Positions 1 through 64,000 of a DNA stretch of 64,000 nt are shown one piece after another (the stretch's first letter is position 1; the number at the start of each line of letters is the position of its first letter). The stretch comes from Actinomyces gerencseriae DSM 6844. Lineage in GTDB: Bacteria > Actinomycetota > Actinomycetes > Actinomycetales > Actinomycetaceae. The notes beneath the pieces were generated by a model. That model did no database searches. It worked only from the letters and a program-made list of their open reading frames with translations, and was not told the origin of the DNA. The DNA lies in NCBI RefSeq assembly GCF_000429265.1, contig NZ_KE386873.1, positions 1 through 64,000 on the forward strand. The letters run 5' to 3'. The position numbers and the translations under genes are program-made.

Positions 1-240
1 CGCCCGTTACCTTGTTGGTGGTCCCGGGTGGTCCGGGGCTGGGCCAGCTGCTGTGGGCACGGGTGTCTTGCCCCTGTCTTCTAATGATCCGGGGGGCGAG
101 AGTCACCCGCGGCAGCCGGGCGCTGGTGACCGCTGATAAGGGGAACGGCCCGCTGCGTGTGAGGTCTTTCGCATACGTGGGTGCGGGACCGGTCGTCCAC
201 CGGCTGGCCCTGCACCCAGGAGCGAGAGGTGGCAGGAGAG

Positions 241-1465
241 ATGGATATCGAGGACATCGACGTCTTCATCGGTACCGGGCGTCGGTAAGGCAGAGCACTG
301 GGCTACGGCCCTGAGCCAGGAAGGGCGGAAAGTCCTCGACAGGACCCTACCCAACGACGAGGAGCGCCTGCGCGCTCTCTACAAGAAGCTGGCCGATCAT
401 GGGAACCTGCTGGTGGTGGTCGACCAGCCCGCCACCATCGGGGCCCTGGCCGTGGCGGTGGCTCAGGACATGGGCATCACCGTGGGCTACCTGCCCGGAC
501 TGTCCATGAGACGCATCGCTGACCTGACGCCGGGCAGCGCCAAGACCGACGCCAAGGACGCTGCCGTCATCGCCCAGGCCGCCAGGACCATGCCCCACAC
601 TCTGCATGCCATTAGCACCTCGGACGAGGAGACCGCAGCGCTGAGCATGCTGACTGGCTTCGACCTGGACCTGGCCCGCCAGGTCAACCAGACCGAGGGC
701 CGGATCCGGGGCCAGTCGTTCACCCAGACCCCGCCCAGCCCTCGAGACCGTGGTGGGGCCCTGGCCGGGCGCACGACTCCGTCCTGGAGGCCCGTCGCCG
801 CCCGGCACCGCCCCAGCCGACCTGAAGCGAGCGGGCAAGGCAAGGATTGACGCCAAGCTCAAGAAGCACGGGTGCAGGCGGCACGCCACCTGGGCAGCCC
901 AGATCGGCTCGGCCCTGGAGCACCAGACCGTGGTGGTCGCCGGCACCGACGCCGCCGCAGTGGTTCTGCCCCACCTGGCCAGGCAGCTCATCGCCCTGCA
1001 CGCTCAGCGGGCCGATGTCGCCGCCCAGGACAGTGGCCCTGGCGGGGGCCCACCCTCATGTGCCAGGTCCTGACCACCCGTGCCCGGGATCAGGGGTCCC
1101 GGCCGCCGCCGTCCTTGCTGGCCCAGACCCCGGGACAAGGACCTCCAGTCACCGGAGCCCACCTGGCCTCCTACGCCGGCCTGGCACCGGTAACCAGGAG
1201 ATCGGGCTCATCGATCCGTGGCGAGCACGTCTCCCACGGCGGCAACAAGAGGCTCAAGCGCGCCATGTTCCCCTCTGCCTTCGCCTCACTGCGCTCCGAC
1301 CCCGTCAGCCAGGCCTACTACCAGCGCAAACGCCAACAGGGGAAACGTCACAACCAGGCCGTCCTCGCCCTGGCCCACCGCCGCATCCCGACCCTGCACA
1401 CCACGATCCGCAACCACACCCTCTACACCCCCCAACCAGCCACGAAACTACCCACCGCCGCTTGA
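241..1465 (+). mobile_element. IS110-family insertion sequence remnant
   Basis: Only the transposase region can be recognised. IS110 elements usually lack terminal inverted repeats, and none was found, so the element ends are not defined. Bases 1-240 upstream and 1466-1548 downstream hold no convincing gene and may be partly element DNA. Because the transposase has three frameshifts, the copy should be immobile. Confidence 0.6.
241..1465 (+). pseudogene. IS110-family transposase, three frameshifts
   Basis: The reading frame starts at ATG 241 and must change frame near 275-285, near 720-750 and near 1050 to stay in homology. The N-terminal part after the first shift (VGKAEHWATAL, then TDAKDAAVIA near 545-575) matches the DEDD/RuvC-like domain of IS110 transposases. 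The C-terminal part (ASYAGLAPVTRRSG at about 1168-1209, then HGGNKRLKRAMF) matches the Transposase_20 domain with its catalytic Ser region. The first catalytic Asp, normally in a FxGLDVGK context, falls at the first frameshift and appears lost. The protein would be about 400 aa if intact. No target gene is visibly disrupted. Confidence 0.8.
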
Positions 1466-1548
1466 CACACCACATAGGGCCCCCCCCTTCCCGACCGCCG
1501 TTCCGCCCGGGCACGCCACTGGGCGCCGGAACGGTTCCTCCCGTTCCG

Positions 1549-1770
1549 TCAGCCCCATCGGCCGCCGGCCGCACCGCCGTCGTCGGGGCTGAAGACCTCG
1601 TCCACGCGCAGCTCGAACACGGCGGCGATCGCGAAGGCCAGGCGCAGCGACGGGTCGTACTTGCCGTTCTCAATGGCGATGATCGTCTGCCGCGAGACCC
1701 CCAGCGTCTCGCCGAGCTCCGCCTGGGTCCAGCGCCGCTTCCGGCGCAACCCTCGCACACGGTTCCACAT
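1549..1770 (-). CDS. XRE/Cro-type HTH regulator, small
   Basis: A 73-aa protein that is almost entirely one helix-turn-helix: residues 4-60 contain RRKRRWTQAELGETLGVSRQ followed by IENGKYDPSLRLAFAIA, the standard HTH_3 layout. It closely resembles small regulators (YozG-like) that accompany small membrane-protein genes in Gram-positives. It lies 19 nt after the stop of the membrane protein at 1790-2185 and is the last gene of a three-gene unit starting with the CPBP protease. I infer that it may bind the palindrome at 2972-2989 upstream of the unit; this is not shown by the sequence. No effector domain is present. Confidence 0.85.
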   Translation of the reverse strand: MWNRVRGLRRKRRWTQAELGETLGVSRQTIIAIENGKYDPSLRLAFAIAAVFELRVDEVFSPDDGGAAGGRWG

Positions 1771-1789
1771 CGCGGGCGGCCGGCGCTGC

Positions 1790-2185
1790 TCAGGTGTAGC
1801 GCCGACGGGCCAGGTAGCCCCCGAGCAGCCAACCGGCCATGAGAATCGCGAAGGCCCACATGAAGGACAGCTCGGCCAGACCGAAGACCTGGAAGATCCC
1901 GACGACCAGGACGACCGGCGCCCCGACGGCGAATCCGATGGCGAGGGACTCCACCATGACGCCGCGGGCGAGCTCGTCCGCCTCTCGCCACAGCAGCATG
2001 ACCGCGCGCACGATCAGTACGATCGAGGGCAGCACGACGAGGGCGCTGAGCATCCGCCACGGCGGGGTGAGGGCGCGTCCGACGAGCAGGGCGACGGGGA
2101 GCAGGACGCAGTAGGACGCCATCGCCGCGAAGAAGCGGACGAGATAACGACGAGTGGAGGGCTCCATGCCCTGAATTCTATTCAT
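1790..2185 (-). CDS. Small multi-pass membrane protein
   Basis: A 131-aa protein with four predicted membrane helices (about residues 18-36, 48-67, 82-102 and 106-124) and a short Arg-rich C-terminus. ATG 2185 is chosen because GGGGAAGA lies just upstream; a longer frame reading back to 2983 is a shadow of the protease gene. It starts 17 nt after the protease stop and is followed 19 nt later by the HTH gene, so the three are probably one transcript. The size and pairing with a YozG-like HTH protein recall DUF2178-like membrane proteins, but I do not recognise a defining motif. Function unknown. Confidence 0.75.
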   Translation of the reverse strand: MNRIQGMEPSTRRYLVRFFAAMASYCVLLPVALLVGRALTPPWRMLSALVVLPSIVLIVRAVMLLWREADELARGVMVESLAIGFAVGAPVVLVVGIFQVFGLAELSFMWAFAILMAGWLLGGYLARRRYT

Positions 2186-2202
2186 CGGTCTCGTCTTCCC
2201 CC

Positions 2203-2952
2203 TCACGCGAGCGCCGCGAGCAGCAGCGGAAGCCCGAGCCCGAGCAGGTCGAGCAGCCAGTGCCCGACGACCAGCGGCACCACCCGCCTGCGCCACAGGA
2301 GCAGTCCGGCGAACATGAGCCCGATCAGGAAGGTGCGGGCAACAGCGGCGACCATCGCCCGGGGGTCGGACGGGGCGAAGGCGATGTGCTGGAGGGCGAA
2401 GACGGCGGAGGCGGTGAGCACGGCCCCGGTCAGTCCCACGCGCCCCTGGAGGCGGGGCTGAAGGTAGCCGCGGTAGAGCGTCTCCTCGGCCAGCCCGATG
2501 GTCGCCGGCATGATCACGACGCCGACCAGGGCGATCCACAGGGGCGCCGCACCGTACGCCGTCGTCGTCGGCGGCGGCCCCTGGTAGGCGATGAGATTGG
2601 CGATGAAGGAGGCGGGGACCCAGACGAGCGCGACGATGAGCCCGCAGAGCAGACCCCGGGCGAGGTCGCCTCCCCGCACGGGTCGCAGAAGATCGGCCAG
2701 GCCGCGCCCCTCGGCGCGCAGGAGGCGGTGGACCAGCAGGAGCGTGACGACGTCGATCGGGATGATGAGGATGTTCATCCACAGCAGAGAGCGGCCCGCC
2801 GCCACGAGTGCGGCGCCGATGGCGATGAGCAGGGCGGGGCGCAGCCCCATGGCCAGGGCGAGCCGGGGCCACGGGGTGGAGACGACGGGAGCCGCGGCGT
2901 CGACGATGCGCGCACGGGCACCCTCGGATGCGGAAGCAGGGGAATCGGTCAT
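2203..2952 (-). CDS. CPBP family intramembrane metalloprotease
   Basis: A 249-aa polytopic protein of the CPBP (Abi/Rce1-like) family. The signature motifs are all present: EETLYRG at about residues 156-162 (Glu pair and Arg), FALQH at 185-189, and HWLLD at 231-235. These supply the metal-binding Glu and His residues. Members act in the membrane and are linked to prenyl-protein processing or bacteriocin self-immunity; the substrate here is unknown. ATG 2952 is preferred over 2979 because a TACATT -10 element ends six bases before it, giving a leaderless message. It is the first gene of a three-gene unit with a membrane protein and an HTH regulator. Confidence 0.9.
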   Translation of the reverse strand: MTDSPASASEGARARIVDAAAPVVSTPWPRLALAMGLRPALLIAIGAALVAAGRSLLWMNILIIPIDVVTLLLVHRLLRAEGRGLADLLRPVRGGDLARGLLCGLIVALVWVPASFIANLIAYQGPPPTTTAYGAAPLWIALVGVVIMPATIGLAEETLYRGYLQPRLQGRVGLTGAVLTASAVFALQHIAFAPSDPRAMVAAVARTFLIGLMFAGLLLWRRRVVPLVVGHWLLDLLGLGLPLLLAALA

Positions 2953-2989
2953 GTGCAAAATGTATGGTTTCCTTGACATTCATGTCAAG
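2952..2989 (-). promoter_or_regulatory. Leaderless promoter with palindromic operator
   Basis: On the minus strand, TTGACA (2988-2983) is followed after 18 bp by TACATT (2964-2959), and the predicted start falls at or near the A of ATG 2952. The -35 box lies inside an 18-bp palindrome at 2972-2989, with arms CTTGACAT and ATGTCAAG around a 2-nt centre. A repressor bound there would block the -35 box. The HTH protein encoded at the end of the unit is the obvious candidate. Confidence 0.7.
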
Positions 2990-3036
2990 AAGCCTTCACA
3001 TTTCGGAATGAAATCCTTCGCTCAGGGGACTTCCCG

Positions 3037-3711
3037 ATGCCCACACCCCGCACTCTTTCCCTACGCTGGTCCGACGTGAGCACCACAACGCCGCGACCCG
3101 CTGCCCGCAAGCCCCGCCTCCTCGTCGTCGCCGGGCACCCCGACCCGCAGAGCTACTCGCACGCGTTGGCCCGCGCGTACGCCGACACCGCGCGCCAGGC
3201 CGGCGCCGCCGTCACCGTCATCGATCTCGCCACGACCGACTTCGACCCGGTTCTGCGCGGGGGCTACCGGACGCGCATGCCGGAGGACCCCTTCATCACC
3301 CTCTCGCAGAACGAGCTCATCACCTGCGACCACCTGGCCCTGGCCTTCCCCACCTGGTGGTCGGCCGAGCCCTCCCTCCTCAAGGGATGGTTCGACCGGG
3401 TCCTGACCCCCGGTATCGCCTATCGATACCGGCCCGGCAAGCTGATGCCCGAGCGGCTGCTCGACGGTCGTACGGCCTCCATCATCACGACGTCCCACGG
3501 ACCGACCCTGTGGACCCGCCTGGCACCGGGAGGATCGGTGGCACGCGTCGGACGCTCCGTCCTCGGCTACTGCGGCATGCGCGTGACCCAGCGCCTCGTC
3601 CTGGGCGGGATGGAGGGCGAGGACGACACCCCGCAGCGTCGTCGGGACTTCCTGAAGCGGACCGCCGACGCGGCGATGCGCCAGGTCGAGGACATCAGAC
3701 GGTCCCGGTGA
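3037..3711 (+). CDS. NAD(P)H-dependent flavodoxin-fold oxidoreductase
   Basis: A 224-aa protein of the NAD(P)H quinone oxidoreductase / flavodoxin_2 family, predicted to reduce quinones or similar acceptors with FMN or FAD. After a variable 27-residue N-terminus comes LLVVAGHPDPQSYSHAL (phosphate-binding start of the fold), then LALAFPTWWSAEPSLLKGWFDRV, typical of KefF/MdaB-like reductases. The ITTSHGPTLW segment matches the usual third loop. ATG 3037 has AGGGGA seven bases upstream. GTG 3076 is an alternative, with a TACGCT box eight bases before it that would suit a leaderless start. It is transcribed divergently from the protease unit. Confidence 0.85.
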   Translation: MPTPRTLSLRWSDVSTTTPRPAARKPRLLVVAGHPDPQSYSHALARAYADTARQAGAAVTVIDLATTDFDPVLRGGYRTRMPEDPFITLSQNELITCDHLALAFPTWWSAEPSLLKGWFDRVLTPGIAYRYRPGKLMPERLLDGRTASIITTSHGPTLWTRLAPGGSVARVGRSVLGYCGMRVTQRLVLGGMEGEDDTPQRRRDFLKRTADAAMRQVEDIRRSR

Positions 3712-3804
3712 GGACGTTGCGGAACTCTGCACGAGATACTCTGAGTGGAGTGCTCGAACTCACGGCGCGTCGGCGCAGAGCGAGGCAGGATGCAGTCAGT
3801 GCAT

Positions 3805-3816
3805 CAGTACGTACTG
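3805..3816. promoter_or_regulatory. 12-bp perfect palindrome before DUF488 gene
   Basis: CAGTACGTACTG is a perfect palindrome ending 13 bp before the ribosome binding site GGAGG (3830-3834) of the DUF488 gene. It could be an operator, or a hairpin in the leader. A TACTCT box at 3738-3743 is a possible -10 element upstream. Confidence 0.35.
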
Positions 3817-3838
3817 CCGAGCGCGGTTGGAGGTCGCT

Positions 3839-4339
3839 ATGACTGGTCGTTTAGTCGGCTGGGGTTACCAGGGCAGGAGCCTTGATGAGCTGGTGGAGGA
3901 CATGCGGACGCACGGAGCGACACGATTGGTCGACGTCAGGCTGACGCCGATATCGCGGGTGAGGGGCTTTTCCAAGGGCCGCCTGCGCGACCGACTGGAG
4001 GCCGAGGGCCTGACCTACGAACACCGGCCGGAACTCGGCAACCCGAAGGACAACCGAGCCGGTTACGCCGAACCGAACACTCCTGCCGCGAATAAGGCGC
4101 ACCTGCGCTACTACACGGAGGTCGTCGACTCCAAGGCGGGCAATCGGGAGATCGAGCGGTTGGCCACGCTTATCGACGAGGACGAGGTCATCTTCATCCT
4201 GTGCTTCGAGCGCGAGCAGGAGTGCTGCCACCGCGCCCAGGTCATTGACGCGGTCGATATGATGCGCGGTCCCGCCTTCTGCGAGAAGATCCTGCTCGCT
4301 GATCAGAAGAGCGTGCTCGCATCCGCGCGAGCACGCTGA
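3839..4339 (+). CDS. DUF488 family protein
   Basis: A 166-aa protein. The N-terminus (VGWGYQGRSLDELVEDM, then LVDVRLTP and GFSKGRLRDRLEAEGLTY) and the C-terminal CFEREQECCHRAQVI are the hallmarks of DUF488. The conserved Arg after the first strand and the Cys-Glu/Cys-His-Arg motif are intact. The biochemical function of the family is not established to my knowledge. ATG 3839 follows GGAGG by five bases; an upstream TTG at 3827 is not needed. The gene ends 37 nt inside the tail of the convergent gene at 4303-5171, so the two overlap tail to tail and may form a functional pair. Confidence 0.85.
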   Translation: MTGRLVGWGYQGRSLDELVEDMRTHGATRLVDVRLTPISRVRGFSKGRLRDRLEAEGLTYEHRPELGNPKDNRAGYAEPNTPAANKAHLRYYTEVVDSKAGNREIERLATLIDEDEVIFILCFEREQECCHRAQVIDAVDMMRGPAFCEKILLADQKSVLASARAR

Positions 4340-5171
4340 ACCTCTCTGACGGACGGGTAGTAGATGCTGAGCACGGAGAAGGACCGGCGTTTGCTCGCAC
4401 TGGCGTTGTTGCCCAGGATGAAGCACGTATCTCTGCGGGGGTCGAGCATGCGGGCCTCGAACATGTCGCGCACCCACGTCCCGACGTCGGCACGGCGCAT
4501 CTGGGCCCTGCGCTGAAGGGCGGTAAGCTCCCAGTCGAGCACTCCCTGCTCGTGTCCCGAGCAGCCCGCCCCCCGCACCTGTAACGATACCAGGCCTGCA
4601 GAGGCGGGTTCTCCAACGGAGGAGCGTCATTGTGCCCGAGGCCGCCGAGCGGAAGCGGTGCTTGTCGCTCCCATTTCTGCAAGGACCGCTGTTGCGATGC
4701 GGACCATCCCCTATGCGGCTTAAGGACCAAGGAGGCGTCCCGAGGGCGGACAATACCGAGGGACGTCGCGTTGACGTCTTCGCGTGTCCCGGCGATCAAC
4801 CGGCACGTGGTCGTCCGCTCTATCCGGTCCATGAGCAGATATCTTGCGCTCCCGGGCTCGTATCTGCGCTCGATGGCGATGTTGGCGAGATCGACCCTGA
4901 GACTCTCGGGGCGTCCGTCCCTCTTCGGCTGCTTCACGTCGACAGCGACCACCGTGTACTTCTGAAACTGCGAAGCCGAATCAAGGTGGCGGAATGGAAT
5001 CGGGTAGAGCCTCACCCAGCGCATGGGACCGGGCGATAGCGCGACGCCGGCGACGCAGACGGTGTCCTCGTATGTCGCCGAAGGCGTCGGGGTGGTTTTA
5101 ACAAGGATCAGGACCTCGATTCGCCGTCCAGCCCTGTCAAGGGTACGCGCCCGCTCGATCGTCTCATCCAT
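4303..5171 (-). pseudogene. Cys/His-cluster protein paired with DUF488, frameshifted
   Basis: Reading from ATG 5171, the protein runs for about 198 residues (VEVLILVKT-like start, VAGVALSPGPMRWVRLYPIP, DLANIAIERRYEPGSARYLL) to WYRYRC. It then leaves frame in a run of six G at about 4570-4575. A second frame continues at once with GAGCSGHEQGVLDWELTAL and runs another 85 residues to the stop at 4303. One base missing from the G run explains the break exactly. Joined, the product is about 289 aa with a C...C...H cluster that looks metal-binding. I recall similar unnamed proteins next to DUF488 but no established function. The break may be real, a sequencing error or a slippage switch. Confidence 0.65.
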
Positions 5172-5292
5172 GCCCCGGCCCTCGTTGGCGATTCCTGTTC
5201 GACCCGAGCAGAAGCGTACGACAGCCGGACGGAAGTCCACGGATAGCTGCAAGACCGCGGTACGACGAACGGGCCGTTCCGGGCCCCGCGCG

Positions 5293-7155
5293 TCAGCGGC
5301 GCACGGCCGAACGGTCGCCGTGGGAGCGCCCCCGCGCCCCTCTCCGTCCCCGGCTGCTCCGGCCGGCACCGCTCCGCCCGGCGTTCCTCCGACGACCGAC
5401 GCTCCTCCGCCCGCGCGGCGCACCGTGCCCGGCTCCATCGCCGCCTCCGCCGCGACCGCCGCGACGAGGCCGGCCATCGCCGCCTCCCGACCCGGCGGGC
5501 CCGTGCGTCGGGCGACCCGGTGCCGGGGCGGTGCTCGATCTGCGGCCGCCTGCGCGCGCCGTCGACGCCGTCGGGCGTCCCGCGCCCGGGACACCGCCCT
5601 TGATGGCGACGCCCTCGGGCATGTCCTCCGCGGCGACCGGGGGCGCGACCCGGCCGACCAGCGCGGTCACGGCGTCGTCGGCGGGGCGGATGCGCTCGAT
5701 GCCGGCCCTGATCCCGGCCTTCCTGATCAGCATCCGGACGTCGTTCCCCTGCTCGGGCAGCACGAGGGTGACCACGGTTCCGGCGGCACCGGCGCGGGCG
5801 GTGCGGCCCGACCGGTGCAGGTAGGCCTTGTGCTCGGCGGGCGGATCGACGTGGACGACCAGCTCCACTCCGGAGATGTCGATGCCGCGGGCGGCGATGT
5901 CGGTGGCGACCATGACGTGGACCTGGCCGGATGAGAAGGCGCGCATGGCCCGCTCACGGGCGCTCTGGCTCATATTGCCCTGGAGCTCGACGGCGGGGAT
6001 GCCATCCCGGGTGAGCCTGCGCGCCAGGCGCCTGGCCAAGTGCTTGGTGCGGGTGAACAGGATCCGCCGCCCGGTGCCGGAGGCGAGGCGTCGCACGACG
6101 TCGTCCTTGGCGCTCCTGTCCGCCATCATCCACACGCGGTGGTCCATGTCGGTCGGGGACGTCGAGGAGTCGACGGCGTGGTGGAGCGGGTCGTGGAGGA
6201 ACTCCTCGACGATCCTGTCCACGCCGTTGTCCAGGGTGGCGGAGAAGAGCAGGCGCTGACCGCGGGCCGGGGTGGCGCGCATGATGCGGCGCACGCCGGG
6301 CAGGAAGCCGAGGTCGGCCATGTGATCGGCCTCGTCGAGAACGGTCATGCTCACGTCGTCGAGGCTGACGACGCCCTGCCCCATGAGGTCGAGGAGGCGC
6401 CCCGGGCAGGCGACGACGATATCGACGGCCCCGGCCAGGGCCCTCTCCTGGGGCCTCTGGGACACGCCGCCGAAGATGGTGGTCACGCTCAGCGAGACGG
6501 CGTCGGCCAGGGGCCTGATGGTCTCGGCGATCTGGCCGGCGAGCTCGCGGGTCGGAGCCAGGACCAGGCCGATGGGATGGCCGGCGCGCGCCACGTCCTC
6601 CTCGGCGAGGCGCTGGACGAGGGGCAGGGCGAAGGCGAGGGTCTTGCCGGACCCGGTGCGCCCGCGGCCGAGCACATCGCGACCGGCGAGGGTGTCGGGC
6701 AGGGTGGCGGTCTGGATGGGGAAGGGCGCGGTGAAACCGCGGGAGCCGAGGTCCGCCACGAGGTCCGGATCCACGCCCAGGGAGGCGAAGGTCGCAGCCG
6801 GAGTCGTCGGGGTCGTCGGAGTGCTCGGGGCCGCCGGTGAGGCCCCGCCGGCGCGGCGGGTCGCGGAGCGGGTCGGGGCAGGGGCCCGGCGGGAGGCGGC
6901 AGGGCGACCGCCGGCTCCGGACATCCCGGAGCGGGGAGGGGTGCGCGTGGTGGGCACGGTGGTGGGCACGGAAGTCCTGTCGTTCGGGACCGGGCGCACG
7001 TCGGACGCGGATCGGTCGGGGCGTGCGCGTCGGTGCGTGGAGGTGCCGGCGTTCGGGGCTCGACGGCGCGGCGCCGTCAGTGGACGTGCGCGCACCGGAG
7101 CCGAGGCACCAGCCGGGCCACGGCGGGCTGCCGGGCCGAGGACGTACTCTTCCAC
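5293..7155 (-). CDS. DEAD-box RNA helicase
   Basis: A 620-aa ATP-dependent RNA helicase with every core motif: PFPIQ (Q motif, about 144-148), GRTGSGKT (165-172), PTRELAGQ, CPGRLLDL, DEAD (274-277), SAT (305-307), TDIAARGID (about 418-426) and HRSGRTAR (447-454). The last 90 residues are Arg/Gly-rich, typical of RNA-binding tails on actinobacterial RhlE/DeaD-like helicases; likely roles are ribosome assembly or RNA decay. The first 120 residues are low-complexity and poorly constrained. GTG 7155 gives the longest frame with a weak GGAG upstream, and ATG 6924 is an alternative start. It lies downstream of the gluconate genes on the same strand but about 140 nt away. Confidence 0.88.
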   Translation of the reverse strand: MEEYVLGPAARRGPAGASAPVRARPLTAPRRRAPNAGTSTHRRARPDRSASDVRPVPNDRTSVPTTVPTTRTPPRSGMSGAGGRPAASRRAPAPTRSATRRAGGASPAAPSTPTTPTTPAATFASLGVDPDLVADLGSRGFTAPFPIQTATLPDTLAGRDVLGRGRTGSGKTLAFALPLVQRLAEEDVARAGHPIGLVLAPTRELAGQIAETIRPLADAVSLSVTTIFGGVSQRPQERALAGAVDIVVACPGRLLDLMGQGVVSLDDVSMTVLDEADHMADLGFLPGVRRIMRATPARGQRLLFSATLDNGVDRIVEEFLHDPLHHAVDSSTSPTDMDHRVWMMADRSAKDDVVRRLASGTGRRILFTRTKHLARRLARRLTRDGIPAVELQGNMSQSARERAMRAFSSGQVHVMVATDIAARGIDISGVELVVHVDPPAEHKAYLHRSGRTARAGAAGTVVTLVLPEQGNDVRMLIRKAGIRAGIERIRPADDAVTALVGRVAPPVAAEDMPEGVAIKGGVPGAGRPTASTARAGGRRSSTAPAPGRPTHGPAGSGGGDGRPRRGGRGGGGDGAGHGAPRGRRSVGRRRNAGRSGAGRSSRGRRGARGRSHGDRSAVRR

Positions 7156-7193
7156 GCACCGCCGCTCCGCGCCATGACGTGCGCCTCACCCGT

Positions 7194-7278
7194 GGGTCCC
7201 GCGGGCCGAGCCCGTCCCGTCGTCCGACGTGGAAGCCGGGTCGGCGGGCGCCCGGGCCCCGCGGGCCGAGCCCGCCCG
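7194..7278. repeat. Two-copy direct repeat, 60-bp period
   Basis: CCCGCGGGCCGAGCCCG occurs at 7198-7214 and again at 7258-7274. Allowing two mismatches the match extends to about 25 bp (from 7194 and 7254), with about 35 unrelated bases between copies. It sits between the helicase and gntP genes. It is a weaker member of the two-copy repeat class seen at 9341, 15616, 17049 and 31313. Confidence 0.5.
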
Positions 7279-7294
7279 CCGCGCGGCAAGGCCG

Positions 7295-8698
7295 CTAGAG
7301 CACCCCGAGGCCGAGCGCGATGACGCCGATGACCACCATGGCGGTCACCGACAGGATGGTCTCCATGAGCGACCAGGTCTTGAAGGTCTGCCCCACCGTC
7401 AACCCGAAGTACTCCTTGACCAGCCAGAAGCCGGCGTCGTTGACGTGGGAGAGGAACACCGAGCCAGCACCGATCGCCAGCACGAGGAGGGCGATTTCGA
7501 TGGAGGGCATGTCGGCGGCGAGCGGCGCCATGATCCCCGCGGCCGTGACGGTGGCGACGGTCGCCGATCCCGTGGCCAGGCGCACCGCGACGGCGACGAG
7601 CCAGCCCGCCAGCAGCTCCGGGACGGCGGCCTGCTGGATCCAGGTGGCGATGATGCCGGCGATGCCGGAGTCGACGAGGGTCTGCTTGAAGCCGCCCCCG
7701 GCGCCCACGATGAGCAGGATCCCGGCGATCGGCCCGAGGGAGGCGCCCACCCGGCCGGACACCTCGTCGGCGCGCAGGCCCAGGCGCGTGCCGAACAGGC
7801 GCATCGCGACCAGGACGGTGATCAGCAGCGCCACGACGGGCTGGCCGATGAACAGGGCGGCGTGCGCGAGAGGATTGGTCGTGTCCTCGGGCACCAGGGT
7901 CTCCACGACGGTGCGCAGGAGCATGAGCACCACGGGCAGCAGGATGACGGACAGGGAGGCGCCGAAGGACGGGCGCGGCCCCTCGTGGGCCCGGTCGGAG
8001 CCGCCGAGCGGCTCGGGCGCCTCGACGGGGACCCACCCGGCCATGACGCGCGCGGCCAGGGGGCCGGAGATGATGACGGTGGGCACGGCCACCAGCAGCC
8101 CCAGCCCGAGGGTCATCCCGAGGTTCGCGCCGACGGCGTCGATGGCGATGAGCGGGCCGGGGTGCGGGGGCACGAGGCCGTGGAGGGCGGACAGGCCGGC
8201 GAGCGCCGGCACACCGACCAGGACGAGCGGCTGGCGGGCGCGCCGCGCGACGATCATGACCACGGGGATGAGCAGGACGATGCCGACCTCGAAGAACAGC
8301 GGGATGCCCACGACGAAGGCGATGAGCGCCATGGCCCAGGGCAGCCGCGGACCGGACGTGCGCGCCAGGATCGTATCGACGATCTGGTCGGCGCCGCCGG
8401 AGTCGATGAGGAGCCTGCCGATGATCGCCCCGAAGGCGATGAGCACGCCCACGTCGCCGATGGTCGATCCCAGCCCGCGGGTGAAGGCCTTGAAGGTGTC
8501 GGTCAGCGGGACGCCGGCGGCGACGGCGAGCACCGCCGAGCCGAGGGTGAGCGCGAGGAAGGGGTGCATCCTGCTCCACACGATGAGCACGACGATGACG
8601 GCGACGCCGAGGACGGCCGCGATGATGAGCCGCGTGCTGCTGTCGGAATGGGTCACCGCGTCGGCGGCGGGAAGGGCCAGCATGGCTGTGGACGTCAT
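7295..8698 (-). CDS. gntP: GntP family gluconate:H+ symporter
   Basis: A 467-aa transporter with about 12-13 hydrophobic segments. Family features include GIPLFFEVGIVLLIPVV, LSALHGLVPPHPGPL, LRADEVSGRVGASLGPIAGI, TGSATVATVTAAGI and LSHVNDAGFWLVKEYFGL, all characteristic of the GntP/DsdX family. Substrate gluconate is inferred mainly from the gluconokinase gene just upstream on the same strand (53 nt gap), which is transcribed first. The second GntP-family gene in this window (36534-37904) is linked to four-carbon acid genes, so the two probably differ in substrate. Confidence 0.92.
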   Translation of the reverse strand: MTSTAMLALPAADAVTHSDSSTRLIIAAVLGVAVIVVLIVWSRMHPFLALTLGSAVLAVAAGVPLTDTFKAFTRGLGSTIGDVGVLIAFGAIIGRLLIDSGGADQIVDTILARTSGPRLPWAMALIAFVVGIPLFFEVGIVLLIPVVMIVARRARQPLVLVGVPALAGLSALHGLVPPHPGPLIAIDAVGANLGMTLGLGLLVAVPTVIISGPLAARVMAGWVPVEAPEPLGGSDRAHEGPRPSFGASLSVILLPVVLMLLRTVVETLVPEDTTNPLAHAALFIGQPVVALLITVLVAMRLFGTRLGLRADEVSGRVGASLGPIAGILLIVGAGGGFKQTLVDSGIAGIIATWIQQAAVPELLAGWLVAVAVRLATGSATVATVTAAGIMAPLAADMPSIEIALLVLAIGAGSVFLSHVNDAGFWLVKEYFGLTVGQTFKTWSLMETILSVTAMVVIGVIALGLGVL

Positions 8699-8752
8699 TG
8701 TCGTCTCCGGATTGCGAGGTGACGGGTCGCCGGAAGCGGGGCGAGTGAGGGA

Positions 8753-9265
8753 TCAGGCGTGCTCAAGAGCGGCGAGGATGGCGTCGAACGTCTCCTCGGG
8801 AGTGCCCCGCGAGACCACGGTGACGCCGTCCTCGTCGTCGTCCAGGGGCTGGAGGGCGGCGAACTGGGAGGGCAGCAGGGCGGGGGGCATGAAGTGGCCC
8901 TCGCGCAGGGCCATGCGCTCGCGCAGCTCCTCGGGGCGGGCGGTCAGGTGGATGAAGAAGACACGGCCGTCGGCGCCGGACAGGAGGTCCCGGTAGGAGC
9001 GCTTGAGCGCGGAGCAGGTGACGATGGTCCTGACCCCCTCGGCGGCGCGCGCGCTCATCCAGTCGCGCAGGGACTTCAGCCAGGGCCATCGGTCCTCGTC
9101 GGTCAGAGGGATGCCCTCGCTCATCTTGGCGATGTTGGCGGGCGGGTGGAAGTCGTCGGCCTCGGCGACGGGCCACCCGAGGGCGCGGTGGAGGTTGTCG
9201 GCGGCGGTCGTCTTGCCGCAGCCCGCCACACCCATGAGGATGAGGTGCTCAACGGAGGTGTTCAC
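8753..9265 (-). CDS. gntK: Gluconokinase
   Basis: A 170-aa P-loop kinase that phosphorylates gluconate to 6-phosphogluconate. GVAGCGKTT (12-20) is the Walker A loop. EADDFHPPANIAKMSEGIPL, DEDRWPWL, CSALKRSYRDLL and GHFMPPALLPSQFAALQPL are classic gluconokinase motifs. GTG 9265 is chosen because GAGGAG lies five bases upstream; ATG 9304 would add a 13-residue tail without a good RBS. It precedes gntP in a two-gene uptake-and-activation operon. No dedicated gluconate regulator is adjacent. Confidence 0.93.
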   Translation of the reverse strand: MNTSVEHLILMGVAGCGKTTAADNLHRALGWPVAEADDFHPPANIAKMSEGIPLTDEDRWPWLKSLRDWMSARAAEGVRTIVTCSALKRSYRDLLSGADGRVFFIHLTARPEELRERMALREGHFMPPALLPSQFAALQPLDDDEDGVTVVSRGTPEETFDAILAALEHA

Positions 9266-9340
9266 GCGATCTCCTCGATCGACGTCCGCGACGTCGCTCG
9301 ACATCGTTGTCGATCACCGATACTACCGCCGCGACCTCCC

Positions 9341-9429
9341 CGGTGTCCCGGGCGCGCGTCAGCCCGGCTCACCGTAGGGCGGAGCGGGACGAGGCCGAGG
9401 ACGGTGTCCCGGGCGCGCGTCAGCCCAGC
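9341..9429. repeat. 28-bp two-copy repeat with 33-bp spacer
   Basis: Bases 9341-9368 and 9402-9429 match over 28 bp with one mismatch (25 bp perfect, containing GTGTCCCGGGCGCGCGTCAG). They flank 33 unrelated bases. The second copy overlaps the stop codon and last codons of the AEC transporter (stop at 9420-9422). It is one of four clear 28 plus 32-34 units in the window. Confidence 0.75.
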
Positions 9430-10397
9430 ACCGCGGCCGCGATCAGGACGACCGGGACGAAGCCGGCGGTCGTCACCAGAACCGCGTCACGGGCCAGCGG
9501 CTTGGCCGCCCCGTAGCGCGAGGCGTACATGAAGACGTTCTGGGCGGTCGGCAGTGCGGCGGTGGTGACGGGCACCAGGAGCTCCGCCCCGCGCAGGCCC
9601 AGACCGAGCCCGAGCGCCCCCGCCAGACCGGGCGCCACGAGCAGCTTCCACCCCACCGCCCAGCGCAGGGCCGCCCGACTGGCGGCGTCATGGACCGGCT
9701 CGGGCGGCACCGCCGGGGCGCCGTCGGGCAGCGGGGCGCGCATGCGCGAGGCGGCCAGGCTCATGCCCAGGGAGAGCATCATGAGCGGCACGGCGATGCG
9801 CCCGAGGGAATCGAGGGTCTCGCGCAGGTGCCCGCCGGCGACGCCGGCGAGGTCCACCCCGCCGGCATTGACCGCGACCCCGGCCACCACGGCCAGCAGC
9901 AGGGGATTGCGCAGCGGGACGGTCAGGGTCGCCAGACGCGAGGGACTGCCGCGATGGGTGGCGGAGTCCAGGATCGCGAAGGTCGTCGGGGTGATGACGA
10001 GGAGCTGGAGGAGCAGGACCGGGGCGATGGCGGCGGCGTCGCCCAGGACCAGGACGAGGACGGGGATGCCGAGGTTGGCGGCGTTGACGTAGCCGGAGGC
10101 GAGCGCGCCGATGGTCGCCTCCGCCGTCGAGCGGCGCAGCAGGACGCGGTGCAGCGCCCAGGCGCTCAGGATCGCCAGCACCTCGGCCGCCAGCGCGGCG
10201 AGCGCGCCGGGACTGGCCACCGCCCCCAGGTCGGCGTCCGCCAGGGTGCCGATCAGCAGCGCCGGGGTGGCGGCGAAGAAGCAGACGCGGGTGAGCACGG
10301 CGTCCGCGTCGCGGGGCACGGCGCCGGTGCGCACCAGCAGCCAGCCGACGCCGATCACGACGGCGAAGACGGCGAGACCGCCGACGACATCACCCAC
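9420..10397 (-). CDS. AEC (auxin efflux carrier) family transporter
   Basis: A 325-aa membrane protein with about ten hydrophobic segments in the two-bundle pattern of AEC/PIN-like carriers. ASGYVNAANLGIPVLVLVLGD is the first conserved loop and LPTAQNVFMYASRYG the matching C-terminal one. Bacterial members export or import small organic acids such as malate or malonate, but no substrate can be inferred here. It begins 9 nt after the stop of the EEP-fold gene at 10407-11393, so MsrB, the EEP gene and this carrier form one transcript. The 3' end overlaps a 28-bp repeat. Confidence 0.88.
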   Translation of the reverse strand: MGDVVGGLAVFAVVIGVGWLLVRTGAVPRDADAVLTRVCFFAATPALLIGTLADADLGAVASPGALAALAAEVLAILSAWALHRVLLRRSTAEATIGALASGYVNAANLGIPVLVLVLGDAAAIAPVLLLQLLVITPTTFAILDSATHRGSPSRLATLTVPLRNPLLLAVVAGVAVNAGGVDLAGVAGGHLRETLDSLGRIAVPLMMLSLGMSLAASRMRAPLPDGAPAVPPEPVHDAASRAALRWAVGWKLLVAPGLAGALGLGLGLRGAELLVPVTTAALPTAQNVFMYASRYGAAKPLARDAVLVTTAGFVPVVLIAAAVLG

Positions 10398-10406
10398 GGG
10401 CGCGCC

Positions 10407-11393
10407 TCAGCCGACCGGTTCGAGGTCCACCCACGTGCCGGCGTGGTCGGAGACGACGAAGGTGCGGGTTCCCCAGGCGGTGGCCCGCAGGAGGGGGTAG
10501 CGGCGCCCGCTCCAGACGGGTGCGGGCGCCACCGGGAAGGCGGGGGCCCCGTTGACGCCGGTGGGCCAGGGGTCGGTCAGGACGTGATCGATGCGATGGT
10601 CGGGGCGGGCGGCCGGATAGGTGGGGCCCTCCCCCACCTGACGACCGATTCCGAGGGGGACCAGCTCCTCGGTCCGCAGGTTGTAGTCCCCCGCCAGGAG
10701 GTGGGGGCCGGGCAGGGTGGCGAGCGCGCCCCAGGCCGCCGCGAGCTGCCGGGCGGCCGTATCGGTGCGGGTGGCCAGGTGGGTGGTGCCGACCGACAGC
10801 GCATCGACGCCCGCGGCCGCGGCGTCCGCCGGGGCCAGGGCCAGCGTGGCGGTCAGCAGGTTGCGCATGGTGGACGTCGCCAGGTCGTAGCCACGGGGGT
10901 CCCAGATCGGGTGGTCGCCGCGGCGCGAGACGGTGGCCGGACCGCGTCCGAGGCGCCTCACGCGCCAGGCGGTCACCGGGTGACGGGCGAGCAGGGCGTT
11001 GCCGAAGCCCGCCGGCGGGCGGCCCAGCAGGGCGCGGCCCAGGCCGAGCGCGTCGTCGGCGTGCTCGGTCAGGGCGGAGCGCCGGGGGCGTCGACGCAGC
11101 CCGGCGACGGGCCCGGCGTAGGCGGCGGCGAAGCGGTGGCTCTCCCAGCCGAGCAGCTCCGCCAGAACGGCGGTCTGGTCGAGGAAGCCGGAGCGGGCCT
11201 GCCCGGTGTCGACCTCCTGGAGGGCGACGACGTCGGGGGAGAGCTCGTGGATCTGCTCGGCCAGGGCCGCCAGCACGGAGCGGGCCGCCGTCGGGTCGCG
11301 GATGTCCGCGTCGGCGACGCCAGGGCCCGGAGCCTCGTCCGCCCCCGCCCCGGGAAGCGCATGCTGGATGTTGAGGCTCAGGAGGCGCAGCAT
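10407..11393 (-). CDS. Endonuclease/exonuclease/phosphatase-fold hydrolase
   Basis: A 328-aa EEP superfamily protein. LLSLNIQHA at the N-terminus is the first Asn motif, VVALQEVD contains the metal-ligand Glu, LLAGDYNLR is the GDxN motif and VVSDHAGTWVDL is the C-terminal SDH motif. The family covers nucleases, phosphatases and phospholipases, and the sequence does not choose among them. There is no signal peptide, so it should be cytoplasmic. ATG 11393 is one base past the msrB stop, giving tight translational coupling; a longer frame to 11453 is not needed. Confidence 0.87.
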   Translation of the reverse strand: MLRLLSLNIQHALPGAGADEAPGPGVADADIRDPTAARSVLAALAEQIHELSPDVVALQEVDTGQARSGFLDQTAVLAELLGWESHRFAAAYAGPVAGLRRRPRRSALTEHADDALGLGRALLGRPPAGFGNALLARHPVTAWRVRRLGRGPATVSRRGDHPIWDPRGYDLATSTMRNLLTATLALAPADAAAAGVDALSVGTTHLATRTDTAARQLAAAWGALATLPGPHLLAGDYNLRTEELVPLGIGRQVGEGPTYPAARPDHRIDHVLTDPWPTGVNGAPAFPVAPAPVWSGRRYPLLRATAWGTRTFVVSDHAGTWVDLEPVG

Positions 11394-11394
11394 G

Positions 11395-11943
11395 TCACCC
11401 CTCCTGCGCGCCGGCGCCCGACGCACCGCCGGCGGCGCCCGACGCGTCGGCATCGAAGGTCAGGCTCACGGAGTTCATGCAATAGCGCTGGCCGGTGGGG
11501 GTGCCGGGCGCGTCATCGAAGACGTGGCCGAGGTGGGAGTCGCAGGCGGCGCAACGGACCTCGGTGCGCACCATCCCGTGACTGGTATCGGTGCGCAGAG
11601 TCACGGCATCGGAGTCCGACGGGTCGTAGAAGGAGGGCCAGCCGCACCCCGAGTCGAACTTGGCGACGGAGCGGAACAGCTCCGCCCCGCAGCCGCGGCA
11701 CCGGTAGACGCCCTCGCGCTCCTCGTCCAGGAGGTCTCCGGTGAAGGGGCGCTCGGTGCCGGCCTCGCGCAGGACGTGGTACTCCAGGGGGTCGAGCAGA
11801 GCGCGCCACTGGGCGTCGGTGCGGGCGATGGCGGCCGGGTCCAGTCGGGGGGTCGCGGCGGCCTCCGCGCCGTCCCCGTCGGTTGCGCTGGTTGCGTCGG
11901 CTCTGCTGGCGGCACTGGCTGCGTTGGCTCCGTTGGCGGTCAC
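11395..11943 (-). CDS. msrB: Peptide-methionine (R)-S-oxide reductase
   Basis: A 182-aa MsrB that reduces methionine-R-sulfoxide in oxidised proteins. Two CxxC pairs (Cys82/85 and Cys131/134) form the structural zinc site, SGCGWPSF (98-105) carries a possible resolving Cys, and RYCMNSVSL places the catalytic Cys at 155. The first 35 residues are Ala-rich and probably disordered, and there is no signal peptide. It heads an operon with the EEP-fold hydrolase (one-base gap) and the AEC carrier, which does not reveal a shared pathway. Confidence 0.95.
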
Positions 11944-12118
11944 GGTCCCATGGTGGCCCGGCTCGGGCGCCGGCGCGAGCGGCGTTCACGCACCGGGAAC
12001 GCGGGAAGGAGGCGTGACGGGGCGGCGAACGGAACGGCTGCGGGGCGACCAGGAGGGCGGGGCGGCGATCGAGGCGGTCCAGCGCGCGGAACCGCAGTAG
12101 GCCGGTCCGGAGTGCGGA

Positions 12119-12155
12119 GCGGCTCGGCGGCGCGGTGCCCCCGCCGCCGAGCCGC
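12119..12155 (-). terminator. Strong GC hairpin downstream of mscS
   Basis: GCGGCTCGGCGGC (12119-12131) pairs perfectly with GCCGCCGAGCCGC (12143-12155) across an 11-nt loop. It lies about 75 nt past the stop of the MscS gene on the minus strand, and has no long T tract. The rest of 11944-12228 is GC-rich with no gene. Confidence 0.55.
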
Positions 12156-12228
12156 CCCTGAGGCCTCCGCCGCCGTCACCCGGTCGAACCGGCGGTGCTC
12201 CCCGCCGCCGGTCCGACCCGCCCCCGGA

Positions 12229-13749
12229 TCATTCGAGGTACTTCTTCTGCTCGTTGGTGGAGATGATGCTCGTGGACTGCCCGGTGGCGGTGTCGGCCTC
12301 GTGCCGGGGCAGGGGCGCCTCCTCGCCCCGCCACTCGGCGTCGCGCGCCAGGATCCGGCGTCGGCGCACCTTCTCGCGCCGCGTGCGCCGCAGCCGGGAG
12401 TGCCCCTTGGCGGCGGCCCGCACGCGGGCGTCCTCGATGGGATCGTCCTCCTTGGGCAGCCGCACGGCCGTCGTCTCGGCGCCCACGCCGGCGCCGTCGT
12501 CGTGCTGAAGGGCGACGAGCTCCTCAGCCAGGCGCGCCACCTCCTCGGGCTGAGGGTCGTGGGTGACCGAGACCTGCTCGATCTCCACACGCGTGCGCGG
12601 CAGGGCGTAGGGCGCCTCCTGCTGGAGCCAGGCCACGATCTCCTCGCGGACGTAGCACTGGAGGGTGAAGACGTCGGAGGGGTTCCTGCCGGAGACGGCG
12701 ATGCGCAGGGTGACCGTGCCCGCGGCGGTATCGGTGACGTCGAGGTTGGCGGTGCGGCCGTCCCAGACGGACGACGAGGCGACCACGCGGGCGAGCTCGG
12801 CGCGCACCGAGGCCACCGGCACCCGCCAGTCCAGGTCGAGGGTGAGGGTACCGGTGTGCTGCGTGCCGCGCCGCGACCAGTTGGCGAAGGGGTTCTGCGT
12901 GAAGTAGGTCGAGGGGTAGATGAGGCGGCGGTCGTCCCAGACCCGGACGACGACGTAGGTGAGCGTGATCTCCTCGATGTAGCCCTGCTCCTTGCCCAGG
13001 ACGACGACGTCGTCCACGCGGATGGCATCGGTGACGGCCAACTGAAGGCCGGCGAAGATGTTGCCCAGCATGGACTGCGCGGCGAGACCGGCGATCACCG
13101 AGACCAGACCGGCGGAGGCGAGCAGCGAGCCCATGGCCAGGCGGGCGCTGGGGAAGGTCATGATCGCGCCGACCAGGCCGACGACGATGACGATGACCTC
13201 GGCGACCCGCCGCAGGATCTGCGCCTGGGTGGTGACGCGGTTGGCGCGGCCGGGGTCGCCGCCGGCGCGCACGCCGCTGACGATGCTGGCCTCGAGCGCC
13301 TTGACCAGGCCGACGACGACCCAGGTGACGGCCAGGATGACGCTGATGAACAGGGCCTGGGTGGCGTACTGGGCCCAGTCGGGCGTGGCGACCGCGACGA
13401 CGGCCAGCTGCGCGCCGAGGTAGGCGCCGAAGAGTCCGCCCATGGCGTACAGGGCGGTGCGCGTGTACCGGCTGATCTCGGCGTACATGGTCTGGCGGCG
13501 TCCGAGCATGCGCAGCACGACGACCCCGATGAAGGCGAGGGCGACGCCGATGAGGAGCCCGCCCCCCACCCGCCAGGTGATTTCCCAGACATTGACCGCG
13601 GTCTCCTTGGCCGCCTCGACGGTCTGCGTGACATCGGTCGTCGGCGACGAGGTGGGATCGGTCGACGGGGAGGGATCGGTGGTGGCGGTCGCCCGCGCGG
13701 CGGGCGCGAGGAGCGCGCTCGCCAGGGCGACGGGAGGAAGGGCGATCAT
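12229..13749 (-). CDS. MscS-type mechanosensitive channel
   Basis: A 506-aa small-conductance mechanosensitive channel. A signal-like or TM N-terminus is followed by a Ser/Thr/Pro spacer and three more membrane segments. The pore-lining helix and beta domain are recognisable from SLLASAGLVSVIAGLAAQSM, LGNIFAGLQLAVTDAIRVDD and VVVLGKEQGYIEEITLTYVV. WDDRRLIYPSTYF and NPFANWSR complete the MscS_porin-like beta domain. The last 100 residues are charged and cytoplasmic. It starts 9 nt after the histidine kinase stop and may be the last gene of that transcript. Confidence 0.93.
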   Translation of the reverse strand: MIALPPVALASALLAPAARATATTDPSPSTDPTSSPTTDVTQTVEAAKETAVNVWEITWRVGGGLLIGVALAFIGVVVLRMLGRRQTMYAEISRYTRTALYAMGGLFGAYLGAQLAVVAVATPDWAQYATQALFISVILAVTWVVVGLVKALEASIVSGVRAGGDPGRANRVTTQAQILRRVAEVIVIVVGLVGAIMTFPSARLAMGSLLASAGLVSVIAGLAAQSMLGNIFAGLQLAVTDAIRVDDVVVLGKEQGYIEEITLTYVVVRVWDDRRLIYPSTYFTQNPFANWSRRGTQHTGTLTLDLDWRVPVASVRAELARVVASSSVWDGRTANLDVTDTAAGTVTLRIAVSGRNPSDVFTLQCYVREEIVAWLQQEAPYALPRTRVEIEQVSVTHDPQPEEVARLAEELVALQHDDGAGVGAETTAVRLPKEDDPIEDARVRAAAKGHSRLRRTRREKVRRRRILARDAEWRGEEAPLPRHEADTATGQSTSIISTNEQKKYLE

Positions 13750-13758
13750 GCCGGCACC

Positions 13759-14736
13759 CTAGGACCCGGTCCTGGGAGCCGGCTGTGCGAGGACGGAGGG
13801 CAGCTCGAGCAGCACCTCGAAGTCCTCCCCCACCAGCCCCGCGCCGACCGTGCCGCCCAGCCTGCCCGCCAGCAGCTCGACGATGCTCAGCCCGAGCCCC
13901 GTCCCGGCCGGATCGGAGGACCAGCGGCGCTCCAGGACCCGGGAGGCATCGAGAGCCTCGGGCCGGCGCACCCCGTTGCGCATGCGCAGCCGGACCCGGT
14001 CCGCCGTACCGCATCGCGCATCCCCGGCCGCGCCGTCGTCCCCGGCCGCGACCCGGTCCAGCTCGACGCGCAGCCTCCCCCGCCCGTGCTGGACGGCATT
14101 GCGCGCGAGGTTGGCGATGATCCGGCGCAGGGCCTCGGGCTCGGTCTGAACGACGAGGGCGTCGGGCGCGCGGGCCTCCACCTCGATACCCGCCGCCTCC
14201 AGGGGCCCGGCCAGCCCCGCCAGGCACTGCCCGACCTCCTCGACCAGGTCCACCCGCGTGACCAGCACGCGGTCGGGATCCTCGTCGGGACCCGCGACGT
14301 CGTCGCTCAGCCGGGCGTACTCGAAGATCTCATCGACGAGAGCGGTCAGGCGATCGGCGTGGCGGGCCGCCGCGGCCAGGTGGGCGCGCCGGGTCGGGTC
14401 GAGCCCGGAGGCGGCGAGCAGCTGCTGGTAGCCGCGCACCGCCGTCAGGGGCGTGCGCAGGTCGTGGGACAGATCGGCGACGAGCTCGCGGTAACGACGC
14501 TCGTGGCGCTCCAGGGAGGTGCCGGCCTGTTCGATCTGCGCGATCACGGCGTTGATCTGCACCACCAGCGCCTCCAGGGCGCCGTCCACGAGCTGGAGGT
14601 GCACCGGGGCGTGGACACCGTCCTCCCGACGCCGGCGCAGCTGGTCGGTGATGGCGCGCAACTGGCGGCGCACCAGGATCCACCGCACCGTCGCGGCCAG
14701 GGCCACCGCCACGGCCGCCAGCGTGATCAGCGCCAT
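13759..14736 (-). CDS. Sensor histidine kinase
   Basis: A 325-aa membrane kinase with one N-terminal membrane helix (about 3-22) and almost no extracellular part, as in intramembrane-sensing kinases tied to ABC transporters. ADLSHDLRTPLTAV places the phospho-accepting His at 91, NLARNAVQH is the N box and GTGLGLSIVELLAG the G2 box. ATG 14736 is preferred over GTG 14742 because GGAGG lies nine bases upstream. It follows the ABC permease by 88 nt. Its likely partner is the OmpR-type regulator at 17172-17966, on the far side of the ABC genes on the same strand. Confidence 0.9.
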   Translation of the reverse strand: MALITLAAVAVALAATVRWILVRRQLRAITDQLRRRREDGVHAPVHLQLVDGALEALVVQINAVIAQIEQAGTSLERHERRYRELVADLSHDLRTPLTAVRGYQQLLAASGLDPTRRAHLAAAARHADRLTALVDEIFEYARLSDDVAGPDEDPDRVLVTRVDLVEEVGQCLAGLAGPLEAAGIEVEARAPDALVVQTEPEALRRIIANLARNAVQHGRGRLRVELDRVAAGDDGAAGDARCGTADRVRLRMRNGVRRPEALDASRVLERRWSSDPAGTGLGLSIVELLAGRLGGTVGAGLVGEDFEVLLELPSVLAQPAPRTGS

Positions 14737-14824
14737 CGGCACTCGCCTCCTCGGGGTCCACGGGCTCCGGCGCCCCAGCCTACGGCGGGCGGCCGAGGCC
14801 CACCGGTCAGGCGATGTCCGCCGG

Positions 14825-15613
14825 TCAGGCGATGTCCGCGCGCCGCAGCACCAGCCAGCCCACCACGGCCCACAGGACGAGGAAGGCGGCCGAGACGACC
14901 GCGCTCAGCGCCACGTCCGCCCCGGGGCTGGTCAGGTCCAGGGGCAGGTCGGGGGACCAGGGCGTGAATCTGAGCACCGCCGCCCCGGCGTCGCCGTCGG
15001 CGACCATCCCCGTCACGCCGTCGAGCAGGAAGCCTCCCGCCAGGCCCGCCGCGGTCACGGCCAGCGGGCGCCGCGAGACGAAGGCGATCGGCAGGCAGAA
15101 GCCCAGACGGGCCACCGCCACGAGCGCCGACACCGCCCCCAGCCCGAGCCCGGCCAGGACCCTCGACGCCGTGACCGGCCCCCCGCCCGCGTTGGCGGCG
15201 ACCCGCAGCGGCGTCGTCGCCAGGAAGGGGGCCAGGTCCCAGCCGGCCGACAGGCACAGGAGCGAGCCGATGACGTACGGCAGCAGGACGACGGCGGTGA
15301 CCGCGAGCGCCATGACAGTCTTGACGGCCACGTGCACGGACCGGGGCGCCGCCAGCAACCGGTCGTGGACGGTGCGGTTCTCCAGGTCGGAGGCCGCGGC
15401 GACGCCGATGAGGAGGCTCCCCAGCAGCGGCAGCGCCATGGCGTCGGAGAAGCCGGCCACCGACCCCGCGATCGACATGTCGTAGGTGCCGTCGGCGATG
15501 AGACGGGCGGATACGAAGTAGGCGACGGCCATGGCGCTCGACACCACCAGGGCGATCCACAGGGCGCGCGAGCGCGCCAGGACGTACAGGTCAGCGCGCA
15601 GCAGATTGGGCAT
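14825..15613 (-). CDS. ABC-2 type transporter permease
   Basis: A 262-aa protein with six hydrophobic segments, and with NLLRADLYVLARSRALW and LLGSLLIGVAAASDLENRTV near the N-terminus, typical of lantibiotic-immunity and antibiotic-export ABC-2 permeases. ATG 15613 follows GAGGAGGAGAC. It overlaps the last 23 nt of the ATPase gene, so the two are translationally coupled. With the ATPase and the flanking regulator and kinase it fits an immunity or detoxification exporter. The substrate is unknown. Confidence 0.87.
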   Translation of the reverse strand: MPNLLRADLYVLARSRALWIALVVSSAMAVAYFVSARLIADGTYDMSIAGSVAGFSDAMALPLLGSLLIGVAAASDLENRTVHDRLLAAPRSVHVAVKTVMALAVTAVVLLPYVIGSLLCLSAGWDLAPFLATTPLRVAANAGGGPVTASRVLAGLGLGAVSALVAVARLGFCLPIAFVSRRPLAVTAAGLAGGFLLDGVTGMVADGDAGAAVLRFTPWSPDLPLDLTSPGADVALSAVVSAAFLVLWAVVGWLVLRRADIA

Positions 15614-16631
15614 GGGTCTCCTCCTCCGCACGGGGATCGGAACGGGTGATGGCGGTGCGGGTGCCGCTGCGAGCCGTCTCCTCCTCCGCACGGGGATCGG
15701 AACCGATGACGCTCAGGAAGTACTCCTCCAGGCTCTGCCCCTCCTCGGCGATGGTGGTGGGCACGAGGTCGCGGGCGACGAGGCCGCGCACGAGCGCCTC
15801 CCGGTCGGACGGCGGGTCGAGGAGGCGGACAGTGCCGTCCTCCAGGACGCTCAGGCGTCCCGCGCCCATCTCCTCCAGGGCGCGCACCAGCCCGGGCGCG
15901 TCCGAGCAGCGCAGCGTCAGGCGGCGGGAGCAGCGCTCGGCGAGCTCGGCGTGGTCGAGGGCCCGGCGCAGGCGCCCGCGATCCACGATGAGGTAGTCGG
16001 TGGCGGTCTGATAGAGCTCGGGCAGGTTGTGGCTGGAGACGAGGATGGTGGTGCCGCGCTCGCGGGACAGCTCGCTCAGGAGTCGACGCACCTCGACGAC
16101 GCCGACCGGGTCGAGGCCGTTGACCGGCTCGTCGAGGACCAGCAGCTCGGGACCGGCGACGAGGGCGACGGCGATGCCCAGGCGCTGACGCATGCCCAGG
16201 GAGAACTCCCCCACCCGCTTGCCGCCCGCGTCGGCCAGGCCGACGAGCCCGAGCAGCTCGTCCTCCAGCGTCGGCGACGGGATGCCGCGGATGATGCGGT
16301 GCAGGTGGAGATTGTCACGGGCGCTCATGCGCAACTCCAGGCCGGGGGCCTCGATGAGGCAGCCCAGGCGCCGCAGGTCGTCCTGGGCCGGGCCGCTGCC
16401 GTGGCGCGCGGGGTGGCCGAAGAGCTCGATCTCGCCGTCGGTGGGCGTCACCAGGCCGCAGACCATGCGCATGAGGGTGGTCTTGCCCGCGCCGTTGCGG
16501 CCGATGAGGCCGTAGATGCGACCGCGCTCCAGGCGCACGTCGAGATTCTCGACGGCGGTCCCGCCCCTGTAGCGCTTGGTGAGCGAGCGGGTTCGCAGCA
16601 CCGCGCCGGGGCGGGTGCCGGCGGGCGTCAT
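15591..16631 (-). CDS. ABC transporter ATP-binding protein
   Basis: A 346-aa ATPase with GRNGAGKTT (Walker A, 44-52), a degenerate-looking but family-typical SLGMRQR signature (144-150), LLVLDEP (Walker B, 163-169) and VSSHNLPEL (H-loop). It resembles BcrA/LanF-type immunity ATPases. ATG 16631 overlaps the stop of the 88-aa winged-helix gene as ATGA. The C-terminal tail has an in-frame 20-codon duplication: RSDPRAEEET occurs twice, encoded by a 28-bp exact DNA repeat at 15616 and 15676. This repeat also carries the purine-rich RBS of the permease. Confidence 0.92.
   Translation of the reverse strand: MTPAGTRPGAVLRTRSLTKRYRGGTAVENLDVRLERGRIYGLIGRNGAGKTTLMRMVCGLVTPTDGEIELFGHPARHGSGPAQDDLRRLGCLIEAPGLELRMSARDNLHLHRIIRGIPSPTLEDELLGLVGLADAGGKRVGEFSLGMRQRLGIAVALVAGPELLVLDEPVNGLDPVGVVEVRRLLSELSRERGTTILVSSHNLPELYQTATDYLIVDRGRLRRALDHAELAERCSRRLTLRCSDAPGLVRALEEMGAGRLSVLEDGTVRLLDPPSDREALVRGLVARDLVPTTIAEEGQSLEEYFLSVIGSDPRAEEETARSGTRTAITRSDPRAEEETHAQSAAR
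15616..15703. repeat. 28-bp perfect two-copy repeat with 32-bp spacer
   Basis: Bases 15616-15643 and 15676-15703 are identical over 28 bp, with mismatches at both outer edges, and flank 32 unrelated bases. The repeat begins GTCTCCTCCTCCGCA and ends CGGGGATCGGAAC. It lies inside the 3' end of the ATPase gene and keeps its frame (60-bp period). The sequence resembles type I-E CRISPR repeats (GTxTCC...CGGGGATxxxAC), but only two copies exist. Confidence 0.85.
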
Positions 16632-16894
16632 GCCAGGTTCCAGGGGCGGAAGCCGGTGCGTCCCGTGATGAGGCGGCGCGCCTGCGGCTCGACGAGATGA
16701 AGGCGCTCCCCCGGCCCTCTCACGACCACCCCCAGTTCCAGGAGGTGCCCGAGCGCGTCGGTGTGGGAGTGCTTCCATCGTCGCAGCCCGAGCTGCTGCC
16801 GCGTGATCCCGGCCCCGGGTTCGGTGGCCCCGGCCGCTGTCAGAGCGGCGATGATGTCGTCCTGCGCCGCGAAGGCGACTGGCGGGTATCCCAT
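16628..16894 (-). CDS. Small winged-helix-like protein in ABC operon
   Basis: An 88-aa protein. AAQDDIIAALTAAGATEPGA, TRQQLGLRRWKHSHTDALGH and LLELGVVVRGPGERLHLVEP read as a compact winged-helix domain: three helices, then a beta wing. I do not recognise a named family. Its stop overlaps the ATPase start as ATGA, which strongly supports it as a real gene. It could regulate the operon together with the OmpR-type regulator, or act as a small adaptor. The upstream gap to the regulator gene is 277 nt and holds a two-copy 28-bp repeat. Confidence 0.7.
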   Translation of the reverse strand: MGYPPVAFAAQDDIIAALTAAGATEPGAGITRQQLGLRRWKHSHTDALGHLLELGVVVRGPGERLHLVEPQARRLITGRTGFRPWNLA

Positions 16895-17048
16895 TGCTCA
16901 TCCTCTCCGTTTCACGTCCTGGGACGTGCTGGTGTCTGCGGGTCTCACGCTAGGGCCGCGGTGTTGAGGAGGGGTTGAGCGCGGCGGGAGGATCGTTGAG
17001 GAACGGTCGAGGCCGGCCCTGCGCAGTCCGACGGACGCGAGGACAGTG

Positions 17049-17138
17049 AGAGCCCCTCCAGCGCGAAGGAGGAAAGCCCTGGTGATGGCTGCCCGGAGTC
17101 GCCGGTGGCAAGAGCCCCTCCAGCGCGAAGGAGGAAAG
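17049..17138. repeat. 28-bp perfect two-copy CRISPR-like unit, 34-bp spacer
   Basis: Bases 17049-17076 and 17111-17138 are identical over exactly 28 bp and diverge immediately on both sides. They are separated by 34 unrelated bases. Each copy has an internal stem, CCTCC paired with GGAGG around AGCGCGAA, and ends GGAAAG, so it looks like a CRISPR repeat. No third copy is found 61 bp to either side, and there is no cas gene in the window. It lies between the 88-aa gene and the response regulator. Confidence 0.8.
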
Positions 17139-17171
17139 ACCGAGGTGACCGCGCGTCGCCTCCCGACGGCC

Positions 17172-17966
<795 letters not shown>

Positions 17967-17976
17967 ACCGCCTCCT

Positions 17977-18130
17977 CCCGGCCGCCTGCGGGAACTCTAG
18001 CGGACCGGCGTCCCGGGGATCCTCGACCGCGAGGCGCCCGGCCCGGCCGCCCGCGGGAGCTCCGGGCCGACATGCTGTCCTGGGGACGTGCGGCGTGGAG
18101 GGCCCGGCCGCCCGCGGGACCTCCAGCGGA
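17977..18130. repeat. Three imperfect 28-bp repeats in PadR/RR intergenic gap
   Basis: The 312-nt divergent gap 17967-18278 contains three copies of a sequence starting CCCGGCCGCC and GCGGGA, at 17977-18004, 18042-18069 and 18103-18130. Copies 1 and 3 differ at 3 of 28 positions; copy 2 matches the others well for the first 22. The spacers are 37 and 33 nt. The rest of the gap holds the PadR promoter. Confidence 0.55.
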
Positions 18131-18205
18131 CCGGGCACTGGCACGGCGCCCATCCCGGCATGCGCGGCACAACACGCACGACGTACCACGTCGAACAAGT
18201 CATGC

Positions 18206-18241
18206 TAGACACAGTACGACTGTCGTAGTACGCTCGTCGTA
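18206..18241 (+). promoter_or_regulatory. PadR promoter with two overlapping operators
   Basis: TAGACA (18206-18211) and TACGCT (18229-18234) are spaced by 17 bp, a good promoter. A perfect 13-bp palindrome TACGAC-T-GTCGTA (18215-18227) fills the spacer. A second, imperfect site TACG-CTCGT-CGTA (18229-18241) covers the -10 box, 14 bp further on. Binding would block RNA polymerase directly. Autoregulation by PadR through two such sites is the likely arrangement. Confidence 0.75.
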
Positions 18242-18278
18242 AGCAACCCATCAGGAACCGACCCGAAAGGAGCACCGA

Positions 18279-18608
18279 GTGATCAGCGCCGACGCCATCC
18301 GCGGCTACGTCGATCTCATTGTGCTGACGCTCCTGCGCGACAGACCCTCGTACGCCTACGAGCTCGCCAAGACGATCACCGAGGTCTCGGCGGGCGAGTA
18401 CACGATCAAGCAGACCACCCTCTACTCCGCGCTCAAGCGCCTGGAGGCCGCCGGGCTCGCCTCCTCCTATGCGGACACCTCCGCCTCCGGCAAGCCCCGC
18501 ACGTACTACCGCCTCACCGACGGCGGCGCCTCCCACCTGGCGGACAAGCTCGCCGAGTGGGAGGACACCAAAACCCTCATCGACCGATTCGCACAAGGAC
18601 ACATCTGA
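18279..18608 (+). CDS. PadR-family transcriptional regulator
   Basis: A 109-aa single-domain PadR winged-helix regulator. VDLIVLTLLRDRPSYAYELA, TIKQTTLYSALKRLEAAGL and SGKPRTYYRLTDGG are the standard motifs. The GTG start at 18279 follows AAGGAG by six bases. PadR_s1 proteins repress nearby membrane or efflux genes and dissociate on binding small hydrophobic ligands. The stop overlaps the start of the next gene (TGATG), so the two are co-translated and presumably co-regulated from the palindromic promoter at 18206-18241. Confidence 0.92.
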   Translation: MISADAIRGYVDLIVLTLLRDRPSYAYELAKTITEVSAGEYTIKQTTLYSALKRLEAAGLASSYADTSASGKPRTYYRLTDGGASHLADKLAEWEDTKTLIDRFAQGHI

Positions 18609-19747
18609 TGGACACCATCGACACCTTCCTCGACGCCATGTTCGCCCCCTACCCCGCCACCCCTCGCCTCCTGGAGGCCAGGGGAGAGCTCCGCGCCATG
18701 ATGGAGGACGCCTACGCCGACGCCGTCGGGCGCGGCAAGACCCACAACGAGGCCGTCGGACAGGTCATCACCGACTTCGGCAACCTCGAGGAGCTCGCAC
18801 CCGCGCTGGGGATCCTCCCCGATATCCGCTCAGCCCGGACCGACGTCACGGACGCCGGAGCCTCCGGAGCCGCGGCAGGCTCCTCGGCCGCAACGGAGGC
18901 CGGGGCCGCACCGCTCCCGCAGCAGGAGGCCCCCGCCGGCTACCCCGTCGTCACCCTCCCCGACGCGCAGGCCCTCGCCGAGGCCCGACGCCGGACCGGC
19001 CGGCTGCTCAGCCGGGGCGTCGCCCTGTTCGTCCTGGCGCCCATCCCGCTGCTCACCGCGATCGGGCTGAACGGCGACGACGGAACGAACGCGTCCGGAC
19101 TCGGCGAGCAGCTGGCGATGCTCATCGGCCTGGCCCTGACCCTCGTCCTCGTCGCGATAGGCGTCCTCATCCTCATACAGCGCAACCGGTCCTTCGTGGG
19201 TCTGGAGCACCTGACCGATGGACGGTTCACGAGGAACCCGATCGTCTCCGCCTGGGCGGCCCGCCTGCGCGTGGAGAACGAGGGCCCCCGGTCGCGCGCG
19301 CTCATGATCGCCGTCGGGCTGTGGATCATCTCGGCCATCCCGACCGTGGCCGGCGGCATCCTCAGCGACCAGCCGGGCCACTCCCAGTACCCGCTCTTCG
19401 GCGTCTCCACCACCCTCGCGCTCGTCGCCACCGGCCTGTTCATCCTCCTGCCGACCACCTGGGCGTCCTCCACTCACGAGACCCTCACCGAGGAGGGCCA
19501 CTCGACCGGCGCCCCCGGGCAGTGGGATCAGTGGGACCGCTGGAGCCGGAAGGACTCGGAGAACCCCCTCGTCAACGCCATCGCCGCCATCTACTGGCCC
19601 CTGATCCTCGTGATCTTCCTGGCATGGGGATTCCTCGGCAACGGGTGGCACATCTGCTGGATCGTGTGGCCGATCGGCGGCATCCTCTTCGGCGCCGTCG
19701 CCTCCTTCATCAACGCCCTCTCCGCCGGCCGCCGGACCCAGCGCTGA
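18608..19747 (+). CDS. Permease-prefix / DUF1700-like membrane protein
   Basis: A 379-aa protein. The first 75 residues (DTFLDAMFAPYPATPRLLEA, then ELRAMMEDAYADAVGRGKTH and VITDFGNLEELA) match the permease prefix domain 1 / DUF1700-type module commonly encoded after PadR regulators. An Ala-rich linker follows, then two pairs of membrane helices (about 138-195 and 235-290) and a last pair near 325-370. It probably works as the membrane output of the PadR switch; the biochemical role is unknown. ATG 18608 overlaps the padR stop. Confidence 0.8.
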   Translation: MDTIDTFLDAMFAPYPATPRLLEARGELRAMMEDAYADAVGRGKTHNEAVGQVITDFGNLEELAPALGILPDIRSARTDVTDAGASGAAAGSSAATEAGAAPLPQQEAPAGYPVVTLPDAQALAEARRRTGRLLSRGVALFVLAPIPLLTAIGLNGDDGTNASGLGEQLAMLIGLALTLVLVAIGVLILIQRNRSFVGLEHLTDGRFTRNPIVSAWAARLRVENEGPRSRALMIAVGLWIISAIPTVAGGILSDQPGHSQYPLFGVSTTLALVATGLFILLPTTWASSTHETLTEEGHSTGAPGQWDQWDRWSRKDSENPLVNAIAAIYWPLILVIFLAWGFLGNGWHICWIVWPIGGILFGAVASFINALSAGRRTQR

Positions 19748-19779
19748 GGCCGGACCCGGCCGGCCCGCCCCCTCCCCCG

Positions 19780-19845
19780 CCGAGATCGGTTCAGTTCCGG
19801 CGCGAGATCGGTCGAGTTGCGCACCGAGATCGGTCGCACCCAGGA
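19780..19845 (+). repeat. 22-bp tandem repeat, three units (family C)
   Basis: The motif GAGATCGG recurs with AGATCGG starting at 19783, 19805 and 19827, an exact 22-bp period. The first unit is closest to the consensus, with GTTCAGTTCCG after the motif; the third is partial. The same unit forms arrays at 35776 and 50279. Here it lies between the 3' end of the DUF1700-like gene and the tRNA terminator. Confidence 0.75.
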
Positions 19846-19878
19846 GCAGCGGCCCCGCCGGCGTCCCGGGCAGAGCGA

Positions 19879-19909
19879 AGCCCTCGGAACCTTGTGAGTT
19901 CCGAGGGCT
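19879..19909 (-). terminator. Terminator of the tRNA operon
   Basis: AGCCCTCGGAAC (19879-19890) pairs perfectly with GTTCCGAGGGCT (19898-19909) around a 7-nt loop, just past the 3' end of tRNA-Phe. It is symmetrical and could also stop transcription arriving from 19747 on the plus strand. T tracts are short on both sides. Confidence 0.75.
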
Positions 19910-19916
19910 TTCGCGG

Positions 19917-19989
19917 TGGCTCCGACCGGCGTCGATCCGGTGACCTTTCGATTTTCAGTCGAACGCTCTACCAACTGAGCTACAGAGCC
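19917..19989 (-). tRNA. tRNA-Phe (GAA)
   Basis: Reads 5'-GGCTCTGTAGCTCAG... on the minus strand with a full cloverleaf: acceptor GGCTCTG/CGGAGCC, D loop AGTTGGTAGA, anticodon loop CTGAAAA with anticodon GAA, and T loop GGTTCGA-type (written here as GGATCGACGCC). The discriminator is A and CCA is not encoded. It is the last of three tRNA genes in the order Glu, Asp, Phe. Confidence 0.95.
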
Positions 19990-20035
19990 TCGGGATGGGA
20001 TCGGCCCGGTCTCAACAGACCGGACCGATCGTCCG

Positions 20036-20109
20036 CGACCTCGACGGGACTTGAACCCGCGACCTCCGCCGTGACAGGGCGGCGCGCTAACCAACTGCGC
20101 CACGAGGCC
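20036..20109 (-). tRNA. tRNA-Asp (GTC)
   Basis: Starts GGCCTCGTGGCGCAG on the minus strand. The acceptor pairs GGCCTCG with CGAGGTC (one G-U), the anticodon loop CTGTCAC carries GTC, and the T arm contains GGGTTCAAGTCCC. The discriminator is G, as expected for Asp. A short hairpin at about 20004-20024 separates it from tRNA-Phe. Confidence 0.95.
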
Positions 20110-20164
20110 TCGTTCGGCACGAAGCCATACTCTAACGAGATTGTCTTCCACTCGCACGAGCCAG

Positions 20165-20237
20165 TACCCCCAACGGGATTCGAACCCGTGCTACCGCCGT
20201 GAAAGGGCGGGGTCCTGGGCCGCTAGACGATGGGGGC
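20165..20237 (-). tRNA. tRNA-Glu (TTC)
   Basis: Starts GCCCCCATCGTCTAG on the minus strand. The anticodon loop CTTTCAC carries TTC, and the T arm is GGGTTCGAATCCC. The acceptor stem includes a terminal G-U as in other actinobacterial tRNA-Glu genes; the discriminator is A. It is the first gene of the Glu-Asp-Phe cluster. Confidence 0.95.
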
Positions 20238-20363
20238 CCACTGCCCTTGGCGTCGTCGCGCCTTGAACCGGGTAGAACAGTATGGGGCGGGACTCCCCCC
20301 GCGCAAATCTCTCAAGCGTGACCCTGCTCACCGCGGCGCCGGTGATATGAGAGGCTCCGCTCC

Positions 20364-20753
20364 ATGAGCCCGGTGCACCTGTCCGACGAGGAATTCGAGG
20401 CGGCCGTCGGCGACGCCCTGGACGCGATCCCCGAGGAGCTCGCCGCCCAGATGGACAACGTCGTCATCCTCGTCCGCGACGAGCCCGATCCCAACCTGCT
20501 CACCGGGGCCGACTACGATGAGAACGGCCTGCCGACCCTCCTGGGCCTGTACGACGGCGTCCCGCTCACCGAGCGCGACGACGGCTGGTCGATGGTCCTG
20601 CCCGATCGGATCCTGATCTTCAAGGGTCCGCTGGAGCGCTGGTGCCCGACCCGCGAGGAGCTGGTCGAGGAGATCGGGGTGACGGTCATCCACGAGGTCG
20701 CCCACCACTTCGGCATCGACGACGATCGCCTCCACGAGCTCGGGTGGGAGTAG
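20364..20753 (+). CDS. Minimal zincin-like metallopeptidase
   Basis: A 129-aa protein of the small zincin family once called DUF1025. VTVIHEVAHHFGIDDDRLHELGW carries the HExxH zinc motif (His110, Glu111, His114) with an Asp a few residues on as the likely third ligand. The region before it (LTGADYDENGLPTLLGLYDGVPLT and PDRILIFKGPLERWC) is the conserved family body. There is no signal peptide, so it should be cytoplasmic; substrates are unknown. ATG 20364 lacks a strong RBS. It faces away from the tRNA cluster. Confidence 0.85.
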   Translation: MSPVHLSDEEFEAAVGDALDAIPEELAAQMDNVVILVRDEPDPNLLTGADYDENGLPTLLGLYDGVPLTERDDGWSMVLPDRILIFKGPLERWCPTREELVEEIGVTVIHEVAHHFGIDDDRLHELGWE

Positions 20754-20870
20754 TCGGGAGCAGCAGGTGCGCGGACGCCGGCCGCGCCCGCGCTCGCGGG
20801 CCCCGCCCCGGCGCATCCCGTGGCGCGAGACGGAGGCGGCAGCGGAGAGAGGTGGAATAGGGTGCGGGCC

Positions 20871-22133
20871 ATGGACGACCACCTCTTCGCCGGTCCGCCG
20901 CCCCCCACCGCGCGCCGGATGGTGGGCCGGCGCCCCGTAGTCCTCGCCGGCCTGCTCGGAGCCGCGACCCTGGCCGGATGCTCCTCTCGGGGCTCGGAGC
21001 ACGGCTCGATCTCCACCGCGGGCCCCGCCACGACCGCCCCGGCGCCGACCGACCCGGCGCCGACGTCGAACGATCCGGAGCCCGAGGTCACCGATTCCCC
21101 GTCCTCGGGACCGCTGGAGGGATGGACCCTGGAGCAGAAGGTCGGCCAACTCCTCATGGTCGGCGCCGATACCTCGGGCCCCCAAATAGCCTCCATCGAC
21201 GCCGTGTCCACCCATCACGTCGGCAACGTCTTCATCTCCGGGCAGACCCGCGCCGGAGCCGAGCCCGTTCGCGGGGTCATCACCACCCTGACCGACCTGG
21301 TCGGCCCCGACGCCACCCACGACACCCCGTTGCTCGTGGCCACCGATCAGGAGGGGGGCCAGGTCCAGGTCCTGAACGGGACCGGCTTCTCCTCCCTCCC
21401 CTCCGCGTCCGAGCAGGCGACCATGTCCGCGGACGATCTTCTCACCAAGTCACGGGCATGGGGCCAGGAGCTCGCCGACGCCGGAGTGACCATGAACCTG
21501 GCTCCCGTGGCCGATCTCGTCGACGGCCCGAGCCCGTCGAGCAACGGTCCCATCGGCAAGTGGGAGCGCGAGTACGGGCACGACGCCGCCACCACGCTGG
21601 ACCACGCCACCGCCTTCGCCCGGGGGATGGAGGACGCCGGTCTCATCGCGACCTACAAGCACTTCCCGGGCCTGGGGCGCGTGACCGACAACACCGACAC
21701 CGTAGCCGGTGTCACGGACGCCGTCACGACGCGCTCCGGGGACCCGGCGGTCTCCGTCTTCGCCGACGCCATCACCGGCGGCGCCAAGGTCATCATGGTC
21801 TCCTCGGCGATCTACTCCCTCATCGACTCCTCGGCGCCGGCCGTGTTCTCATCCGTGGTCGTCACCGACATGCTGCGCGGCGACCTGGGCTTCAAGGGAG
21901 TCGTCATCACCGATGACGTCTCGACCGCGGTCCAGGTGCAGGATCGAACGCCCGCCCAACGGGCGGTCCAAGCCGTCAGAGCCGGATGCGACATCGTCCT
22001 GGCCTCGGCCGACGCCACCGTCGTCGCCGATATGGCGCGGGCGCTCGTCACCGAGGCGCAGAGCGACCCAGCCCTCGCCGAGCGGGTGGACGAGTCCGCC
22101 GCCCGCGTTCTCGCACTCAAGAACGGCTCCTGA
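20871..22133 (+). CDS. GH3-family N-acetylhexosaminidase-like lipoprotein
   Basis: A 420-aa exported lipoprotein. RRPVVLAGLLGAATLAGC gives a twin-Arg-containing signal and a lipobox with Cys37. The GH3 N-terminal domain shows LEQKVGQLLMVG, LVATDQEGGQVQVL, LAPVADL, YKHFPGLGRV and VVITDDVST, the last carrying the probable nucleophile Asp. NagZ-type enzymes have KHFPGHG followed by a DSH catalytic His; here it is KHFPGLG with DNTDT, so the usual general acid/base His is missing. This seems to be a known actinobacterial subtype. Its role is probably cell-wall or glycan turnover. A TAGGGT box seven bases before ATG 20871 suggests a leaderless message. Confidence 0.85.
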   Translation: MDDHLFAGPPPPTARRMVGRRPVVLAGLLGAATLAGCSSRGSEHGSISTAGPATTAPAPTDPAPTSNDPEPEVTDSPSSGPLEGWTLEQKVGQLLMVGADTSGPQIASIDAVSTHHVGNVFISGQTRAGAEPVRGVITTLTDLVGPDATHDTPLLVATDQEGGQVQVLNGTGFSSLPSASEQATMSADDLLTKSRAWGQELADAGVTMNLAPVADLVDGPSPSSNGPIGKWEREYGHDAATTLDHATAFARGMEDAGLIATYKHFPGLGRVTDNTDTVAGVTDAVTTRSGDPAVSVFADAITGGAKVIMVSSAIYSLIDSSAPAVFSSVVVTDMLRGDLGFKGVVITDDVSTAVQVQDRTPAQRAVQAVRAGCDIVLASADATVVADMARALVTEAQSDPALAERVDESAARVLALKNGS

Positions 22134-22282
22134 GGCCGGCCCCGCCCGAGGATCGGGGCGACGGACGACCGGATGCCGGTCCCGGGCGCGTCGACGCCGG
22201 TCCCAGGAGCGGGGCGGCGGGTTCCCGGGGCCGCCCGCCCGGGCGCTTCCCCGACGTCGGCCCCGGGCGCGGAACGGCGGGC

Positions 22283-24385
22283 TCACCTGTTGACCGTCGT
22301 GCCCTCCGAGGACCCCTTGGTGTCGATGTACTTGGCGAAGCAGTGATCGGCGTCGAACCCCTCGGCGCTGCACCAAGCGTTGGCCTCGTCGGCGCTGCCG
22401 TACGGAGTCGCGACGATCGTCACCCAGTACTGGCCACCGCTGTCGAAGACGGGCCATTCGTCGCTGTACAGAAGCTTGGCGTTGGAGTACTGCTGGCGCA
22501 GCTTGAGGAACTCCTGGAGCGTGGCGCGGTTGTCCCAGGTGATGCCGTCGGCGACCATCCCCGACTTCTTCGACGACAACTGCGGCACCCACTTGCCGGA
22601 GACGCCCTTCACCGAGGACTTGTCGTGATCGGCCTGCCAGCGCAGGGAATCCTTCGCCGCGGTCTCCTCCGAGGTGTTGTCCTTGCTCGTCGTGGCCGCC
22701 GTCACCGATGACGGTCTCGACGCGCCCGGGGTCACCGCGATCGGCGCGGAGCCGCGATCCGGTGTGCACGTCACGACGATGGTCGTGAGATCCATGTCAT
22801 CAGCCGTGCGATAGAAGTGGCCGCTTCCGAAGTGAAGCGTGAGCGTTGTCGCGGAGTCCGAGATCATCAGCGGAGAGCCGGAGAAATCGAAGTCCCCCGA
22901 GGCGACGACGGCGTCGGCCGGTCCGGTCCCGTCGGAGCGCGACGGTCCCCTCAGCTCGACGTGGTCGTCGGTTCCGCCCAGGACGTCGCCGCTGGGACAC
23001 GACGCGGTCACCTGCACCTCCACCTGGAGCTCCCCGTCCCCATTCCTGACGGAGGTCGGGGTGAAGTCCGGGGCGCTCCCGCACGCGGTCACGTAGTTCG
23101 TCGCCCCGGTGCTCGTGGGTTCGGCGGACGCCGACGCATCCTGCTTGCCATAGCGCGGCTTGTCCCGGTCGGCCCTATCGGAGCCGTTCACGGAGGTGGA
23201 ATCGCGATCGTTGAGATAACTCGTCACGTACCACCCGCCCACTCCGCCGACGATCAGCAGCACCAGGGCGACCAGAACGGCCACCGGCGCACGGGACCTC
23301 GAACGGCGGGGCTGCTCCGGACCCGGCTCGATCATCTGCCCCTGCACCGGCACGAGCGGGACGCCGGATCCGGACACGGCCCAGGGCGCGGTCCCCGCCG
23401 AGGGAACGGTCGGCGGCACCGCGGGCGGCGTGGCCCCCATCGGGAAGACCGGCCCGACCTGCGGCGCCCCGCCCACCGAGGGCCCTGCGGGTCCTGCGGG
23501 CACCGGGGCCGAGGGCGCCGAGGGCGCCAAGGGCATCGAGGGCATCGAGGGCATCATCGACGTTCCCGCGGCCGGGGCCGTCGAGGCAGCCGAGGCCGTA
23601 GACGCCGCCTCCGACTGCGATTCAGTCTCGGCTCCCGCGGACGCAGCCGCCGTCGGGGCCGCCGACGGCGCTGAAGGCGCTGAAGGCATGGTCTGCGTCT
23701 GCAATCGGTCAGAGCTCGAGGACGCCGCCCCCTCGGCCTCCTCGACTCCCTCCGCCCGAGGCTCAACGGCCGCCCGCACCTCAGCAGGTTCCTCATCCGC
23801 GGCGCCGTCGTCCTGAGACGCGGCCTCGTCCTGAGACGTGGCATCCTCGGCCCGCGACTCCTCGGCCCCGACCGGAGACTCCGCATCCTCCTGCCCCGCC
23901 CGCACCCCGGCAGGTTCCTCATCCGCGGCGCCGTCGTCCTGAGACGCGGCCTCAACCGTTCGGAGCGCCGACCCGCCGTGCGGCTCGTCGGGCTCCTGTG
24001 CCTCGGACATCTCCGCTGTCTCAGTCCCCTCCGCCGACGATTCGTGGGCAGCCTCCTGCGGCGCTCCCGACCGCGTCGTGCCGCCCCCATGCGAGTCGTC
24101 CTCCTCCCGCGACGCCTCGGGGTCCTGCGACTCCGCGTCGGCCCGCGCGTCGGTCGTCCGCGGCAGCACCGCGCCACGCGCCTCCAGCTCCGCGTGCACC
24201 GCCGGATCCGACAGCTTGGACAACCACACGAGCAGGTCGGGGTAGGACGAGGGATTGGAAGCCAGCGCGGCCCACAGGTCAGGTCTGCGCTCGGCGATGG
24301 CGGCCTGCAACGGGTAATCGTTCGTCTGAGCAGCGAGGGCCTCATCAGCCTGATCCGCCGCCCTGGCGAGCTGTTCAGGATCCAT
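22283..24385 (-). CDS. LRV-domain single-pass membrane protein
   Basis: A 700-aa protein. Residues 1-70 (DPEQLARAADQADEALAAQT, then AIAERRPDLWAALASNPSSY and LLVWLSKLSDPAV) form the leucine-rich-repeat-variant domain seen in many actinobacterial surface proteins. A long acidic, Ala/Pro-rich linker follows, containing two exact copies of EAASQDDGAADEEPA (44-bp identical DNA at 23784 and 23910, a 42-codon period). One membrane helix lies near 365-388, and a 310-residue extracellular C-terminal region contains paired Cys. ATG 24385 follows GGAAGG by eight bases. It may link cytoplasmic sensing to an outside domain, but the function is unknown. Confidence 0.8.
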   Translation of the reverse strand: MDPEQLARAADQADEALAAQTNDYPLQAAIAERRPDLWAALASNPSSYPDLLVWLSKLSDPAVHAELEARGAVLPRTTDARADAESQDPEASREEDDSHGGGTTRSGAPQEAAHESSAEGTETAEMSEAQEPDEPHGGSALRTVEAASQDDGAADEEPAGVRAGQEDAESPVGAEESRAEDATSQDEAASQDDGAADEEPAEVRAAVEPRAEGVEEAEGAASSSSDRLQTQTMPSAPSAPSAAPTAAASAGAETESQSEAASTASAASTAPAAGTSMMPSMPSMPLAPSAPSAPVPAGPAGPSVGGAPQVGPVFPMGATPPAVPPTVPSAGTAPWAVSGSGVPLVPVQGQMIEPGPEQPRRSRSRAPVAVLVALVLLIVGGVGGWYVTSYLNDRDSTSVNGSDRADRDKPRYGKQDASASAEPTSTGATNYVTACGSAPDFTPTSVRNGDGELQVEVQVTASCPSGDVLGGTDDHVELRGPSRSDGTGPADAVVASGDFDFSGSPLMISDSATTLTLHFGSGHFYRTADDMDLTTIVVTCTPDRGSAPIAVTPGASRPSSVTAATTSKDNTSEETAAKDSLRWQADHDKSSVKGVSGKWVPQLSSKKSGMVADGITWDNRATLQEFLKLRQQYSNAKLLYSDEWPVFDSGGQYWVTIVATPYGSADEANAWCSAEGFDADHCFAKYIDTKGSSEGTTVNR

Positions 24386-24590
24386 GTGGGAAACCTTCCA
24401 GGAGATCTCTAACACGCACTCTACAGCACGAGCCCGCGGCCCCCTCCACGGGTGCTCCGCCCGGATCACGCGTGGGACCCGAGACGCGCGGGTGGGGCTA
24501 GGACTGTGCGCACCCGCTGCAAGGCGAACAGGTCGGCCCCGAGACGGCGAGCGGGGTTTTGACGTATTCCTGCTCTGCTCTTCATGCACG

Positions 24591-24766
24591 GAGTCCTACG
24601 CGGTCGTACCCCTTCTCACGCGGTCGTACCCGAATGCGCCAGGTCGTACCTTAGAGGCTTCCCAACGTACGACCTGGCGCGGGAAGGTACGACCGCACGG
24701 CCCCGCGTACGACCGCACGGCCCCGCGTACGACCCGGCGCGAGAACGTACGACCGCGCCGCACCAC
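24591..24766. repeat. Bipartite 20-bp inverted repeat array A
   Basis: The 631-nt divergent gap 24386-25016 contains three octamers GGTCGTAC starting at 24602, 24622 and 24642, and five inverted octamers GTACGACC starting at 24667, 24687, 24707, 24727 and 24747. The period is exactly 20 bp on each side. Between the two arms is a 17-nt core (24650-24666, containing TTAGAGGCTTCCCAA). The same element, with the same 25-bp centre-to-arm step and a related core, occurs at 50586-50783. No gene is credible in the gap; apart from the array it holds only GC-rich DNA. Confidence 0.9.
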
Positions 24767-25016
24767 ACGCGCACGGGGCCCGAGCGACGGCGCGCTCCGC
24801 CCGGATGAGGAAGACGACCCGACGTATGACCACGCAGCGCCCGGGAGCCCCTCAGCCCCGCCACGCCCCACCTCGGCCCGAAGCCCGAGCGCCCCGCGCC
24901 CCCACTCCGTCACTCCGTACTCCCACTATTCCCACTCCACGCGCGGCACTTCTCACCCACCTCGCCGATACGACGCGCTGTCCCATCCCGGCGGGCTCCG
25001 ATAGCCTCGACGCATC

Positions 25017-27008
25017 ATGCCAAGAGCCCTGTCACGAGTCGCCGGACGACTCGTCCCCGCCCCCGACGCGCCCCTGCCCCAGCCGCCGTCGTCCCGTGTC
25101 CGGGCGCTGCTGGGCTGGCTCACGCGCCGGGCCGCCGGGCCGCTGACGGTGGCGAGCCTGGCCGCCGTCGCCTCCAACACCATTCAGGCGATCGTGCCCG
25201 CCTTCCTGGGGGCGGCCCTGGACTCCGGTATCGAGAACGGGCTCAACGCGCGCCTGTGGTCGATCTGCCTGAGCCTGCTCCTCCTGTTCGTCGTCTACGC
25301 CATCGGGGACACCGCCCAGTCCTACGTCGGGATGCTCGCCTGGATGCGCACCAACTTCGATGTCACCCGGCTCGTGGGGCGCCAGGTCTCCGTCACCGGC
25401 GCCGATCTGCCCCACCAGGCGTCCACCGGCGAGGTCGCCTCGATCGTGGCCTCCGACGCGCAGTACATCGGCAACTTCTTCGAACGGCTCCCACCGCTCA
25501 TCGGCTCCGCCGTGTCCTTCGCGGTCGTGGCCGTGCTCATGGTCTCGGTATCCGTGCGCCTCGGCCTCATCGTGATCATCGGCATGCCCCTGGTCGCCTG
25601 GATCGTCACCCTGGTCATCAGGCCCCTCCAGAAGCGCCAGGCCGTTCAGCGCGAGGCGCAGTCCGAGGTCACCACCATCACCACCGACACGGTCGCGGGC
25701 CTGCGCATCCTGCGCGGCATCGGCGGCGAGGACGTCTTCGCCCGCCGCTACCGCGAGGCCTCCCAGGAGCTGCGCCGACGCGGAGTCGAGGTGGCCGGCA
25801 CGCAATCGGTGCTCATGAGCCTGCAGGTGCTCCTGCCGGGTCTGTTCGTCGCCGTCGTCGTGTGGGCCGCCGCCCGCCTGGCGATCACCGGAGGCATCAG
25901 CGCCGGCGAGCTCGTGACCTTCTACGGCTACACCGCCTACCTGTCGTGGCCCCTCATGGTCTTCTCCAGCTCGGTGCAGGACTACACGCGAGCCATGGTC
26001 GGGCTGCGGCGCCTGGGCAGGCTGCTCGACGTCGTCCCGGCCGCGGGCACCCCGGCCGAGCGCCTGAGCCTGGATCCCGCCGACGGCGCCACCAGGGCGG
26101 GCGAGATCGTCGATACCGCCTCCGGGGTGCGCTTCGCGCCGGGCCGTATGACCGCAGTGGTCTGCGCCGATCCCGACTCCTCCGCCGCCCTGGCCACCCG
26201 GCTCGGGCGCTTCGACGACGCCGACCCCGCGGTGACCCTGGACGGCCGACCGCTGACCGCCATGCCGCTGCGCGATGTGCGCGCCTCGATCGTGGTGGCC
26301 GGCGCCGCCGCCGAGCTGTTCACCGGCACACTGCGCGAGGCCCTCGACGTGCGCGGCGCGGCCGCGCCGGAACCCGTCGGCGTCGAAGCGCTCGTGGCCG
26401 CGGAGGCCGAGCGCGCGGGCATCGACGCCGTCGACCAGGACGTGCGCCCCGCCGCCGAGACCCTGCCCGGCGACGACCGGCTGCTCGCCGCCCTGAGGAC
26501 CGCCGACGCCCACGACGTCCTGACCTCGCTGGACCGGGGCCTGGCCGGCATGATCACCGAGAAGGGACGGTCCCTGTCCGGGGGCCAGCGCCAGCGGGTC
26601 GCCCTGGCGCGCGCCCTGCTGACCGAGGCCCCCGCCCTCGTGCTCATCGAGCCGACCAGCGCGCTGGACTCCCATACCGAGTCGCGCGTGGCCCGCCGCC
26701 TCCGCGCCGCGCGGCGGGGGCGCACGACCGTCGTCGTCACCGAGTCCCCCCTCGTGCTGGAGGCCTGCGACGAGATCGTCCTGCTGGACGACGACGGCGA
26801 GCGCGCGCGCTCCACCCACCGGGAGCTGCTGGCCCGCGCCCGCCGGGGCGACCCGGACGGGCTGGCCTACCGGGCCGTCGTGGCCCGGGCCTACGGCGAG
26901 GAGCCCCATGAGCAGGGCCCGGACGGCGACGGCGACGATGACGGCGACGATGGCGATGACGGCGCGAGCATCGCCGGGGCCGCTCCTCGGACGGCGGTGG
27001 AGGGCTGA
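25017..27008 (+). CDS. ABC exporter subunit with degenerate ATP site
   Basis: A 663-aa half-transporter with an N-terminal six-helix exporter domain (about 40-320) and a C-terminal nucleotide-binding domain. The NBD has lost Walker A (VVCADPDSS at about 381-389, with no GxGK), the Walker B Asp (LVLIEPTSALD, Ile544 where Asp is expected) and the H-loop His (Glu576). It keeps a perfect LSGGQ (520-524). A poly Asp/Gly tail ends the protein. It can work only as the partner of the next gene's product. ATG 25017 has no strong RBS. Its stop overlaps the next start (TGATG). The cargo of the pair is unknown; heterodimers of this class export peptides, lipids or drugs. Confidence 0.92.
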   Translation: MPRALSRVAGRLVPAPDAPLPQPPSSRVRALLGWLTRRAAGPLTVASLAAVASNTIQAIVPAFLGAALDSGIENGLNARLWSICLSLLLLFVVYAIGDTAQSYVGMLAWMRTNFDVTRLVGRQVSVTGADLPHQASTGEVASIVASDAQYIGNFFERLPPLIGSAVSFAVVAVLMVSVSVRLGLIVIIGMPLVAWIVTLVIRPLQKRQAVQREAQSEVTTITTDTVAGLRILRGIGGEDVFARRYREASQELRRRGVEVAGTQSVLMSLQVLLPGLFVAVVVWAAARLAITGGISAGELVTFYGYTAYLSWPLMVFSSSVQDYTRAMVGLRRLGRLLDVVPAAGTPAERLSLDPADGATRAGEIVDTASGVRFAPGRMTAVVCADPDSSAALATRLGRFDDADPAVTLDGRPLTAMPLRDVRASIVVAGAAAELFTGTLREALDVRGAAAPEPVGVEALVAAEAERAGIDAVDQDVRPAAETLPGDDRLLAALRTADAHDVLTSLDRGLAGMITEKGRSLSGGQRQRVALARALLTEAPALVLIEPTSALDSHTESRVARRLRAARRGRTTVVVTESPLVLEACDEIVLLDDDGERARSTHRELLARARRGDPDGLAYRAVVARAYGEEPHEQGPDGDGDDDGDDGDDGASIAGAAPRTAVEG

Positions 27009-28744
27009 TGGCGCTCCCCGTCGCTCCCGGCAAGGTCGCCATGCGCAAGACCTTCCGGATCATGGCCTCCTACCGATGGCGCTTCGCAGGCGTGCTGATC
27101 CTCCAGGTGGTCGCGGTCCTGGCGACCCTCGTCGCACCGCAGCTGCTGGGCCGTCTGGTCACGCGCGTGTCCACGGGCACCGGCACGGCCGGCTACGTCG
27201 ACCTGATCGTCCTGGTCATCATGGCCGTCACCGTCGTGGGCGCGGTCATCAACCGCTTCGCCCAGATGCACGCCCGCACGCTCGGCGAGTCGGTCTTCGC
27301 CGATCTGCGCGAGCGCATGATGACCCGCGTCGTCCACCTGCCCCTGAGCGCCGTCGAGTCCGCCGGCACCGGCGATCTCGTGGGCCGTACGACCAACGAC
27401 GTCTCGCGCATCGAGTTCCTCGTGCGCGTCGGCATCCCCCAGATCATGGTGTGCACGGTGACGATCGTGTTCACCATTGTCGCGGCCGCCGTCAGCGACC
27501 CGTTGCTGGCGGCCGGGCTGCTCGTCGTCGTGCCGCCCGTGTGGGCCATGATGAGCTGGTACCTGCCGATCTCGGTGCCCGCGTACCGGGCGAGCTCGGC
27601 GGCCTTCGCCCGTCTCAACGGCGCGGTGACCGAGACCGTGGAGAACGCCGGGACGATCGACGCCCTGGGCATCGGGGCGCGGCGCGAGGCCGTGATCGCC
27701 GCCTCCGTCGATGAGGCGTGGGGCCTGGAGCGCTACACCGCCGGGCTGCGGATGCGCCTGTTCCTCGTCCTGGACGTCGCCTGGCGGGCGCCCGTCGTCG
27801 TCATCCTCCTGTGGGGCGCCTTCCTGGCCGCCGGTGGACACGCGAGCCTGGGGGCCATCACCACGGTGTCCCTGTACGCCATGGAGCTGCGCAAGCCCAT
27901 CGCCCAGCTCATGTTCTGGATCGACCTCGTCCAGATCTCGCAGGCCTCGCTCTCGCGCATCCTGGGCGTCGAGGAGGTCCCCGACGACCGCGCGCCCACC
28001 GGGGCCGCCCCGGACGGGCCCCGCATGGCGCTGCGCGACGTCCGCTTCTCCTACCGCAAGGGCGTCGAGGTGCTCCACGGCATCGACCTCGACCTCGTGC
28101 CGGGCGAGCGGCTCGCCGTCGTCGGGCCCTCGGGGTCGGGGAAATCGACGCTGGGACGCATGCTGGCGGGCATCAATCCCCCCACCTCCGGATCGGTGAC
28201 GGTGGGCGGGGTGCCGCTGACCGATCTGACCGAGACCGAGCTGCGCCGCCACGTGGCCCTGGTGACCCAGGAGCATCACGTGTTCGTGGGCACCATCGCC
28301 GACAACGTGCGCCTGGGGCGCCCGGATGCCGACGACGCGACGATCCGGCGCGCGATCGAGGCCATCGGAGCCGACGCCTGGGTCGACGGGCTCGACGAGG
28401 GGATGCGCACCATGGTCGGATCCGGGCACCTGACGCTCACGCCGGCCCAGGCCCAGGAGGTGGCGCTGGCCCGCCTGGTGCTGCTGGATCCGCACACCCT
28501 CATCCTGGATGAGGCGACCTCGCTGCTCGACCCGCGCGCCGCGCGCACGCTGGAGCGGACGCTGTCCACGGCGCTGGCGGGGCGCACGGTCATCGAGGTG
28601 GCGCACAGGCTCTACACGGCGCAGGACGCCGACCGGGTGGCCGTCGTCATGGACGGGCGGATCGTGGAGCTGGGCACGCACGATGAGCTCGTGGCCCTCG
28701 GCGGGGAGTACGCGGGCCTGTGGGAGGCGTGGAGCCAGGAGTAG
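27008..28744 (+). CDS. ABC exporter subunit with intact Walker motifs
   Basis: A 578-aa half-transporter. Its NBD has Walker A GPSGSGKST (373-381), a Q-loop in VTQEHHVF, Walker B TLILDEATS (497-505) and an H-loop in EVAHRL, but the signature LSGGQ is replaced by LTPAQ (477-481). In a heterodimer this Walker A/B pairs with LSGGQ of the upstream subunit to make one working ATP site, while the other site is dead on both faces. It is translationally coupled to the upstream gene. The N-terminal domain has six membrane helices and a typical exporter coupling region (AGTGDLVGRTTNDVSRIE). Confidence 0.95.
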   Translation: MALPVAPGKVAMRKTFRIMASYRWRFAGVLILQVVAVLATLVAPQLLGRLVTRVSTGTGTAGYVDLIVLVIMAVTVVGAVINRFAQMHARTLGESVFADLRERMMTRVVHLPLSAVESAGTGDLVGRTTNDVSRIEFLVRVGIPQIMVCTVTIVFTIVAAAVSDPLLAAGLLVVVPPVWAMMSWYLPISVPAYRASSAAFARLNGAVTETVENAGTIDALGIGARREAVIAASVDEAWGLERYTAGLRMRLFLVLDVAWRAPVVVILLWGAFLAAGGHASLGAITTVSLYAMELRKPIAQLMFWIDLVQISQASLSRILGVEEVPDDRAPTGAAPDGPRMALRDVRFSYRKGVEVLHGIDLDLVPGERLAVVGPSGSGKSTLGRMLAGINPPTSGSVTVGGVPLTDLTETELRRHVALVTQEHHVFVGTIADNVRLGRPDADDATIRRAIEAIGADAWVDGLDEGMRTMVGSGHLTLTPAQAQEVALARLVLLDPHTLILDEATSLLDPRAARTLERTLSTALAGRTVIEVAHRLYTAQDADRVAVVMDGRIVELGTHDELVALGGEYAGLWEAWSQE

Positions 28745-28782
28745 GCGGGCCCGGACGAGAACGGGAATCGGAACGGCCGGGG

Positions 28783-28881
28783 CCCCGCGCTCCTTCCCAC
28801 TTTCCGCCCACCGGCCGCCGGTCCCGTCACCCGACGACCCCGCGCCCCCTCCCGCTTTCCGCCCACCGGCCGCCTGTCCCG
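28783..28881. repeat. Imperfect 44-bp tandem duplication
   Basis: Bases 28783-28826 and 28838-28881 match over 44 bp with about five mismatches, including a perfect CTTTCCGCCCACCGGCCGCC. The period is 55 bp with only an 11-nt spacer, so this is closer to a plain tandem duplication than to the 28-bp class. It lies between the exporter and the methyltransferase. Confidence 0.55.
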
Positions 28882-28912
28882 CACGCCCTCGCCGGCCGCC
28901 TAGGCTGCCCCC

Positions 28913-29494
28913 ATGACGATTCAGAGGATCGATCGCACGGCTCCGCAGGAGCAGGGACGGTGGCGCCGCGAGGTCCTGGGCTCCCTGAGCGGCACGGTCC
29001 TCGACGTCGGCGCCGGCTCCGGAGCCAGCGCCGACTTCCTGCCCGCCGGCGTCACCTGGCTCGCCCTGGAGCCGGCCCCCTCCAGGCGCCTGGAGCGCGC
29101 CGTCGCCGGGAGGGCCCGTTCCAGGTTGCTGACCGCAGGCGCCGAGCGGCTCCCCCTGGGGGACGCGACCATCGACGCCGTCGTCTGCTCCACGGTGCTG
29201 TGCTCGGTGGACGACCCTCCGCGCGCCCTGGCGGAGGCCCGGCGGGTGCTCCGCCGGGGCGGGAACCTGGTCTTCTTCGAGCACGTGGGAGCGGCGCCCG
29301 GGTCCGGGGCTCGCCGGGTCCAGGGGCTCATCGCGCCCTTGACGAGACGTTTCGGCGGAGGCTGCGATCCGCGGCGCGACACCGCCGCGGAGCTCCGGTC
29401 CGCGGGGTTCTCGACCCTGGAGCTGCGCACCCTGCGCACAGGGGGCCCGCTGGGCGGGCTCGCCCCGGTCATCGAGGGGCGGGCCGTGGTCTGA
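28913..29494 (+). CDS. Class I SAM-dependent methyltransferase
   Basis: A 193-aa methyltransferase. GTVLDVGAGSGASADFLPAG (about 27-46) is motif I, LPLGDATIDAVVCSTVLCSV holds the acidic loop and motif IV, and LRRGGNLVFFEHVGA is the post-IV strand. The layout matches Methyltransf_11 proteins acting on small molecules or lipids; the substrate is unknown. TAGGCT (28901-28906) ends six bases before ATG 28913, so the transcript is probably leaderless. It is not in an obvious operon with the ABC exporter. Confidence 0.87.
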   Translation: MTIQRIDRTAPQEQGRWRREVLGSLSGTVLDVGAGSGASADFLPAGVTWLALEPAPSRRLERAVAGRARSRLLTAGAERLPLGDATIDAVVCSTVLCSVDDPPRALAEARRVLRRGGNLVFFEHVGAAPGSGARRVQGLIAPLTRRFGGGCDPRRDTAAELRSAGFSTLELRTLRTGGPLGGLAPVIEGRAVV

Positions 29495-29523
29495 GCGGCG
29501 ACGCCCGAGCGCCCGCCACGGTA

Positions 29524-29625
29524 ACGGCGCGCATCCGCGGCGGCCACGAGGGCGACCAGTGGCTCCCGGGACGGGGCCGGTCATGCTTCTCCGGCGGTCA
29601 CGGCGCGCATCCGCGGCGGCCACGA
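29524..29625. repeat. 26-bp perfect two-copy repeat
   Basis: ACGGCGCGCATCCGCGGCGG plus six further bases occurs at 29524-29549 and 29600-29625, with 50 unrelated bases between. It lies in the gap before the holin-superfamily gene. The spacing differs from the 28 plus 33 class. Confidence 0.6.
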
Positions 29626-29778
29626 CGGGGTCCACGGCGTCGGTGCCGCGTCAGTCGCAGCATCGCCCCGCCGATGACCAGATGAGACCCTCCGTACGAG
29701 TTTGTGAGATTCTGTGCGCGGTAGATTCACGCACAACGCTCCCACCGCGAGCGCCTGCCCCGGACGAAGGTCGATCCT

Positions 29779-30240
29779 ATGACCCAACAGCCTCAACCAC
29801 CCCGAACATCACCCGCATCCGCGGCGTCCCGATCCGACCAGCCCTCCATCGGAGAACTGATCAACCGCATCTCCGAGAACATCTCGGCCCTGGTCAAGAG
29901 CGAGATCGAACTGCTCAGGGCCAAGGCCCTGCGCACGGCGAGGACCGCGGGCGTCGGCGCGGCTCTCCTGACGGCGGCCGGCATCGCCGCCCTGTTCGGT
30001 CTCGGCTTCCTCCTGGGCGCCATCGTCGATGCGATCGCCCTGGCACTGCCGGTGTGGGCGGCCAAGATCATCGTCGCCGTCGTCCTGTTCGCCGTGGCGG
30101 TGGCGGTGGCGCTGCCGGGCAAGCGGAGGCTCGAGGCCGCCAAGGCCGACGCGCCGGACCCGAAGGCGCGGTTGAATGACGATGTCGACGCCGTCAGGGA
30201 GGCCGTCGCCTCCGGTCTGGAGAAGGGCGGTCAGCGATGA
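29779..30240 (+). CDS. Phage holin superfamily (DUF1469) membrane protein
   Basis: A 153-aa protein with a charged amphipathic helix (SIGELINRISENISALVKSE, about 23-42) and two membrane helices (about 58-80 and 88-110). This is the Phage_holin_3_6 / DUF1469 pattern that is widespread in actinobacterial chromosomes next to DUF3618 genes. Despite the name there is no phage context here; a role in envelope stress or membrane organisation is inferred. GAAGG precedes ATG 29779. The stop overlaps the next start as ATGA. Confidence 0.85.
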   Translation: MTQQPQPPRTSPASAASRSDQPSIGELINRISENISALVKSEIELLRAKALRTARTAGVGAALLTAAGIAALFGLGFLLGAIVDAIALALPVWAAKIIVAVVLFAVAVAVALPGKRRLEAAKADAPDPKARLNDDVDAVREAVASGLEKGGQR

Positions 30241-30719
30241 GCCCGAAGCAGTCGCGGCAGTCCCGCCCCACGAGGTCCCCCGAGGTCATCGAGGCCGCCC
30301 TGGCCGCGCAGCGCGATCAACTGGTCGGCGACGTCGAGCAGCTCGCCGCCCGCATGGCCCCCCAAGCGCTGACGGCGACGGCGCGCAGGTCGGCGCAGGC
30401 CACCGCCGCCGAGTGGCGCAGGCGGGCCGGGATCCGCACGGCCCGCCTCAAGGAGCGCGTCGGCCTGGTGAAGGACGACCCGCTGGTGCGCGAGGGCGGG
30501 ACCCCGGCGGGCTCCCGATGCCCCGGGCGCTGCGGGTGCGTGAACGCAGTGGCCTCGAAAGCGGCATGCCTGTCCCCCGTCGCGGTCCGCGACCGGCTGG
30601 CCCGTCTGATCGGGGACGCCCGTGACGGCGAGCCCGTCTCGCTCTCCATCGTGACCGGTGCGATCGTCGTGCTGGCGGGGGTCAGCGCCGTCGCCACCGT
30701 CAAGGCGGTGCGCCGGTGA
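30237..30719 (+). CDS. DUF3618 family protein
   Basis: A 160-aa protein. SPEVIEAALAAQRDQLVGDV is the DUF3618 core near the N-terminus, a long amphipathic helix follows, and one membrane helix closes the protein (LSIVTGAIVVLAGVSAVATV). An unusual Cys-rich stretch (SRCPGRCGCVN, about 93-103) interrupts the middle and has no counterpart I recall in the family. It is translationally coupled to the DUF1469 gene, the common arrangement for the pair. Function unknown. Confidence 0.8.
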   Translation: MSPKQSRQSRPTRSPEVIEAALAAQRDQLVGDVEQLAARMAPQALTATARRSAQATAAEWRRRAGIRTARLKERVGLVKDDPLVREGGTPAGSRCPGRCGCVNAVASKAACLSPVAVRDRLARLIGDARDGEPVSLSIVTGAIVVLAGVSAVATVKAVRR

Positions 30720-30751
30720 GCGGACGGGCCTGACGGGCCGGTCCCTCCTCA

Positions 30752-30781
30752 CCCGCCGCAGCGCCGCGGCGCTGCGGCGGG
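30752..30781 (+). terminator. Perfect 30-bp palindrome, terminator-like
   Basis: CCCGCCGCAGCGCC and its exact complement form a 14-bp stem around GC, 32 nt after the DUF3618 stop. It should fold into a very stable hairpin and end the DUF1469-DUF3618 transcript. No T tract follows, as is common in high-GC actinobacteria. It is symmetrical, so strand is inferred from position. Confidence 0.65.
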
Positions 30782-30989
30782 TCCGCCGACAGGCCGCTCG
30801 CGGTTGGAGGCGCAGTCGGGCGCCCGGCCGGCACGAGCCCGCCATTCGGCGTGGGCGGTGCCACGGACACAGGGGCGGCACCGAATGGTGCTGACGCGTG
30901 CGCTCGTTGTACGGTTGCCCCACGACACATTTGCCCAAGTGAAGCGCGACCACGTGCGCGCCCAGAGATTGTTGGAGGGGGTCGAGCCT

Positions 30990-31238
30990 ATGGGGCGCGG
31001 CCGTCAGAAGGCCAAGGCGACCAAGGTCGCCCGTAAGCTCAAGTACTTCAGCCCGGCGACCGACTACGCGGCACTCGAGCGAGAGCTCGTTTCCAGGTCG
31101 TCGAGCCCCGAGTCCGACGACGAGGTCGACTACGAGCAGCTGGCCGCCAAGTACGCGGTCGACGATGACGACTGGGACGATTCGGACGACTCGGGCGGCT
31201 CAGAAGCCAGTGGGCCGGGAACGAGTCGTCGGAGCTGA
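30990..31238 (+). CDS. DUF3073 family small acidic protein
   Basis: An 82-aa protein starting MGRGRQKAKATKVARKLKY, the fixed N-terminus of DUF3073, followed by FSPATDYAALERELV and an acidic tail (YAVDDDDWDDSDDSG). The family is small, cytoplasmic, confined to actinobacteria as far as I know, and of unknown function. ATG 30990 follows GGAGGGGG by eight bases. The longer frame back to 30804 is not supported. A terminator lies 12 nt downstream. Confidence 0.9.
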   Translation: MGRGRQKAKATKVARKLKYFSPATDYAALERELVSRSSSPESDDEVDYEQLAAKYAVDDDDWDDSDDSGGSEASGPGTSRRS

Positions 31239-31250
31239 CCAGGGCTGACA

Positions 31251-31293
31251 GCGTGAGAGGGTCGGCGGGCTGCGCCCGTCGACCCTCTCACGC
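31251..31293 (+). terminator. Terminator after DUF3073 gene
   Basis: GCGTGAGAGGGTC (31251-31263) pairs perfectly with GACCCTCTCACGC (31281-31293), with a further inner GGCGGGC/GCCCGTC stem, followed by GTTT. This is one of the clearest intrinsic terminators in the window. Confidence 0.85.
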
Positions 31294-31312
31294 GTTTCCA
31301 TGCGCCCGGCCT

Positions 31313-31400
31313 CTCACGGCGGGCCGGTCCGGTGGCGCCCGTCGCCGGGTCTGCAGCGCGCCCGTTCCATCCCTCACGGCGGGCCGGGCCGGCGGCGCCC
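31313..31400. repeat. 28-bp two-copy repeat with 32-bp spacer
   Basis: Bases 31313-31340 and 31373-31400 match over 28 bp with two mismatches (start CTCACGGCGGGCCGG, end GGCGCCC), flanking 32 unrelated bases. It lies in the 305-nt gap 31239-31543 between DUF3073 and TetR, which otherwise holds only the terminator and the TetR operator. Confidence 0.7.
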
Positions 31401-31516
31401 CTCCTTCTCGCGCATGCGACGGGCGCGCCTCTCCACGGAGATCCGGGCCGGACGGCTTGCAGCGTCCGGCGTCTTGCAACGTCCGGCGCTCGGGCGCATA
31501 CTCGTCACCATAAGCG

Positions 31517-31529
31517 ACCGACGGTCGGT
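31517..31529 (+). promoter_or_regulatory. TetR-type palindromic operator
   Basis: ACCGAC-G-GTCGGT is a perfect 13-bp palindrome ending four bases before the ribosome binding site of the TetR gene. The sequence is of the type bound by many TetR regulators, so autoregulation is likely. Confidence 0.65.
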
Positions 31530-31543
31530 TTATGGAGGTCATG

Positions 31544-32239
31544 ATGGTCACGCAGCACTTGAGCGCCACGGTCCGCCGGACGCAGATCCTGGACGCCGCC
31601 CGCCGCCTCTTCCTCTCCAAAGGGTACGAGGCCACCACGATCGAGGACGTCCTGGGCGCCGTCGGCATCGCCAAGGGCACGCTCTACCACCACTTCCCCG
31701 GCAAGGAGGCGATCCTCGACGCCATTGTCATGCGCACGACCGACGCGATCGAGGAACGTGCGGACCGAGCCGCCCGGAATGCCTCGCAGCCGGCACCGGC
31801 GCGCTTCCTGGCGGTCGTCACGGCGGCCCGCGCGCCCCGGGAGGACATCGAGCTCGCCCAGCAGCTCCGCCTGTCCGGGAACCTGCGATTCCACATCATG
31901 GCCATGACCGAGGGCTACACGCGCCTCCTCCCCATCCTCACCCGCGTGGTCGAGGAGGGGGTCGCGGCGGGCGAGCTGAGCACCCCGGACCCGCGCGGCA
32001 GCGTCGAGGTCATCCTCGCAGCCGGGCTCACCCTGCTGGACGGCGGCATCTTCCCTCCCATGACGGAGGAGGACGCGGCCTGCGCGGAACAGCGCCGGAC
32101 GGCTCTCGCACGCACGGTCGTTCTGCTCCTGGGCGCCGATCCCACCGCCATGGCCATCCCCGCGCCGGACACCGATGACGCCCCCGCGACAACGGCCGGG
32201 AGCCGCACCACCGGCGGCGACCTTCCCGCACCATTATGA
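31544..32239 (+). CDS. TetR-family transcriptional regulator
   Basis: A 231-aa regulator. RRTQILDAARRLFLSKGYEA, EDVLGAVGIAKGTLYHHFPG and KEAILDAIV form the TetR_N helix-turn-helix. The ligand-binding C-terminal domain is not close to a subfamily I recognise, and the last 30 residues are low-complexity. ATG 31544 is chosen because GGAGG lies five bases upstream; ATG 31541 and 31532 are in frame. It has no co-oriented neighbour, so its targets beyond itself are unclear. Downstream it converges on purM. Confidence 0.88.
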   Translation: MVTQHLSATVRRTQILDAARRLFLSKGYEATTIEDVLGAVGIAKGTLYHHFPGKEAILDAIVMRTTDAIEERADRAARNASQPAPARFLAVVTAARAPREDIELAQQLRLSGNLRFHIMAMTEGYTRLLPILTRVVEEGVAAGELSTPDPRGSVEVILAAGLTLLDGGIFPPMTEEDAACAEQRRTALARTVVLLLGADPTAMAIPAPDTDDAPATTAGSRTTGGDLPAPL

Positions 32240-32365
32240 CGCCCCCGCCGCAACGGCCGGAGGGCCTCAGCCGGACAGTCGCCCCCGCGAGGGCCGATGC
32301 CGAGCAGATCAGGGTGACTCAGATCCGCTCGAGCATTCCGTCGCCCCCTCGAGGGCCGACGCCGA
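32175..32365. repeat. Four related short repeats at the purM 3' side
   Basis: Two pairs of imperfect direct repeats: 32175-32199 with 32236-32260 (25 bp, two mismatches, 61-bp period), and 32278-32303 with 32340-32365 (26 bp, two mismatches, 62-bp period). All four contain a CGCCCCC core. The first copy lies in the end of the TetR gene. The rest of the 322-nt gap 32240-32561 is GC-rich with no gene; it contains GGTTCGGTCGGCTCAACCGG near 32500-32520, a possible weak hairpin. Confidence 0.5.
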
Positions 32366-32561
32366 CCCGGCGCAGGACGGCTCGCGCATCGCCGTCCGGA
32401 CATCGGCGGCCTCGCACCGGGCCTCCTGCGGCCCAACTCCGGCGCCCCGTTCCTCGTCGTCCCGACGCGGCTCAAGGCCCGCTCGTCGGCCTGCGGCCCG
32501 GCCGGTTCGGTCGGCTCAACCGGCTCGGCTCACCGGAAGCCGCGGAAGCCGAGCCGCGGGC

Positions 32562-33728
32562 TCAGGAGGCGCGGTACTCCCCGAGGAGATCGACCGCGCC
32601 GCCGTCCACGCCCTTGGTGCCGGCGACCAGGCGCCCCCGCGGCTGATACTCCTCCGCCTCGTGGACGCCCCCGAGCACCCAGGCGGGGATGCTCGCCCCC
32701 TCCGTCACGCGCAGAACGGCATCGACCGACTCCGGAGCGACAACGGCGACCATGCCCACCCCGAGGTTCAGGGTGCCCTCCAGGTCATCCCACGGAACGG
32801 AGCCCAGGCGCCGCACGAGGTCGAAGACCGGCGGGACGACCCAGCCGGAGCGGTCGACATCGGCGATCGTGCCGGGGGGCAGGACCCGGGCGAGATTCGC
32901 CGCCAGTCCCCCGCCGGTGACGTGCGACAGCGCGTGGATCGGGGAGGGCGCCGCCTCCGAGCCGAGCGCCCCGATCATGGCCAGGCAGGTCTTGGCGTAC
33001 AGGCGAGTGGGCTCCAGCAGCTCCTCGCCCAGGGTGCGTCCGAACTCGGGCACCGTCCGCTCCAGGCCCTGGCCGGCGTCGGCGACGACGCGCCGCACCA
33101 GCGAGTAGCCGTTGGAGTGCAGCCCCGAGGAGGCCATGGCGACCAGGACGTCGCCGGCGCGCACGCGCTCGGGGCCCAGCACCCGGTCGGCCTCGACGAC
33201 CCCGGTGGCGGCGCCCGCGAGGTCGTACTCGTCCGGGTCCATGAGGCCGGGGTGCTCGGCGGTCTCCCCTCCCACCAGCGGTGCGCCGACGGCGGCGCAG
33301 GCGGCGGCGACGCCCCGGACGATGTCGGCGATCCGCTCGGGCACGACGCGTCCGCAGGCGATGTAGTCGGTCATGAGCAGGGGCCGGGCGCCGACCACGA
33401 CGATGTCGTCGATGACCATGCCGACCAGGTCCTGGCCGATGGTGTCGTGGACGTCGAGGGCACGGGCGATGGCGATCTTCGTGCCCACGCCATCGGTCGA
33501 GGAGGCCAGGAGGGGGTGGCGGTGCTCGCGCAGCCCGGAGACGTCGACCAGCCCTGCGAAACCACCGACTCCCCCGACGACGGCCGACGTCGTGGTGGCG
33601 GCGACGGAGGCCCGCATGAGCTCGACGGCGCGGTCGCCGGCGGCGGTGTCCACGCCGGCGGAGGCGTAGGTGATCCCGGTGCCGGGGTCGTCGTCGGAGA
33701 CGGGCACGGACTGCGGGCGGGGGCTCAT
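32562..33728 (-). CDS. purM: Phosphoribosylformylglycinamidine cyclo-ligase (AIR synthetase)
   Basis: A 388-aa PurM, step 5 of purine synthesis (FGAM to AIR, using ATP). Recognisable blocks are GITYASAGVDTAAGDRAVEL, HPLLASSTDGVGTK, GQDLVGMVIDDIVVVGARPL, GGETAEHPGLM, MASSGLHSNGYSL, LSHVTGGGLAANL and FNLGVGM-like NLGVGMVAVV. It is slightly longer than usual because of a short N-terminal tail and C-terminal extension. Its ATG overlaps the purF stop as ATGA, so the two genes are co-translated. Confidence 0.97.
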   Translation of the reverse strand: MSPRPQSVPVSDDDPGTGITYASAGVDTAAGDRAVELMRASVAATTTSAVVGGVGGFAGLVDVSGLREHRHPLLASSTDGVGTKIAIARALDVHDTIGQDLVGMVIDDIVVVGARPLLMTDYIACGRVVPERIADIVRGVAAACAAVGAPLVGGETAEHPGLMDPDEYDLAGAATGVVEADRVLGPERVRAGDVLVAMASSGLHSNGYSLVRRVVADAGQGLERTVPEFGRTLGEELLEPTRLYAKTCLAMIGALGSEAAPSPIHALSHVTGGGLAANLARVLPPGTIADVDRSGWVVPPVFDLVRRLGSVPWDDLEGTLNLGVGMVAVVAPESVDAVLRVTEGASIPAWVLGGVHEAEEYQPRGRLVAGTKGVDGGAVDLLGEYRAS

Positions 33729-35719
33729 CGGTTGGCTCCTTCGAAAGGGTCGGTGGTGGTGGGCCCGGCGCCCGGGCGCGCGTCCCGGGCGACGGGCCCG
33801 GCGCCCGGCAGCGCCGTCCGGGCGGCGGAGGGCGGGCTGCCCGCGGCCAGGTCGGGACGGGTGATCCGGTCCGGGGTGATGGGCGGGAGGACGGGGGGAG
33901 CGCCCCCGTCATCGGCGCGGCGGCGGTAGACGGTGGGGACCCGGGAGACGGGCAGCGTTCCCGGTACCGCGCCCTCGGCGGGCGGCGGGATGGGGTACTC
34001 GCCGGTGAAGCAGGCGGTGCACAGCTCGGTGCGCGGCTGCCCGGTGGCCGCGACCATGCCATCGACGGACAGGTAGCCGAGGGTGTCGGCGCCGATGGAC
34101 TCGCGGATCCCCTCCACGCTCATGCCGGTGGCGATGAGCTCGGCGCGGGTGGCGAAGTCGATGCCGTAGAAGCACGGCCACATCACCGGCGGGGAGGAGA
34201 TGCGGATGTGGATCTCGGTGGCGCCGGCCTCGCGCAGCATGCGCACCAGGGCCCGCTGGGTGTTGCCGCGCACGATGGAGTCGTCGACGACGACGAGGCG
34301 CTTGCCCGCGATGACCTCGCGCACGGGGTTGAGCTTGAGGCGGATGCCGAGCTGGCGCAGGGTCTGGGTGGGCTGGATGAAGGTGCGCCCCACGTAGGCG
34401 TTCTTGACCAGCCCCTGACCGTAGGGGATGCCGGAGGCCTGGGCGTAGCCGATGGCGGCGGGCGTGCCCGACTCGGGCGTGGCGATGACGAGGTCGGCCT
34501 CCACCGGGTGCTCGCGGGCCAGGGCCGCGCCCATCTCGTTGCGCGAGGCGATGACGCTGCGTCCGGCGATGCGGGTGTCGGGGCGGGCCAGGTAGACGTA
34601 CTCGAAGACGCAGCCCGAGCGGCGCGGGCGGGCGAAGCGGGTCGAGCGCACGCCGTCGGCGTCGATCTCGATGAGCTCGCCGGGCTCGATCTCGCGCGCG
34701 TAGGTGGCGCCGACGATGTCGAGGGCGGCGGTCTCCGAGGCGATGACCCAGCCGCGCTCCAGGCGCCCCAGGACGAGGGGACGCACTCCGTGAGGGTCTC
34801 GGGCCGCGTACAGGGTGTGCTCGTCCATGAAGACCAGGGAGAAGGCGCCGCGCAGCATGGGCAGGACGCGACGGGCCGCCTGCGAGACTGTCAGCGGCGC
34901 GGGACGGCCCGTCCTCTCCTCCTCCGTCGCCCTCGCCGTCATGGCCGGCCCCTCCTGTCCCGCCGCCCCTGCCGGTTCGGCCGACTCGGCCGATCCGGCC
35001 GACATCCCTCCAGCCACGGCCGGTCCGATCGGCTCGGCACCCGCGTGGGGGTCGGCGACGACGTCGGCGCTGATCGCGCTGGCAGAACTGGCGGCACTGG
35101 CGGCGGAGCGCGTCCCGGCCGCGAGGCGGCCGCGCTCGCAGACGAGGCTCATGAGGGCGGCGATGACGGCGGTGTCCGTCGACGAGCCGCGGCCGAGCTC
35201 GCCGGTGAGGTCCTCGCCGCTGGCGGCGCGCACCATCGCCATGAGCTCGCGGGTGTTGGTGAGGTTGCCGTTGTGGGTCAGGGCCAGGGTGGAGCCGGCG
35301 ACGGGCCCGAGCATGGGCTGGGCGTTCTCCCAGGTGGTGGCCCCGGTGGTGGCGTAGCGGACGTGCCCGACGGCCAGGTGCCCGGTCAGGGAGGACAGGC
35401 AGCGGTCGTCGAAGACCTGGGAGACGAGGCCGAGGTCCTTGTAGACCAGGATGTGGGAGCCGTCGGTGGAGGCGATGCCGGCGGCCTCCTGGCCGCGGTG
35501 CTGGAGGGCGTAGAGACCGAAATAGGTCAGGCGGGAGACCTCCTCGCCGGGGGCCCACACCCCGAAGACGCCGCACTCCTCGACCGGGCCGGGCTCGAGC
35601 TCGGCCCGGCGGTCGGCCGGGGCGGCGAGGTCGGCCACGGCTGGGGCGTCGTCGGACGAGACGGCGCGGATGGTGGTCGGGGCTCGGTCACCGAAACTCA
35701 CGTCGTCAGTCTTCCACAC
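33725..35719 (-). CDS. purF: Amidophosphoribosyltransferase
   Basis: A 664-aa PurF (glutamine PRPP amidotransferase), the first committed step of purine synthesis. EECGVFGVWAPGEEVS gives the N-terminal glutaminase Cys (Cys49 after a propeptide), LYALQHRGQEAAGI and VGHVRYATTG follow, and the transferase half has VVDDSIVRGNTQRALVRMLR (PRPP loop). An insertion of about 75 low-complexity Ala/Ser/Gly/Glu residues (about 200-275) and a 65-residue C-terminal tail make it much longer than the usual 500 aa. GTG 35719 is the longest start; GTG 35698 is an alternative. Three 22-bp repeats lie about 60 bp upstream. Confidence 0.95.
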   Translation of the reverse strand: MWKTDDVSFGDRAPTTIRAVSSDDAPAVADLAAPADRRAELEPGPVEECGVFGVWAPGEEVSRLTYFGLYALQHRGQEAAGIASTDGSHILVYKDLGLVSQVFDDRCLSSLTGHLAVGHVRYATTGATTWENAQPMLGPVAGSTLALTHNGNLTNTRELMAMVRAASGEDLTGELGRGSSTDTAVIAALMSLVCERGRLAAGTRSAASAASSASAISADVVADPHAGAEPIGPAVAGGMSAGSAESAEPAGAAGQEGPAMTARATEEERTGRPAPLTVSQAARRVLPMLRGAFSLVFMDEHTLYAARDPHGVRPLVLGRLERGWVIASETAALDIVGATYAREIEPGELIEIDADGVRSTRFARPRRSGCVFEYVYLARPDTRIAGRSVIASRNEMGAALAREHPVEADLVIATPESGTPAAIGYAQASGIPYGQGLVKNAYVGRTFIQPTQTLRQLGIRLKLNPVREVIAGKRLVVVDDSIVRGNTQRALVRMLREAGATEIHIRISSPPVMWPCFYGIDFATRAELIATGMSVEGIRESIGADTLGYLSVDGMVAATGQPRTELCTACFTGEYPIPPPAEGAVPGTLPVSRVPTVYRRRADDGGAPPVLPPITPDRITRPDLAAGSPPSAARTALPGAGPVARDARPGAGPTTTDPFEGANR

Positions 35720-35775
35720 GCGGCCCTCTTCGCCCGGGAGCGGGCCGCGGGGCGCCCGGCAGCGGCGCGCCTCCG

Positions 35776-35841
35776 CCGAGATCGGTCCGGTTCCGCACCG
35801 AGATCGGTCCGGTTCCGGTTCGAGATCGACTCGATCCAGCG
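35776..35841 (+). repeat. 22-bp tandem repeat, three units, upstream of purF
   Basis: AGATCGG (or AGATCGA in the last) starts at 35779, 35801 and 35823. Units read CCGAGATCGGTCCGGTTCCG with a 2-nt joint. Same orientation as the arrays at 19780 and 50279. Here it sits between purF (start 35719) and the regulator remnant at 35876, in the purF promoter region. Confidence 0.8.
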
Positions 35842-35875
35842 ACTCGGCCCCGGAGACGGAAGAATCGATCGGAAC

Positions 35876-36391
35876 TCAGCGGCCGAGCGCCTTGTACAGC
35901 TTGAGAGCGAGAGCGGTGCGATCCCTCTGCCCGAATTTCCTCAGCAGCGCTGAGACGTCGTTCTTCACGGTTCCCCCGGCCAGGACTGACGAAGCGGCTA
36001 TTTCCGAATTCGTCAGGCCGCGTGCGACGAGTTCCGCAACAGCGCGTTCACCATGGGCGAGGATTGCGAGCGTCCCATCTCTCATTCCATTCGACTGCAC
36101 GACGGCGCGCGCCACTCGCGGATCGATGACCATTCCGCCGTTGATGACGGCCGCCGTTCCGGTTGCCGTAGGGGGCTCGTCCGCTCCCTCGTGTCGAGCG
36201 CGACGCCCAGCGGCGACTCCGTGGTGGTATGGCCCGTCCACGCGATGCTTCTGGGCCTGCTCGCCTCGTGGCTCGCGTTCCTCCTCATCCTCCTGGTGCC
36301 CGTGCTGGGGCCGCTTCGCCACGGCCCCGGCGAGCACCTGCGCGATCAGGATGTCTGAGGCATCCGAGGGCTCAGGCGGTGCCGGGCTCAT
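35876..36391 (-). pseudogene. Remnant of a LuxR/NarL-type regulator
   Basis: The last 65 residues (ILAHGERAVAELVARGLTNS, then EIAASSVLAGGTVKNDVSAL and LRKFGQRDRTALALKLYKAL) are a complete LuxR-type helix-turn-helix, preceded by INGGMVIDPRVARAVV as in NarL-type response regulators. The part before about 36150 does not read as a receiver domain and instead opposes a plus-strand frame with good codon bias. I therefore read this as a truncated regulator whose N-terminal half is gone. Its third codon positions are less GC-rich than its neighbours, suggesting transfer or decay. No kinase is nearby. Confidence 0.5.
36191..36358 (+). CDS. Possible small membrane protein
   Basis: A 55-aa frame from GTG 36191. 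It has one long hydrophobic stretch (MLLGLLASWLAFLLILLVPV) followed by LGPLRHGPGEHLRDQDV. Third positions are almost all G or C, unlike the opposing minus-strand frame, so coding potential lies on this strand. There is no good RBS. It could be a small peptide, or the 3' end of a lost membrane-protein gene. Confidence 0.3.
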   Translation: MSSATPSGDSVVVWPVHAMLLGLLASWLAFLLILLVPVLGPLRHGPGEHLRDQDV

Positions 36392-36533
36392 CCATCGGGG
36401 CCTCCCGGCCGAGCACCCCGCCGCGGTCCGATCGCAGCGCGGGCGACGGCCGCGGGAACGGCCGGGACGCGGCGCGCCGGGGGGACGGCCGAGCCTCCCC
36501 CGGCTCCCGGCTCTCCTCGCCGACCCACGAGCC

Positions 36534-37904
36534 TCAGACGACGAGCCACAGGGCGCCGGTGAGCATGAAGCCCGCCAGCCCCGCGATCGTGGACAGGACC
36601 GTCCACGTCTTCAGGCCGTCCTTGACCGACAGTCCCATGTACTTGGTGACGATCCAGAACCCGGAGTCGGAGATGTGCGACAGGCCCAGCGCACCGAAGC
36701 CGATCGCCATCTGGATGAGGACGATCTGGATCGCCGAGTACCCGCCGGTGGCCACGGCGTCGGCGAGCAGCCCGCCCGTGGTCAGGATCGCCACCGTGGC
36801 CGACCCCTGGGAGGCGCGCAGCGCCAGCGAGATGACGAAGGCCGTGACGATGATCGGCATGTGGATGCCGACGAGCGCCCCGGCCAGGGCCTTGCCGATG
36901 CCGCTGGCCACGAGCACCCCGGCGAAGACGCCCCCGGCGCCGGTGACGAACACGATCGTGGCCACGTCCGGCAGGGCCGAGTCGAGGACCTTCCCGCGCC
37001 GCTCCAGGCTCCAGCGCTGCTGGCGGCCGATGATGACGTAGGCCAGGAGCACGGCGGTCAGCAGCGCCGTCGTGGAGGAGCCGAGGAAGCCCAGGACGGC
37101 GTGGGCGGTGCCGCCCTTCTCGGTGACCATCTGGCCGACGGTCCCCAGCATGATCTGGGCGATCGGCTCGATGATGAGGAAGACGACCGTGCCCGGCCCG
37201 GTGGCGCGCGGCCGGGCGATCACGCCCCCGGGCTCGTAGGTGGACTCGGCGCTCTCGCGCGCCGACCCCAGTGGGCCGCTCTCGAGCACGATGGAATCGA
37301 CCTTGAGCATCCTCGCGGCGTAGAGGGACACGACCGCCACCACCGCGCACACGGGCATGGCGACCATGGTCAGCAGCCCGACGTCCACGCCGAGCGTGGC
37401 CGCGGAGGCCACCGGACCCGGGTGGGGCGGGATGACGACGTGGAGCGTCAGGAGGGTGGCGGCCACCGGCAGCCCGATCTTCAGCGGGTTGATCCTGGCG
37501 ATGTGCGCGAAGCCGAAGACGATGGGCGCCAGGATGATGAAGCCGACGTCGAAGAAGATCGGGATGCCCAGGACGAAGGAGGCCGCGGTGACCGCCGCGA
37601 TGACGCGGTGGCGCCCGAGGATCCGTGTGAAGCGGGCGGCGAGGCTCTCGGCGCCGCCGGCCGCCTCGATGACGCGCCCGAGCATGGCGCCCAGGCCCAC
37701 GATGATGGCGACGGTGCCCAGGGTCTTGCCCATGCCGTCGATCATGGTCTGGACGACCTCGCCCACCGGGACGCGGGCGGCCAGCGCCAGCACCATGGAG
37801 ACCAGGATCATGGAGACGAAGGCGCTCATCCTGGCCTTGATGACCAGGACCAGCAGGACCGCGATCGCGGTCGCCGCGAGGATGAGGAGGACGGTGGCCG
37901 ACAT
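36534..37904 (-). CDS. GntP family permease, four-carbon acid cluster
   Basis: A 456-aa transporter of the GntP/gluconate family. Key segments are LGIPIFFDVGFIILAPIVFG, LHVVIPPHPGPVASAATLG, VTGAGGVFAGVL, ASQGSATVAILTTGGLLA and LSHISDSGFWIVTKYMGLSV. Because it is transcribed 10 nt after a threonate-type dehydrogenase and in line with a four-carbon acid sugar kinase, the likely substrate is L-threonate, D-erythronate or a related acid rather than gluconate. It is the last gene of the cluster. Confidence 0.9.
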   Translation of the reverse strand: MSATVLLILAATAIAVLLVLVIKARMSAFVSMILVSMVLALAARVPVGEVVQTMIDGMGKTLGTVAIIVGLGAMLGRVIEAAGGAESLAARFTRILGRHRVIAAVTAASFVLGIPIFFDVGFIILAPIVFGFAHIARINPLKIGLPVAATLLTLHVVIPPHPGPVASAATLGVDVGLLTMVAMPVCAVVAVVSLYAARMLKVDSIVLESGPLGSARESAESTYEPGGVIARPRATGPGTVVFLIIEPIAQIMLGTVGQMVTEKGGTAHAVLGFLGSSTTALLTAVLLAYVIIGRQQRWSLERRGKVLDSALPDVATIVFVTGAGGVFAGVLVASGIGKALAGALVGIHMPIIVTAFVISLALRASQGSATVAILTTGGLLADAVATGGYSAIQIVLIQMAIGFGALGLSHISDSGFWIVTKYMGLSVKDGLKTWTVLSTIAGLAGFMLTGALWLVV

Positions 37905-37914
37905 TCCCTCCCCC

Positions 37915-38841
37915 TCAGCCCTTCTCGGGGGCGACGACGGTGATGACGGAGGAGTCGTCGCGGGCGCCCAGGCCGCGGGCGGCGCCCTGGAGGTAGAGCT
38001 GCTCGGCCGCCGCCGCCACCGGGGTGGACAGGCCGGCGCCCTTGGCGGCGGCGGTGACGATGCCCATGTCCTTGACGAAGATGTTGAGGCTGGAGCGCAC
38101 CTCGGCGCCGTCGCCGTCGTAGGCCTGGAGCATGCGCGGGCCGCGGTCCCCCAGCATGAAGGAGGAGGCGGCCCCGGCCATGAGGGCCTCGAGGGCGGTC
38201 CCGGCGTCCAGGCCGAGGGCCCGGGCCAGGGCGAGGGCCTCGCCCGCGGCGGCGATGTGGACGCCGCACAGGAGCTGGTTGACGGTCTTCATGGCCTGGC
38301 CGGCGCCGGGCTCGTCGCCCACGCGCACGAGGGTGGAGGACATGGCGCTCAGGACGTCCTCGGTGCGGGCCCACGCGTCGTCGTCGGCGCCGACGACGAC
38401 GAGCAGGTCGCCCTCCCCCGCGCGCACCGGTCCGCCGGAGACGGGGGCGTCGACGAGGCCCAGGCCGGCCTCGGCGAGGCGGGCGGCCACGGCCCTGACG
38501 CCGGCGCCGCCGACGGTGGAGGTCAGTAGGACGACGGCGCCGCGCGCCATGTGCGGGGCGATGCCTCCCTCGCCGAAGAGGAGCTCCTCGAGCTGGGCCT
38601 GGTCGCGCACGGCGACGAGGACGACGTCGGCGCCGGAGACGGCCTCGGCGGCCGTCGCGGCCGGGGCCACGCCCGCCCGCTCGGCGAGGGCGAGGCGCTC
38701 GGAGGCGATGTCGAAGCCGCGAACGGCGAAGCCCTTCGACAGGTTCGTGGCCATGGGCAGCCCCATGGCCCCCAGGCCGAGGACGGCGACGATCGCGGGG
38801 GCCGTCGCGGCTGCGGTTCCATCTGCGGGTGCGGTTGTCAC
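37915..38841 (-). CDS. L-threonate/erythronate-type dehydrogenase (HIBADH family)
   Basis: A 308-aa NAD-dependent beta-hydroxyacid dehydrogenase. GLGAMGLPMATNLSKG (22-37) is the Rossmann loop, LVDAPVSGGPVRAGEGDL the substrate loop, and AMKTVNQLL carries the catalytic Lys185. DGDGAEVRSSLNIFVKDMGI is typical of the LtnD-type branch that oxidises L-threonate at C2. GTG 38841 follows AAAGGAG by six bases; upstream in-frame residues are spurious. It lies between the kinase (100 nt upstream) and the permease. Confidence 0.87.
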   Translation of the reverse strand: MTTAPADGTAAATAPAIVAVLGLGAMGLPMATNLSKGFAVRGFDIASERLALAERAGVAPAATAAEAVSGADVVLVAVRDQAQLEELLFGEGGIAPHMARGAVVLLTSTVGGAGVRAVAARLAEAGLGLVDAPVSGGPVRAGEGDLLVVVGADDDAWARTEDVLSAMSSTLVRVGDEPGAGQAMKTVNQLLCGVHIAAAGEALALARALGLDAGTALEALMAGAASSFMLGDRGPRMLQAYDGDGAEVRSSLNIFVKDMGIVTAAAKGAGLSTPVAAAAEQLYLQGAARGLGARDDSSVITVVAPEKG

Positions 38842-38941
38842 AGTGATCTCCTTTGATCGGCCGGGCCGGTGCGGCCCGGTGGAATGGGGGTGCCGGATGG
38901 GAGGCCGGCGGGAGGGCCGGATCGGTCCCGGCCGGCGGGGT

Positions 38942-40360
38942 TCAGCCATTGAGGGTGGTGACGACCCGGGCGAGGGAGTCGTCGTCGCCGACGTTCCCGG
39001 CGAAGACGATGTAGGGCACGCCGGCGGCCGGCCCGTCCTGCGGCTCCCACAGGGAGACGATGCCGGGCAGCATCGGCCCGCGCACGAGGGCCCGGCTCAT
39101 GCCCAGGCCGCGACTGGCGACGTCGGAGGAGGTGATGCCGCCCTTGGCGATGACGAAGCGGGGGCAGCGCGCGGCGACGATCCTCTGGACGACCTCGACG
39201 ACGGCGGCGGACACGCGCCGGGCGAAGTCGAGGGACTCCTCGGCGTCGCGCCCGGCCACGAAGGCCCCGCCGCGGCGCACGACGGCATTGCCGTCGCCGA
39301 GCGCCTCGGCCGCCCGCTCGGCGACGGCGAGCACGTGGGCGTCGCGCCGGGCCGGGTCGAGCACGGAGGGGACGTCGAGGACGATCTCCGGCGTGGCGGT
39401 CGCGGCGCGCAGGGCGTCCACCTGACGGCCGGTGAGTCCCACGTGGGAGCCGACGACGACCAGCCCGCCGACGGCGTCGGACTCGGGGGCGAAGTCGGCG
39501 GGACGGGCCTCGGCCGCCGTCAGCGGGGCGCGGGGGAGCTGGCCGATGCGGGCGCGCACGAAGGGAGGGCCGACCCGGTAGACGAAGGTCGATCCGGCGT
39601 CCTCGGCCCGCTGGAGCGCCCGGGCCAGCAGGAGCAGGTCGTTCTCCTCGACGCAGTCCACGGCGATGGGCGCGCGGTTCCTGGCCGCGGACAGGGCGGC
39701 GACGACCGCGTCCTCGTCGGTGCGCAGGGCGGCCAGGTCGATGACGATCACGTCGTCGGCCCTCACGGCGCCGGCGGTCTTCTCCTCGACCCACGCGGGC
39801 AGGGCCGAGGCCGTGTAGCCGAAGGTCTTGTCGTCGGCGAACTCGGTCTCGCCGACGGGCACGAAGCCGGTGGCGGCGGCGCCCGCGTAGTGCGTGCCGT
39901 GGACGGTGATGCGACCGGCGTCGGGGAAGGCCGGGGACAGGACGATGCCGTCCACACGGGTGCCGGCGCGCTCGAGCAGGTCGGCGATCGTGGCGGGCTC
40001 GACGGGGAAGTGGCCGCGCAGGGTGGAGTCGGAGCGGGAGACGAAGGCGACCCGGCGACCGACGCGCTCGGCGGCGGCCAGGGCGTTGGTGACGACCTCG
40101 ACGTTGACCCGCTCGGCGTCCGCGGGATCCAGGCTGCGCGAGTTCGTCATGACGTAGACGGCGCCGGCCCCGGTGGACAGGGCCCAGGCCAGGTCGTCCA
40201 CGCTCCACCCGGTGATGACGGGCAGGTCGGCGACGGACTGGGTGCCGGTGGGGTCGTCGTCCAGGACGACGAGGGCGCGGGTCAGGGACGCGGCCACGTC
40301 GGCCGGGTCGACGGCGGGGCCGGCGGGCACGCCCGCCGTGAGCTCGTCCATTGTCTTCAT
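38942..40360 (-). CDS. Four-carbon acid sugar kinase family protein
   Basis: A 472-aa kinase of the OtnK/LtnK/DUF1537 family, which phosphorylates 3-oxo-tetronates (or D-threonate-type acids) at C4. VVLDDDPTGTQSVADLPVIT, YVMTNSRSL, FVSRSDSTLRGHFP, VLSPAFPDAGRIT and VIAKGGITSSDVA are the conserved blocks. ATG 40360 is the first gene of the cluster, followed by the dehydrogenase and permease. In the described pathway an isomerase and an aldolase-like decarboxylase complete the route; neither is in this window. Confidence 0.9.
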   Translation of the reverse strand: MKTMDELTAGVPAGPAVDPADVAASLTRALVVLDDDPTGTQSVADLPVITGWSVDDLAWALSTGAGAVYVMTNSRSLDPADAERVNVEVVTNALAAAERVGRRVAFVSRSDSTLRGHFPVEPATIADLLERAGTRVDGIVLSPAFPDAGRITVHGTHYAGAAATGFVPVGETEFADDKTFGYTASALPAWVEEKTAGAVRADDVIVIDLAALRTDEDAVVAALSAARNRAPIAVDCVEENDLLLLARALQRAEDAGSTFVYRVGPPFVRARIGQLPRAPLTAAEARPADFAPESDAVGGLVVVGSHVGLTGRQVDALRAATATPEIVLDVPSVLDPARRDAHVLAVAERAAEALGDGNAVVRRGGAFVAGRDAEESLDFARRVSAAVVEVVQRIVAARCPRFVIAKGGITSSDVASRGLGMSRALVRGPMLPGIVSLWEPQDGPAAGVPYIVFAGNVGDDDSLARVVTTLNG

Positions 40361-40519
40361 GAGTGCACTCCTTCGTGACTGCGATTGTGACGTGCGATGC
40401 GGTTGTCGAGTAGCTGCCGCGGGCTCGTCGGCGGAGCCGCAGCGGCCCGCGGGGCGTCTGCGGTTGTCATCGGCGCCGCCCGACGACCGCCGGGCCGTCC
40501 TGGGGCGGGCCGGGGCGGG

Positions 40520-41212
40520 TCAGGCGGCGTACTGGAGCAGGTCGTTGCTGGTCTGGTCCATATGGGCGCGCATGGCGGCCTCGGCGGCGTCCGGGGATCC
40601 GAGGCGCAGCGCCGTCAGGATGCGCTCGTGCTGGACCACGGCGTGGGCGCGCACCTCGTGGTGGGCGGAGGTCACGCGGCGGGCCACGACGAGCTCATCG
40701 CGCAGCGGGGCGAAGGTGACGCCGATGAAGGGGTTGGACGCGGCCCGGACGATGTGGTCGTGGAAGGCGAGATCCGCTCCGACCGCGGCGTCGACGTCGT
40801 CGTCGGCGTCCGCCCGGCGCAGCTCGGCGATGGCGGCCTCCATGGCGTCGAGCCGGTCGGCGGTGATGCGGGCCGCGGCGAGACCGGCGGAGCCGACCTC
40901 GATCATGCGGCGCACCTCGAGCAGCGCCAGGCCGACCTCGCGCTCGGAGCCGTCGCGCCGGGCGAGGGCGGCGAGGCTGCCGAGGTCCTGCCAGGAGGCC
41001 GGGTCGTTGACGTAGGTTCCCGAGCCCTGGCGCGCGGACAGGACGCCGCGGGTGGCCAGGACCTTGGTGGCCTCGCGGGCGGTCAGGCGCGAGACGGACA
41101 GGTCGGAGGCGAGGGAGGCCTCCCCGGGCAGGGCGGCGCCGGTCGGGTAGGTGCCGCCGACGATGCGGCGCAGCAACTCCTCGACGGCGGCGTCAACGCG
41201 GGTCCGGCTCAT
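40520..41212 (-). CDS. GntR/FadR-family regulator of the threonate-type cluster
   Basis: A 230-aa regulator. VEELLRRIVGGTYPTGAALP, EASLASDLSVSRLTAREATK and GVLSARQGSGTYVND form the GntR winged helix; the C-terminal FCD domain has FHDHIVRAASNPF and HERILTALRLGSPDAAEAAM. FCD regulators bind carboxylate effectors, consistent with control of the adjacent four-carbon acid genes on the same strand. ATG 41212 is chosen over the long upstream frame. A good promoter lies at 41244-41272. Confidence 0.92.
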   Translation of the reverse strand: MSRTRVDAAVEELLRRIVGGTYPTGAALPGEASLASDLSVSRLTAREATKVLATRGVLSARQGSGTYVNDPASWQDLGSLAALARRDGSEREVGLALLEVRRMIEVGSAGLAAARITADRLDAMEAAIAELRRADADDDVDAAVGADLAFHDHIVRAASNPFIGVTFAPLRDELVVARRVTSAHHEVRAHAVVQHERILTALRLGSPDAAEAAMRAHMDQTSNDLLQYAA

Positions 41213-41243
41213 CACTCCCCCTGATTCCTCTGAGGACTTGGGG

Positions 41244-41272
41244 AGTCTATGCGGAAGAAACACCGAATGCAA
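41244..41272 (-). promoter_or_regulatory. Promoter of the GntR regulator gene
   Basis: TTGCAT (41272-41267) and TAGACT (41249-41244) are separated by 17 bp on the minus strand, about 30 bp upstream of ATG 41212. The 395-nt gap 41213-41607 otherwise contains AT-richer DNA near 41250-41280 and the terminator at 41528; no gene is supported in it. Confidence 0.65.
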
Positions 41273-41527
41273 CACTGCTCGCATACCGCTGACGACGCCG
41301 GCGCCCCGTCGAATTCTGCACCGAGCACCGGGACGGATAGCCCATCGAATGCGGCAGCGCGGCGTCGGGCGCGGGAGCGGGCGCACATGGGCGCGGCCTT
41401 GCACGCAGCCCTGGAACGAGAATCGCCGTCGCCAATTCCTCTGAGCGATCCGAGAGGACCGGCGATCGACGAGGCCCGCGTATGCGGGAGACCGGGGTCG
41501 AGCGAGAACGGCGTTCCCGTGCACGAG

Positions 41528-41567
41528 CCGCCCGGGCGCGCGGACACGGGTCCGCGCGCCCGGGCGG
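41528..41567 (-). terminator. Terminator of the fru operon
   Basis: CCGCCCGGGCGCGCGGAC (41528-41545) pairs perfectly over 18 bp with 41550-41567 around ACGG. It lies about 40 nt after the fruA stop on the minus strand. It is one of the longest perfect stems in the window. Confidence 0.8.
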
Positions 41568-41607
41568 GCGGTGGTGCGGGATGGTGGGACGCGCCGGTCG
41601 CGGCCGC

Positions 41608-43692
41608 TCAGGCGGCCGCGGCCTCGACGGCCTCGACGGCCTTCTTGTTCGCGGCCATCTGCTTGAGCGCCAGCACGCCGGCGCAGGTGACGACCGCGCC
41701 GACGGCGATCGCGACGATGAACCACAGGAAGTTGTCCATGGCGAAGAACACGAACACGCCGCCGTGGGGAGCGCGCGAGCCCGCGTGCAGCGCCATGGAC
41801 AGCGCCCCGGTCACCGCCCCGCCGACCATCGCGGGCGGGATGATGCGCAGGGGGTCGGCCGCGGCGAAGGGGATGGCGCCCTCGGAGATGAAGGAGGCGC
41901 CCAGCAGCCATGCGGCGCGGCCGTTGTCGCGCTCGACATCGGTGAAGAGCCTCGGGCGAATCGTGGTGGCCAGTGCCAGGGCGATCGGCGGGACCATGCC
42001 CGCGGCCATGACGGCCGCCATGATCTCGTAGGAGGCGGTCGTGGCCTGGGCGAGTCCGGCGGTGCCGAAGAGGTACGCGGCCTTGTTGACGGGACCGCCC
42101 AGGTCGAAGCACATCATGAGGCCGATGATGACGCCCAGGAGGACGCCCGCGCCGTTATCGGCCATGGAGGTCAGGGAGCCGGTGAGCCAGCTCATGAAGG
42201 AGGCCAGCGGCTTGCCCAGCAGCATGTACATGATCGAACCGGCCACGGCCGTGGTGCACAGCGGGATGATGACGACGGGCATGAGACTGCGCAGCCAGCG
42301 CGGTGCGTTCAGGCCGGAGAGCCAGGCGGCCATGTAGCCGGCGAGGATGCCTCCGATCAGACCGCCGATGAAGCCCGAGTTCGTGGCGACGGCCACCAGG
42401 CCCATGATGAAACCGGGCGCGATGCCGGGGCGTCCGGCCAGGCCGAACGCGGTGTAGCCGGACAGCGCCGGAACGAGCAGCCCCATGCCCGTGTTGCCCA
42501 GCAGGAACAGCACGGCGCCGATGTAGGCCATGAGCGAGGACCCGAACAGGGCGTGGGCGGCGGCGTAGTTCTCGTTGGACAGGTCCGGCAGGTTCCACAG
42601 GCTGGTCGCGAGGACGCCCTTGTCGGCGTCGCCGACCACGATGTTCTTGGCGTTCTCGGTGATGTCGTAGCCGCCGAAGAGGAAGCCGAGCGCGATGAGC
42701 AGACCGCCCGCGGCGACGAAGGGGATCATGTAGGACACGCCGGTCATGACCGAGCGCTGCAGCCGGCGGGCCCAGTGAACGCTCTCCTCCTCGGCGTCGT
42801 CGGCCTCGGCCCCGCCGGCGGGGACGCGCGCGGCGTTCGGGTCCTCCATGGCGGCCAGGGCCTGGTCGATGAGCGCCCCGGCGTCGTTGACGGCCGCCTT
42901 GACGCCGACGTCGACCATCGGCTTGCCGACGAAGCGGTCGCGCCCCTTGACGGGCAGGTCGTGGGCGAAGACCACCGCATCGGCGCGCTTGACGAGGGCG
43001 GGGTCGAGCCAGTCGATCTTGCCCGAGCCCTGGCCCTCGATGCTCACCGTGACGCCGCGCTCCTTGCCCGCCTGCTCAAGGGCCTCGGCGGCCATGTAGG
43101 TGTGGGCGATGCCGGTCGGGCACGAGGAGACGCCGACGATGACGGTCCCGTCCGCCGACGGCGCGGGAGTCTCTCGCTCGGCGACGGACGACGCCTCCTC
43201 GGCGGGCTCGGGCTGAACCTGCTCGGTGACGATGCGGGCGACCTCCTCGGCGCTGGTGGCCTTGCGCAGGGCGTCGGTGAACTCGACGTCCATCAGGCCG
43301 CGCGCCAGCTTGGCCAGGAGCTGGAGGTGGAAGTCGTCGGCGCCGGCGGGGGCGGCGATCATGAAGACCAGGTCGGCAGCCTCCTCATCGGCGGCGCCGA
43401 AGTCGACCGACTCCGCCAGACGGGCGAACCCGAGCGAGGGGGCGAGCACGTGCGGGCTGCGGCAGTGCGGGATGGCGATCCCGCCGGGGATGCCGGTCGG
43501 GGCGGTCTCCTCGCGGGCGACGGCGTCGCCGGCCAGCCCCTCGGAGGAGTCGGCGCGCCCCGCGGAGGCGATGACCTGCGCCAGGTACTCGATGACATCC
43601 TTCTTGCTGCTGCCGGGAAGGGCGTCTAGCCGTATGAGTTCGGGGATGATCAGTGGTGTGGACGCCTCGGCGGGCGCTGCGTTCGGGGGCAT
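41608..43692 (-). CDS. fruA: PTS fructose transporter subunit IIABC
   Basis: A 694-aa fused fructose permease that imports and phosphorylates fructose to fructose 1-phosphate. IIA: GIPGGIAIPHCRSPHV with His76. IIB: GVSSCPTGIAHTYMAAEAL with Cys191. IIC: about nine membrane segments from residue 320, including MTGVSYMIPFVAAGGLLIAL, LGVIIGLMMCFDLGGPVNKA and FISEGAIPFAAADPLR. The HPr and enzyme I genes are not in the window. It follows fruK by 107 nt and ends at the strong hairpin at 41528. Confidence 0.97.
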   Translation of the reverse strand: MPPNAAPAEASTPLIIPELIRLDALPGSSKKDVIEYLAQVIASAGRADSSEGLAGDAVAREETAPTGIPGGIAIPHCRSPHVLAPSLGFARLAESVDFGAADEEAADLVFMIAAPAGADDFHLQLLAKLARGLMDVEFTDALRKATSAEEVARIVTEQVQPEPAEEASSVAERETPAPSADGTVIVGVSSCPTGIAHTYMAAEALEQAGKERGVTVSIEGQGSGKIDWLDPALVKRADAVVFAHDLPVKGRDRFVGKPMVDVGVKAAVNDAGALIDQALAAMEDPNAARVPAGGAEADDAEEESVHWARRLQRSVMTGVSYMIPFVAAGGLLIALGFLFGGYDITENAKNIVVGDADKGVLATSLWNLPDLSNENYAAAHALFGSSLMAYIGAVLFLLGNTGMGLLVPALSGYTAFGLAGRPGIAPGFIMGLVAVATNSGFIGGLIGGILAGYMAAWLSGLNAPRWLRSLMPVVIIPLCTTAVAGSIMYMLLGKPLASFMSWLTGSLTSMADNGAGVLLGVIIGLMMCFDLGGPVNKAAYLFGTAGLAQATTASYEIMAAVMAAGMVPPIALALATTIRPRLFTDVERDNGRAAWLLGASFISEGAIPFAAADPLRIIPPAMVGGAVTGALSMALHAGSRAPHGGVFVFFAMDNFLWFIVAIAVGAVVTCAGVLALKQMAANKKAVEAVEAAAA

Positions 43693-43799
43693 ATTGCTTC
43701 CTCGTTGTCCGATGGGTGCTGGGGCCGGGTGGCGCGTCAGCGGTTCTGTGTCAGGGCGCGGGCGCGAGGCCGGGACGCCGGATGGTCAGGGACGTGGGC

Positions 43800-44825
43800 T
43801 CAGGCGAGCCGGGTGACGACGACGTCCTGCGCGGGCAGGTCGCCCGGCGCGGGCAGAGTCGTGCCGGGCAGCGACGCGGCGGCGGAGCCGTAGGCCATGG
43901 CGGTCCTCAACCGCTCGACCTCGTCGCCGCCGCGGACGTCGGCCAGGACGTAGCCGGCGACGGAGGAGTCCCCGGCGCCCACCGTGGACAGGACCGGCAC
44001 CTCGGGCGCGGTGGCGTGCCAGGCGCCCTCGCCGGTCACCAGGACCGCGCCGGCGGGGCCGAGGGTGGCCATGACGGCGCCGAGCCCCAGGTCGACCAGG
44101 ATCCGGGCGGCGTCGGCGACGGGGGCGAGGTCTCCGCTCATGGCCCCCTCCTCCAGCGCCATGGCGCGATCGGCCGGCAGGCCGACGAGCTGTCCGAGCT
44201 CCTCGCCGTTGGGCTTGATGAGGTCGGGGGCGACCTCGGGCAGGCCGGCGGCGAGCGCCGTCAGGGGCTCGTCCGAGGTGTCGACGGCGATGCGCAGGCC
44301 CGGGGCGGAGCCGCGCAGGAGGCGCACGAGGCGGGCGTACCAGTCGGCGGGCGCACCGGGCGGCAGGGACCCCGACAGGACCGCCCAGCTGCGGGCGTCA
44401 GCGCCGTCAGGACCCTCGGAGCCCGCGCCCGGGGAAGCGGCGACGACGTCGAGGAGCGCCGTCTCCACGGCGTCGATCTCCTCCGGGCCCAGTTCCGCCC
44501 CGGCCTCGTTGAGCTTGGTGGTGGTGCCGTCGGGCTCGGTGACCGCGGTGTTGACGCGGACGGGTGCGGCCACGGTCACCGCGCGCGCGCTCAGGCCGGC
44601 CGAGGCGGCCGCGTCCAGGGCGAGCAGAAGCGGGTCGTGGGCGGAGGCCGGCAGCACGGCGGTGGCCCGCTGCCCCGCGGAGACCAGCACGCGGGCGACG
44701 TTGACGCCCTTGCCCCCGGGCTCGACGACGACTCCACTCAAGCGGTTGACGCCGCCGCGGACGAGGGGACCGGGAAGGGTGACGGTGCGGTCCAGGGACG
44801 GGTTGGGAGTGAGGGTGACGATCAT
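43800..44825 (-). CDS. fruK: 1-phosphofructokinase
   Basis: A 341-aa PfkB-family kinase converting fructose 1-phosphate to fructose 1,6-bisphosphate. MIVTLTPNPSLDRTVTLPG is the typical N-terminus, VVVEPGGKGVNVARVLVSAG the substrate motif, LIKPNGEELGQLVG the central block, and LSTVGAGDSSVAGYVLA holds the ATP site and catalytic Asp. The start overlaps the fruR stop (ATGA). A short Gly/Ala insertion near residue 130 is unremarkable. Confidence 0.96.
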   Translation of the reverse strand: MIVTLTPNPSLDRTVTLPGPLVRGGVNRLSGVVVEPGGKGVNVARVLVSAGQRATAVLPASAHDPLLLALDAAASAGLSARAVTVAAPVRVNTAVTEPDGTTTKLNEAGAELGPEEIDAVETALLDVVAASPGAGSEGPDGADARSWAVLSGSLPPGAPADWYARLVRLLRGSAPGLRIAVDTSDEPLTALAAGLPEVAPDLIKPNGEELGQLVGLPADRAMALEEGAMSGDLAPVADAARILVDLGLGAVMATLGPAGAVLVTGEGAWHATAPEVPVLSTVGAGDSSVAGYVLADVRGGDEVERLRTAMAYGSAAASLPGTTLPAPGDLPAQDVVVTRLA

Positions 44826-45592
44826 GGAGCGATGACCTCGGTTCCTAGGGTGGCGAGATGTGCGGCGATGGATGCGGGCGGGGGGGAGTCGGTGACCAGG
44901 AGATCGACATCTGCCAGGTCGGCGAAGGACACGAGGTGCTCCTGACCGAGCTTCGTGGCGTCGGCGAGCGCGACGACGCGCCTGGCGGCGCCGATCATGG
45001 CGCGTTTGACGGCGGCCTCGTCGGGGTCGGGGGTGGACAGGCCGTGCTCGGAGGTCAGCCCGTTGGTGCCTATGACGGCGACATCGACGCGGGTGGCGGC
45101 GAGCGCCGCGAGGGCCTCGGGGCCGACGGCGGCCTGGGTGATGCCGCGGACCTGACCGCCCAGGACGCGCACGGTCACGTCGTCGCGCCCGGCCAGGAGC
45201 GCCGCGGTGAGGACGGAGTCGGTGATGACGGTGAGACCGAGCCCGCCGGGAAGACGACGGGCGAGAGCGCCGACGGTGGTGCCGGCGTCGAGCAGGACGG
45301 TGCTTCCGCGGCGCAGCCCGAGATGCGGGAGCGCCGCCCGGGCGATCGTCTGCTTGGCGTCGGAGCCGACGCGCTCGCGCTCGGCGACGCCGGTCTCCGG
45401 CAGGGCGGGGACGGTGGCGGGCACCGCCCCGCCGTGGACCTTGCGCAGCGACCCGAGCCGATCGAGGGCGGTCAGATCGCGGCGAACGGTCTCGACGGTG
45501 ACGTCGTAGCGGGCGGCGAGCTCGGTGACGGACACGCGCCCGTCACGGGCGACGGCATCGACGATCGCCCGCTGACGCTGCTCGACGTTCAT
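44822..45592 (-). CDS. fruR: DeoR-family fructose operon regulator
   Basis: A 256-aa DeoR repressor. NVEQRQRAIVDAVARDGRVS, TELAARYDVTVETVRRDLTA and LGSLRKVHGGAV form the HTH_DeoR domain. The sensor domain (LLDAGTTVGALARRLP, VIGTNGLTSEHGLSTPDPDE, LADATKLGQEHLVSFADL) binds a phosphosugar, here probably fructose 1-phosphate. ATG 45592 is preceded by GAGGAGGGG. It is the first gene of the fruR-fruK-fruA operon and presumably binds the three palindromes at 45611-45665. Confidence 0.93.
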   Translation of the reverse strand: MNVEQRQRAIVDAVARDGRVSVTELAARYDVTVETVRRDLTALDRLGSLRKVHGGAVPATVPALPETGVAERERVGSDAKQTIARAALPHLGLRRGSTVLLDAGTTVGALARRLPGGLGLTVITDSVLTAALLAGRDDVTVRVLGGQVRGITQAAVGPEALAALAATRVDVAVIGTNGLTSEHGLSTPDPDEAAVKRAMIGAARRVVALADATKLGQEHLVSFADLADVDLLVTDSPPPASIAAHLATLGTEVIAP

Positions 45593-45610
45593 GCCCCTCC
45601 TCGACCACGA

Positions 45611-45665
45611 TGTCCGCCCGGACATCGAAATGCCCGATCGGGCTTCACCTTACGCCCGAACGGGC
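45611..45665 (-). promoter_or_regulatory. Three phased palindromes in the fru promoter
   Basis: TGTCCGCCCGGACA (45611-45624), GCCCGATCGGGC (45632-45643) and the near-perfect GCCCGAACGGGC (45654-45665) have centres 20 and 22 bp apart, so they lie on the same face of the helix. A possible -10 box TAAGGT (minus strand, about 45652-45647) falls between the last two. They are strong candidates for FruR operators with autoregulation. Confidence 0.7.
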
Positions 45666-45709
45666 ATGAAGGGAAGGGATCGCGGGCTCTCCCTCCCGGG
45701 AGAATATCG

Positions 45710-46096
45710 TCAGGCGCGCAGAAGGGGCAGGTACACGGACAGATCGCACCGCTCCCCCGAGGCGTGCAGCGCCCCGTCGGCCACGGCATCCGCCCACGCG
45801 AGACGTCCGGTGACCAGGGCGAGCCAGGTCTCGGCGTCCGTCTCGACGACGGAGGGCGGTGTGCCGCGCCGGTGGACCGTCCCGGCTACCGCCTGCGTCA
45901 CCCCGTACGGCGGGACCCGCACCTCGACCGCGCGACCGGGGGCGCAGGCCGCCAGCTCCTCCAGTGAGAATCGGACCGCTGTGGCCAGCGCGCGCCGGTC
46001 GAGCGCGGAGGAGCCGTCGCCGCCGCTACCGCCGTCGGCCCACTGACGGACCGCCCGGGCGCCTGCGGCGGGGTCGATCCGACGTCGTGCTGGCAC
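45710..46096 (-). CDS. Sterol-carrier-family protein
   Basis: A 128-aa protein starting MPARRRIDPAAGARAVRQWA. FSLEELAACAPGRAVEVRVP and TWLALVTGRLAWADAVADGA match the SCP2-like fold found in actinobacterial 'sterol carrier family protein' genes. A role in binding hydrophobic ligands is inferred from the fold only. The GTG start at 46096 lies four bases after the stop of the upstream gene; TATCCT across that stop, six bases before the GTG, would also allow a leaderless start. ATG 46129 is an alternative that overlaps the upstream gene. Confidence 0.75.
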   Translation of the reverse strand: MPARRRIDPAAGARAVRQWADGGSGGDGSSALDRRALATAVRFSLEELAACAPGRAVEVRVPPYGVTQAVAGTVHRRGTPPSVVETDAETWLALVTGRLAWADAVADGALHASGERCDLSVYLPLLRA

Positions 46097-46100
46097 GCGG

Positions 46101-48509
46101 TCAGGATACGCCACCGACGGGGCCGTCATCGGGCTCGTCGAAGTCGTCGGGGGCGTCGCCTGGATCGCCGACGTCATCGGGGGCGTCGCCGGGGCGTCCG
46201 CGGCGGCGGATCAGGACGATGGCGCCCGCGACGACCAGCCCGAGAGCGATCGCACCGATCCCGATGGAGGCGCCCGTGCGCACCAGGTCCCCGTCGTGGT
46301 CCGCCCGCTCGGCCGGGGCGGGGCCGACGATGACGTCGTCCGCGTGCCTGGAGGCGAACGCACCACCGGCACCGGTTGCGGAGTCCCCGGGGGCGGCGTA
46401 CGCATCGGCGGAGCCGTCGGTGGCCAGCTCGTAGTCGTAGTCGCCGACCACTGCGCCCGAGGCGTCGAGCAGCTCGATCGTGGCCAGGAAGCAGGAGCGG
46501 TCCCGGGCGGCGCTGTCGAAGGAGCACGTCCGAGTGGCGGCGCTGTCGCCGAAGACGATCTCCAGGGCGGCCCGACCGGTCTCGGGGCGGTCGGCGACGG
46601 TGGAGGCATCCACCGCGACCGCGTCGGAGGTCACCGTGGCGCCGGAGGCGTCTCGGTAGGAGTAGCGCGCACTCGTGACGCCCTTGCGCTTCTCGGAGTC
46701 GTTGGAGTAGGCCAGCCCGGTCAGGTCGAGGGCGACCGCGCGCGGACTCGTCCGGGAGATCGTGCTCCCCAGACCGATCTGGTGCTTGACGTAGGAGGCG
46801 GTCGCCGGCCGGCTCCCGACGTCGGCGAGGTAGCCGGCGACGACATCGCGGTCGATGGCGCCGGTGTTGACGGGGGACGCCTCCGACAGGGCGGCGTAGC
46901 CCTCCCCGCCCCCGATGAGGGAGGAGCTCGAGGCCACCAGGACGGTCTCGTTGTCGGCGAGGGGGGAGCCGTCGATGACGACCGATGCGATGACGCGGCT
47001 CCGGGCGTCGGCGATGCGGGGCGCCGCGGCGTCCGCGGTCGTGGCGCCCCCGACGATCTCGTCGTGGATGGCGTAGAGCTCGTCGGCGGCGCCCTGATCG
47101 ATGCGGACCGAGACGTTCGACGACGTGCCCAGGGTCAGCACGCCGGGACTGCCCCCGGGCCGCCACTGCTGGGCGAGCGCGGCCTTGAGCTGGGCACCGG
47201 TGACCGTGGCGTAGCTCATCTCGTTGCCCGCCGGCTGGACGGCCTGCAGCTCGCCGCTGGTCAGGACGCCGTCGTCGGACCCGTCGGCGGCGTCCCCGGC
47301 GTAGAGGAGATCGGCGCGCACCCCGTCCGCGCTCATCAGGCCGACGACGCGCGCGGCGTCGCCGTGGGGCACGCCGGCGGCGGCCCAGCGGGCGTAGGAG
47401 TCGGCGACGAGGTCGGAGGCGGTGGACTCGGTGCCGAGGCTGGTGCCGGGCGTCGCGCCGTCGGCGGAGCCGCGCAGGAAGTCCGAGCCGATGACGGCGG
47501 CCCGCTGGTCGCCGAGCACCGCCGCCCTGGCGGAGGCCTCGGCGACGATCCCCTTGACGCCGTAGGCGTCGGCGGTGCAGTCGGAGGCCCGCAGGTCCTT
47601 GTCGGCGGCGCCGACCACGGAGACCTCGCGGGTGGCGGCGTTGTAGGCCAGCGAGACATCGGCGAGCCCCCGGCCGTCATGATCCGCCTGGACGACCGCG
47701 ATGTCCTGGCCGTCGGTCGTCGTCGCCACGGCCGCCCCGCCCGCGGCCGGGTGGGCGATGCGATCGTAGCCGCCCAGGACGGCGTCGACGTCGCCGGTGA
47801 GCCGGGGGGCCATCGCGGCGGCGTCGGCGTGGGCGAGCACGACGACGACGTCGGCGGCACCGGTGCGCTTGAGCTCGGCGGCCCTGGCGTTGGCGGTGTC
47901 GACGGCGGGGGCCAGGGTCAGCGCGTCGGCGGCCGCCGGGGCGAGGAGGGATGGCAGGTCGTCGGTCATGATGCCGACGAAGCCGACCTTGACGCCGCCC
48001 GCGTTCTTGACGACGGTTCCGTCCCCGTCGCCCTCGGAGTCCAGAGCCGTGCCGGTGACATTGGCCGACAGGTACGGGAAGGAGGCCGCGGGCAGGATCC
48101 GCCCGGTGAGGTCGTCCAGCCCCTTGTCGAGCTCGTGGTCGCCCAGGGCGGAGACGTCGGTGCCCATGGCGTTGAGGACGTCCAGGGTCGGCTGGTCGTC
48201 GAGCAGCGCCGAGACGGGGGGCGAACCGCCGACGTTGTCGCCCGAGGAGACGAGGAGAGAGCCCGGATCCGACTCGCGGGCCCCGGCGACCTCGCAGGCC
48301 ACGGTGGCGGCACCGGGGTCGACCACCTCCCCGGTCGCGGGGTCGGTGGTCCTCTCGATATGTCCGTGCAGGTCGGCGACGCCGAGGATGTTGATGGTGG
48401 TGACGGACTCCTCGACGGCAGTTGCAAGCGGCGGGGCGGCAGGGACGAGCGCACCGAAGGCCAGCGCCGCGAGCGCGGCAACGGCCTTCACACAGGGATT
48501 CGGTCGCAT
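46101..48509 (-). CDS. 5'-nucleotidase-like surface protein, degenerate active site
   Basis: An 802-aa exported protein with a signal peptide (VKAVAALAALAFGALVPAAP), an N-terminal metallophosphatase domain and a C-terminal 5'-nucleotidase domain. The first metal motif is kept (GVADLHGHI, SSGDNVGG), but GNHE is GDHE, the GGHxH block is GGYDRIAHP, and the NGGxR substrate motif is SADGVR. It may therefore be inactive or altered. Near the C-terminus LVRTGASIG, a membrane helix and RRR resemble a sortase signal, but a further 27-residue acidic tail follows. ATG 48509 is chosen; longer frames upstream are spurious. Confidence 0.82.
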   Translation of the reverse strand: MRPNPCVKAVAALAALAFGALVPAAPPLATAVEESVTTINILGVADLHGHIERTTDPATGEVVDPGAATVACEVAGARESDPGSLLVSSGDNVGGSPPVSALLDDQPTLDVLNAMGTDVSALGDHELDKGLDDLTGRILPAASFPYLSANVTGTALDSEGDGDGTVVKNAGGVKVGFVGIMTDDLPSLLAPAAADALTLAPAVDTANARAAELKRTGAADVVVVLAHADAAAMAPRLTGDVDAVLGGYDRIAHPAAGGAAVATTTDGQDIAVVQADHDGRGLADVSLAYNAATREVSVVGAADKDLRASDCTADAYGVKGIVAEASARAAVLGDQRAAVIGSDFLRGSADGATPGTSLGTESTASDLVADSYARWAAAGVPHGDAARVVGLMSADGVRADLLYAGDAADGSDDGVLTSGELQAVQPAGNEMSYATVTGAQLKAALAQQWRPGGSPGVLTLGTSSNVSVRIDQGAADELYAIHDEIVGGATTADAAAPRIADARSRVIASVVIDGSPLADNETVLVASSSSLIGGGEGYAALSEASPVNTGAIDRDVVAGYLADVGSRPATASYVKHQIGLGSTISRTSPRAVALDLTGLAYSNDSEKRKGVTSARYSYRDASGATVTSDAVAVDASTVADRPETGRAALEIVFGDSAATRTCSFDSAARDRSCFLATIELLDASGAVVGDYDYELATDGSADAYAAPGDSATGAGGAFASRHADDVIVGPAPAERADHDGDLVRTGASIGIGAIALGLVVAGAIVLIRRRGRPGDAPDDVGDPGDAPDDFDEPDDGPVGGVS

Positions 48510-48623
48510 GGTGGTCCTGGTCGGGAGGAAGGAGGAAGGGTTGGAGCAAGCGTAGTCCGCGACGATGGTCGCGTCCTCCGCAGGGCACGATCGTCTCCCA
48601 CCCGAGACCACACCGAGACCCCG

Positions 48624-48668
48624 CGAGCCGACGGCGCCCGAGCCGACAGCGCCCGAGCCGACAGCGCC
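48624..48668. repeat. 15-bp tandem repeat, three units
   Basis: CGAGCCGACGGCGCC (48624-48638) is followed by two copies of CGAGCCGACAGCGCC (48639-48653 and 48654-48668). It lies between the nucleotidase-like gene and the gdhA terminator, in a 266-nt gap with no gene. Confidence 0.8.
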
Positions 48669-48730
48669 CGGCCCGCCCCGAGAATGGGGCGACCCCGACG
48701 GGGCCGCTCTCTCCGGGGCGGGCCGGGCGC

Positions 48731-48764
48731 CATCCTCGCTGCCGTCGCGGCGGCAGCGAGGATG
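48731..48764 (-). terminator. Terminator of gdhA
   Basis: CATCCTCGCTGCCG (48731-48744) pairs with CGGCAGCGAGGATG (48751-48764) around a 6-nt loop, 11 nt past the gdhA stop on the minus strand. Confidence 0.8.
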
Positions 48765-48775
48765 AGGGCGGGGGC

Positions 48776-50128
<1,353 letters not shown>

Positions 50129-50278
50129 CTATTGGGATGATCCGCGCAGGAGCACGTCGTCGGGCAGGCGGTCTCCCGCGCCGAGGCCGAGCATCCCATC
50201 CCACCGGAAACTGAGACGAAACATCCCGATCGCTGGTTATCCCGGGGCCCGCGGGGGTTGCGCGGCCCGTCCCTCTCG

Positions 50279-50410
50279 CCGAGATCGGTCCGGTTCCGTG
50301 CCGAGATCGGTCCGGTTCCGTGCCGAGATCGGTTCAGTTCCGCACCGAGATCGGTCCGGTTCCGTGCCGAGATCGGTTCAGTTCCGCACCGAGATCGGTC
50401 CGAGGGCGCC
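50279..50410 (+). repeat. 22-bp tandem repeat, six units, upstream of gdhA
   Basis: AGATCGG starts at 50282, 50304, 50326, 50348, 50370 and 50392, an unbroken 22-bp period. Units alternate between GTCCGGTTCCG and GTTCAGTTCCG after the motif and are joined by TG or CA. Each contains the palindrome CCGA-GA-TCGG. This is the longest member of the family also seen at 19780 and 35776. Confidence 0.92.
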
Positions 50411-50585
50411 GCGCCCGGCTGCCGGGGCCACGAGTCGGGCATTCCTGCACGAGTCCGACGGCGGCGTCGTCCGACTCGTCCCGGAATGTCGAGCTCGACG
50501 GGACGACGCGGCACGCCGGTGAGGACCGCCCTCCTGCGGGCATCGGACCGGCATCGGACCGGGCACCCCGTGCAGGCCCGGCCCG

Positions 50586-50783
50586 GATAGGCCTCGCAGT
50601 CGTAGGCAGTCCCGCGCGGTCGTACCCGGATGCGCGCGGTCGTACATTGCGTCGTGCGGTCGTACCTGAGCCCGCGCGGTCGTACGTTAGAAGCGCCCCA
50701 AAGTACGACCGCGAGTGAAAGGGTACGACCGTGCGGCCCCAGGGTACGACCACGCGGCCCCGAGTACGACCGCGCGAGCCCGA
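50586..50783. repeat. Bipartite 20-bp inverted repeat array B
   Basis: GGTCGTAC starts at 50618, 50638, 50658 and 50678, with a degenerate copy at 50598. Then comes a 17-nt core (50686-50702, containing TTAGAAGCGCCCCAA), then GTACGACC at 50703, 50723, 50744 and 50764. The period is 20 bp except one step of 21. The arm-to-arm step of 25 bp and the core match array A. The 1036-nt gap 50114-51149 between gdhA and the methyltransferase otherwise holds the six-unit 22-bp array and a near-palindromic stretch at about 50440-50500; I see no gene in it. Confidence 0.9.
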
Positions 50784-51149
50784 CGATCCGCGTCGACAGT
50801 CGACGGCGACACCGTCCCCCGCCACGACGGCACCTTTCTCACGACCCATCCCGCGAACCCATCGATGATCCTGGTCCGCGCGCCACCAATTAGCCCCGAC
50901 AGGAGATAAGGAGCTAAGAAGACCCGTGGAGCAAAGCGGGCTCTCCACTCGCCCCGGCCCGCCCACGCGAGAAGGACCACGGTGACGGTGAGGACCGCGG
51001 CCGGCGAAGGCTCGACCACGACCTCAGCACCCTGAGCACGAGATAAGGCCCGCGCACCACCAGCGGCAACCGCCCGCGCACCACCAGCGGCGCGACCAGG
51101 CTTCGGGACGAGCCCCGTCCAGGGCTCCCCGATCCGTATGCTCCCTCTC

Positions 51150-51974
51150 GTGACCGACGCTCCCGTTCCCGCAGGCGCACCGCGCTACACCCACGGGCAC
51201 TCCCCCGCCGTCCTCGCCAGCCACGCCCACCGCACCGCGGCCGACTCCGCCGCCCATCTCCTGCCCCGCCTCCGATCGGGCCTCGACCTGCTCGACGTCG
51301 GCTGCGGCCCGGCGACCATCACCGCCGATCTCGCCGAATCCGTCAGCCCCGGGCGCGTCGTCGCGCTCGACAGCGCGCCGGCCGCGCTCGAGGCGGCGCG
51401 GGCGACCCTTGAGGAGAGGGGACTGGCCGACGTCGTCGAGCTTGTCGACGGCGACGTGCACGCCCTGCCCTTCGCGGACGGCTCCTTCGACGTGGTCCAC
51501 GCCCACCAGGTGCTCCAGCACGTGGCCGCCCCGGTGGCCGCCCTGCGCGAGATGCGCCGGGTGACGCGTCCGGGCGGAATCGTGGCGGCGCGCGACTCCG
51601 TGTACTCGGCCAAGGCCTGGTACCCGCAGCCCCCCGCACTGGAGCGCTGGCGCCGGGTCTACATGGCGACGGCGCGGGCGAACGGCGGCGAGCCCGACGC
51701 CGGCAGCCATCTGCTGTCCTGGTTCCGCGCCGCGGGACTCGGCGACGCGGAGGCATCGGCGTCGACCTGGTGCTACGCGACGCCCGAGCTGCGCTCCTGG
51801 TGGGGCGGGACCTGGGCGGAGCGGTGCCTCTCCTCCTTCGGCCCGCGCGCAGTCGAACTGGGACTGGCGCGCCCGACCGAGCTGGAGGAGATGGCGATGG
51901 CCTGGCGGACGTGGGCCGCGGCGGACGACGGTTGGTACGTCGTCGTTCACGGCGAGGTCATCGCCCGCCGGTAG
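51150..51974 (+). CDS. Class I SAM-dependent methyltransferase
   Basis: A 274-aa methyltransferase related to UbiE/arsenite-type enzymes. LDLLDVGCGPATITADLAE (about 45-63) is motif I, VVALDSAPAALEAARATLEE the nucleoside loop, LPFADGSFDVVHAHQVLQHV motif II/III, and MRRVTRPGGIVAARDSVYS the following strand. The substrate is unknown. TATGCT (51137-51142) seven bases before GTG 51150 suggests a leaderless start; ATG 51138 is the alternative. It is transcribed divergently from gdhA across the repeat-rich gap. Confidence 0.85.
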   Translation: MTDAPVPAGAPRYTHGHSPAVLASHAHRTAADSAAHLLPRLRSGLDLLDVGCGPATITADLAESVSPGRVVALDSAPAALEAARATLEERGLADVVELVDGDVHALPFADGSFDVVHAHQVLQHVAAPVAALREMRRVTRPGGIVAARDSVYSAKAWYPQPPALERWRRVYMATARANGGEPDAGSHLLSWFRAAGLGDAEASASTWCYATPELRSWWGGTWAERCLSSFGPRAVELGLARPTELEEMAMAWRTWAAADDGWYVVVHGEVIARR

Positions 51975-52077
51975 CGGACCGGGCGGACCGACGAGCGACG
52001 AACGGCGGCGACGTCGAGCGACGGGGTTCGGAGCGGACGAGCCACTGACGTAGCCGGACGGGCGGGGGGAGTCCGAC

Positions 52078-52515
52078 TCACAGCGCCGCGTAGTGGGCGT
52101 CGTCGACGGGCTCGAGCCACTCGTTGGAGGTGTCCTCGCCCGGGACCGCGAGCGCGATGTGGGAGAACCAGGAGTCGGCCTTGGCGCCGTGCCAGTGCTT
52201 GACACCGGCGCGGGTGAACACGACGGTGCCGGGGGTCAGCGAGACGGCGTCCTTCCCCTCCTCCTGGTACCAGCCGGAGCCGGCCGTGCAGATGAGCACC
52301 TGGCCTCCGCCCGACGCGGCATGGTGGATGTGCCAGCTGTTGCGGCAGCCGGGCTCGAAGGTCACGTTGTGCACCCCGACCGCGCACTCGGGATCCGTCA
52401 CCAGGCTCCTCAGGAAGCTCTCCCCGGTGAAGTACTGGGCGAAGGCGGTGTTGGGCGCCCCCTTGCCGAAGATGTTCTCGGAGTCGAAAACGGCTGCGTC
52501 GGTCGTGGATGTCAT
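52078..52515 (-). CDS. Cupin-domain protein
   Basis: A 145-aa single-cupin protein. The first motif is GCRNSWHIHHAASGGGQVLI (His, His and Gly positions kept) and the second PGTVVFTRAGVKHWHGA. The N-terminal GAPNTAFAQYFTGESFLRSL is typical of the carboxymuconolactone-decarboxylase-associated or (R)-mandelonitrile-lyase-like cupins that bind Mn or Zn. Reaction unknown. ATG 52515 follows AGGAG by five bases; the long upstream frame is a shadow of the flavin monooxygenase. Confidence 0.87.
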   Translation of the reverse strand: MTSTTDAAVFDSENIFGKGAPNTAFAQYFTGESFLRSLVTDPECAVGVHNVTFEPGCRNSWHIHHAASGGGQVLICTAGSGWYQEEGKDAVSLTPGTVVFTRAGVKHWHGAKADSWFSHIALAVPGEDTSNEWLEPVDDAHYAAL

Positions 52516-52575
52516 GACTGCTCCTGTGGAGGTGGCTGGAGGTGACTGCGGCACCGCCAGGTTAGGGGCGCCTCC

Positions 52576-52677
52576 GAGGCACGGCCAGGTCCCGCCAGTC
52601 CCCCTCTTCCCCCCGCACCGGCCGCCGGGAGGACGCGGGCGACGCACGGCCGGGTCCCGCCAGTCCCACTCCTCCCC
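52576..52677. repeat. Imperfect two-copy repeat, 65-bp period
   Basis: Bases 52576-52612 and 52641-52677 match over 37 bp with four mismatches (core GGTCCCGCCAGTCCC), flanking 28 unrelated bases. The second copy touches the stop of the monooxygenase gene. It is a looser example of the two-copy class. Confidence 0.55.
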
Positions 52678-54053
52678 TACCCCTGATGCCGCAGGCGGCG
52701 CCAGATCCTGCGCGCGGCCTCGCCGCCGGCCCGTGCGGCGCCGAGGGTCGAGGCGTCGGGGCCGTACCCGACCAGCAGCAGGCGCGGGTCCTTGGCCACG
52801 CCGGTGCGCCCCTCCATGCGGATGCCCGACTCGTACCGGGGATCGCCACCGGCCGGGACGCCGACCGGACCGGCGTTCGTCCGCTCGCGCAATCGCAGTG
52901 GTTCCAGGTGCGTCAGTGCCGCCCTGAAGCCGGTGCTCCAGACGATGGCGTCGACGTCGACCCATGTGGGCTCGGAGTAGGGATCCCACGAGTCCGGGAC
53001 AGCCATCCCGCCGCCCGTGACCGCGGCGGAACCCGACCCATCGGGATGAGGGCCGATGGCCGTCGGCGAGAAGCGCACCGCGTGCTCGTCGATGAGGTCG
53101 ATCATCCCCCTGGAGACGAGGAGCCCCCTCTCGACGCCGTCGACGTACCTCTGCAGAGCGGGCACGGCCGCGGGCCGCGCGGCGCCGATGGGGGCCGGAC
53201 CGGCGGCGCGCGCACCGGCCGCCCGCTCCAGCGCGGCGCCCCAGATGTCGTCGGGACCGGCGATGAAGTTCGGCGGACGGCGCGTGGCCCACGTCAACGA
53301 AGCGGCATAGGGGGCGATCTCCAGGATCATCTGCACCGCGGTGAGCCCACCGCCGACGACGAGGACGCGTCTCCCGGCCAGCTCCTCGGCCCGGCGGTAG
53401 GAGGCGGTGTGGAGCTGCTCGCCGGCGAACCCGTCCCTGCCCGGGACGCGCGGTATGCGGGGATGACTCCACGTGCCGGACGCGGAGACGACCATGCGCG
53501 CCAGCCATGTGCGTCGCCCCTCCCCCGTGCGGCCGTCGACGGCCAGGAGGGTGTCACGGCGCACGGGGTCCGGCCGGCGACTCATGCGCGTCGGGACGCC
53601 GCGAGCCCCGGAGCCACCGGTCGCGCGAGCGCCCCGGGCCGACAGCGGCGCGGGCACCCCCGTGGACCTCACCGAGGTGACGCGCACCGGGCGCAGCACC
53701 TGGAGCCCCAGTGCCTCCTCGTAGCGACGGTGGTACCCGGGGACGACGACGTTGCCGGGGGCCGCCTCGTCCAGGTCCCCGGCGGGGAACCGGGGAAGAT
53801 CGGCGATCCGGTGAGCCCGGCCGATCGTCAGGGAGTCCCAGCGGTGCCGCCAGGCGCCCCCGGGACCCTGCTCGGCATCGAGGACGAGCAGCTCGCTCCC
53901 CGGCACCAGGCCGCGGCGAACGAGCTCGCCCGCCGTGGCCAGCCCGGCCTGCCCCGCTCCGACGACGATGACGTCAGCGACGCCAGCGGCATCAGCGGCG
54001 TCTGCGACGTACCGGTCGGGCTCCTCGTCGTTCACGCCACCATCATGCGTCAT
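52677..54053 (-). CDS. FAD/NAD(P)-binding monooxygenase-like protein
   Basis: A 458-aa flavoprotein. VIVVGAGQAGLATAGELVRR (about 28-47) binds FAD, GPGGAWRHRWDSLTIG follows, VLVVGGGLTAVQMILEIAPY is the NADPH fold and VDAIVWSTGFRAALTHLEPL the C-terminal ATG-type motif. This pattern fits flavin-containing monooxygenases (Baeyer-Villiger or YUCCA-like); the substrate is unknown. A 40-residue Arg/Gly/Ala-rich insertion (about 130-170) is unusual. It is 161 nt upstream of the cupin gene on the same strand, so the two could be co-expressed. Confidence 0.85.
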   Translation of the reverse strand: MTHDGGVNDEEPDRYVADAADAAGVADVIVVGAGQAGLATAGELVRRGLVPGSELLVLDAEQGPGGAWRHRWDSLTIGRAHRIADLPRFPAGDLDEAAPGNVVVPGYHRRYEEALGLQVLRPVRVTSVRSTGVPAPLSARGARATGGSGARGVPTRMSRRPDPVRRDTLLAVDGRTGEGRRTWLARMVVSASGTWSHPRIPRVPGRDGFAGEQLHTASYRRAEELAGRRVLVVGGGLTAVQMILEIAPYAASLTWATRRPPNFIAGPDDIWGAALERAAGARAAGPAPIGAARPAAVPALQRYVDGVERGLLVSRGMIDLIDEHAVRFSPTAIGPHPDGSGSAAVTGGGMAVPDSWDPYSEPTWVDVDAIVWSTGFRAALTHLEPLRLRERTNAGPVGVPAGGDPRYESGIRMEGRTGVAKDPRLLLVGYGPDASTLGAARAGGEAARRIWRRLRHQG

Positions 54054-54097
54054 CGACCGGGGCTCCTCCTCATCGGGTCCTCATCGGGGCCGGGGCG

Positions 54098-54330
54098 CTC
54101 GCGCGCCCGATCGCAACCCGCCGGCCGTCGCGCACGGCGGCTCGGCCGTGTGGACGCGCCGCCCCCTCTCGCGCGCCCGATCGCAGCCCGCCGCAGCTCA
54201 TCGATCGCCGCACCGCTTCTCACGGCGCAGCGGCGGCACTCACGGGCCGGAACGCAGCGGGTCACGGCCAGGGGCGCGGCAGGGTAGCGGCAGGGTAGCG
54301 GCAGGGTAGCGGCAGGGTAGCGGCAAGGTG
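54098..54330. repeat. 25-bp repeat pair and 11-bp minisatellite
   Basis: The 443-nt gap 54054-54496 has no gene. CTCGCGCGCCCGATCGCA and eight further bases occur at 54098-54123 and 54168-54193 (one mismatch). At 54276-54330 there are five copies of the 11-mer GCGGCAGGGTA, the last diverged. The minisatellite is bracketed by two copies of GGCCAGGGGCGCGGC. Copy number is likely to vary between strains. Confidence 0.8.
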
Positions 54331-54496
54331 GCGGCCAGGGGCGCGGCGGAGTGGTGGGGCGGGAGCGCGCGGTGGCGGAAGGCCCCGGCGAAAATAGCGG
54401 CGATGAACGGCGCGATCAGGCGGGACCGCACGACGACGGGAGACTCCGAGCGAGCCGACTCGCCGAGAACGACACCGATCTGGCACCCTGCCACCT

Positions 54497-55549
54497 GTGC
54501 TCTCCTCTCCAAGCGCCGTCGCGGCACGCGTCCTGACCGCGCGCTCCGTGCTCGACCGACCGCTCGCCCGCCGCTACCGCATCGACGCGGTGCGGCTCCG
54601 CGAGTTCGCGGGAGTGGCCAGGTGCGGGGACCTGGGGGGCAAGCAGGTGATCGAGCTGCCCGTGCTCGCCGAGCTCTCCACCACGACGGCGTCCCGGCTG
54701 CGCATGCCCGATGGCACCGGGTGGAAGCTCGGCCAGGCGCTCGGGCACGCTCTTGAGCAGGGGGTGCGCCTGTGGCTGTGCCAGGTGCCGGCCGAGGCCG
54801 TCCCATTGATCGTGCGCGCGGTCGGCAGCGGGCTCATCCACGTCGTCTCGCTGCCCGAGCCCGTCGACGACGCCGGGGAGCCGAGTGCCCCGCCCGCCAT
54901 GGCGATCCCCGCCCCCGACAGCACCGGCAGCACCGTCGTCATCGCCCTGAGCCCCCTCGCACTGCTCATGTCCTTGACCGAGGGCGGGGGCGACTCGCGC
55001 CGCTACCTGCGCACCGTGCTGGTCGGCGTGGACACCCTGCGCTGCTCGTCCCGGGCGGCGTGGGCGCTGCGGCGCAGCGGCGTCGAGGCGGTCCAGCGGT
55101 CGCGGACGCTGCGGCTGCTCCGCAACCCCGTGACCCTGGCCTACCTCTTGGTGTTCGTGTACTCCTCCCTGCGGGCCATTCCAGTGGCCTTCGTCCCCGG
55201 GTTCCACGGCCAGGTATGGGTGCTGTGGACGATCGACGTCCTCACCGCCGTGCCCTACACGTGGGGCCTTGTCCAGATGGTGGCGGGACACCGGATCCGG
55301 TACCGGCTCCTCGGGCTGGCGACCACGCTCATCACCTTCATGGCCCCCTACGTGTACTTCTGGACCAAGGGGCGCGACTACCCGCCGGAGGTGATCGTGA
55401 CCGTGGTGGCGATGATCGTGGGCAGCGCCGGGATCGAGGCGCTGCGGTGGTGGCGCGAGAGGCTGATCGTTCAGGGCCTGTCGGAGGCCTCCGCAGAGGA
55501 CGTCACGGCGGCCGCCCCGGAGACGTCCGCAGGCGCCTCCGAGAACTGA
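54497..55549 (+). CDS. Membrane protein of unknown family
   Basis: A 350-aa protein I cannot assign. The first 215 residues are mostly soluble with one hydrophobic stretch (VVIALSPLALLMSL), followed by four membrane helices (about 214-230, 238-258, 270-290 and 298-318). The C-terminus is acidic and Ala-rich. GTG 54497 is the longest supported start, with no clear RBS. The last 79 nt overlap the convergent phosphatidylcholine synthase gene. Codon usage is typical of the genome, so it is probably a real native gene. Confidence 0.7.
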   Translation: MLSSPSAVAARVLTARSVLDRPLARRYRIDAVRLREFAGVARCGDLGGKQVIELPVLAELSTTTASRLRMPDGTGWKLGQALGHALEQGVRLWLCQVPAEAVPLIVRAVGSGLIHVVSLPEPVDDAGEPSAPPAMAIPAPDSTGSTVVIALSPLALLMSLTEGGGDSRRYLRTVLVGVDTLRCSSRAAWALRRSGVEAVQRSRTLRLLRNPVTLAYLLVFVYSSLRAIPVAFVPGFHGQVWVLWTIDVLTAVPYTWGLVQMVAGHRIRYRLLGLATTLITFMAPYVYFWTKGRDYPPEVIVTVVAMIVGSAGIEALRWWRERLIVQGLSEASAEDVTAAAPETSAGASEN

Positions 55550-56313
55550 CGGTCCTGCCCCTGGACGGATCGCAGCACGCCGACGACGAGGAGCCAGAGC
55601 CCGCCCCCGATGGACAGGACCAGCGCCGTCAGCGGACGCGCCGGGTGCGCGACGAGGAGCCAGGCCGTCCCTCCGATCCACACGAGCGCCGCGGCGATGT
55701 TGAACGAGCGGAAGCGCTTCACGCGGACCGGGTGGATGTAGTAGGTGGGCACGAGGGTGAGCCCGGCCAGGATGATCGTCACCACGATGTTGAGCCAGGC
55801 CGGAGTGCCGAGCACCCACACCATGACGGCGACGATGTTCCAGGCCGCGGGGAAGCCGACGAAGTAGTTGTCGCTCGACTTCTCGCCCTCGTTGGCGTAG
55901 CAGAACATCGAGGAGACCAGGATCACGATGAGCAGGATGCTGGCGACCGGTTTCGGCCCCATCGGGACCCTGAGGTACATGAAGACCGCCGGGATGAATG
56001 TCCAGGTGAGGTAGTCGATGACGATGTCGACCACGCTGCCGTCGAACCACGGGATGACCTCCTTGACCCGGGCGCGGCGGGCGAAGGTGCCGTCAATCCC
56101 ATCGACGACGAGGGCGACGGCGAGCCACGTCCACATCCAGCCGATCTCGTCGTTGACGATGGACAGCGCCGCCAGGCTCGCGAAGACCAGCCCCGACATG
56201 GTGAAGGCGTGCACCCCCCAGGCGCAGAGGCGCGACATATGAGTATCCGAGGATGTGGGCGCGAGAGTACCGGAATCGACGATCGGAGACGCGGCAGCGG
56301 GTGTAGGAGGCAC
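55471..56313 (-). CDS. pcs: Phosphatidylcholine synthase
   Basis: A 280-aa integral membrane CDP-alcohol phosphatidyltransferase with about eight helices. VVDGIDGTFARRARVKEVIP and WFDGSVVDIVIDYLTWTFIP carry the catalytic Asp/Gly/Ala-Arg motif with the longer spacing typical of Pcs, which condenses CDP-diacylglycerol with choline. NEGEKSSDNYFVGFPAAWNI is another family block. GTG 56313 is chosen because GTAAGG lies six bases upstream; ATG 56238 is in frame but lacks an RBS. The 3' ends of this gene and the 350-aa gene overlap by 79 nt. Confidence 0.87.
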   Translation of the reverse strand: MPPTPAAASPIVDSGTLAPTSSDTHMSRLCAWGVHAFTMSGLVFASLAALSIVNDEIGWMWTWLAVALVVDGIDGTFARRARVKEVIPWFDGSVVDIVIDYLTWTFIPAVFMYLRVPMGPKPVASILLIVILVSSMFCYANEGEKSSDNYFVGFPAAWNIVAVMVWVLGTPAWLNIVVTIILAGLTLVPTYYIHPVRVKRFRSFNIAAALVWIGGTAWLLVAHPARPLTALVLSIGGGLWLLVVGVLRSVQGQDRQFSEAPADVSGAAAVTSSAEASDRP

Positions 56314-56631
56314 GATCAACCTTACTCAAGATGCGATGGGGATTTGCCGTAGGCTATGAGTTCTCCGGTGCCGATGCACCCCGTTGATGAGGAGCCGTGC
56401 CCGGAGTCGATCGCGGGACACGATCTCACAGCCTCAGCATATTCACAGCATATCCGGTGAGGCCATGAGACCCGCCACCGCCCACTCCCCGCCTGCGGGC
56501 GAGGTCGGGATCGGCGCGCGCGGGTCGCTCGAGCGATCGGGGTGAGGAGACGCGGCCGACCGCGGCCGAGCAGGACCGGATGCAGCCGACCGCGGCCGGG
56601 CGCGGCGCGGGGATCGGCGCCCCTCGGCCCC
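56314..56631. other. Gene-free gap between pcs and DUF3152
   Basis: A 318-nt stretch. It contains a likely pcs promoter box TAGCCT on the minus strand near 56350, an AT-richer patch at 56440-56455, and two copies of GCCGACCGCGGCCG at 56555 and 56585. No gene or RNA is evident. Confidence 0.4.
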
Positions 56632-57645
56632 TCAAGGGGCCTGGTTGTCCCTGGTGGGCCAGCCGTTCTCGGTGCATCCGCCCTCGCGGGTGCGGCTCTG
56701 CTGCGCCATGACGGGCGACGTAAGACCGGCTCCCGCGCAGTACTCGTGCTCGTGCCCGAGGAAGTGGCCGACCTCGTGGTTGATCACGTAGATGTGGTAG
56801 GCGTCGATGCTGGAGAAGGTCGGGGTGCCGTAGGTCCAGCGGTCGGAGTTGAGGACGACGTCGTCCCCGTTGCGGCAGTTCCACATGCTGGCCGTCTCCA
56901 GGGGGGAGCACAGCGCGTCCGCCGTCGGCGGCGTGGCGATGGACAGGACGAAATCCGCCGAGGCGGGATCGCTCACCTGCTCGAAGGAGACTCCCTCGGC
57001 AGTGCGCCAGCCGCGGTCGTCGTTGAGGACGCTCTCGACCGTGCCGGCGGCGGCGGCCGCGTCGACGCCGGTGCCGTTCTCGGTCCGGAGCACGTAGCGG
57101 TAGACCGTCTCGGCGCCCGGCCGGGACGGGGGCACCGGATCGGCGGTCGTCCAGGTGCCATCGCCGGCGGCGTCGCTGTGGGCGAAGCCCTGCTCGTCCG
57201 TGCGCGGCGCGGGCGTCCGCGTCGGCTCGGCGCCGGGAGAGGCGCCCGCCTCTGCGGGCTCCGCGGAGGGCGACTCCCCCGTGGTGTCCGGAGACGCCCG
57301 CTCCGCGACGGGGGCGGTGTCCGCCGCCCGGGCGCCCGTGACACGGTGGACCCATATGCGCGCGCCGCAACCGATGAGCACGACGACGGTCACCAGCGCG
57401 AGAGCCCGGACGAGCTTCCACGGCTCGGTGAGGACGAGGCGACGACGGCGCGGCTTCCCGCCCGACGCGCGGACGGGGCGGGAGGCCGGCGGCCCGCCGT
57501 CACCGCCGGGCGCGCCGCCCCCGCCTGACGCGCGGTCCGGGCGGGAGGGGGCGGTGCGAGCCCTCGACCCGGCGCGGGAGCGGCCGGCCGATGTCGACGA
57601 CGGGCGCGCGGGCCGCCGCTGCGGCCGCGAGGATGACGGGGACAT
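56632..57645 (-). CDS. DUF3152 domain protein, zinc-protease-like
   Basis: A 337-aa protein with a basic N-terminus, one membrane helix (about 76-96), a Pro/Ser/Glu-rich linker and an extracellular DUF3152 domain. YVINHEVGHFLGHEH carries a metzincin-like HExxHxxxxxH motif (His290, Glu291, His294, His300). Cys pairs (CSPLETASMWNC and a late Cys) fit an exported domain. The family is actinobacterial; cell-wall-associated proteolysis is inferred. ATG 57645 is the likely start. The C-terminus ends just past the domain. Confidence 0.88.
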   Translation of the reverse strand: MSPSSSRPQRRPARPSSTSAGRSRAGSRARTAPSRPDRASGGGGAPGGDGGPPASRPVRASGGKPRRRRLVLTEPWKLVRALALVTVVVLIGCGARIWVHRVTGARAADTAPVAERASPDTTGESPSAEPAEAGASPGAEPTRTPAPRTDEQGFAHSDAAGDGTWTTADPVPPSRPGAETVYRYVLRTENGTGVDAAAAAGTVESVLNDDRGWRTAEGVSFEQVSDPASADFVLSIATPPTADALCSPLETASMWNCRNGDDVVLNSDRWTYGTPTFSSIDAYHIYVINHEVGHFLGHEHEYCAGAGLTSPVMAQQSRTREGGCTENGWPTRDNQAP

Positions 57646-57732
57646 GACTGCATAGTAGGCGCAGTCGCCTCGAGGACGATCCGCGGGCGCGGGACCCGGG
57701 AGCCGTCCGGCCGGTCGGCGACCGGCGCCGCC

Positions 57733-58149
57733 TCACGCCTCCCAGGGGTTGAGCAGGGTGACGCCGGTGGGGGCGAAGTCCCTCACATTGCGAGTCACGA
57801 CGATCATGCCGTGGACGAGAGCCGTCGCGGCGATGTACATATCGCGTTCGGGGCGAGGATCGGGCACCTGGAGCGCCGCCGCCTGGCGCGCCACATCGGC
57901 GTCGATCAGCAGGAGCCGATCGGCGAAGGCCTGAACGACCTGGTCGTCGATCCAGCGGCGAAGCCGTCTGCCGCCCACCTCGTCGCGGCGCTCCAGCCTG
58001 CGCGCGCCGACCTCCAGCTCGTACAGGGTGACCATGCTGAGGTAGAGGCTGTTCGGGTCCTGCGCCGAGGCCCATCGCACGACCTCGGGGGCGACTCTCG
58101 ACGGGGGCTTGCGCAGCTCGCAGATGACGTTGGTATCGAGGACGAGCAT
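57733..58149 (-). CDS. PIN-domain toxin (VapC-like)
   Basis: A 138-aa PIN-domain ribonuclease toxin. MLVLDTNVICELRKPP gives the first Asp, SMVTLYELEVGARRLERRD the conserved Glu, and PERDMYIAATALVHGMIVVT with VRDFAPTGVTLLNPWEA the last acidic residues. It should cleave RNA when free and be neutralised by the upstream antitoxin. Its ATG shares one base with the antitoxin stop (TGATG). Confidence 0.92.
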   Translation of the reverse strand: MLVLDTNVICELRKPPSRVAPEVVRWASAQDPNSLYLSMVTLYELEVGARRLERRDEVGGRRLRRWIDDQVVQAFADRLLLIDADVARQAAALQVPDPRPERDMYIAATALVHGMIVVTRNVRDFAPTGVTLLNPWEA

Positions 58150-58427
58150 CAGAACTCCGGAACCTTGGCGCCGAAGAAGCCGGGAGCGAAGTCGGCGTAC
58201 ACGTAGTCCTCCTCGCTCATGCTGAGCCGTTCGACGAACTCCTCGCCGGTCACCCCCCGGTCCCGCTCCCCGGCGAGCCGCCGGTAGTCGTCGATCCCGA
58301 GCAGCACGTACGCGGGCTGCCCCCGATCGGTGACGATGACCGGGCCGTTGGCGGCCGCACGCTTGGCGGCGCTCACGTCCCGGTTGAACTCACGCGAGGT
58401 GAACGTCGTTGTTGCCTCCGCCATCAT
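58149..58427 (-). CDS. Phd/YefM-family antitoxin
   Basis: A 92-aa antitoxin. TFTSREFNRDVSAAKRAAAN and GPVIVTDRGQPAYVLLGIDD are the Phd DNA-binding fold, and the C-terminal half (FVERLSMSEEDYVYADFAPG) is the flexible toxin-binding part. Two adjacent ATG codons (58427 and 58424) are possible starts. It precedes the toxin gene, the usual order, and a partially palindromic operator lies in the promoter at 58441-58468. Confidence 0.9.
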   Translation of the reverse strand: MMAEATTTFTSREFNRDVSAAKRAAANGPVIVTDRGQPAYVLLGIDDYRRLAGERDRGVTGEEFVERLSMSEEDYVYADFAPGFFGAKVPEF

Positions 58428-58440
58428 TCAGGCCGCCTTT

Positions 58441-58468
58441 GATGTAGGTACGTGTTACTACGACGCAA
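58441..58468 (-). promoter_or_regulatory. Toxin-antitoxin promoter with palindromic operator
   Basis: On the minus strand TTGCGT (58468-58463) and TACATC (58446-58441) are 16 bp apart. The spacer holds most of an imperfect palindrome at 58444-58461 of the form GTAGNNACNNGTNNCTAC. This is the expected site for autorepression by the Phd-VapC complex. Confidence 0.6.
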
Positions 58469-58637
58469 GGATCTCCTGCCGCGGAGGCCGCGTCAACCCC
58501 CGATTCCCCCGGTTCGGGGCGGTCGCGGCGCCCCGCCGCGCGGCGTCGGAGAGCGGGCCCCGCTGCGCGGGCCTCTCCCGCCGGGCGGTGCGGCGACCGG
58601 CCTGCGCATGGCGACGCCCGCCCCCGCCGCGGGTCTC

Positions 58638-60992
58638 TCACCGCGGACTCCTGTGCCACACGACGATCGACCACGGCTGCACCGCGACGCCGTCGGAGAC
58701 GACCTCGCCCTCGCCCTCGGGCCAGCAGTTGTCCTCCTTCTCCGCTCCCACGGCGGTGTCGACCAGGCGCCGCCACGCACGGTCCCCGTCGACCTCGGGC
58801 ACCCGGAAATCGACCGGGTCCGAGGTCATGTTCAGCATGACCCAGAAACCGTCGTCGGGGGCGTCGATGTGGATCGCGAGAGCCCGGTCGCCCTCGTTCG
58901 GGGAGCCGTCGGCGGTGGGCGCGTGGAACAGGTAGGAGACGTCGTCGCCCCCGACCGCCATGTCGCCCCAGGCGGCCTGACGCAGGCAGGCGTGCCGGCC
59001 CCGCAGCCGCATGAGGAAGGTGGTGAAGCGGAACAGAGGGTTCACCCGCTCGTCCCGGCCGTCGAAGACGCCCAGGTTGTCGTGGTAGACGGCGCCCGTG
59101 CCGTCCTCGATGCCCACCCGCTGGGGTGCGCTGGTGGCGATCATCGCGTAGTTGTTGCGCATGGCCGTGGAGTCCAGCGCCCACGGGTTGTTGTTGCCGT
59201 TCTGGGTGCGGCCGAACTCGTCTCCGGCCACCACCATGGGCACGCCGCGGGAGAGCATGAGGATCGTCCACAGGTTGCGCAGCCGCTGGCGCCGCAGCCC
59301 CTGGTCGCCCCCGGAGTCCCACGACAGGTTGTCGTCGCTGCCGCCGTCGGAGGGGCCGAAGGGGTAGGGCTGGTCGTTGACCTTCGTCTGGTAGCTGACG
59401 AGGTCGGCCAGGTTGAAGCCGTCATGGGCGTCGATGAAGTTGATCGACTTCTGCGGGCCGCCGTTGTCCTCGAAGTGGTGGTAGTCGCCGTTGACCATGT
59501 CGAGGAAGTCGGCGGTGTTCCCGTCCCCCTTGGTGAAGCGGCGGACGGCGTCGCGGTAGCGGCCGTTCCACTCGCCCCAGCCGCGGGGGAAGTTGCCCAC
59601 CTCGTAGCCCCACAGGTCCCAGGCCTCGGCGATGACCTCGATGTTCTCCTCCTCGGCGAGGGCGGCGATGTCGGTCAGCAGCGGGTGCTCGTTGAAGAAG
59701 CGCTTCTGGGCGCCCCAGTCGTCGGGCTCGGCGTCGGCGGGCAGCCGGCCCAGCACGGTGGCCAGGTCGAAGCGGAAGCCGTCGACCCCCATGTCACGGC
59801 TCCAGTAGCGCAGCGAGTCCAGGACGAGCCGCCGGGCCACCGGGGAGGAGTAGTTCATCTGGTTAGAGGTCCCCGTGGCGCCGTCGACGAGGATCTTCTC
59901 GCGGGTCATCTGGTAGTACTCGGCGGTGGCGAAGCCCCCCAGGCTCGTGAAGCCGGTGGTGCTCACGTCGCCGTTCCAGTTGCCGCCCTCGGCGGTGTGG
60001 TTGTAGACGACGTCGAGGTAGACCTCCATGCCGGCGTCGTGGAAGGCGCGGACCATCTCCTTGAACTCGCGGGTGGGGCCGCCCCGGCCCTTGTCGGCCG
60101 CGTAGCGGCGGTTGGGCGCGAAGAACGACAGGGTCATGTAGCCCCAGGCGTTGGCGGCGCCGGCCCGGCCGGTCTCGGACGCGTTGGTCTCGTGGACGGG
60201 CAGGAGCTCGACGGTGGTGACGCCGGCGGCCTTGAGGTACGGCGCCAGCATCCCCGCGCCCCTGTACGTGCCCTGGTACTCGGCGGGGATGCCGGCCACG
60301 CCCTCGAAGCCGGGCTCGCCGACCAGCAGGTCCGCCAGCCGGGCCGCGGAGGGATGGCCGGTGAGCTGCGTGACGCCCGCCTCGTAGATGATGGCCCGCT
60401 CCGACGGCAGCTGCGGCTTGCCGACCCGCCCGTCGCCGCCGGCGCCCCCGGGATCCTCGGGGACGACAATGCCCTTGGGGGCGTAGGGGGCGGTGTCGAT
60501 CCGACGGCGGGGCACGCCATCGACGAGCTCGCCGCCGGTGCCGAACACCCCGTCGTCGACGCCGAGGCGGGCCAGGGCGTCGGTGCGCACGTTGTGGGTG
60601 ATCTCGCGGGAGTAGGGGTCGAAGAGAACCTTGTTGGGGTTGAAGCGGTTGCCCTGCTCGTCGAGGTCGGCGATGAAGCCGGCGTCCGAGCCGGGGGTCC
60701 AGGCCTCGTCGTAGGGCCAGTTGGGGCCCCAGACGCGGAATCCGACGAGTGCGCCGGCCTCCAGGCCTCCCAGCCGGGCGCGCCAGACGCCGTCGGCGCC
60801 GCGAGCGGGCAGGAAGACGGCCGAGGCGGTGGCGCCGAGCGCCTCGGGGTAGATCTCCAGCTGGACCCGGGTGGCGGCGGGGGCGTGGACGGCGAAGACG
60901 ACGCCGTCGCCCTGGATGTGGGTGCCGAGCGGCCAGGTCGCATCGGCCCATGCGGTCTCATCGAGTGCGGTGATAGCAGACATGCGGGGCAT
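58638..60992 (-). CDS. glgX: Glycogen debranching enzyme
   Basis: A 784-aa GH13 isoamylase-type debrancher. An N-terminal CBM48 (PLGTHIQGDGVVFAVHAPAA) precedes the barrel. EVYLDVVYNHTAEGGNW, GVDGFRFDLATVLGR (nucleophile Asp), VIAEAWDLWGYEVGNFP (acid/base Glu) and NFIDAHDGFNLADLVSY are the four catalytic regions. LDSTAMRNN and GDEFGRTQNGNNNPW are typical of GlgX. ATG 60992 or the nearby ATG 60983 is the start; neither has a strong RBS. No other glycogen genes are adjacent. Confidence 0.95.
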   Translation of the reverse strand: MPRMSAITALDETAWADATWPLGTHIQGDGVVFAVHAPAATRVQLEIYPEALGATASAVFLPARGADGVWRARLGGLEAGALVGFRVWGPNWPYDEAWTPGSDAGFIADLDEQGNRFNPNKVLFDPYSREITHNVRTDALARLGVDDGVFGTGGELVDGVPRRRIDTAPYAPKGIVVPEDPGGAGGDGRVGKPQLPSERAIIYEAGVTQLTGHPSAARLADLLVGEPGFEGVAGIPAEYQGTYRGAGMLAPYLKAAGVTTVELLPVHETNASETGRAGAANAWGYMTLSFFAPNRRYAADKGRGGPTREFKEMVRAFHDAGMEVYLDVVYNHTAEGGNWNGDVSTTGFTSLGGFATAEYYQMTREKILVDGATGTSNQMNYSSPVARRLVLDSLRYWSRDMGVDGFRFDLATVLGRLPADAEPDDWGAQKRFFNEHPLLTDIAALAEEENIEVIAEAWDLWGYEVGNFPRGWGEWNGRYRDAVRRFTKGDGNTADFLDMVNGDYHHFEDNGGPQKSINFIDAHDGFNLADLVSYQTKVNDQPYPFGPSDGGSDDNLSWDSGGDQGLRRQRLRNLWTILMLSRGVPMVVAGDEFGRTQNGNNNPWALDSTAMRNNYAMIATSAPQRVGIEDGTGAVYHDNLGVFDGRDERVNPLFRFTTFLMRLRGRHACLRQAAWGDMAVGGDDVSYLFHAPTADGSPNEGDRALAIHIDAPDDGFWVMLNMTSDPVDFRVPEVDGDRAWRRLVDTAVGAEKEDNCWPEGEGEVVSDGVAVQPWSIVVWHRSPR

Positions 60993-61180
60993 GATCGCAC
61001 CCGAGTCTGACCGCCGGCTGATCACGGCCCGCCCGAACGCGCCCGCCGGACGGGCCCCGGCCGAGGCGGACCGACCCGCCGAACGGGGCCCGGCCGTGAC
61101 GGGCCGTTACATTGGATGCTTGAATGCACGGATGCACTGAACGCGTCGAGGACGACGCCGCTACGAGTGAGGACCGAACC

Positions 61181-61606
61181 ATGGGGAAGTTGGGAGTATC
61201 AGCCGGATCGCGAGGCCTCCGGGCCCTCGTCGCCGGGGCCATCATCGGATCGCTGCTGTGCGTCCAGGGGTGCGCCGGCGCCGACCTGCCGGAGGGCACG
61301 TGGGTGGTGACCTCCTCCGAGGGCCACGATCTCGTGGAGGGGACGCGGCCCAGCATGGTGCTCGACGGCCGCGGCATCAGGATCGACAGCGGCTGCAACA
61401 CCCTGTCCGGTCGGGTCGGCTACTCCCACGGCGTCCTGTCGGCCAAGGACCTGACGTCCACCCTCATCGGCTGCGACCCGGACCGGTTGGCCCAGGAGGA
61501 GTGGCTGACGGAGTTCTTCAGCGCCGGGGCCGAGGTCGCGCTCCAGGGCGACACGATGACTCTCACCCAGGACCGGGTGACGCTCACCCTGGAGCGGGAG
61601 TCCTGA
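61181..61606 (+). CDS. META-domain lipoprotein
   Basis: A 141-aa lipoprotein. The signal LRALVAGAIIGSLLCVQGC ends in Cys31. LPEGTWVVTSSEGHDLVEGT, IDSGCNTLSGRVGYSHGVLS and LIGCDPDRLAQEEWLTEFF match the META/HslJ fold, which in Gram-negatives is linked to heat and antibiotic tolerance. Two further Cys may form a disulfide outside the membrane. ATG 61181 follows GAGGA by seven bases. It is transcribed divergently from glgX. Confidence 0.85.
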   Translation: MGKLGVSAGSRGLRALVAGAIIGSLLCVQGCAGADLPEGTWVVTSSEGHDLVEGTRPSMVLDGRGIRIDSGCNTLSGRVGYSHGVLSAKDLTSTLIGCDPDRLAQEEWLTEFFSAGAEVALQGDTMTLTQDRVTLTLERES

Positions 61607-61803
61607 CCCTCCGGGGGACCGCGCCGGGAGTCTCCCAGCGCCGTCGAGCGCGAGCATCGCGTCGCCGGCGAACGCGGCCGTCGGCGCCTCCACCGAGAGG
61701 ATGAGAGGCGCCGGAGCCCGCCGTACCCCGGGTGGACGAGGGCGGCGGCGGATTCGTCCGGCAGCCCGATGTGCACCAGGTCACCACCACGAAGACTGGG
61801 CTC

Positions 61804-61995
61804 ATGAACACGATCACGACCACCTACCCGCGAAGCCGGCTCCTCGTCCTCGCCGATCAGCATTCTCGCCACCGCTGGACCAAGTCCGTGCAGGCGGCGT
61901 TTCTCACCGGGCTCCTCTGCCTCGTGCTCATCGGCGTCACGGGCACCCTGCTGGCGCTGATCGGAGGCGGCTCGACGACGGGCTCCAGCCGGTGA
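61804..61995 (+). CDS. Small single-pass membrane protein
   Basis: A 63-aa protein from ATG 61804. A polar N-terminus (TYPRSRLLVLADQHSRHRWT) is followed by one membrane helix (AFLTGLLCLVLIGVTGTLLA) and a Gly/Ser tail. There is no strong RBS. It lies between the META lipoprotein and the purL 3' end. Unknown function; it might not be expressed. Confidence 0.45.
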   Translation: MNTITTTYPRSRLLVLADQHSRHRWTKSVQAAFLTGLLCLVLIGVTGTLLALIGGGSTTGSSR

Positions 61996-62095
61996 CGACG
62001 GCGTCACCGCTCTTGGCGGTCGGACGCCGAGGCGACGTCCGGTGCCGTGGCGCCGCGCGCCCCGGAGCCGGCCATGAGACCGTGACGTGCCCGCT

Positions 62096-64000
62096 TCACC
62101 CGAGCAGTGCCGGCAGCACGCCCTCGACGCGCTCGCGCAGCTCGTCCAGATCGAGGACGAGCGGGCGACCCACCGGCCCCTCCCCCGCGGCGTCCCCACC
62201 GGCGAACCCGGCCCCGCCCTCGTCGAGCAGATCGGTGCCGGCCACGACGAGCAGGTCGCCGCCGGTGGTGCCCAGACGCGCCCAGGCGACGTCCTCGGCC
62301 TCGGCGGCCGCGGACACGGCCGCCACGGCCCACTCGGGCACGGCCACGATCGCGCGGGCCCCGGACTCGGAGAACAGGGCGGTGACGTCGTCCACGCCCT
62401 CGCCCTGGATGGCGGTCAGATCCACGCTGGCGCCGACGCCGTGGCGCAGGCAGGAGTCCACAAGGGTCTGGACGAGCCCACCGGTGGACAGGTCGTGGGC
62501 GGCGCGCACCAGCGTCTCGCCGTCGGGCCCCTCCGCCTCGCCGAGGGCCAGCAGGACACGCCCGAGGGCCATCTCCGCCTCGAGGTCGACGCGCGGGGGC
62601 AGCCCGCCGAGGTGGTCGTGGACCACGCGCGCCCACGCCGAGCCGTCGAGCTCGTCGGCGGTGGCGCCCAGGGCCATGATGGCCAGGCCCTCCTCGAACC
62701 AGCCCGAGGGGTTGGCGCGGCGCACGTCGTCCATGACGCCCAGGACGCCGACGACGGGCGTGGGATTGATCGAGGAGTCGATCCGCCCCTTGACCTTGCC
62801 GTGGGAGTTGTAGAGGGAGACGTTGCCACCGGTGACGGGCACGCCCATGACGGCGCAGGCGTCGGCCAGGCCGGTGATGATCTCGACGAGCTGCCACATG
62901 GCGTCGGGGTCCTCCGGCGAGCCGACGTTGAGGCAGTCGGTGACGGCCAGGGGCCGGGCCCCCACGGTGCACACGTTGCGGTAGGACTCGGCCAGGGCCG
63001 CGGCGGCGCCGGTGGCGGGGTCGAGCTTGGTGAAGCGGCCGTTGGCGTCGGTGGCGATGGCCACGCCCCGCCCGGTGGCCTCATCCACGCGGATGACGCC
63101 GGCGTCGTCGGGCTGGCACAGGGCGGTGCTGCCGCGCACGAAGCGGTCGTACTGGTCGGTCACCCAGGCGACGGGGGCCTGGTTGGGGCTGGTCACGACG
63201 GCGAGGACCTGCTCGGCGAGCTCGGCCGCCGTCTCGGGGCGGGGCAGGCGCGAGGAGGAGTCGGCGTTGAGTTCGTCCTGCCAGGCGGGACGGGCGTAGG
63301 GCCGCTCGTAGGTGGGGCCCTCATGGGCCACGGTGCGCGGGTCGACGTCGACGATCCGCTCCCCGAAGTGGTCGATGGTCAGGCGGCCCGAGCCGTTGAC
63401 CTCGCCGATGACGGCGGCCTCGACGTCCCACGTGTCGATGACGGCCATGAACTCCTCGAGCCTGTCGGGCGCGACGACGGCCATCATGCGCTCCTGGGAC
63501 TCGCTCATGAGGATCTCGCCGGCGGTCAGGGTGGGGTCGCGCAGCAGCACCTTCTCCAGGTCCACGTGCATGCCGCCGTCGCCGTTGGAGGCGAGCTCGC
63601 TGGTGGCGCAGGAGATGCCGGCGGCGCCCAGGTCCTGGATGCCCAGCACGAGGTCGCCCGCGAACAGGTCGAGGCAGCACTCGATGAGGACCTTCTCCAT
63701 GAAGGGGTCGCCCACCTGGACGCTGGGCCGCTTGGCGGGCATGCCGTCCTCGAAGGACTCGGACGCCAGGATGGAGGCGCCGCCGATGCCGTCGCCGCCG
63801 GTGCGCGCCCCGAAGAGCACCACCTTGTTGCCGGTGCCCGAGGCGTTGGCCAGGTGGATGTCCTCGTGGCGCAGCGCGCCCACGCACAGGGCGTTGACCA
63901 GCGGGTTCTCCTGGTAGGAGGGGTCGAACTCGGTCTCGCCGCCGATGTTGGGCAGGCCCAGGCAGTTGCCGTAGCCGCCCACGCCGGCCACGACGCCGTG
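62096..64000 (-). CDS. purL: FGAM synthase, PurL subunit (partial)
   Basis: The C-terminal 634 residues of phosphoribosylformylglycinamidine synthase II; the N-terminus lies beyond the right edge. MAGVGGYGNCLGLPNIGGET, GTGNKVVLFGARTGGDGIGG, CCLDLFAGDLVLGIQDLGAA, SESQERMMAVVAP and GNVSLYNSHGKVKGRIDSSI are the family blocks. It performs the glutamine-dependent step before PurM. It shares orientation with purF-purM but is 26 kb away, so these purine genes are not one operon here. Confidence 0.97.
   Translation of the reverse strand, partial: HGVVAGVGGYGNCLGLPNIGGETEFDPSYQENPLVNALCVGALRHEDIHLANASGTGNKVVLFGARTGGDGIGGASILASESFEDGMPAKRPSVQVGDPFMEKVLIECCLDLFAGDLVLGIQDLGAAGISCATSELASNGDGGMHVDLEKVLLRDPTLTAGEILMSESQERMMAVVAPDRLEEFMAVIDTWDVEAAVIGEVNGSGRLTIDHFGERIVDVDPRTVAHEGPTYERPYARPAWQDELNADSSSRLPRPETAAELAEQVLAVVTSPNQAPVAWVTDQYDRFVRGSTALCQPDDAGVIRVDEATGRGVAIATDANGRFTKLDPATGAAAALAESYRNVCTVGARPLAVTDCLNVGSPEDPDAMWQLVEIITGLADACAVMGVPVTGGNVSLYNSHGKVKGRIDSSINPTPVVGVLGVMDDVRRANPSGWFEEGLAIMALGATADELDGSAWARVVHDHLGGLPPRVDLEAEMALGRVLLALGEAEGPDGETLVRAAHDLSTGGLVQTLVDSCLRHGVGASVDLTAIQGEGVDDVTALFSESGARAIVAVPEWAVAAVSAAAEAEDVAWARLGTTGGDLLVVAGTDLLDEGGAGFAGGDAAGEGPVGRPLVLDLDELRERVEGVLPALLG

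Follow-up and report, generated by a model that had tools for sequence, protein, structure and literature searches.

Two phased octamer arrays in divergent gaps

The window, that is, the whole stretch of 64,000 nucleotides of Actinomyces gerencseriae DSM 6844 that was analysed (contig NZ_KE386873.1, positions 1 to 64,000), carries two arrays of a short repeated word (Table 1). The first lies in a divergent gap between a minus-strand gene and an ABC transporter gene (starts at 24385, or possibly at an in-frame GTG at 24589, and at 25017), which bears out the long divergent intergenic setting given in the initial annotation. The exact phased layout described there, three octamers, a 17-nt core and five inverted octamers on a 20-bp period, was confirmed base by base, and TRF reported a period of 20 at 24687–24734, in the right arm. 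The statement that all octamers face nearly the same side of the helix holds only roughly, since at 10.5 bp per turn successive units drift by about 34 degrees. The single array described at the outset is thus real, but a second array, also in a divergent gap, and a genome-wide family had been missed. The second array contains one 21-bp step, and a weak outer unit starts at 50598. Exact octamers occur 21 times in the window, compared with about 1.4 expected under a first-order Markov model, and 16 of these 21 are located within the two arrays.

Other repeats were observed in the same stretch: short tandem repeats (23510–23872) within the gene left of the first array, and 22-bp tandem arrays of the CCGAGATCGGTCCGGTTCCGCA kind at 19780–19836, 35776–35828 and 50278–50402, which represent a second dispersed repeat family. 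A 12-mer related to the latter, CGACCGATCTCG, has 127 occurrences in 807 kb of the A. massiliensis genome (G018).

Table 1. Coordinates of the two arrays and their neighbouring genes in the window.
Feature	Position	Strand	Remarks
Left flanking gene, N-terminal LRV_2 repeat domain	22283..24385	-	start 24385; in-frame GTG 24589 also possible
First array, left arm: three GGTCGTAC octamers	24602..24649 (starts 24602, 24622, 24642)	+	20-bp period, pointing at the core
First array, 17-bp core CTTAGAGGCTTCCCAAC	24650..24666	.	diverged copy of the palindromic consensus CTTAGAG-N3-CTCTAAG
First array, right arm: five inverted octamers GTACGACC	24667..24754 (starts 24667, 24687, 24707, 24727, 24747)	-	20 bp apart
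Right flanking gene, ABC transporter, 663 aa	25017..27008	+	starts at 25017
Gene left of second array, Glu/Leu/Phe/Val dehydrogenase	48776..50113	-	left side of a divergent gap
Second array: core GTTAGAAGCGCCCCAAA between four GGTCGTAC and four inverted octamers	50618..50771	.	one step of 21 bp
Gene right of second array, class I methyltransferase	51138..51974	+	right side of a divergent gap

A genome-wide family with a fixed unit and a dyad core

The pattern octamer-N17-inverted octamer was found at 58 places in the source genome (G000; 3.42 Mb, 28 contigs) with at most one mismatch, 45 of them exact, while a reversed-pattern control gave no match in the same genome. Among the matches listed, 51 copies whose inner octamers carry no more than two mismatches were read from the fetched stretches (C5:127187 was left out); the number of arrays may be understated, because for seven of the 51 copies a contig end is no more than 600 bases away. 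In 49 copies (the other two, at contig ends, were left out), 276 of 323 outward steps measured 20 bp. The 276 units at this step define the array unit as CGCGC-GGTCGTAC-SY followed by five free bases: each octamer position shows one base in 92–100% of the units, a count that favours the octamer, as it excludes units deviating from it at more than three positions, the five preceding bases read CGCGC with 67–98% per position, and the two bases behind the octamer are mostly C/G and C/T. The middle five bases are near random, in line with the earlier remark that octamer and spacing are kept and the spacer is only partly conserved.

The core consensus of the family is the palindrome CTTAGAG-N3-CTCTAAG. 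No covariation was found in its seven pairs across 48 aligned copies (82.7% standard pairs compared with 82.8% after shuffling). Variable bases on opposite arms agreed below chance, both in class A copies, which are tied to ISL3-ended elements (0.037 against 0.298; none of 3000 permutations as low), and in the remaining class B copies (0.225 against 0.318; 24 of 3000 as low), the latter being the fairer figure because class A copies share descent. A pairing test between the core and its neighbouring spacers gave values at or above the observed one in 51 of 2000 permutations on the left and 510 of 2000 on the right. As a palindrome without covariation, the core dyad is kept as a sequence and not as a stem, and looks protein-read rather than like a selected hairpin.

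Gene context of the copies

None of the 51 copies read was located inside a gene called by our own home-made gene finder. Class B copies, as first classified, occupy 19 tandem, 8 convergent and 6 divergent gaps, with 3 at contig ends; this is near the background of 112 tandem, 32 convergent and 36 divergent gaps. No common theme was apparent among 83 flanking proteins, the commonest Pfam match being ABC_tran in five. One gene, coding for a 332-aa protein, is flanked on both sides by arrays in the source genome (C3:299930 and 301450; L179 3440–4435), and in G022 a gene for a 332-aa protein lies between short relatives of the array (1424515 and 1425724; L461 607–1605). A below-cut-off match to a restriction-endonuclease-like family was obtained for the G022 protein only, and none for the source-genome protein.

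Part of the family is tied to ISL3-like ends

An ISL3-like end (GGYTCTTCGTGT...) was found by flank score at 15 copies, and four more share only a linked right-hand module. These 19 of 51 copies form class A; the other 32, both window copies included, form class B. Both ends were present in 7 of 15 loci examined, about 290–860 bp apart. By eye, 8-bp duplications are exact in an A. oris group copy (GTTTTGAG) and in L149, carry one mismatch in L150, L146 and L160, and were not seen at L164. Five places in the source genome match ISL3 transposase domains; the best match has an internal stop, and the place at C3:35 kb has a similar end. By eye, ISL3-like ends were also seen close to the arrays of other species in L248, L258 and L269.

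At the window copies, ISL3 terminal inverted repeats were not detected (left and right scores 7.0–9.0; 95% of the null, 10.5), and insertion edges could not be defined, the intergenic DNA being too diverged for a comparison of target duplications. On its right flank, the first copy scores 15.2 against the ISL3-linked right-hand module (99% null, 13.0), a weak trace. In the first classification, class B flanks had scores close to those of random DNA (median 7.1 compared with 7.0, P = 0.02), which do not demonstrate a full decay of ISL3 ends around these arrays. Since six class B copies exceed the 99% null on one flank (the end in L148:10034, L151 and L155; the right module in window 24642, L158 and L186), some naked copies may, judging from these flank scores, be decayed class A copies. 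The initial annotation had named a decayed insertion sequence as grounds for giving up its reading; as 19 of the 51 copies belong with ISL3-ended elements, this applies to part of the family, and the first window copy has the weak trace of the linked module.

Insertion-sequence-like ends of other kinds were seen by eye near short relatives of the arrays. Directly at the core of half elements lie ends with GAGACAACACAG or its complement, as if the insertion sequence targeted the dyad (G022 near 1302559, 1604784 and 1871886, G047 near 137984; L459, L458, L457 and L469). Several short relatives in G047 and G022 share flanks with a TGTTGCGAAAG-type end, including G047 753299, one of the G047 copies far from dnaA.

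Octamers are kept at orthologous sites

For two class A copies, A. massiliensis carries an orthologue of each, and the members of a pair differ by whole units. Across the two pairs, differences affected 3 of 120 octamer bases (2.5%), 29 of 133 spacer bases (21.8%) and 92 of 758 bases outside; the octamers were thus constrained relative to both the spacers (P = 2e-6) and the outside (P = 7e-4), figures which rest on these two class A pairs and in which slippage may have paired non-orthologous units. The core, with 6 of 34 differences, was not better kept than its surroundings in these pairs.

Relatives share the plan with other words

The exact octamer-core pattern was found in 9 of 213 family genomes, with 45 places in the source genome and one or two in each of the eight others. 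A sequence-only model built on 48 copies matched in 23 of 49 genus genomes, many of the matches being shorter elements of about 70 bp with two plus two units of GKTCGTAC words (G022, G047 and G024; 22, 27 and 7 pairs at 20 bp, respectively). Five loci in G035 use GGACGTAC (16 pairs at 20 bp), with a core CTTAGA-N5-TCTAAG in L304, and L248, L256, L258 and L262 use ACGACCTC words (31 pairs at 20 bp). A loss of the 20-bp phase in related genomes, which the initial annotation had listed as evidence against itself, was thus not what we found: relatives show the 20-bp plan with other octamers, a result that is partly by construction because the search pattern and the model themselves contain this spacing. 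A scan of named genomes for the octamer returned at least 92 stretches, and the five from Actinomyces that were examined all carry arrays. The search of this genome and its relatives proposed in the initial annotation, with copy count, context and orientation, hence gave 58 places, intergenic placement and relatives with the same plan, but made the described layout one of many copies.

Sister species have few copies, with five loci in G018. The site of the first window copy holds a two-unit relic in G014 (E = 0.0014); nothing was found in G014 at the site of the second, and neither window site gave an array match in G018 or G033. The gaps at these sites are shorter or differently filled in the sister genomes. 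A small number of G000 copies agree in side and strand with elements of G022 or G047 in the same gap (13 pairings in all), which is suggestive at most. No sign of replication-polar orientation was seen for the short relatives in G047 (right, 12 plus and 5 minus; left, 10 plus and 3 minus; 17 of 64 loci that could not be oriented were left out of the test).

Copies concentrate in the origin half of some genomes

In three single-contig genomes, most merged loci fall in the half of the chromosome around dnaA (20 of 21 in G022, 27 of 30 in G047 and 8 of 9 in G024), and the locus centres lie 74, 33 and 126 kb from dnaA, respectively. The three genomes are not independent: flanks are shared with loci of G022 by 7 of 9 loci in G024, and with loci of G047 by 10 of 23 in G022. 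In G024, the hits led to the guess that dnaA was near the contig start, where it was then found, a weak test because contigs often start at dnaA. No clustering was seen in G035 (22 merged loci, R 0.13) or G013 (9 loci, R 0.21), for which rounded genome sizes were used and dnaA was not located.

For the source genome, an origin bias was seen through synteny with G018, from flank comparisons: 34 of 51 copies have flanks matching C1:300–1107 kb of G018 (807 kb, dnaA at 565 kb) compared with 12.1 expected (P = 1e-10; 29 of 45 with neighbours merged, P = 7.5e-9), where about five of the 34 were known to fall there before the stretch was chosen and some flank matches are weak and may be paralogous. 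Both classes contribute (13 of 19 class A and 21 of 32 class B copies). A confounder is that the origin half of G022 and G047 contains about twice as much intergenic DNA, with fractions of 0.28 compared with 0.15 and 0.33 compared with 0.14 in the two genomes (L345–L384; samples of 12 kb each, ten per half and genome). With this intergenic baseline, the bias gave P = 1.8e-3 in G022, 1e-2 in G047 and 5e-7 in the source genome.

The 807-kb stretch of G018 contains 50 loose matches to a palindrome of a different family, near-perfect and about 71 bp long (GTCGAGRTCGACNTTYTCGAACGAGATCGACGGTG with its mirror image; L407–L443 and L275–L278). Of the 34 mapped array sites, 7 have such a match within 500 bp (2.1 expected, P = 0.012), a possible sign of repeated use of the same gaps.

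Comparison with known systems

No description of a phased octamer array element was found in those portions of the literature that were searched. SlmA in E. coli and Noc in B. subtilis block division over the chromosome from dispersed sites (SBS and NBS), each a single short palindrome; the sites described here are likewise dispersed, whereas they are phased multi-unit arrays, and the likeness is drawn from the sites, the protein being a candidate. The parS consensus recognised by ParB is a palindrome, GTTTCACGTGAAAC, near oriC, and parS resembles the arrays in being origin-biased and palindromic. In G018, however, nine exact canonical parS form a separate cluster beside dnaA (C1:571,890–579,421; 7.5 kb, L420), which makes ParB unlikely; as the array consensus also differs from parS, ParB sites were rejected. 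A phage or plasmid origin was rejected as well, as blastn gave no match in phages or plasmids and a search of viral contigs with one exact pattern gave none either. Plasmid iterons are initiator-bound direct repeats of about 20 bp, whereas the arrays occupy tens of chromosomal places and have inverted halves. Class A copies resemble ISL3-family MITEs in their ISL3-like ends, several show duplications of 8 bp or nearly so, and they are not long enough to encode a complete ISL3 transposase; the window copies differ in showing no detected ends, with the weak linked-module trace at the first. Staphylococcus STAR elements have another unit sequence and are not known to be inverted around a dyad core. 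Like the arrays, they are interspersed intergenic direct repeats according to a passage in PMC3532100. REP/BIME elements are dispersed, regularly spaced repeats in opposite orientations, as are the arrays (a section of PMC2817692), but their conserved hairpin with compensatory change has no counterpart in the array core.

Candidate origin-domain sites

Taken together, the arrays are perhaps best read, with a probability of roughly 0.4, as host-maintained origin-domain sites for a candidate sequence-specific architectural or division-control protein. This reading is suggested by sites that are intergenic, free of orientation and of a functional theme among their neighbours, kept in octamer and phase, and origin-biased. 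From these features we infer the protein, its stepwise assembly and the role of the arrays. Two subunits would occupy the dyad core and further subunits would align outward from it, one per 20-bp unit and roughly along a single face of the helix, to form a symmetric nucleoprotein filament or cluster; a filament of this kind would wind gently owing to the drift per unit. As the sites are intergenic and mostly in the origin half, the complex would most likely mark, anchor or condense the origin domain, or block division over it. The symmetric assembly of a partition-like or nucleoid protein proposed in the initial annotation fits the constraint on octamer and spacing, the 20-bp arrays of relatives and a core without hairpin covariation, but ParB itself is unlikely to be that protein. 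Arguments against the origin-domain reading are that sister species have few copies, that two relatives show no clustering and that there are links to transposable ends.

These last points lead to an alternative that we regard as only slightly less probable, namely that the arrays are a REP- or MITE-like selfish repeat that spread in or with ISL3-type and other insertion-sequence ends, expanded by slippage in 20-bp steps and has no host function. The class A copies with their paired ends and mostly exact or one-mismatch duplications, the transposase domains at five places, the weak flank traces in six further copies and the insertion-sequence-like ends near arrays of other species and several short relatives all speak for it, as do the whole-unit differences between orthologous copies and the variable copy number among sister species. 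The origin bias would then reflect more intergenic space, of which the origin half indeed has more, and an older backbone. Against this, most class B flanks are like random DNA yet their octamers are near perfect, octamers are better kept than their surroundings at two fixed sites, and three related genomes show a clustering of copies about dnaA. That the arrays are operators of a transcription regulator controlling a large regulon appears improbable: a dyad core with phased half-sites is a usual operator plan and both window copies sit in divergent gaps, but class B gap orientation is near background, an origin bias would not be expected, and the 83 flanking proteins, which place the arrays upstream of no functional gene set, share no theme, so that the arrays are unlikely to be local operators. 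A structured RNA or DNA hairpin, such as a terminator, processing site or cruciform, seems very improbable and was rejected. The window copy does fold well as a single DNA strand (z = -5.6), but the inverted octamers alone would give such folding, the core does not covary, opposite spacers agree below chance, and the two Rfam matches in the region are both far below their gathering scores.

If the arrays are origin-domain sites, a wider and more speculative proposal is that Actinomyces has a system of its own, in which the candidate protein would assemble symmetrically on phased arrays of the origin half and do nucleoid-occlusion or macrodomain work, while the word drifts between species (GGTCGTAC, GTTCGTAC, GGACGTAC and perhaps other palindromes in the same gaps) and the two-turn spacing and mirror plan stay fixed; we regard this as rather doubtful at present. 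Actinobacteria are described in a passage of PMC7118173 as being without the canonical Z-ring regulators of E. coli. Should the family be selfish, it would still illustrate clearly how short words persist at fixed positions as the surrounding bases drift. As a countable, defined and origin-biased family of sites with a fixed phase, the arrays would offer a ready bait for a missing factor.
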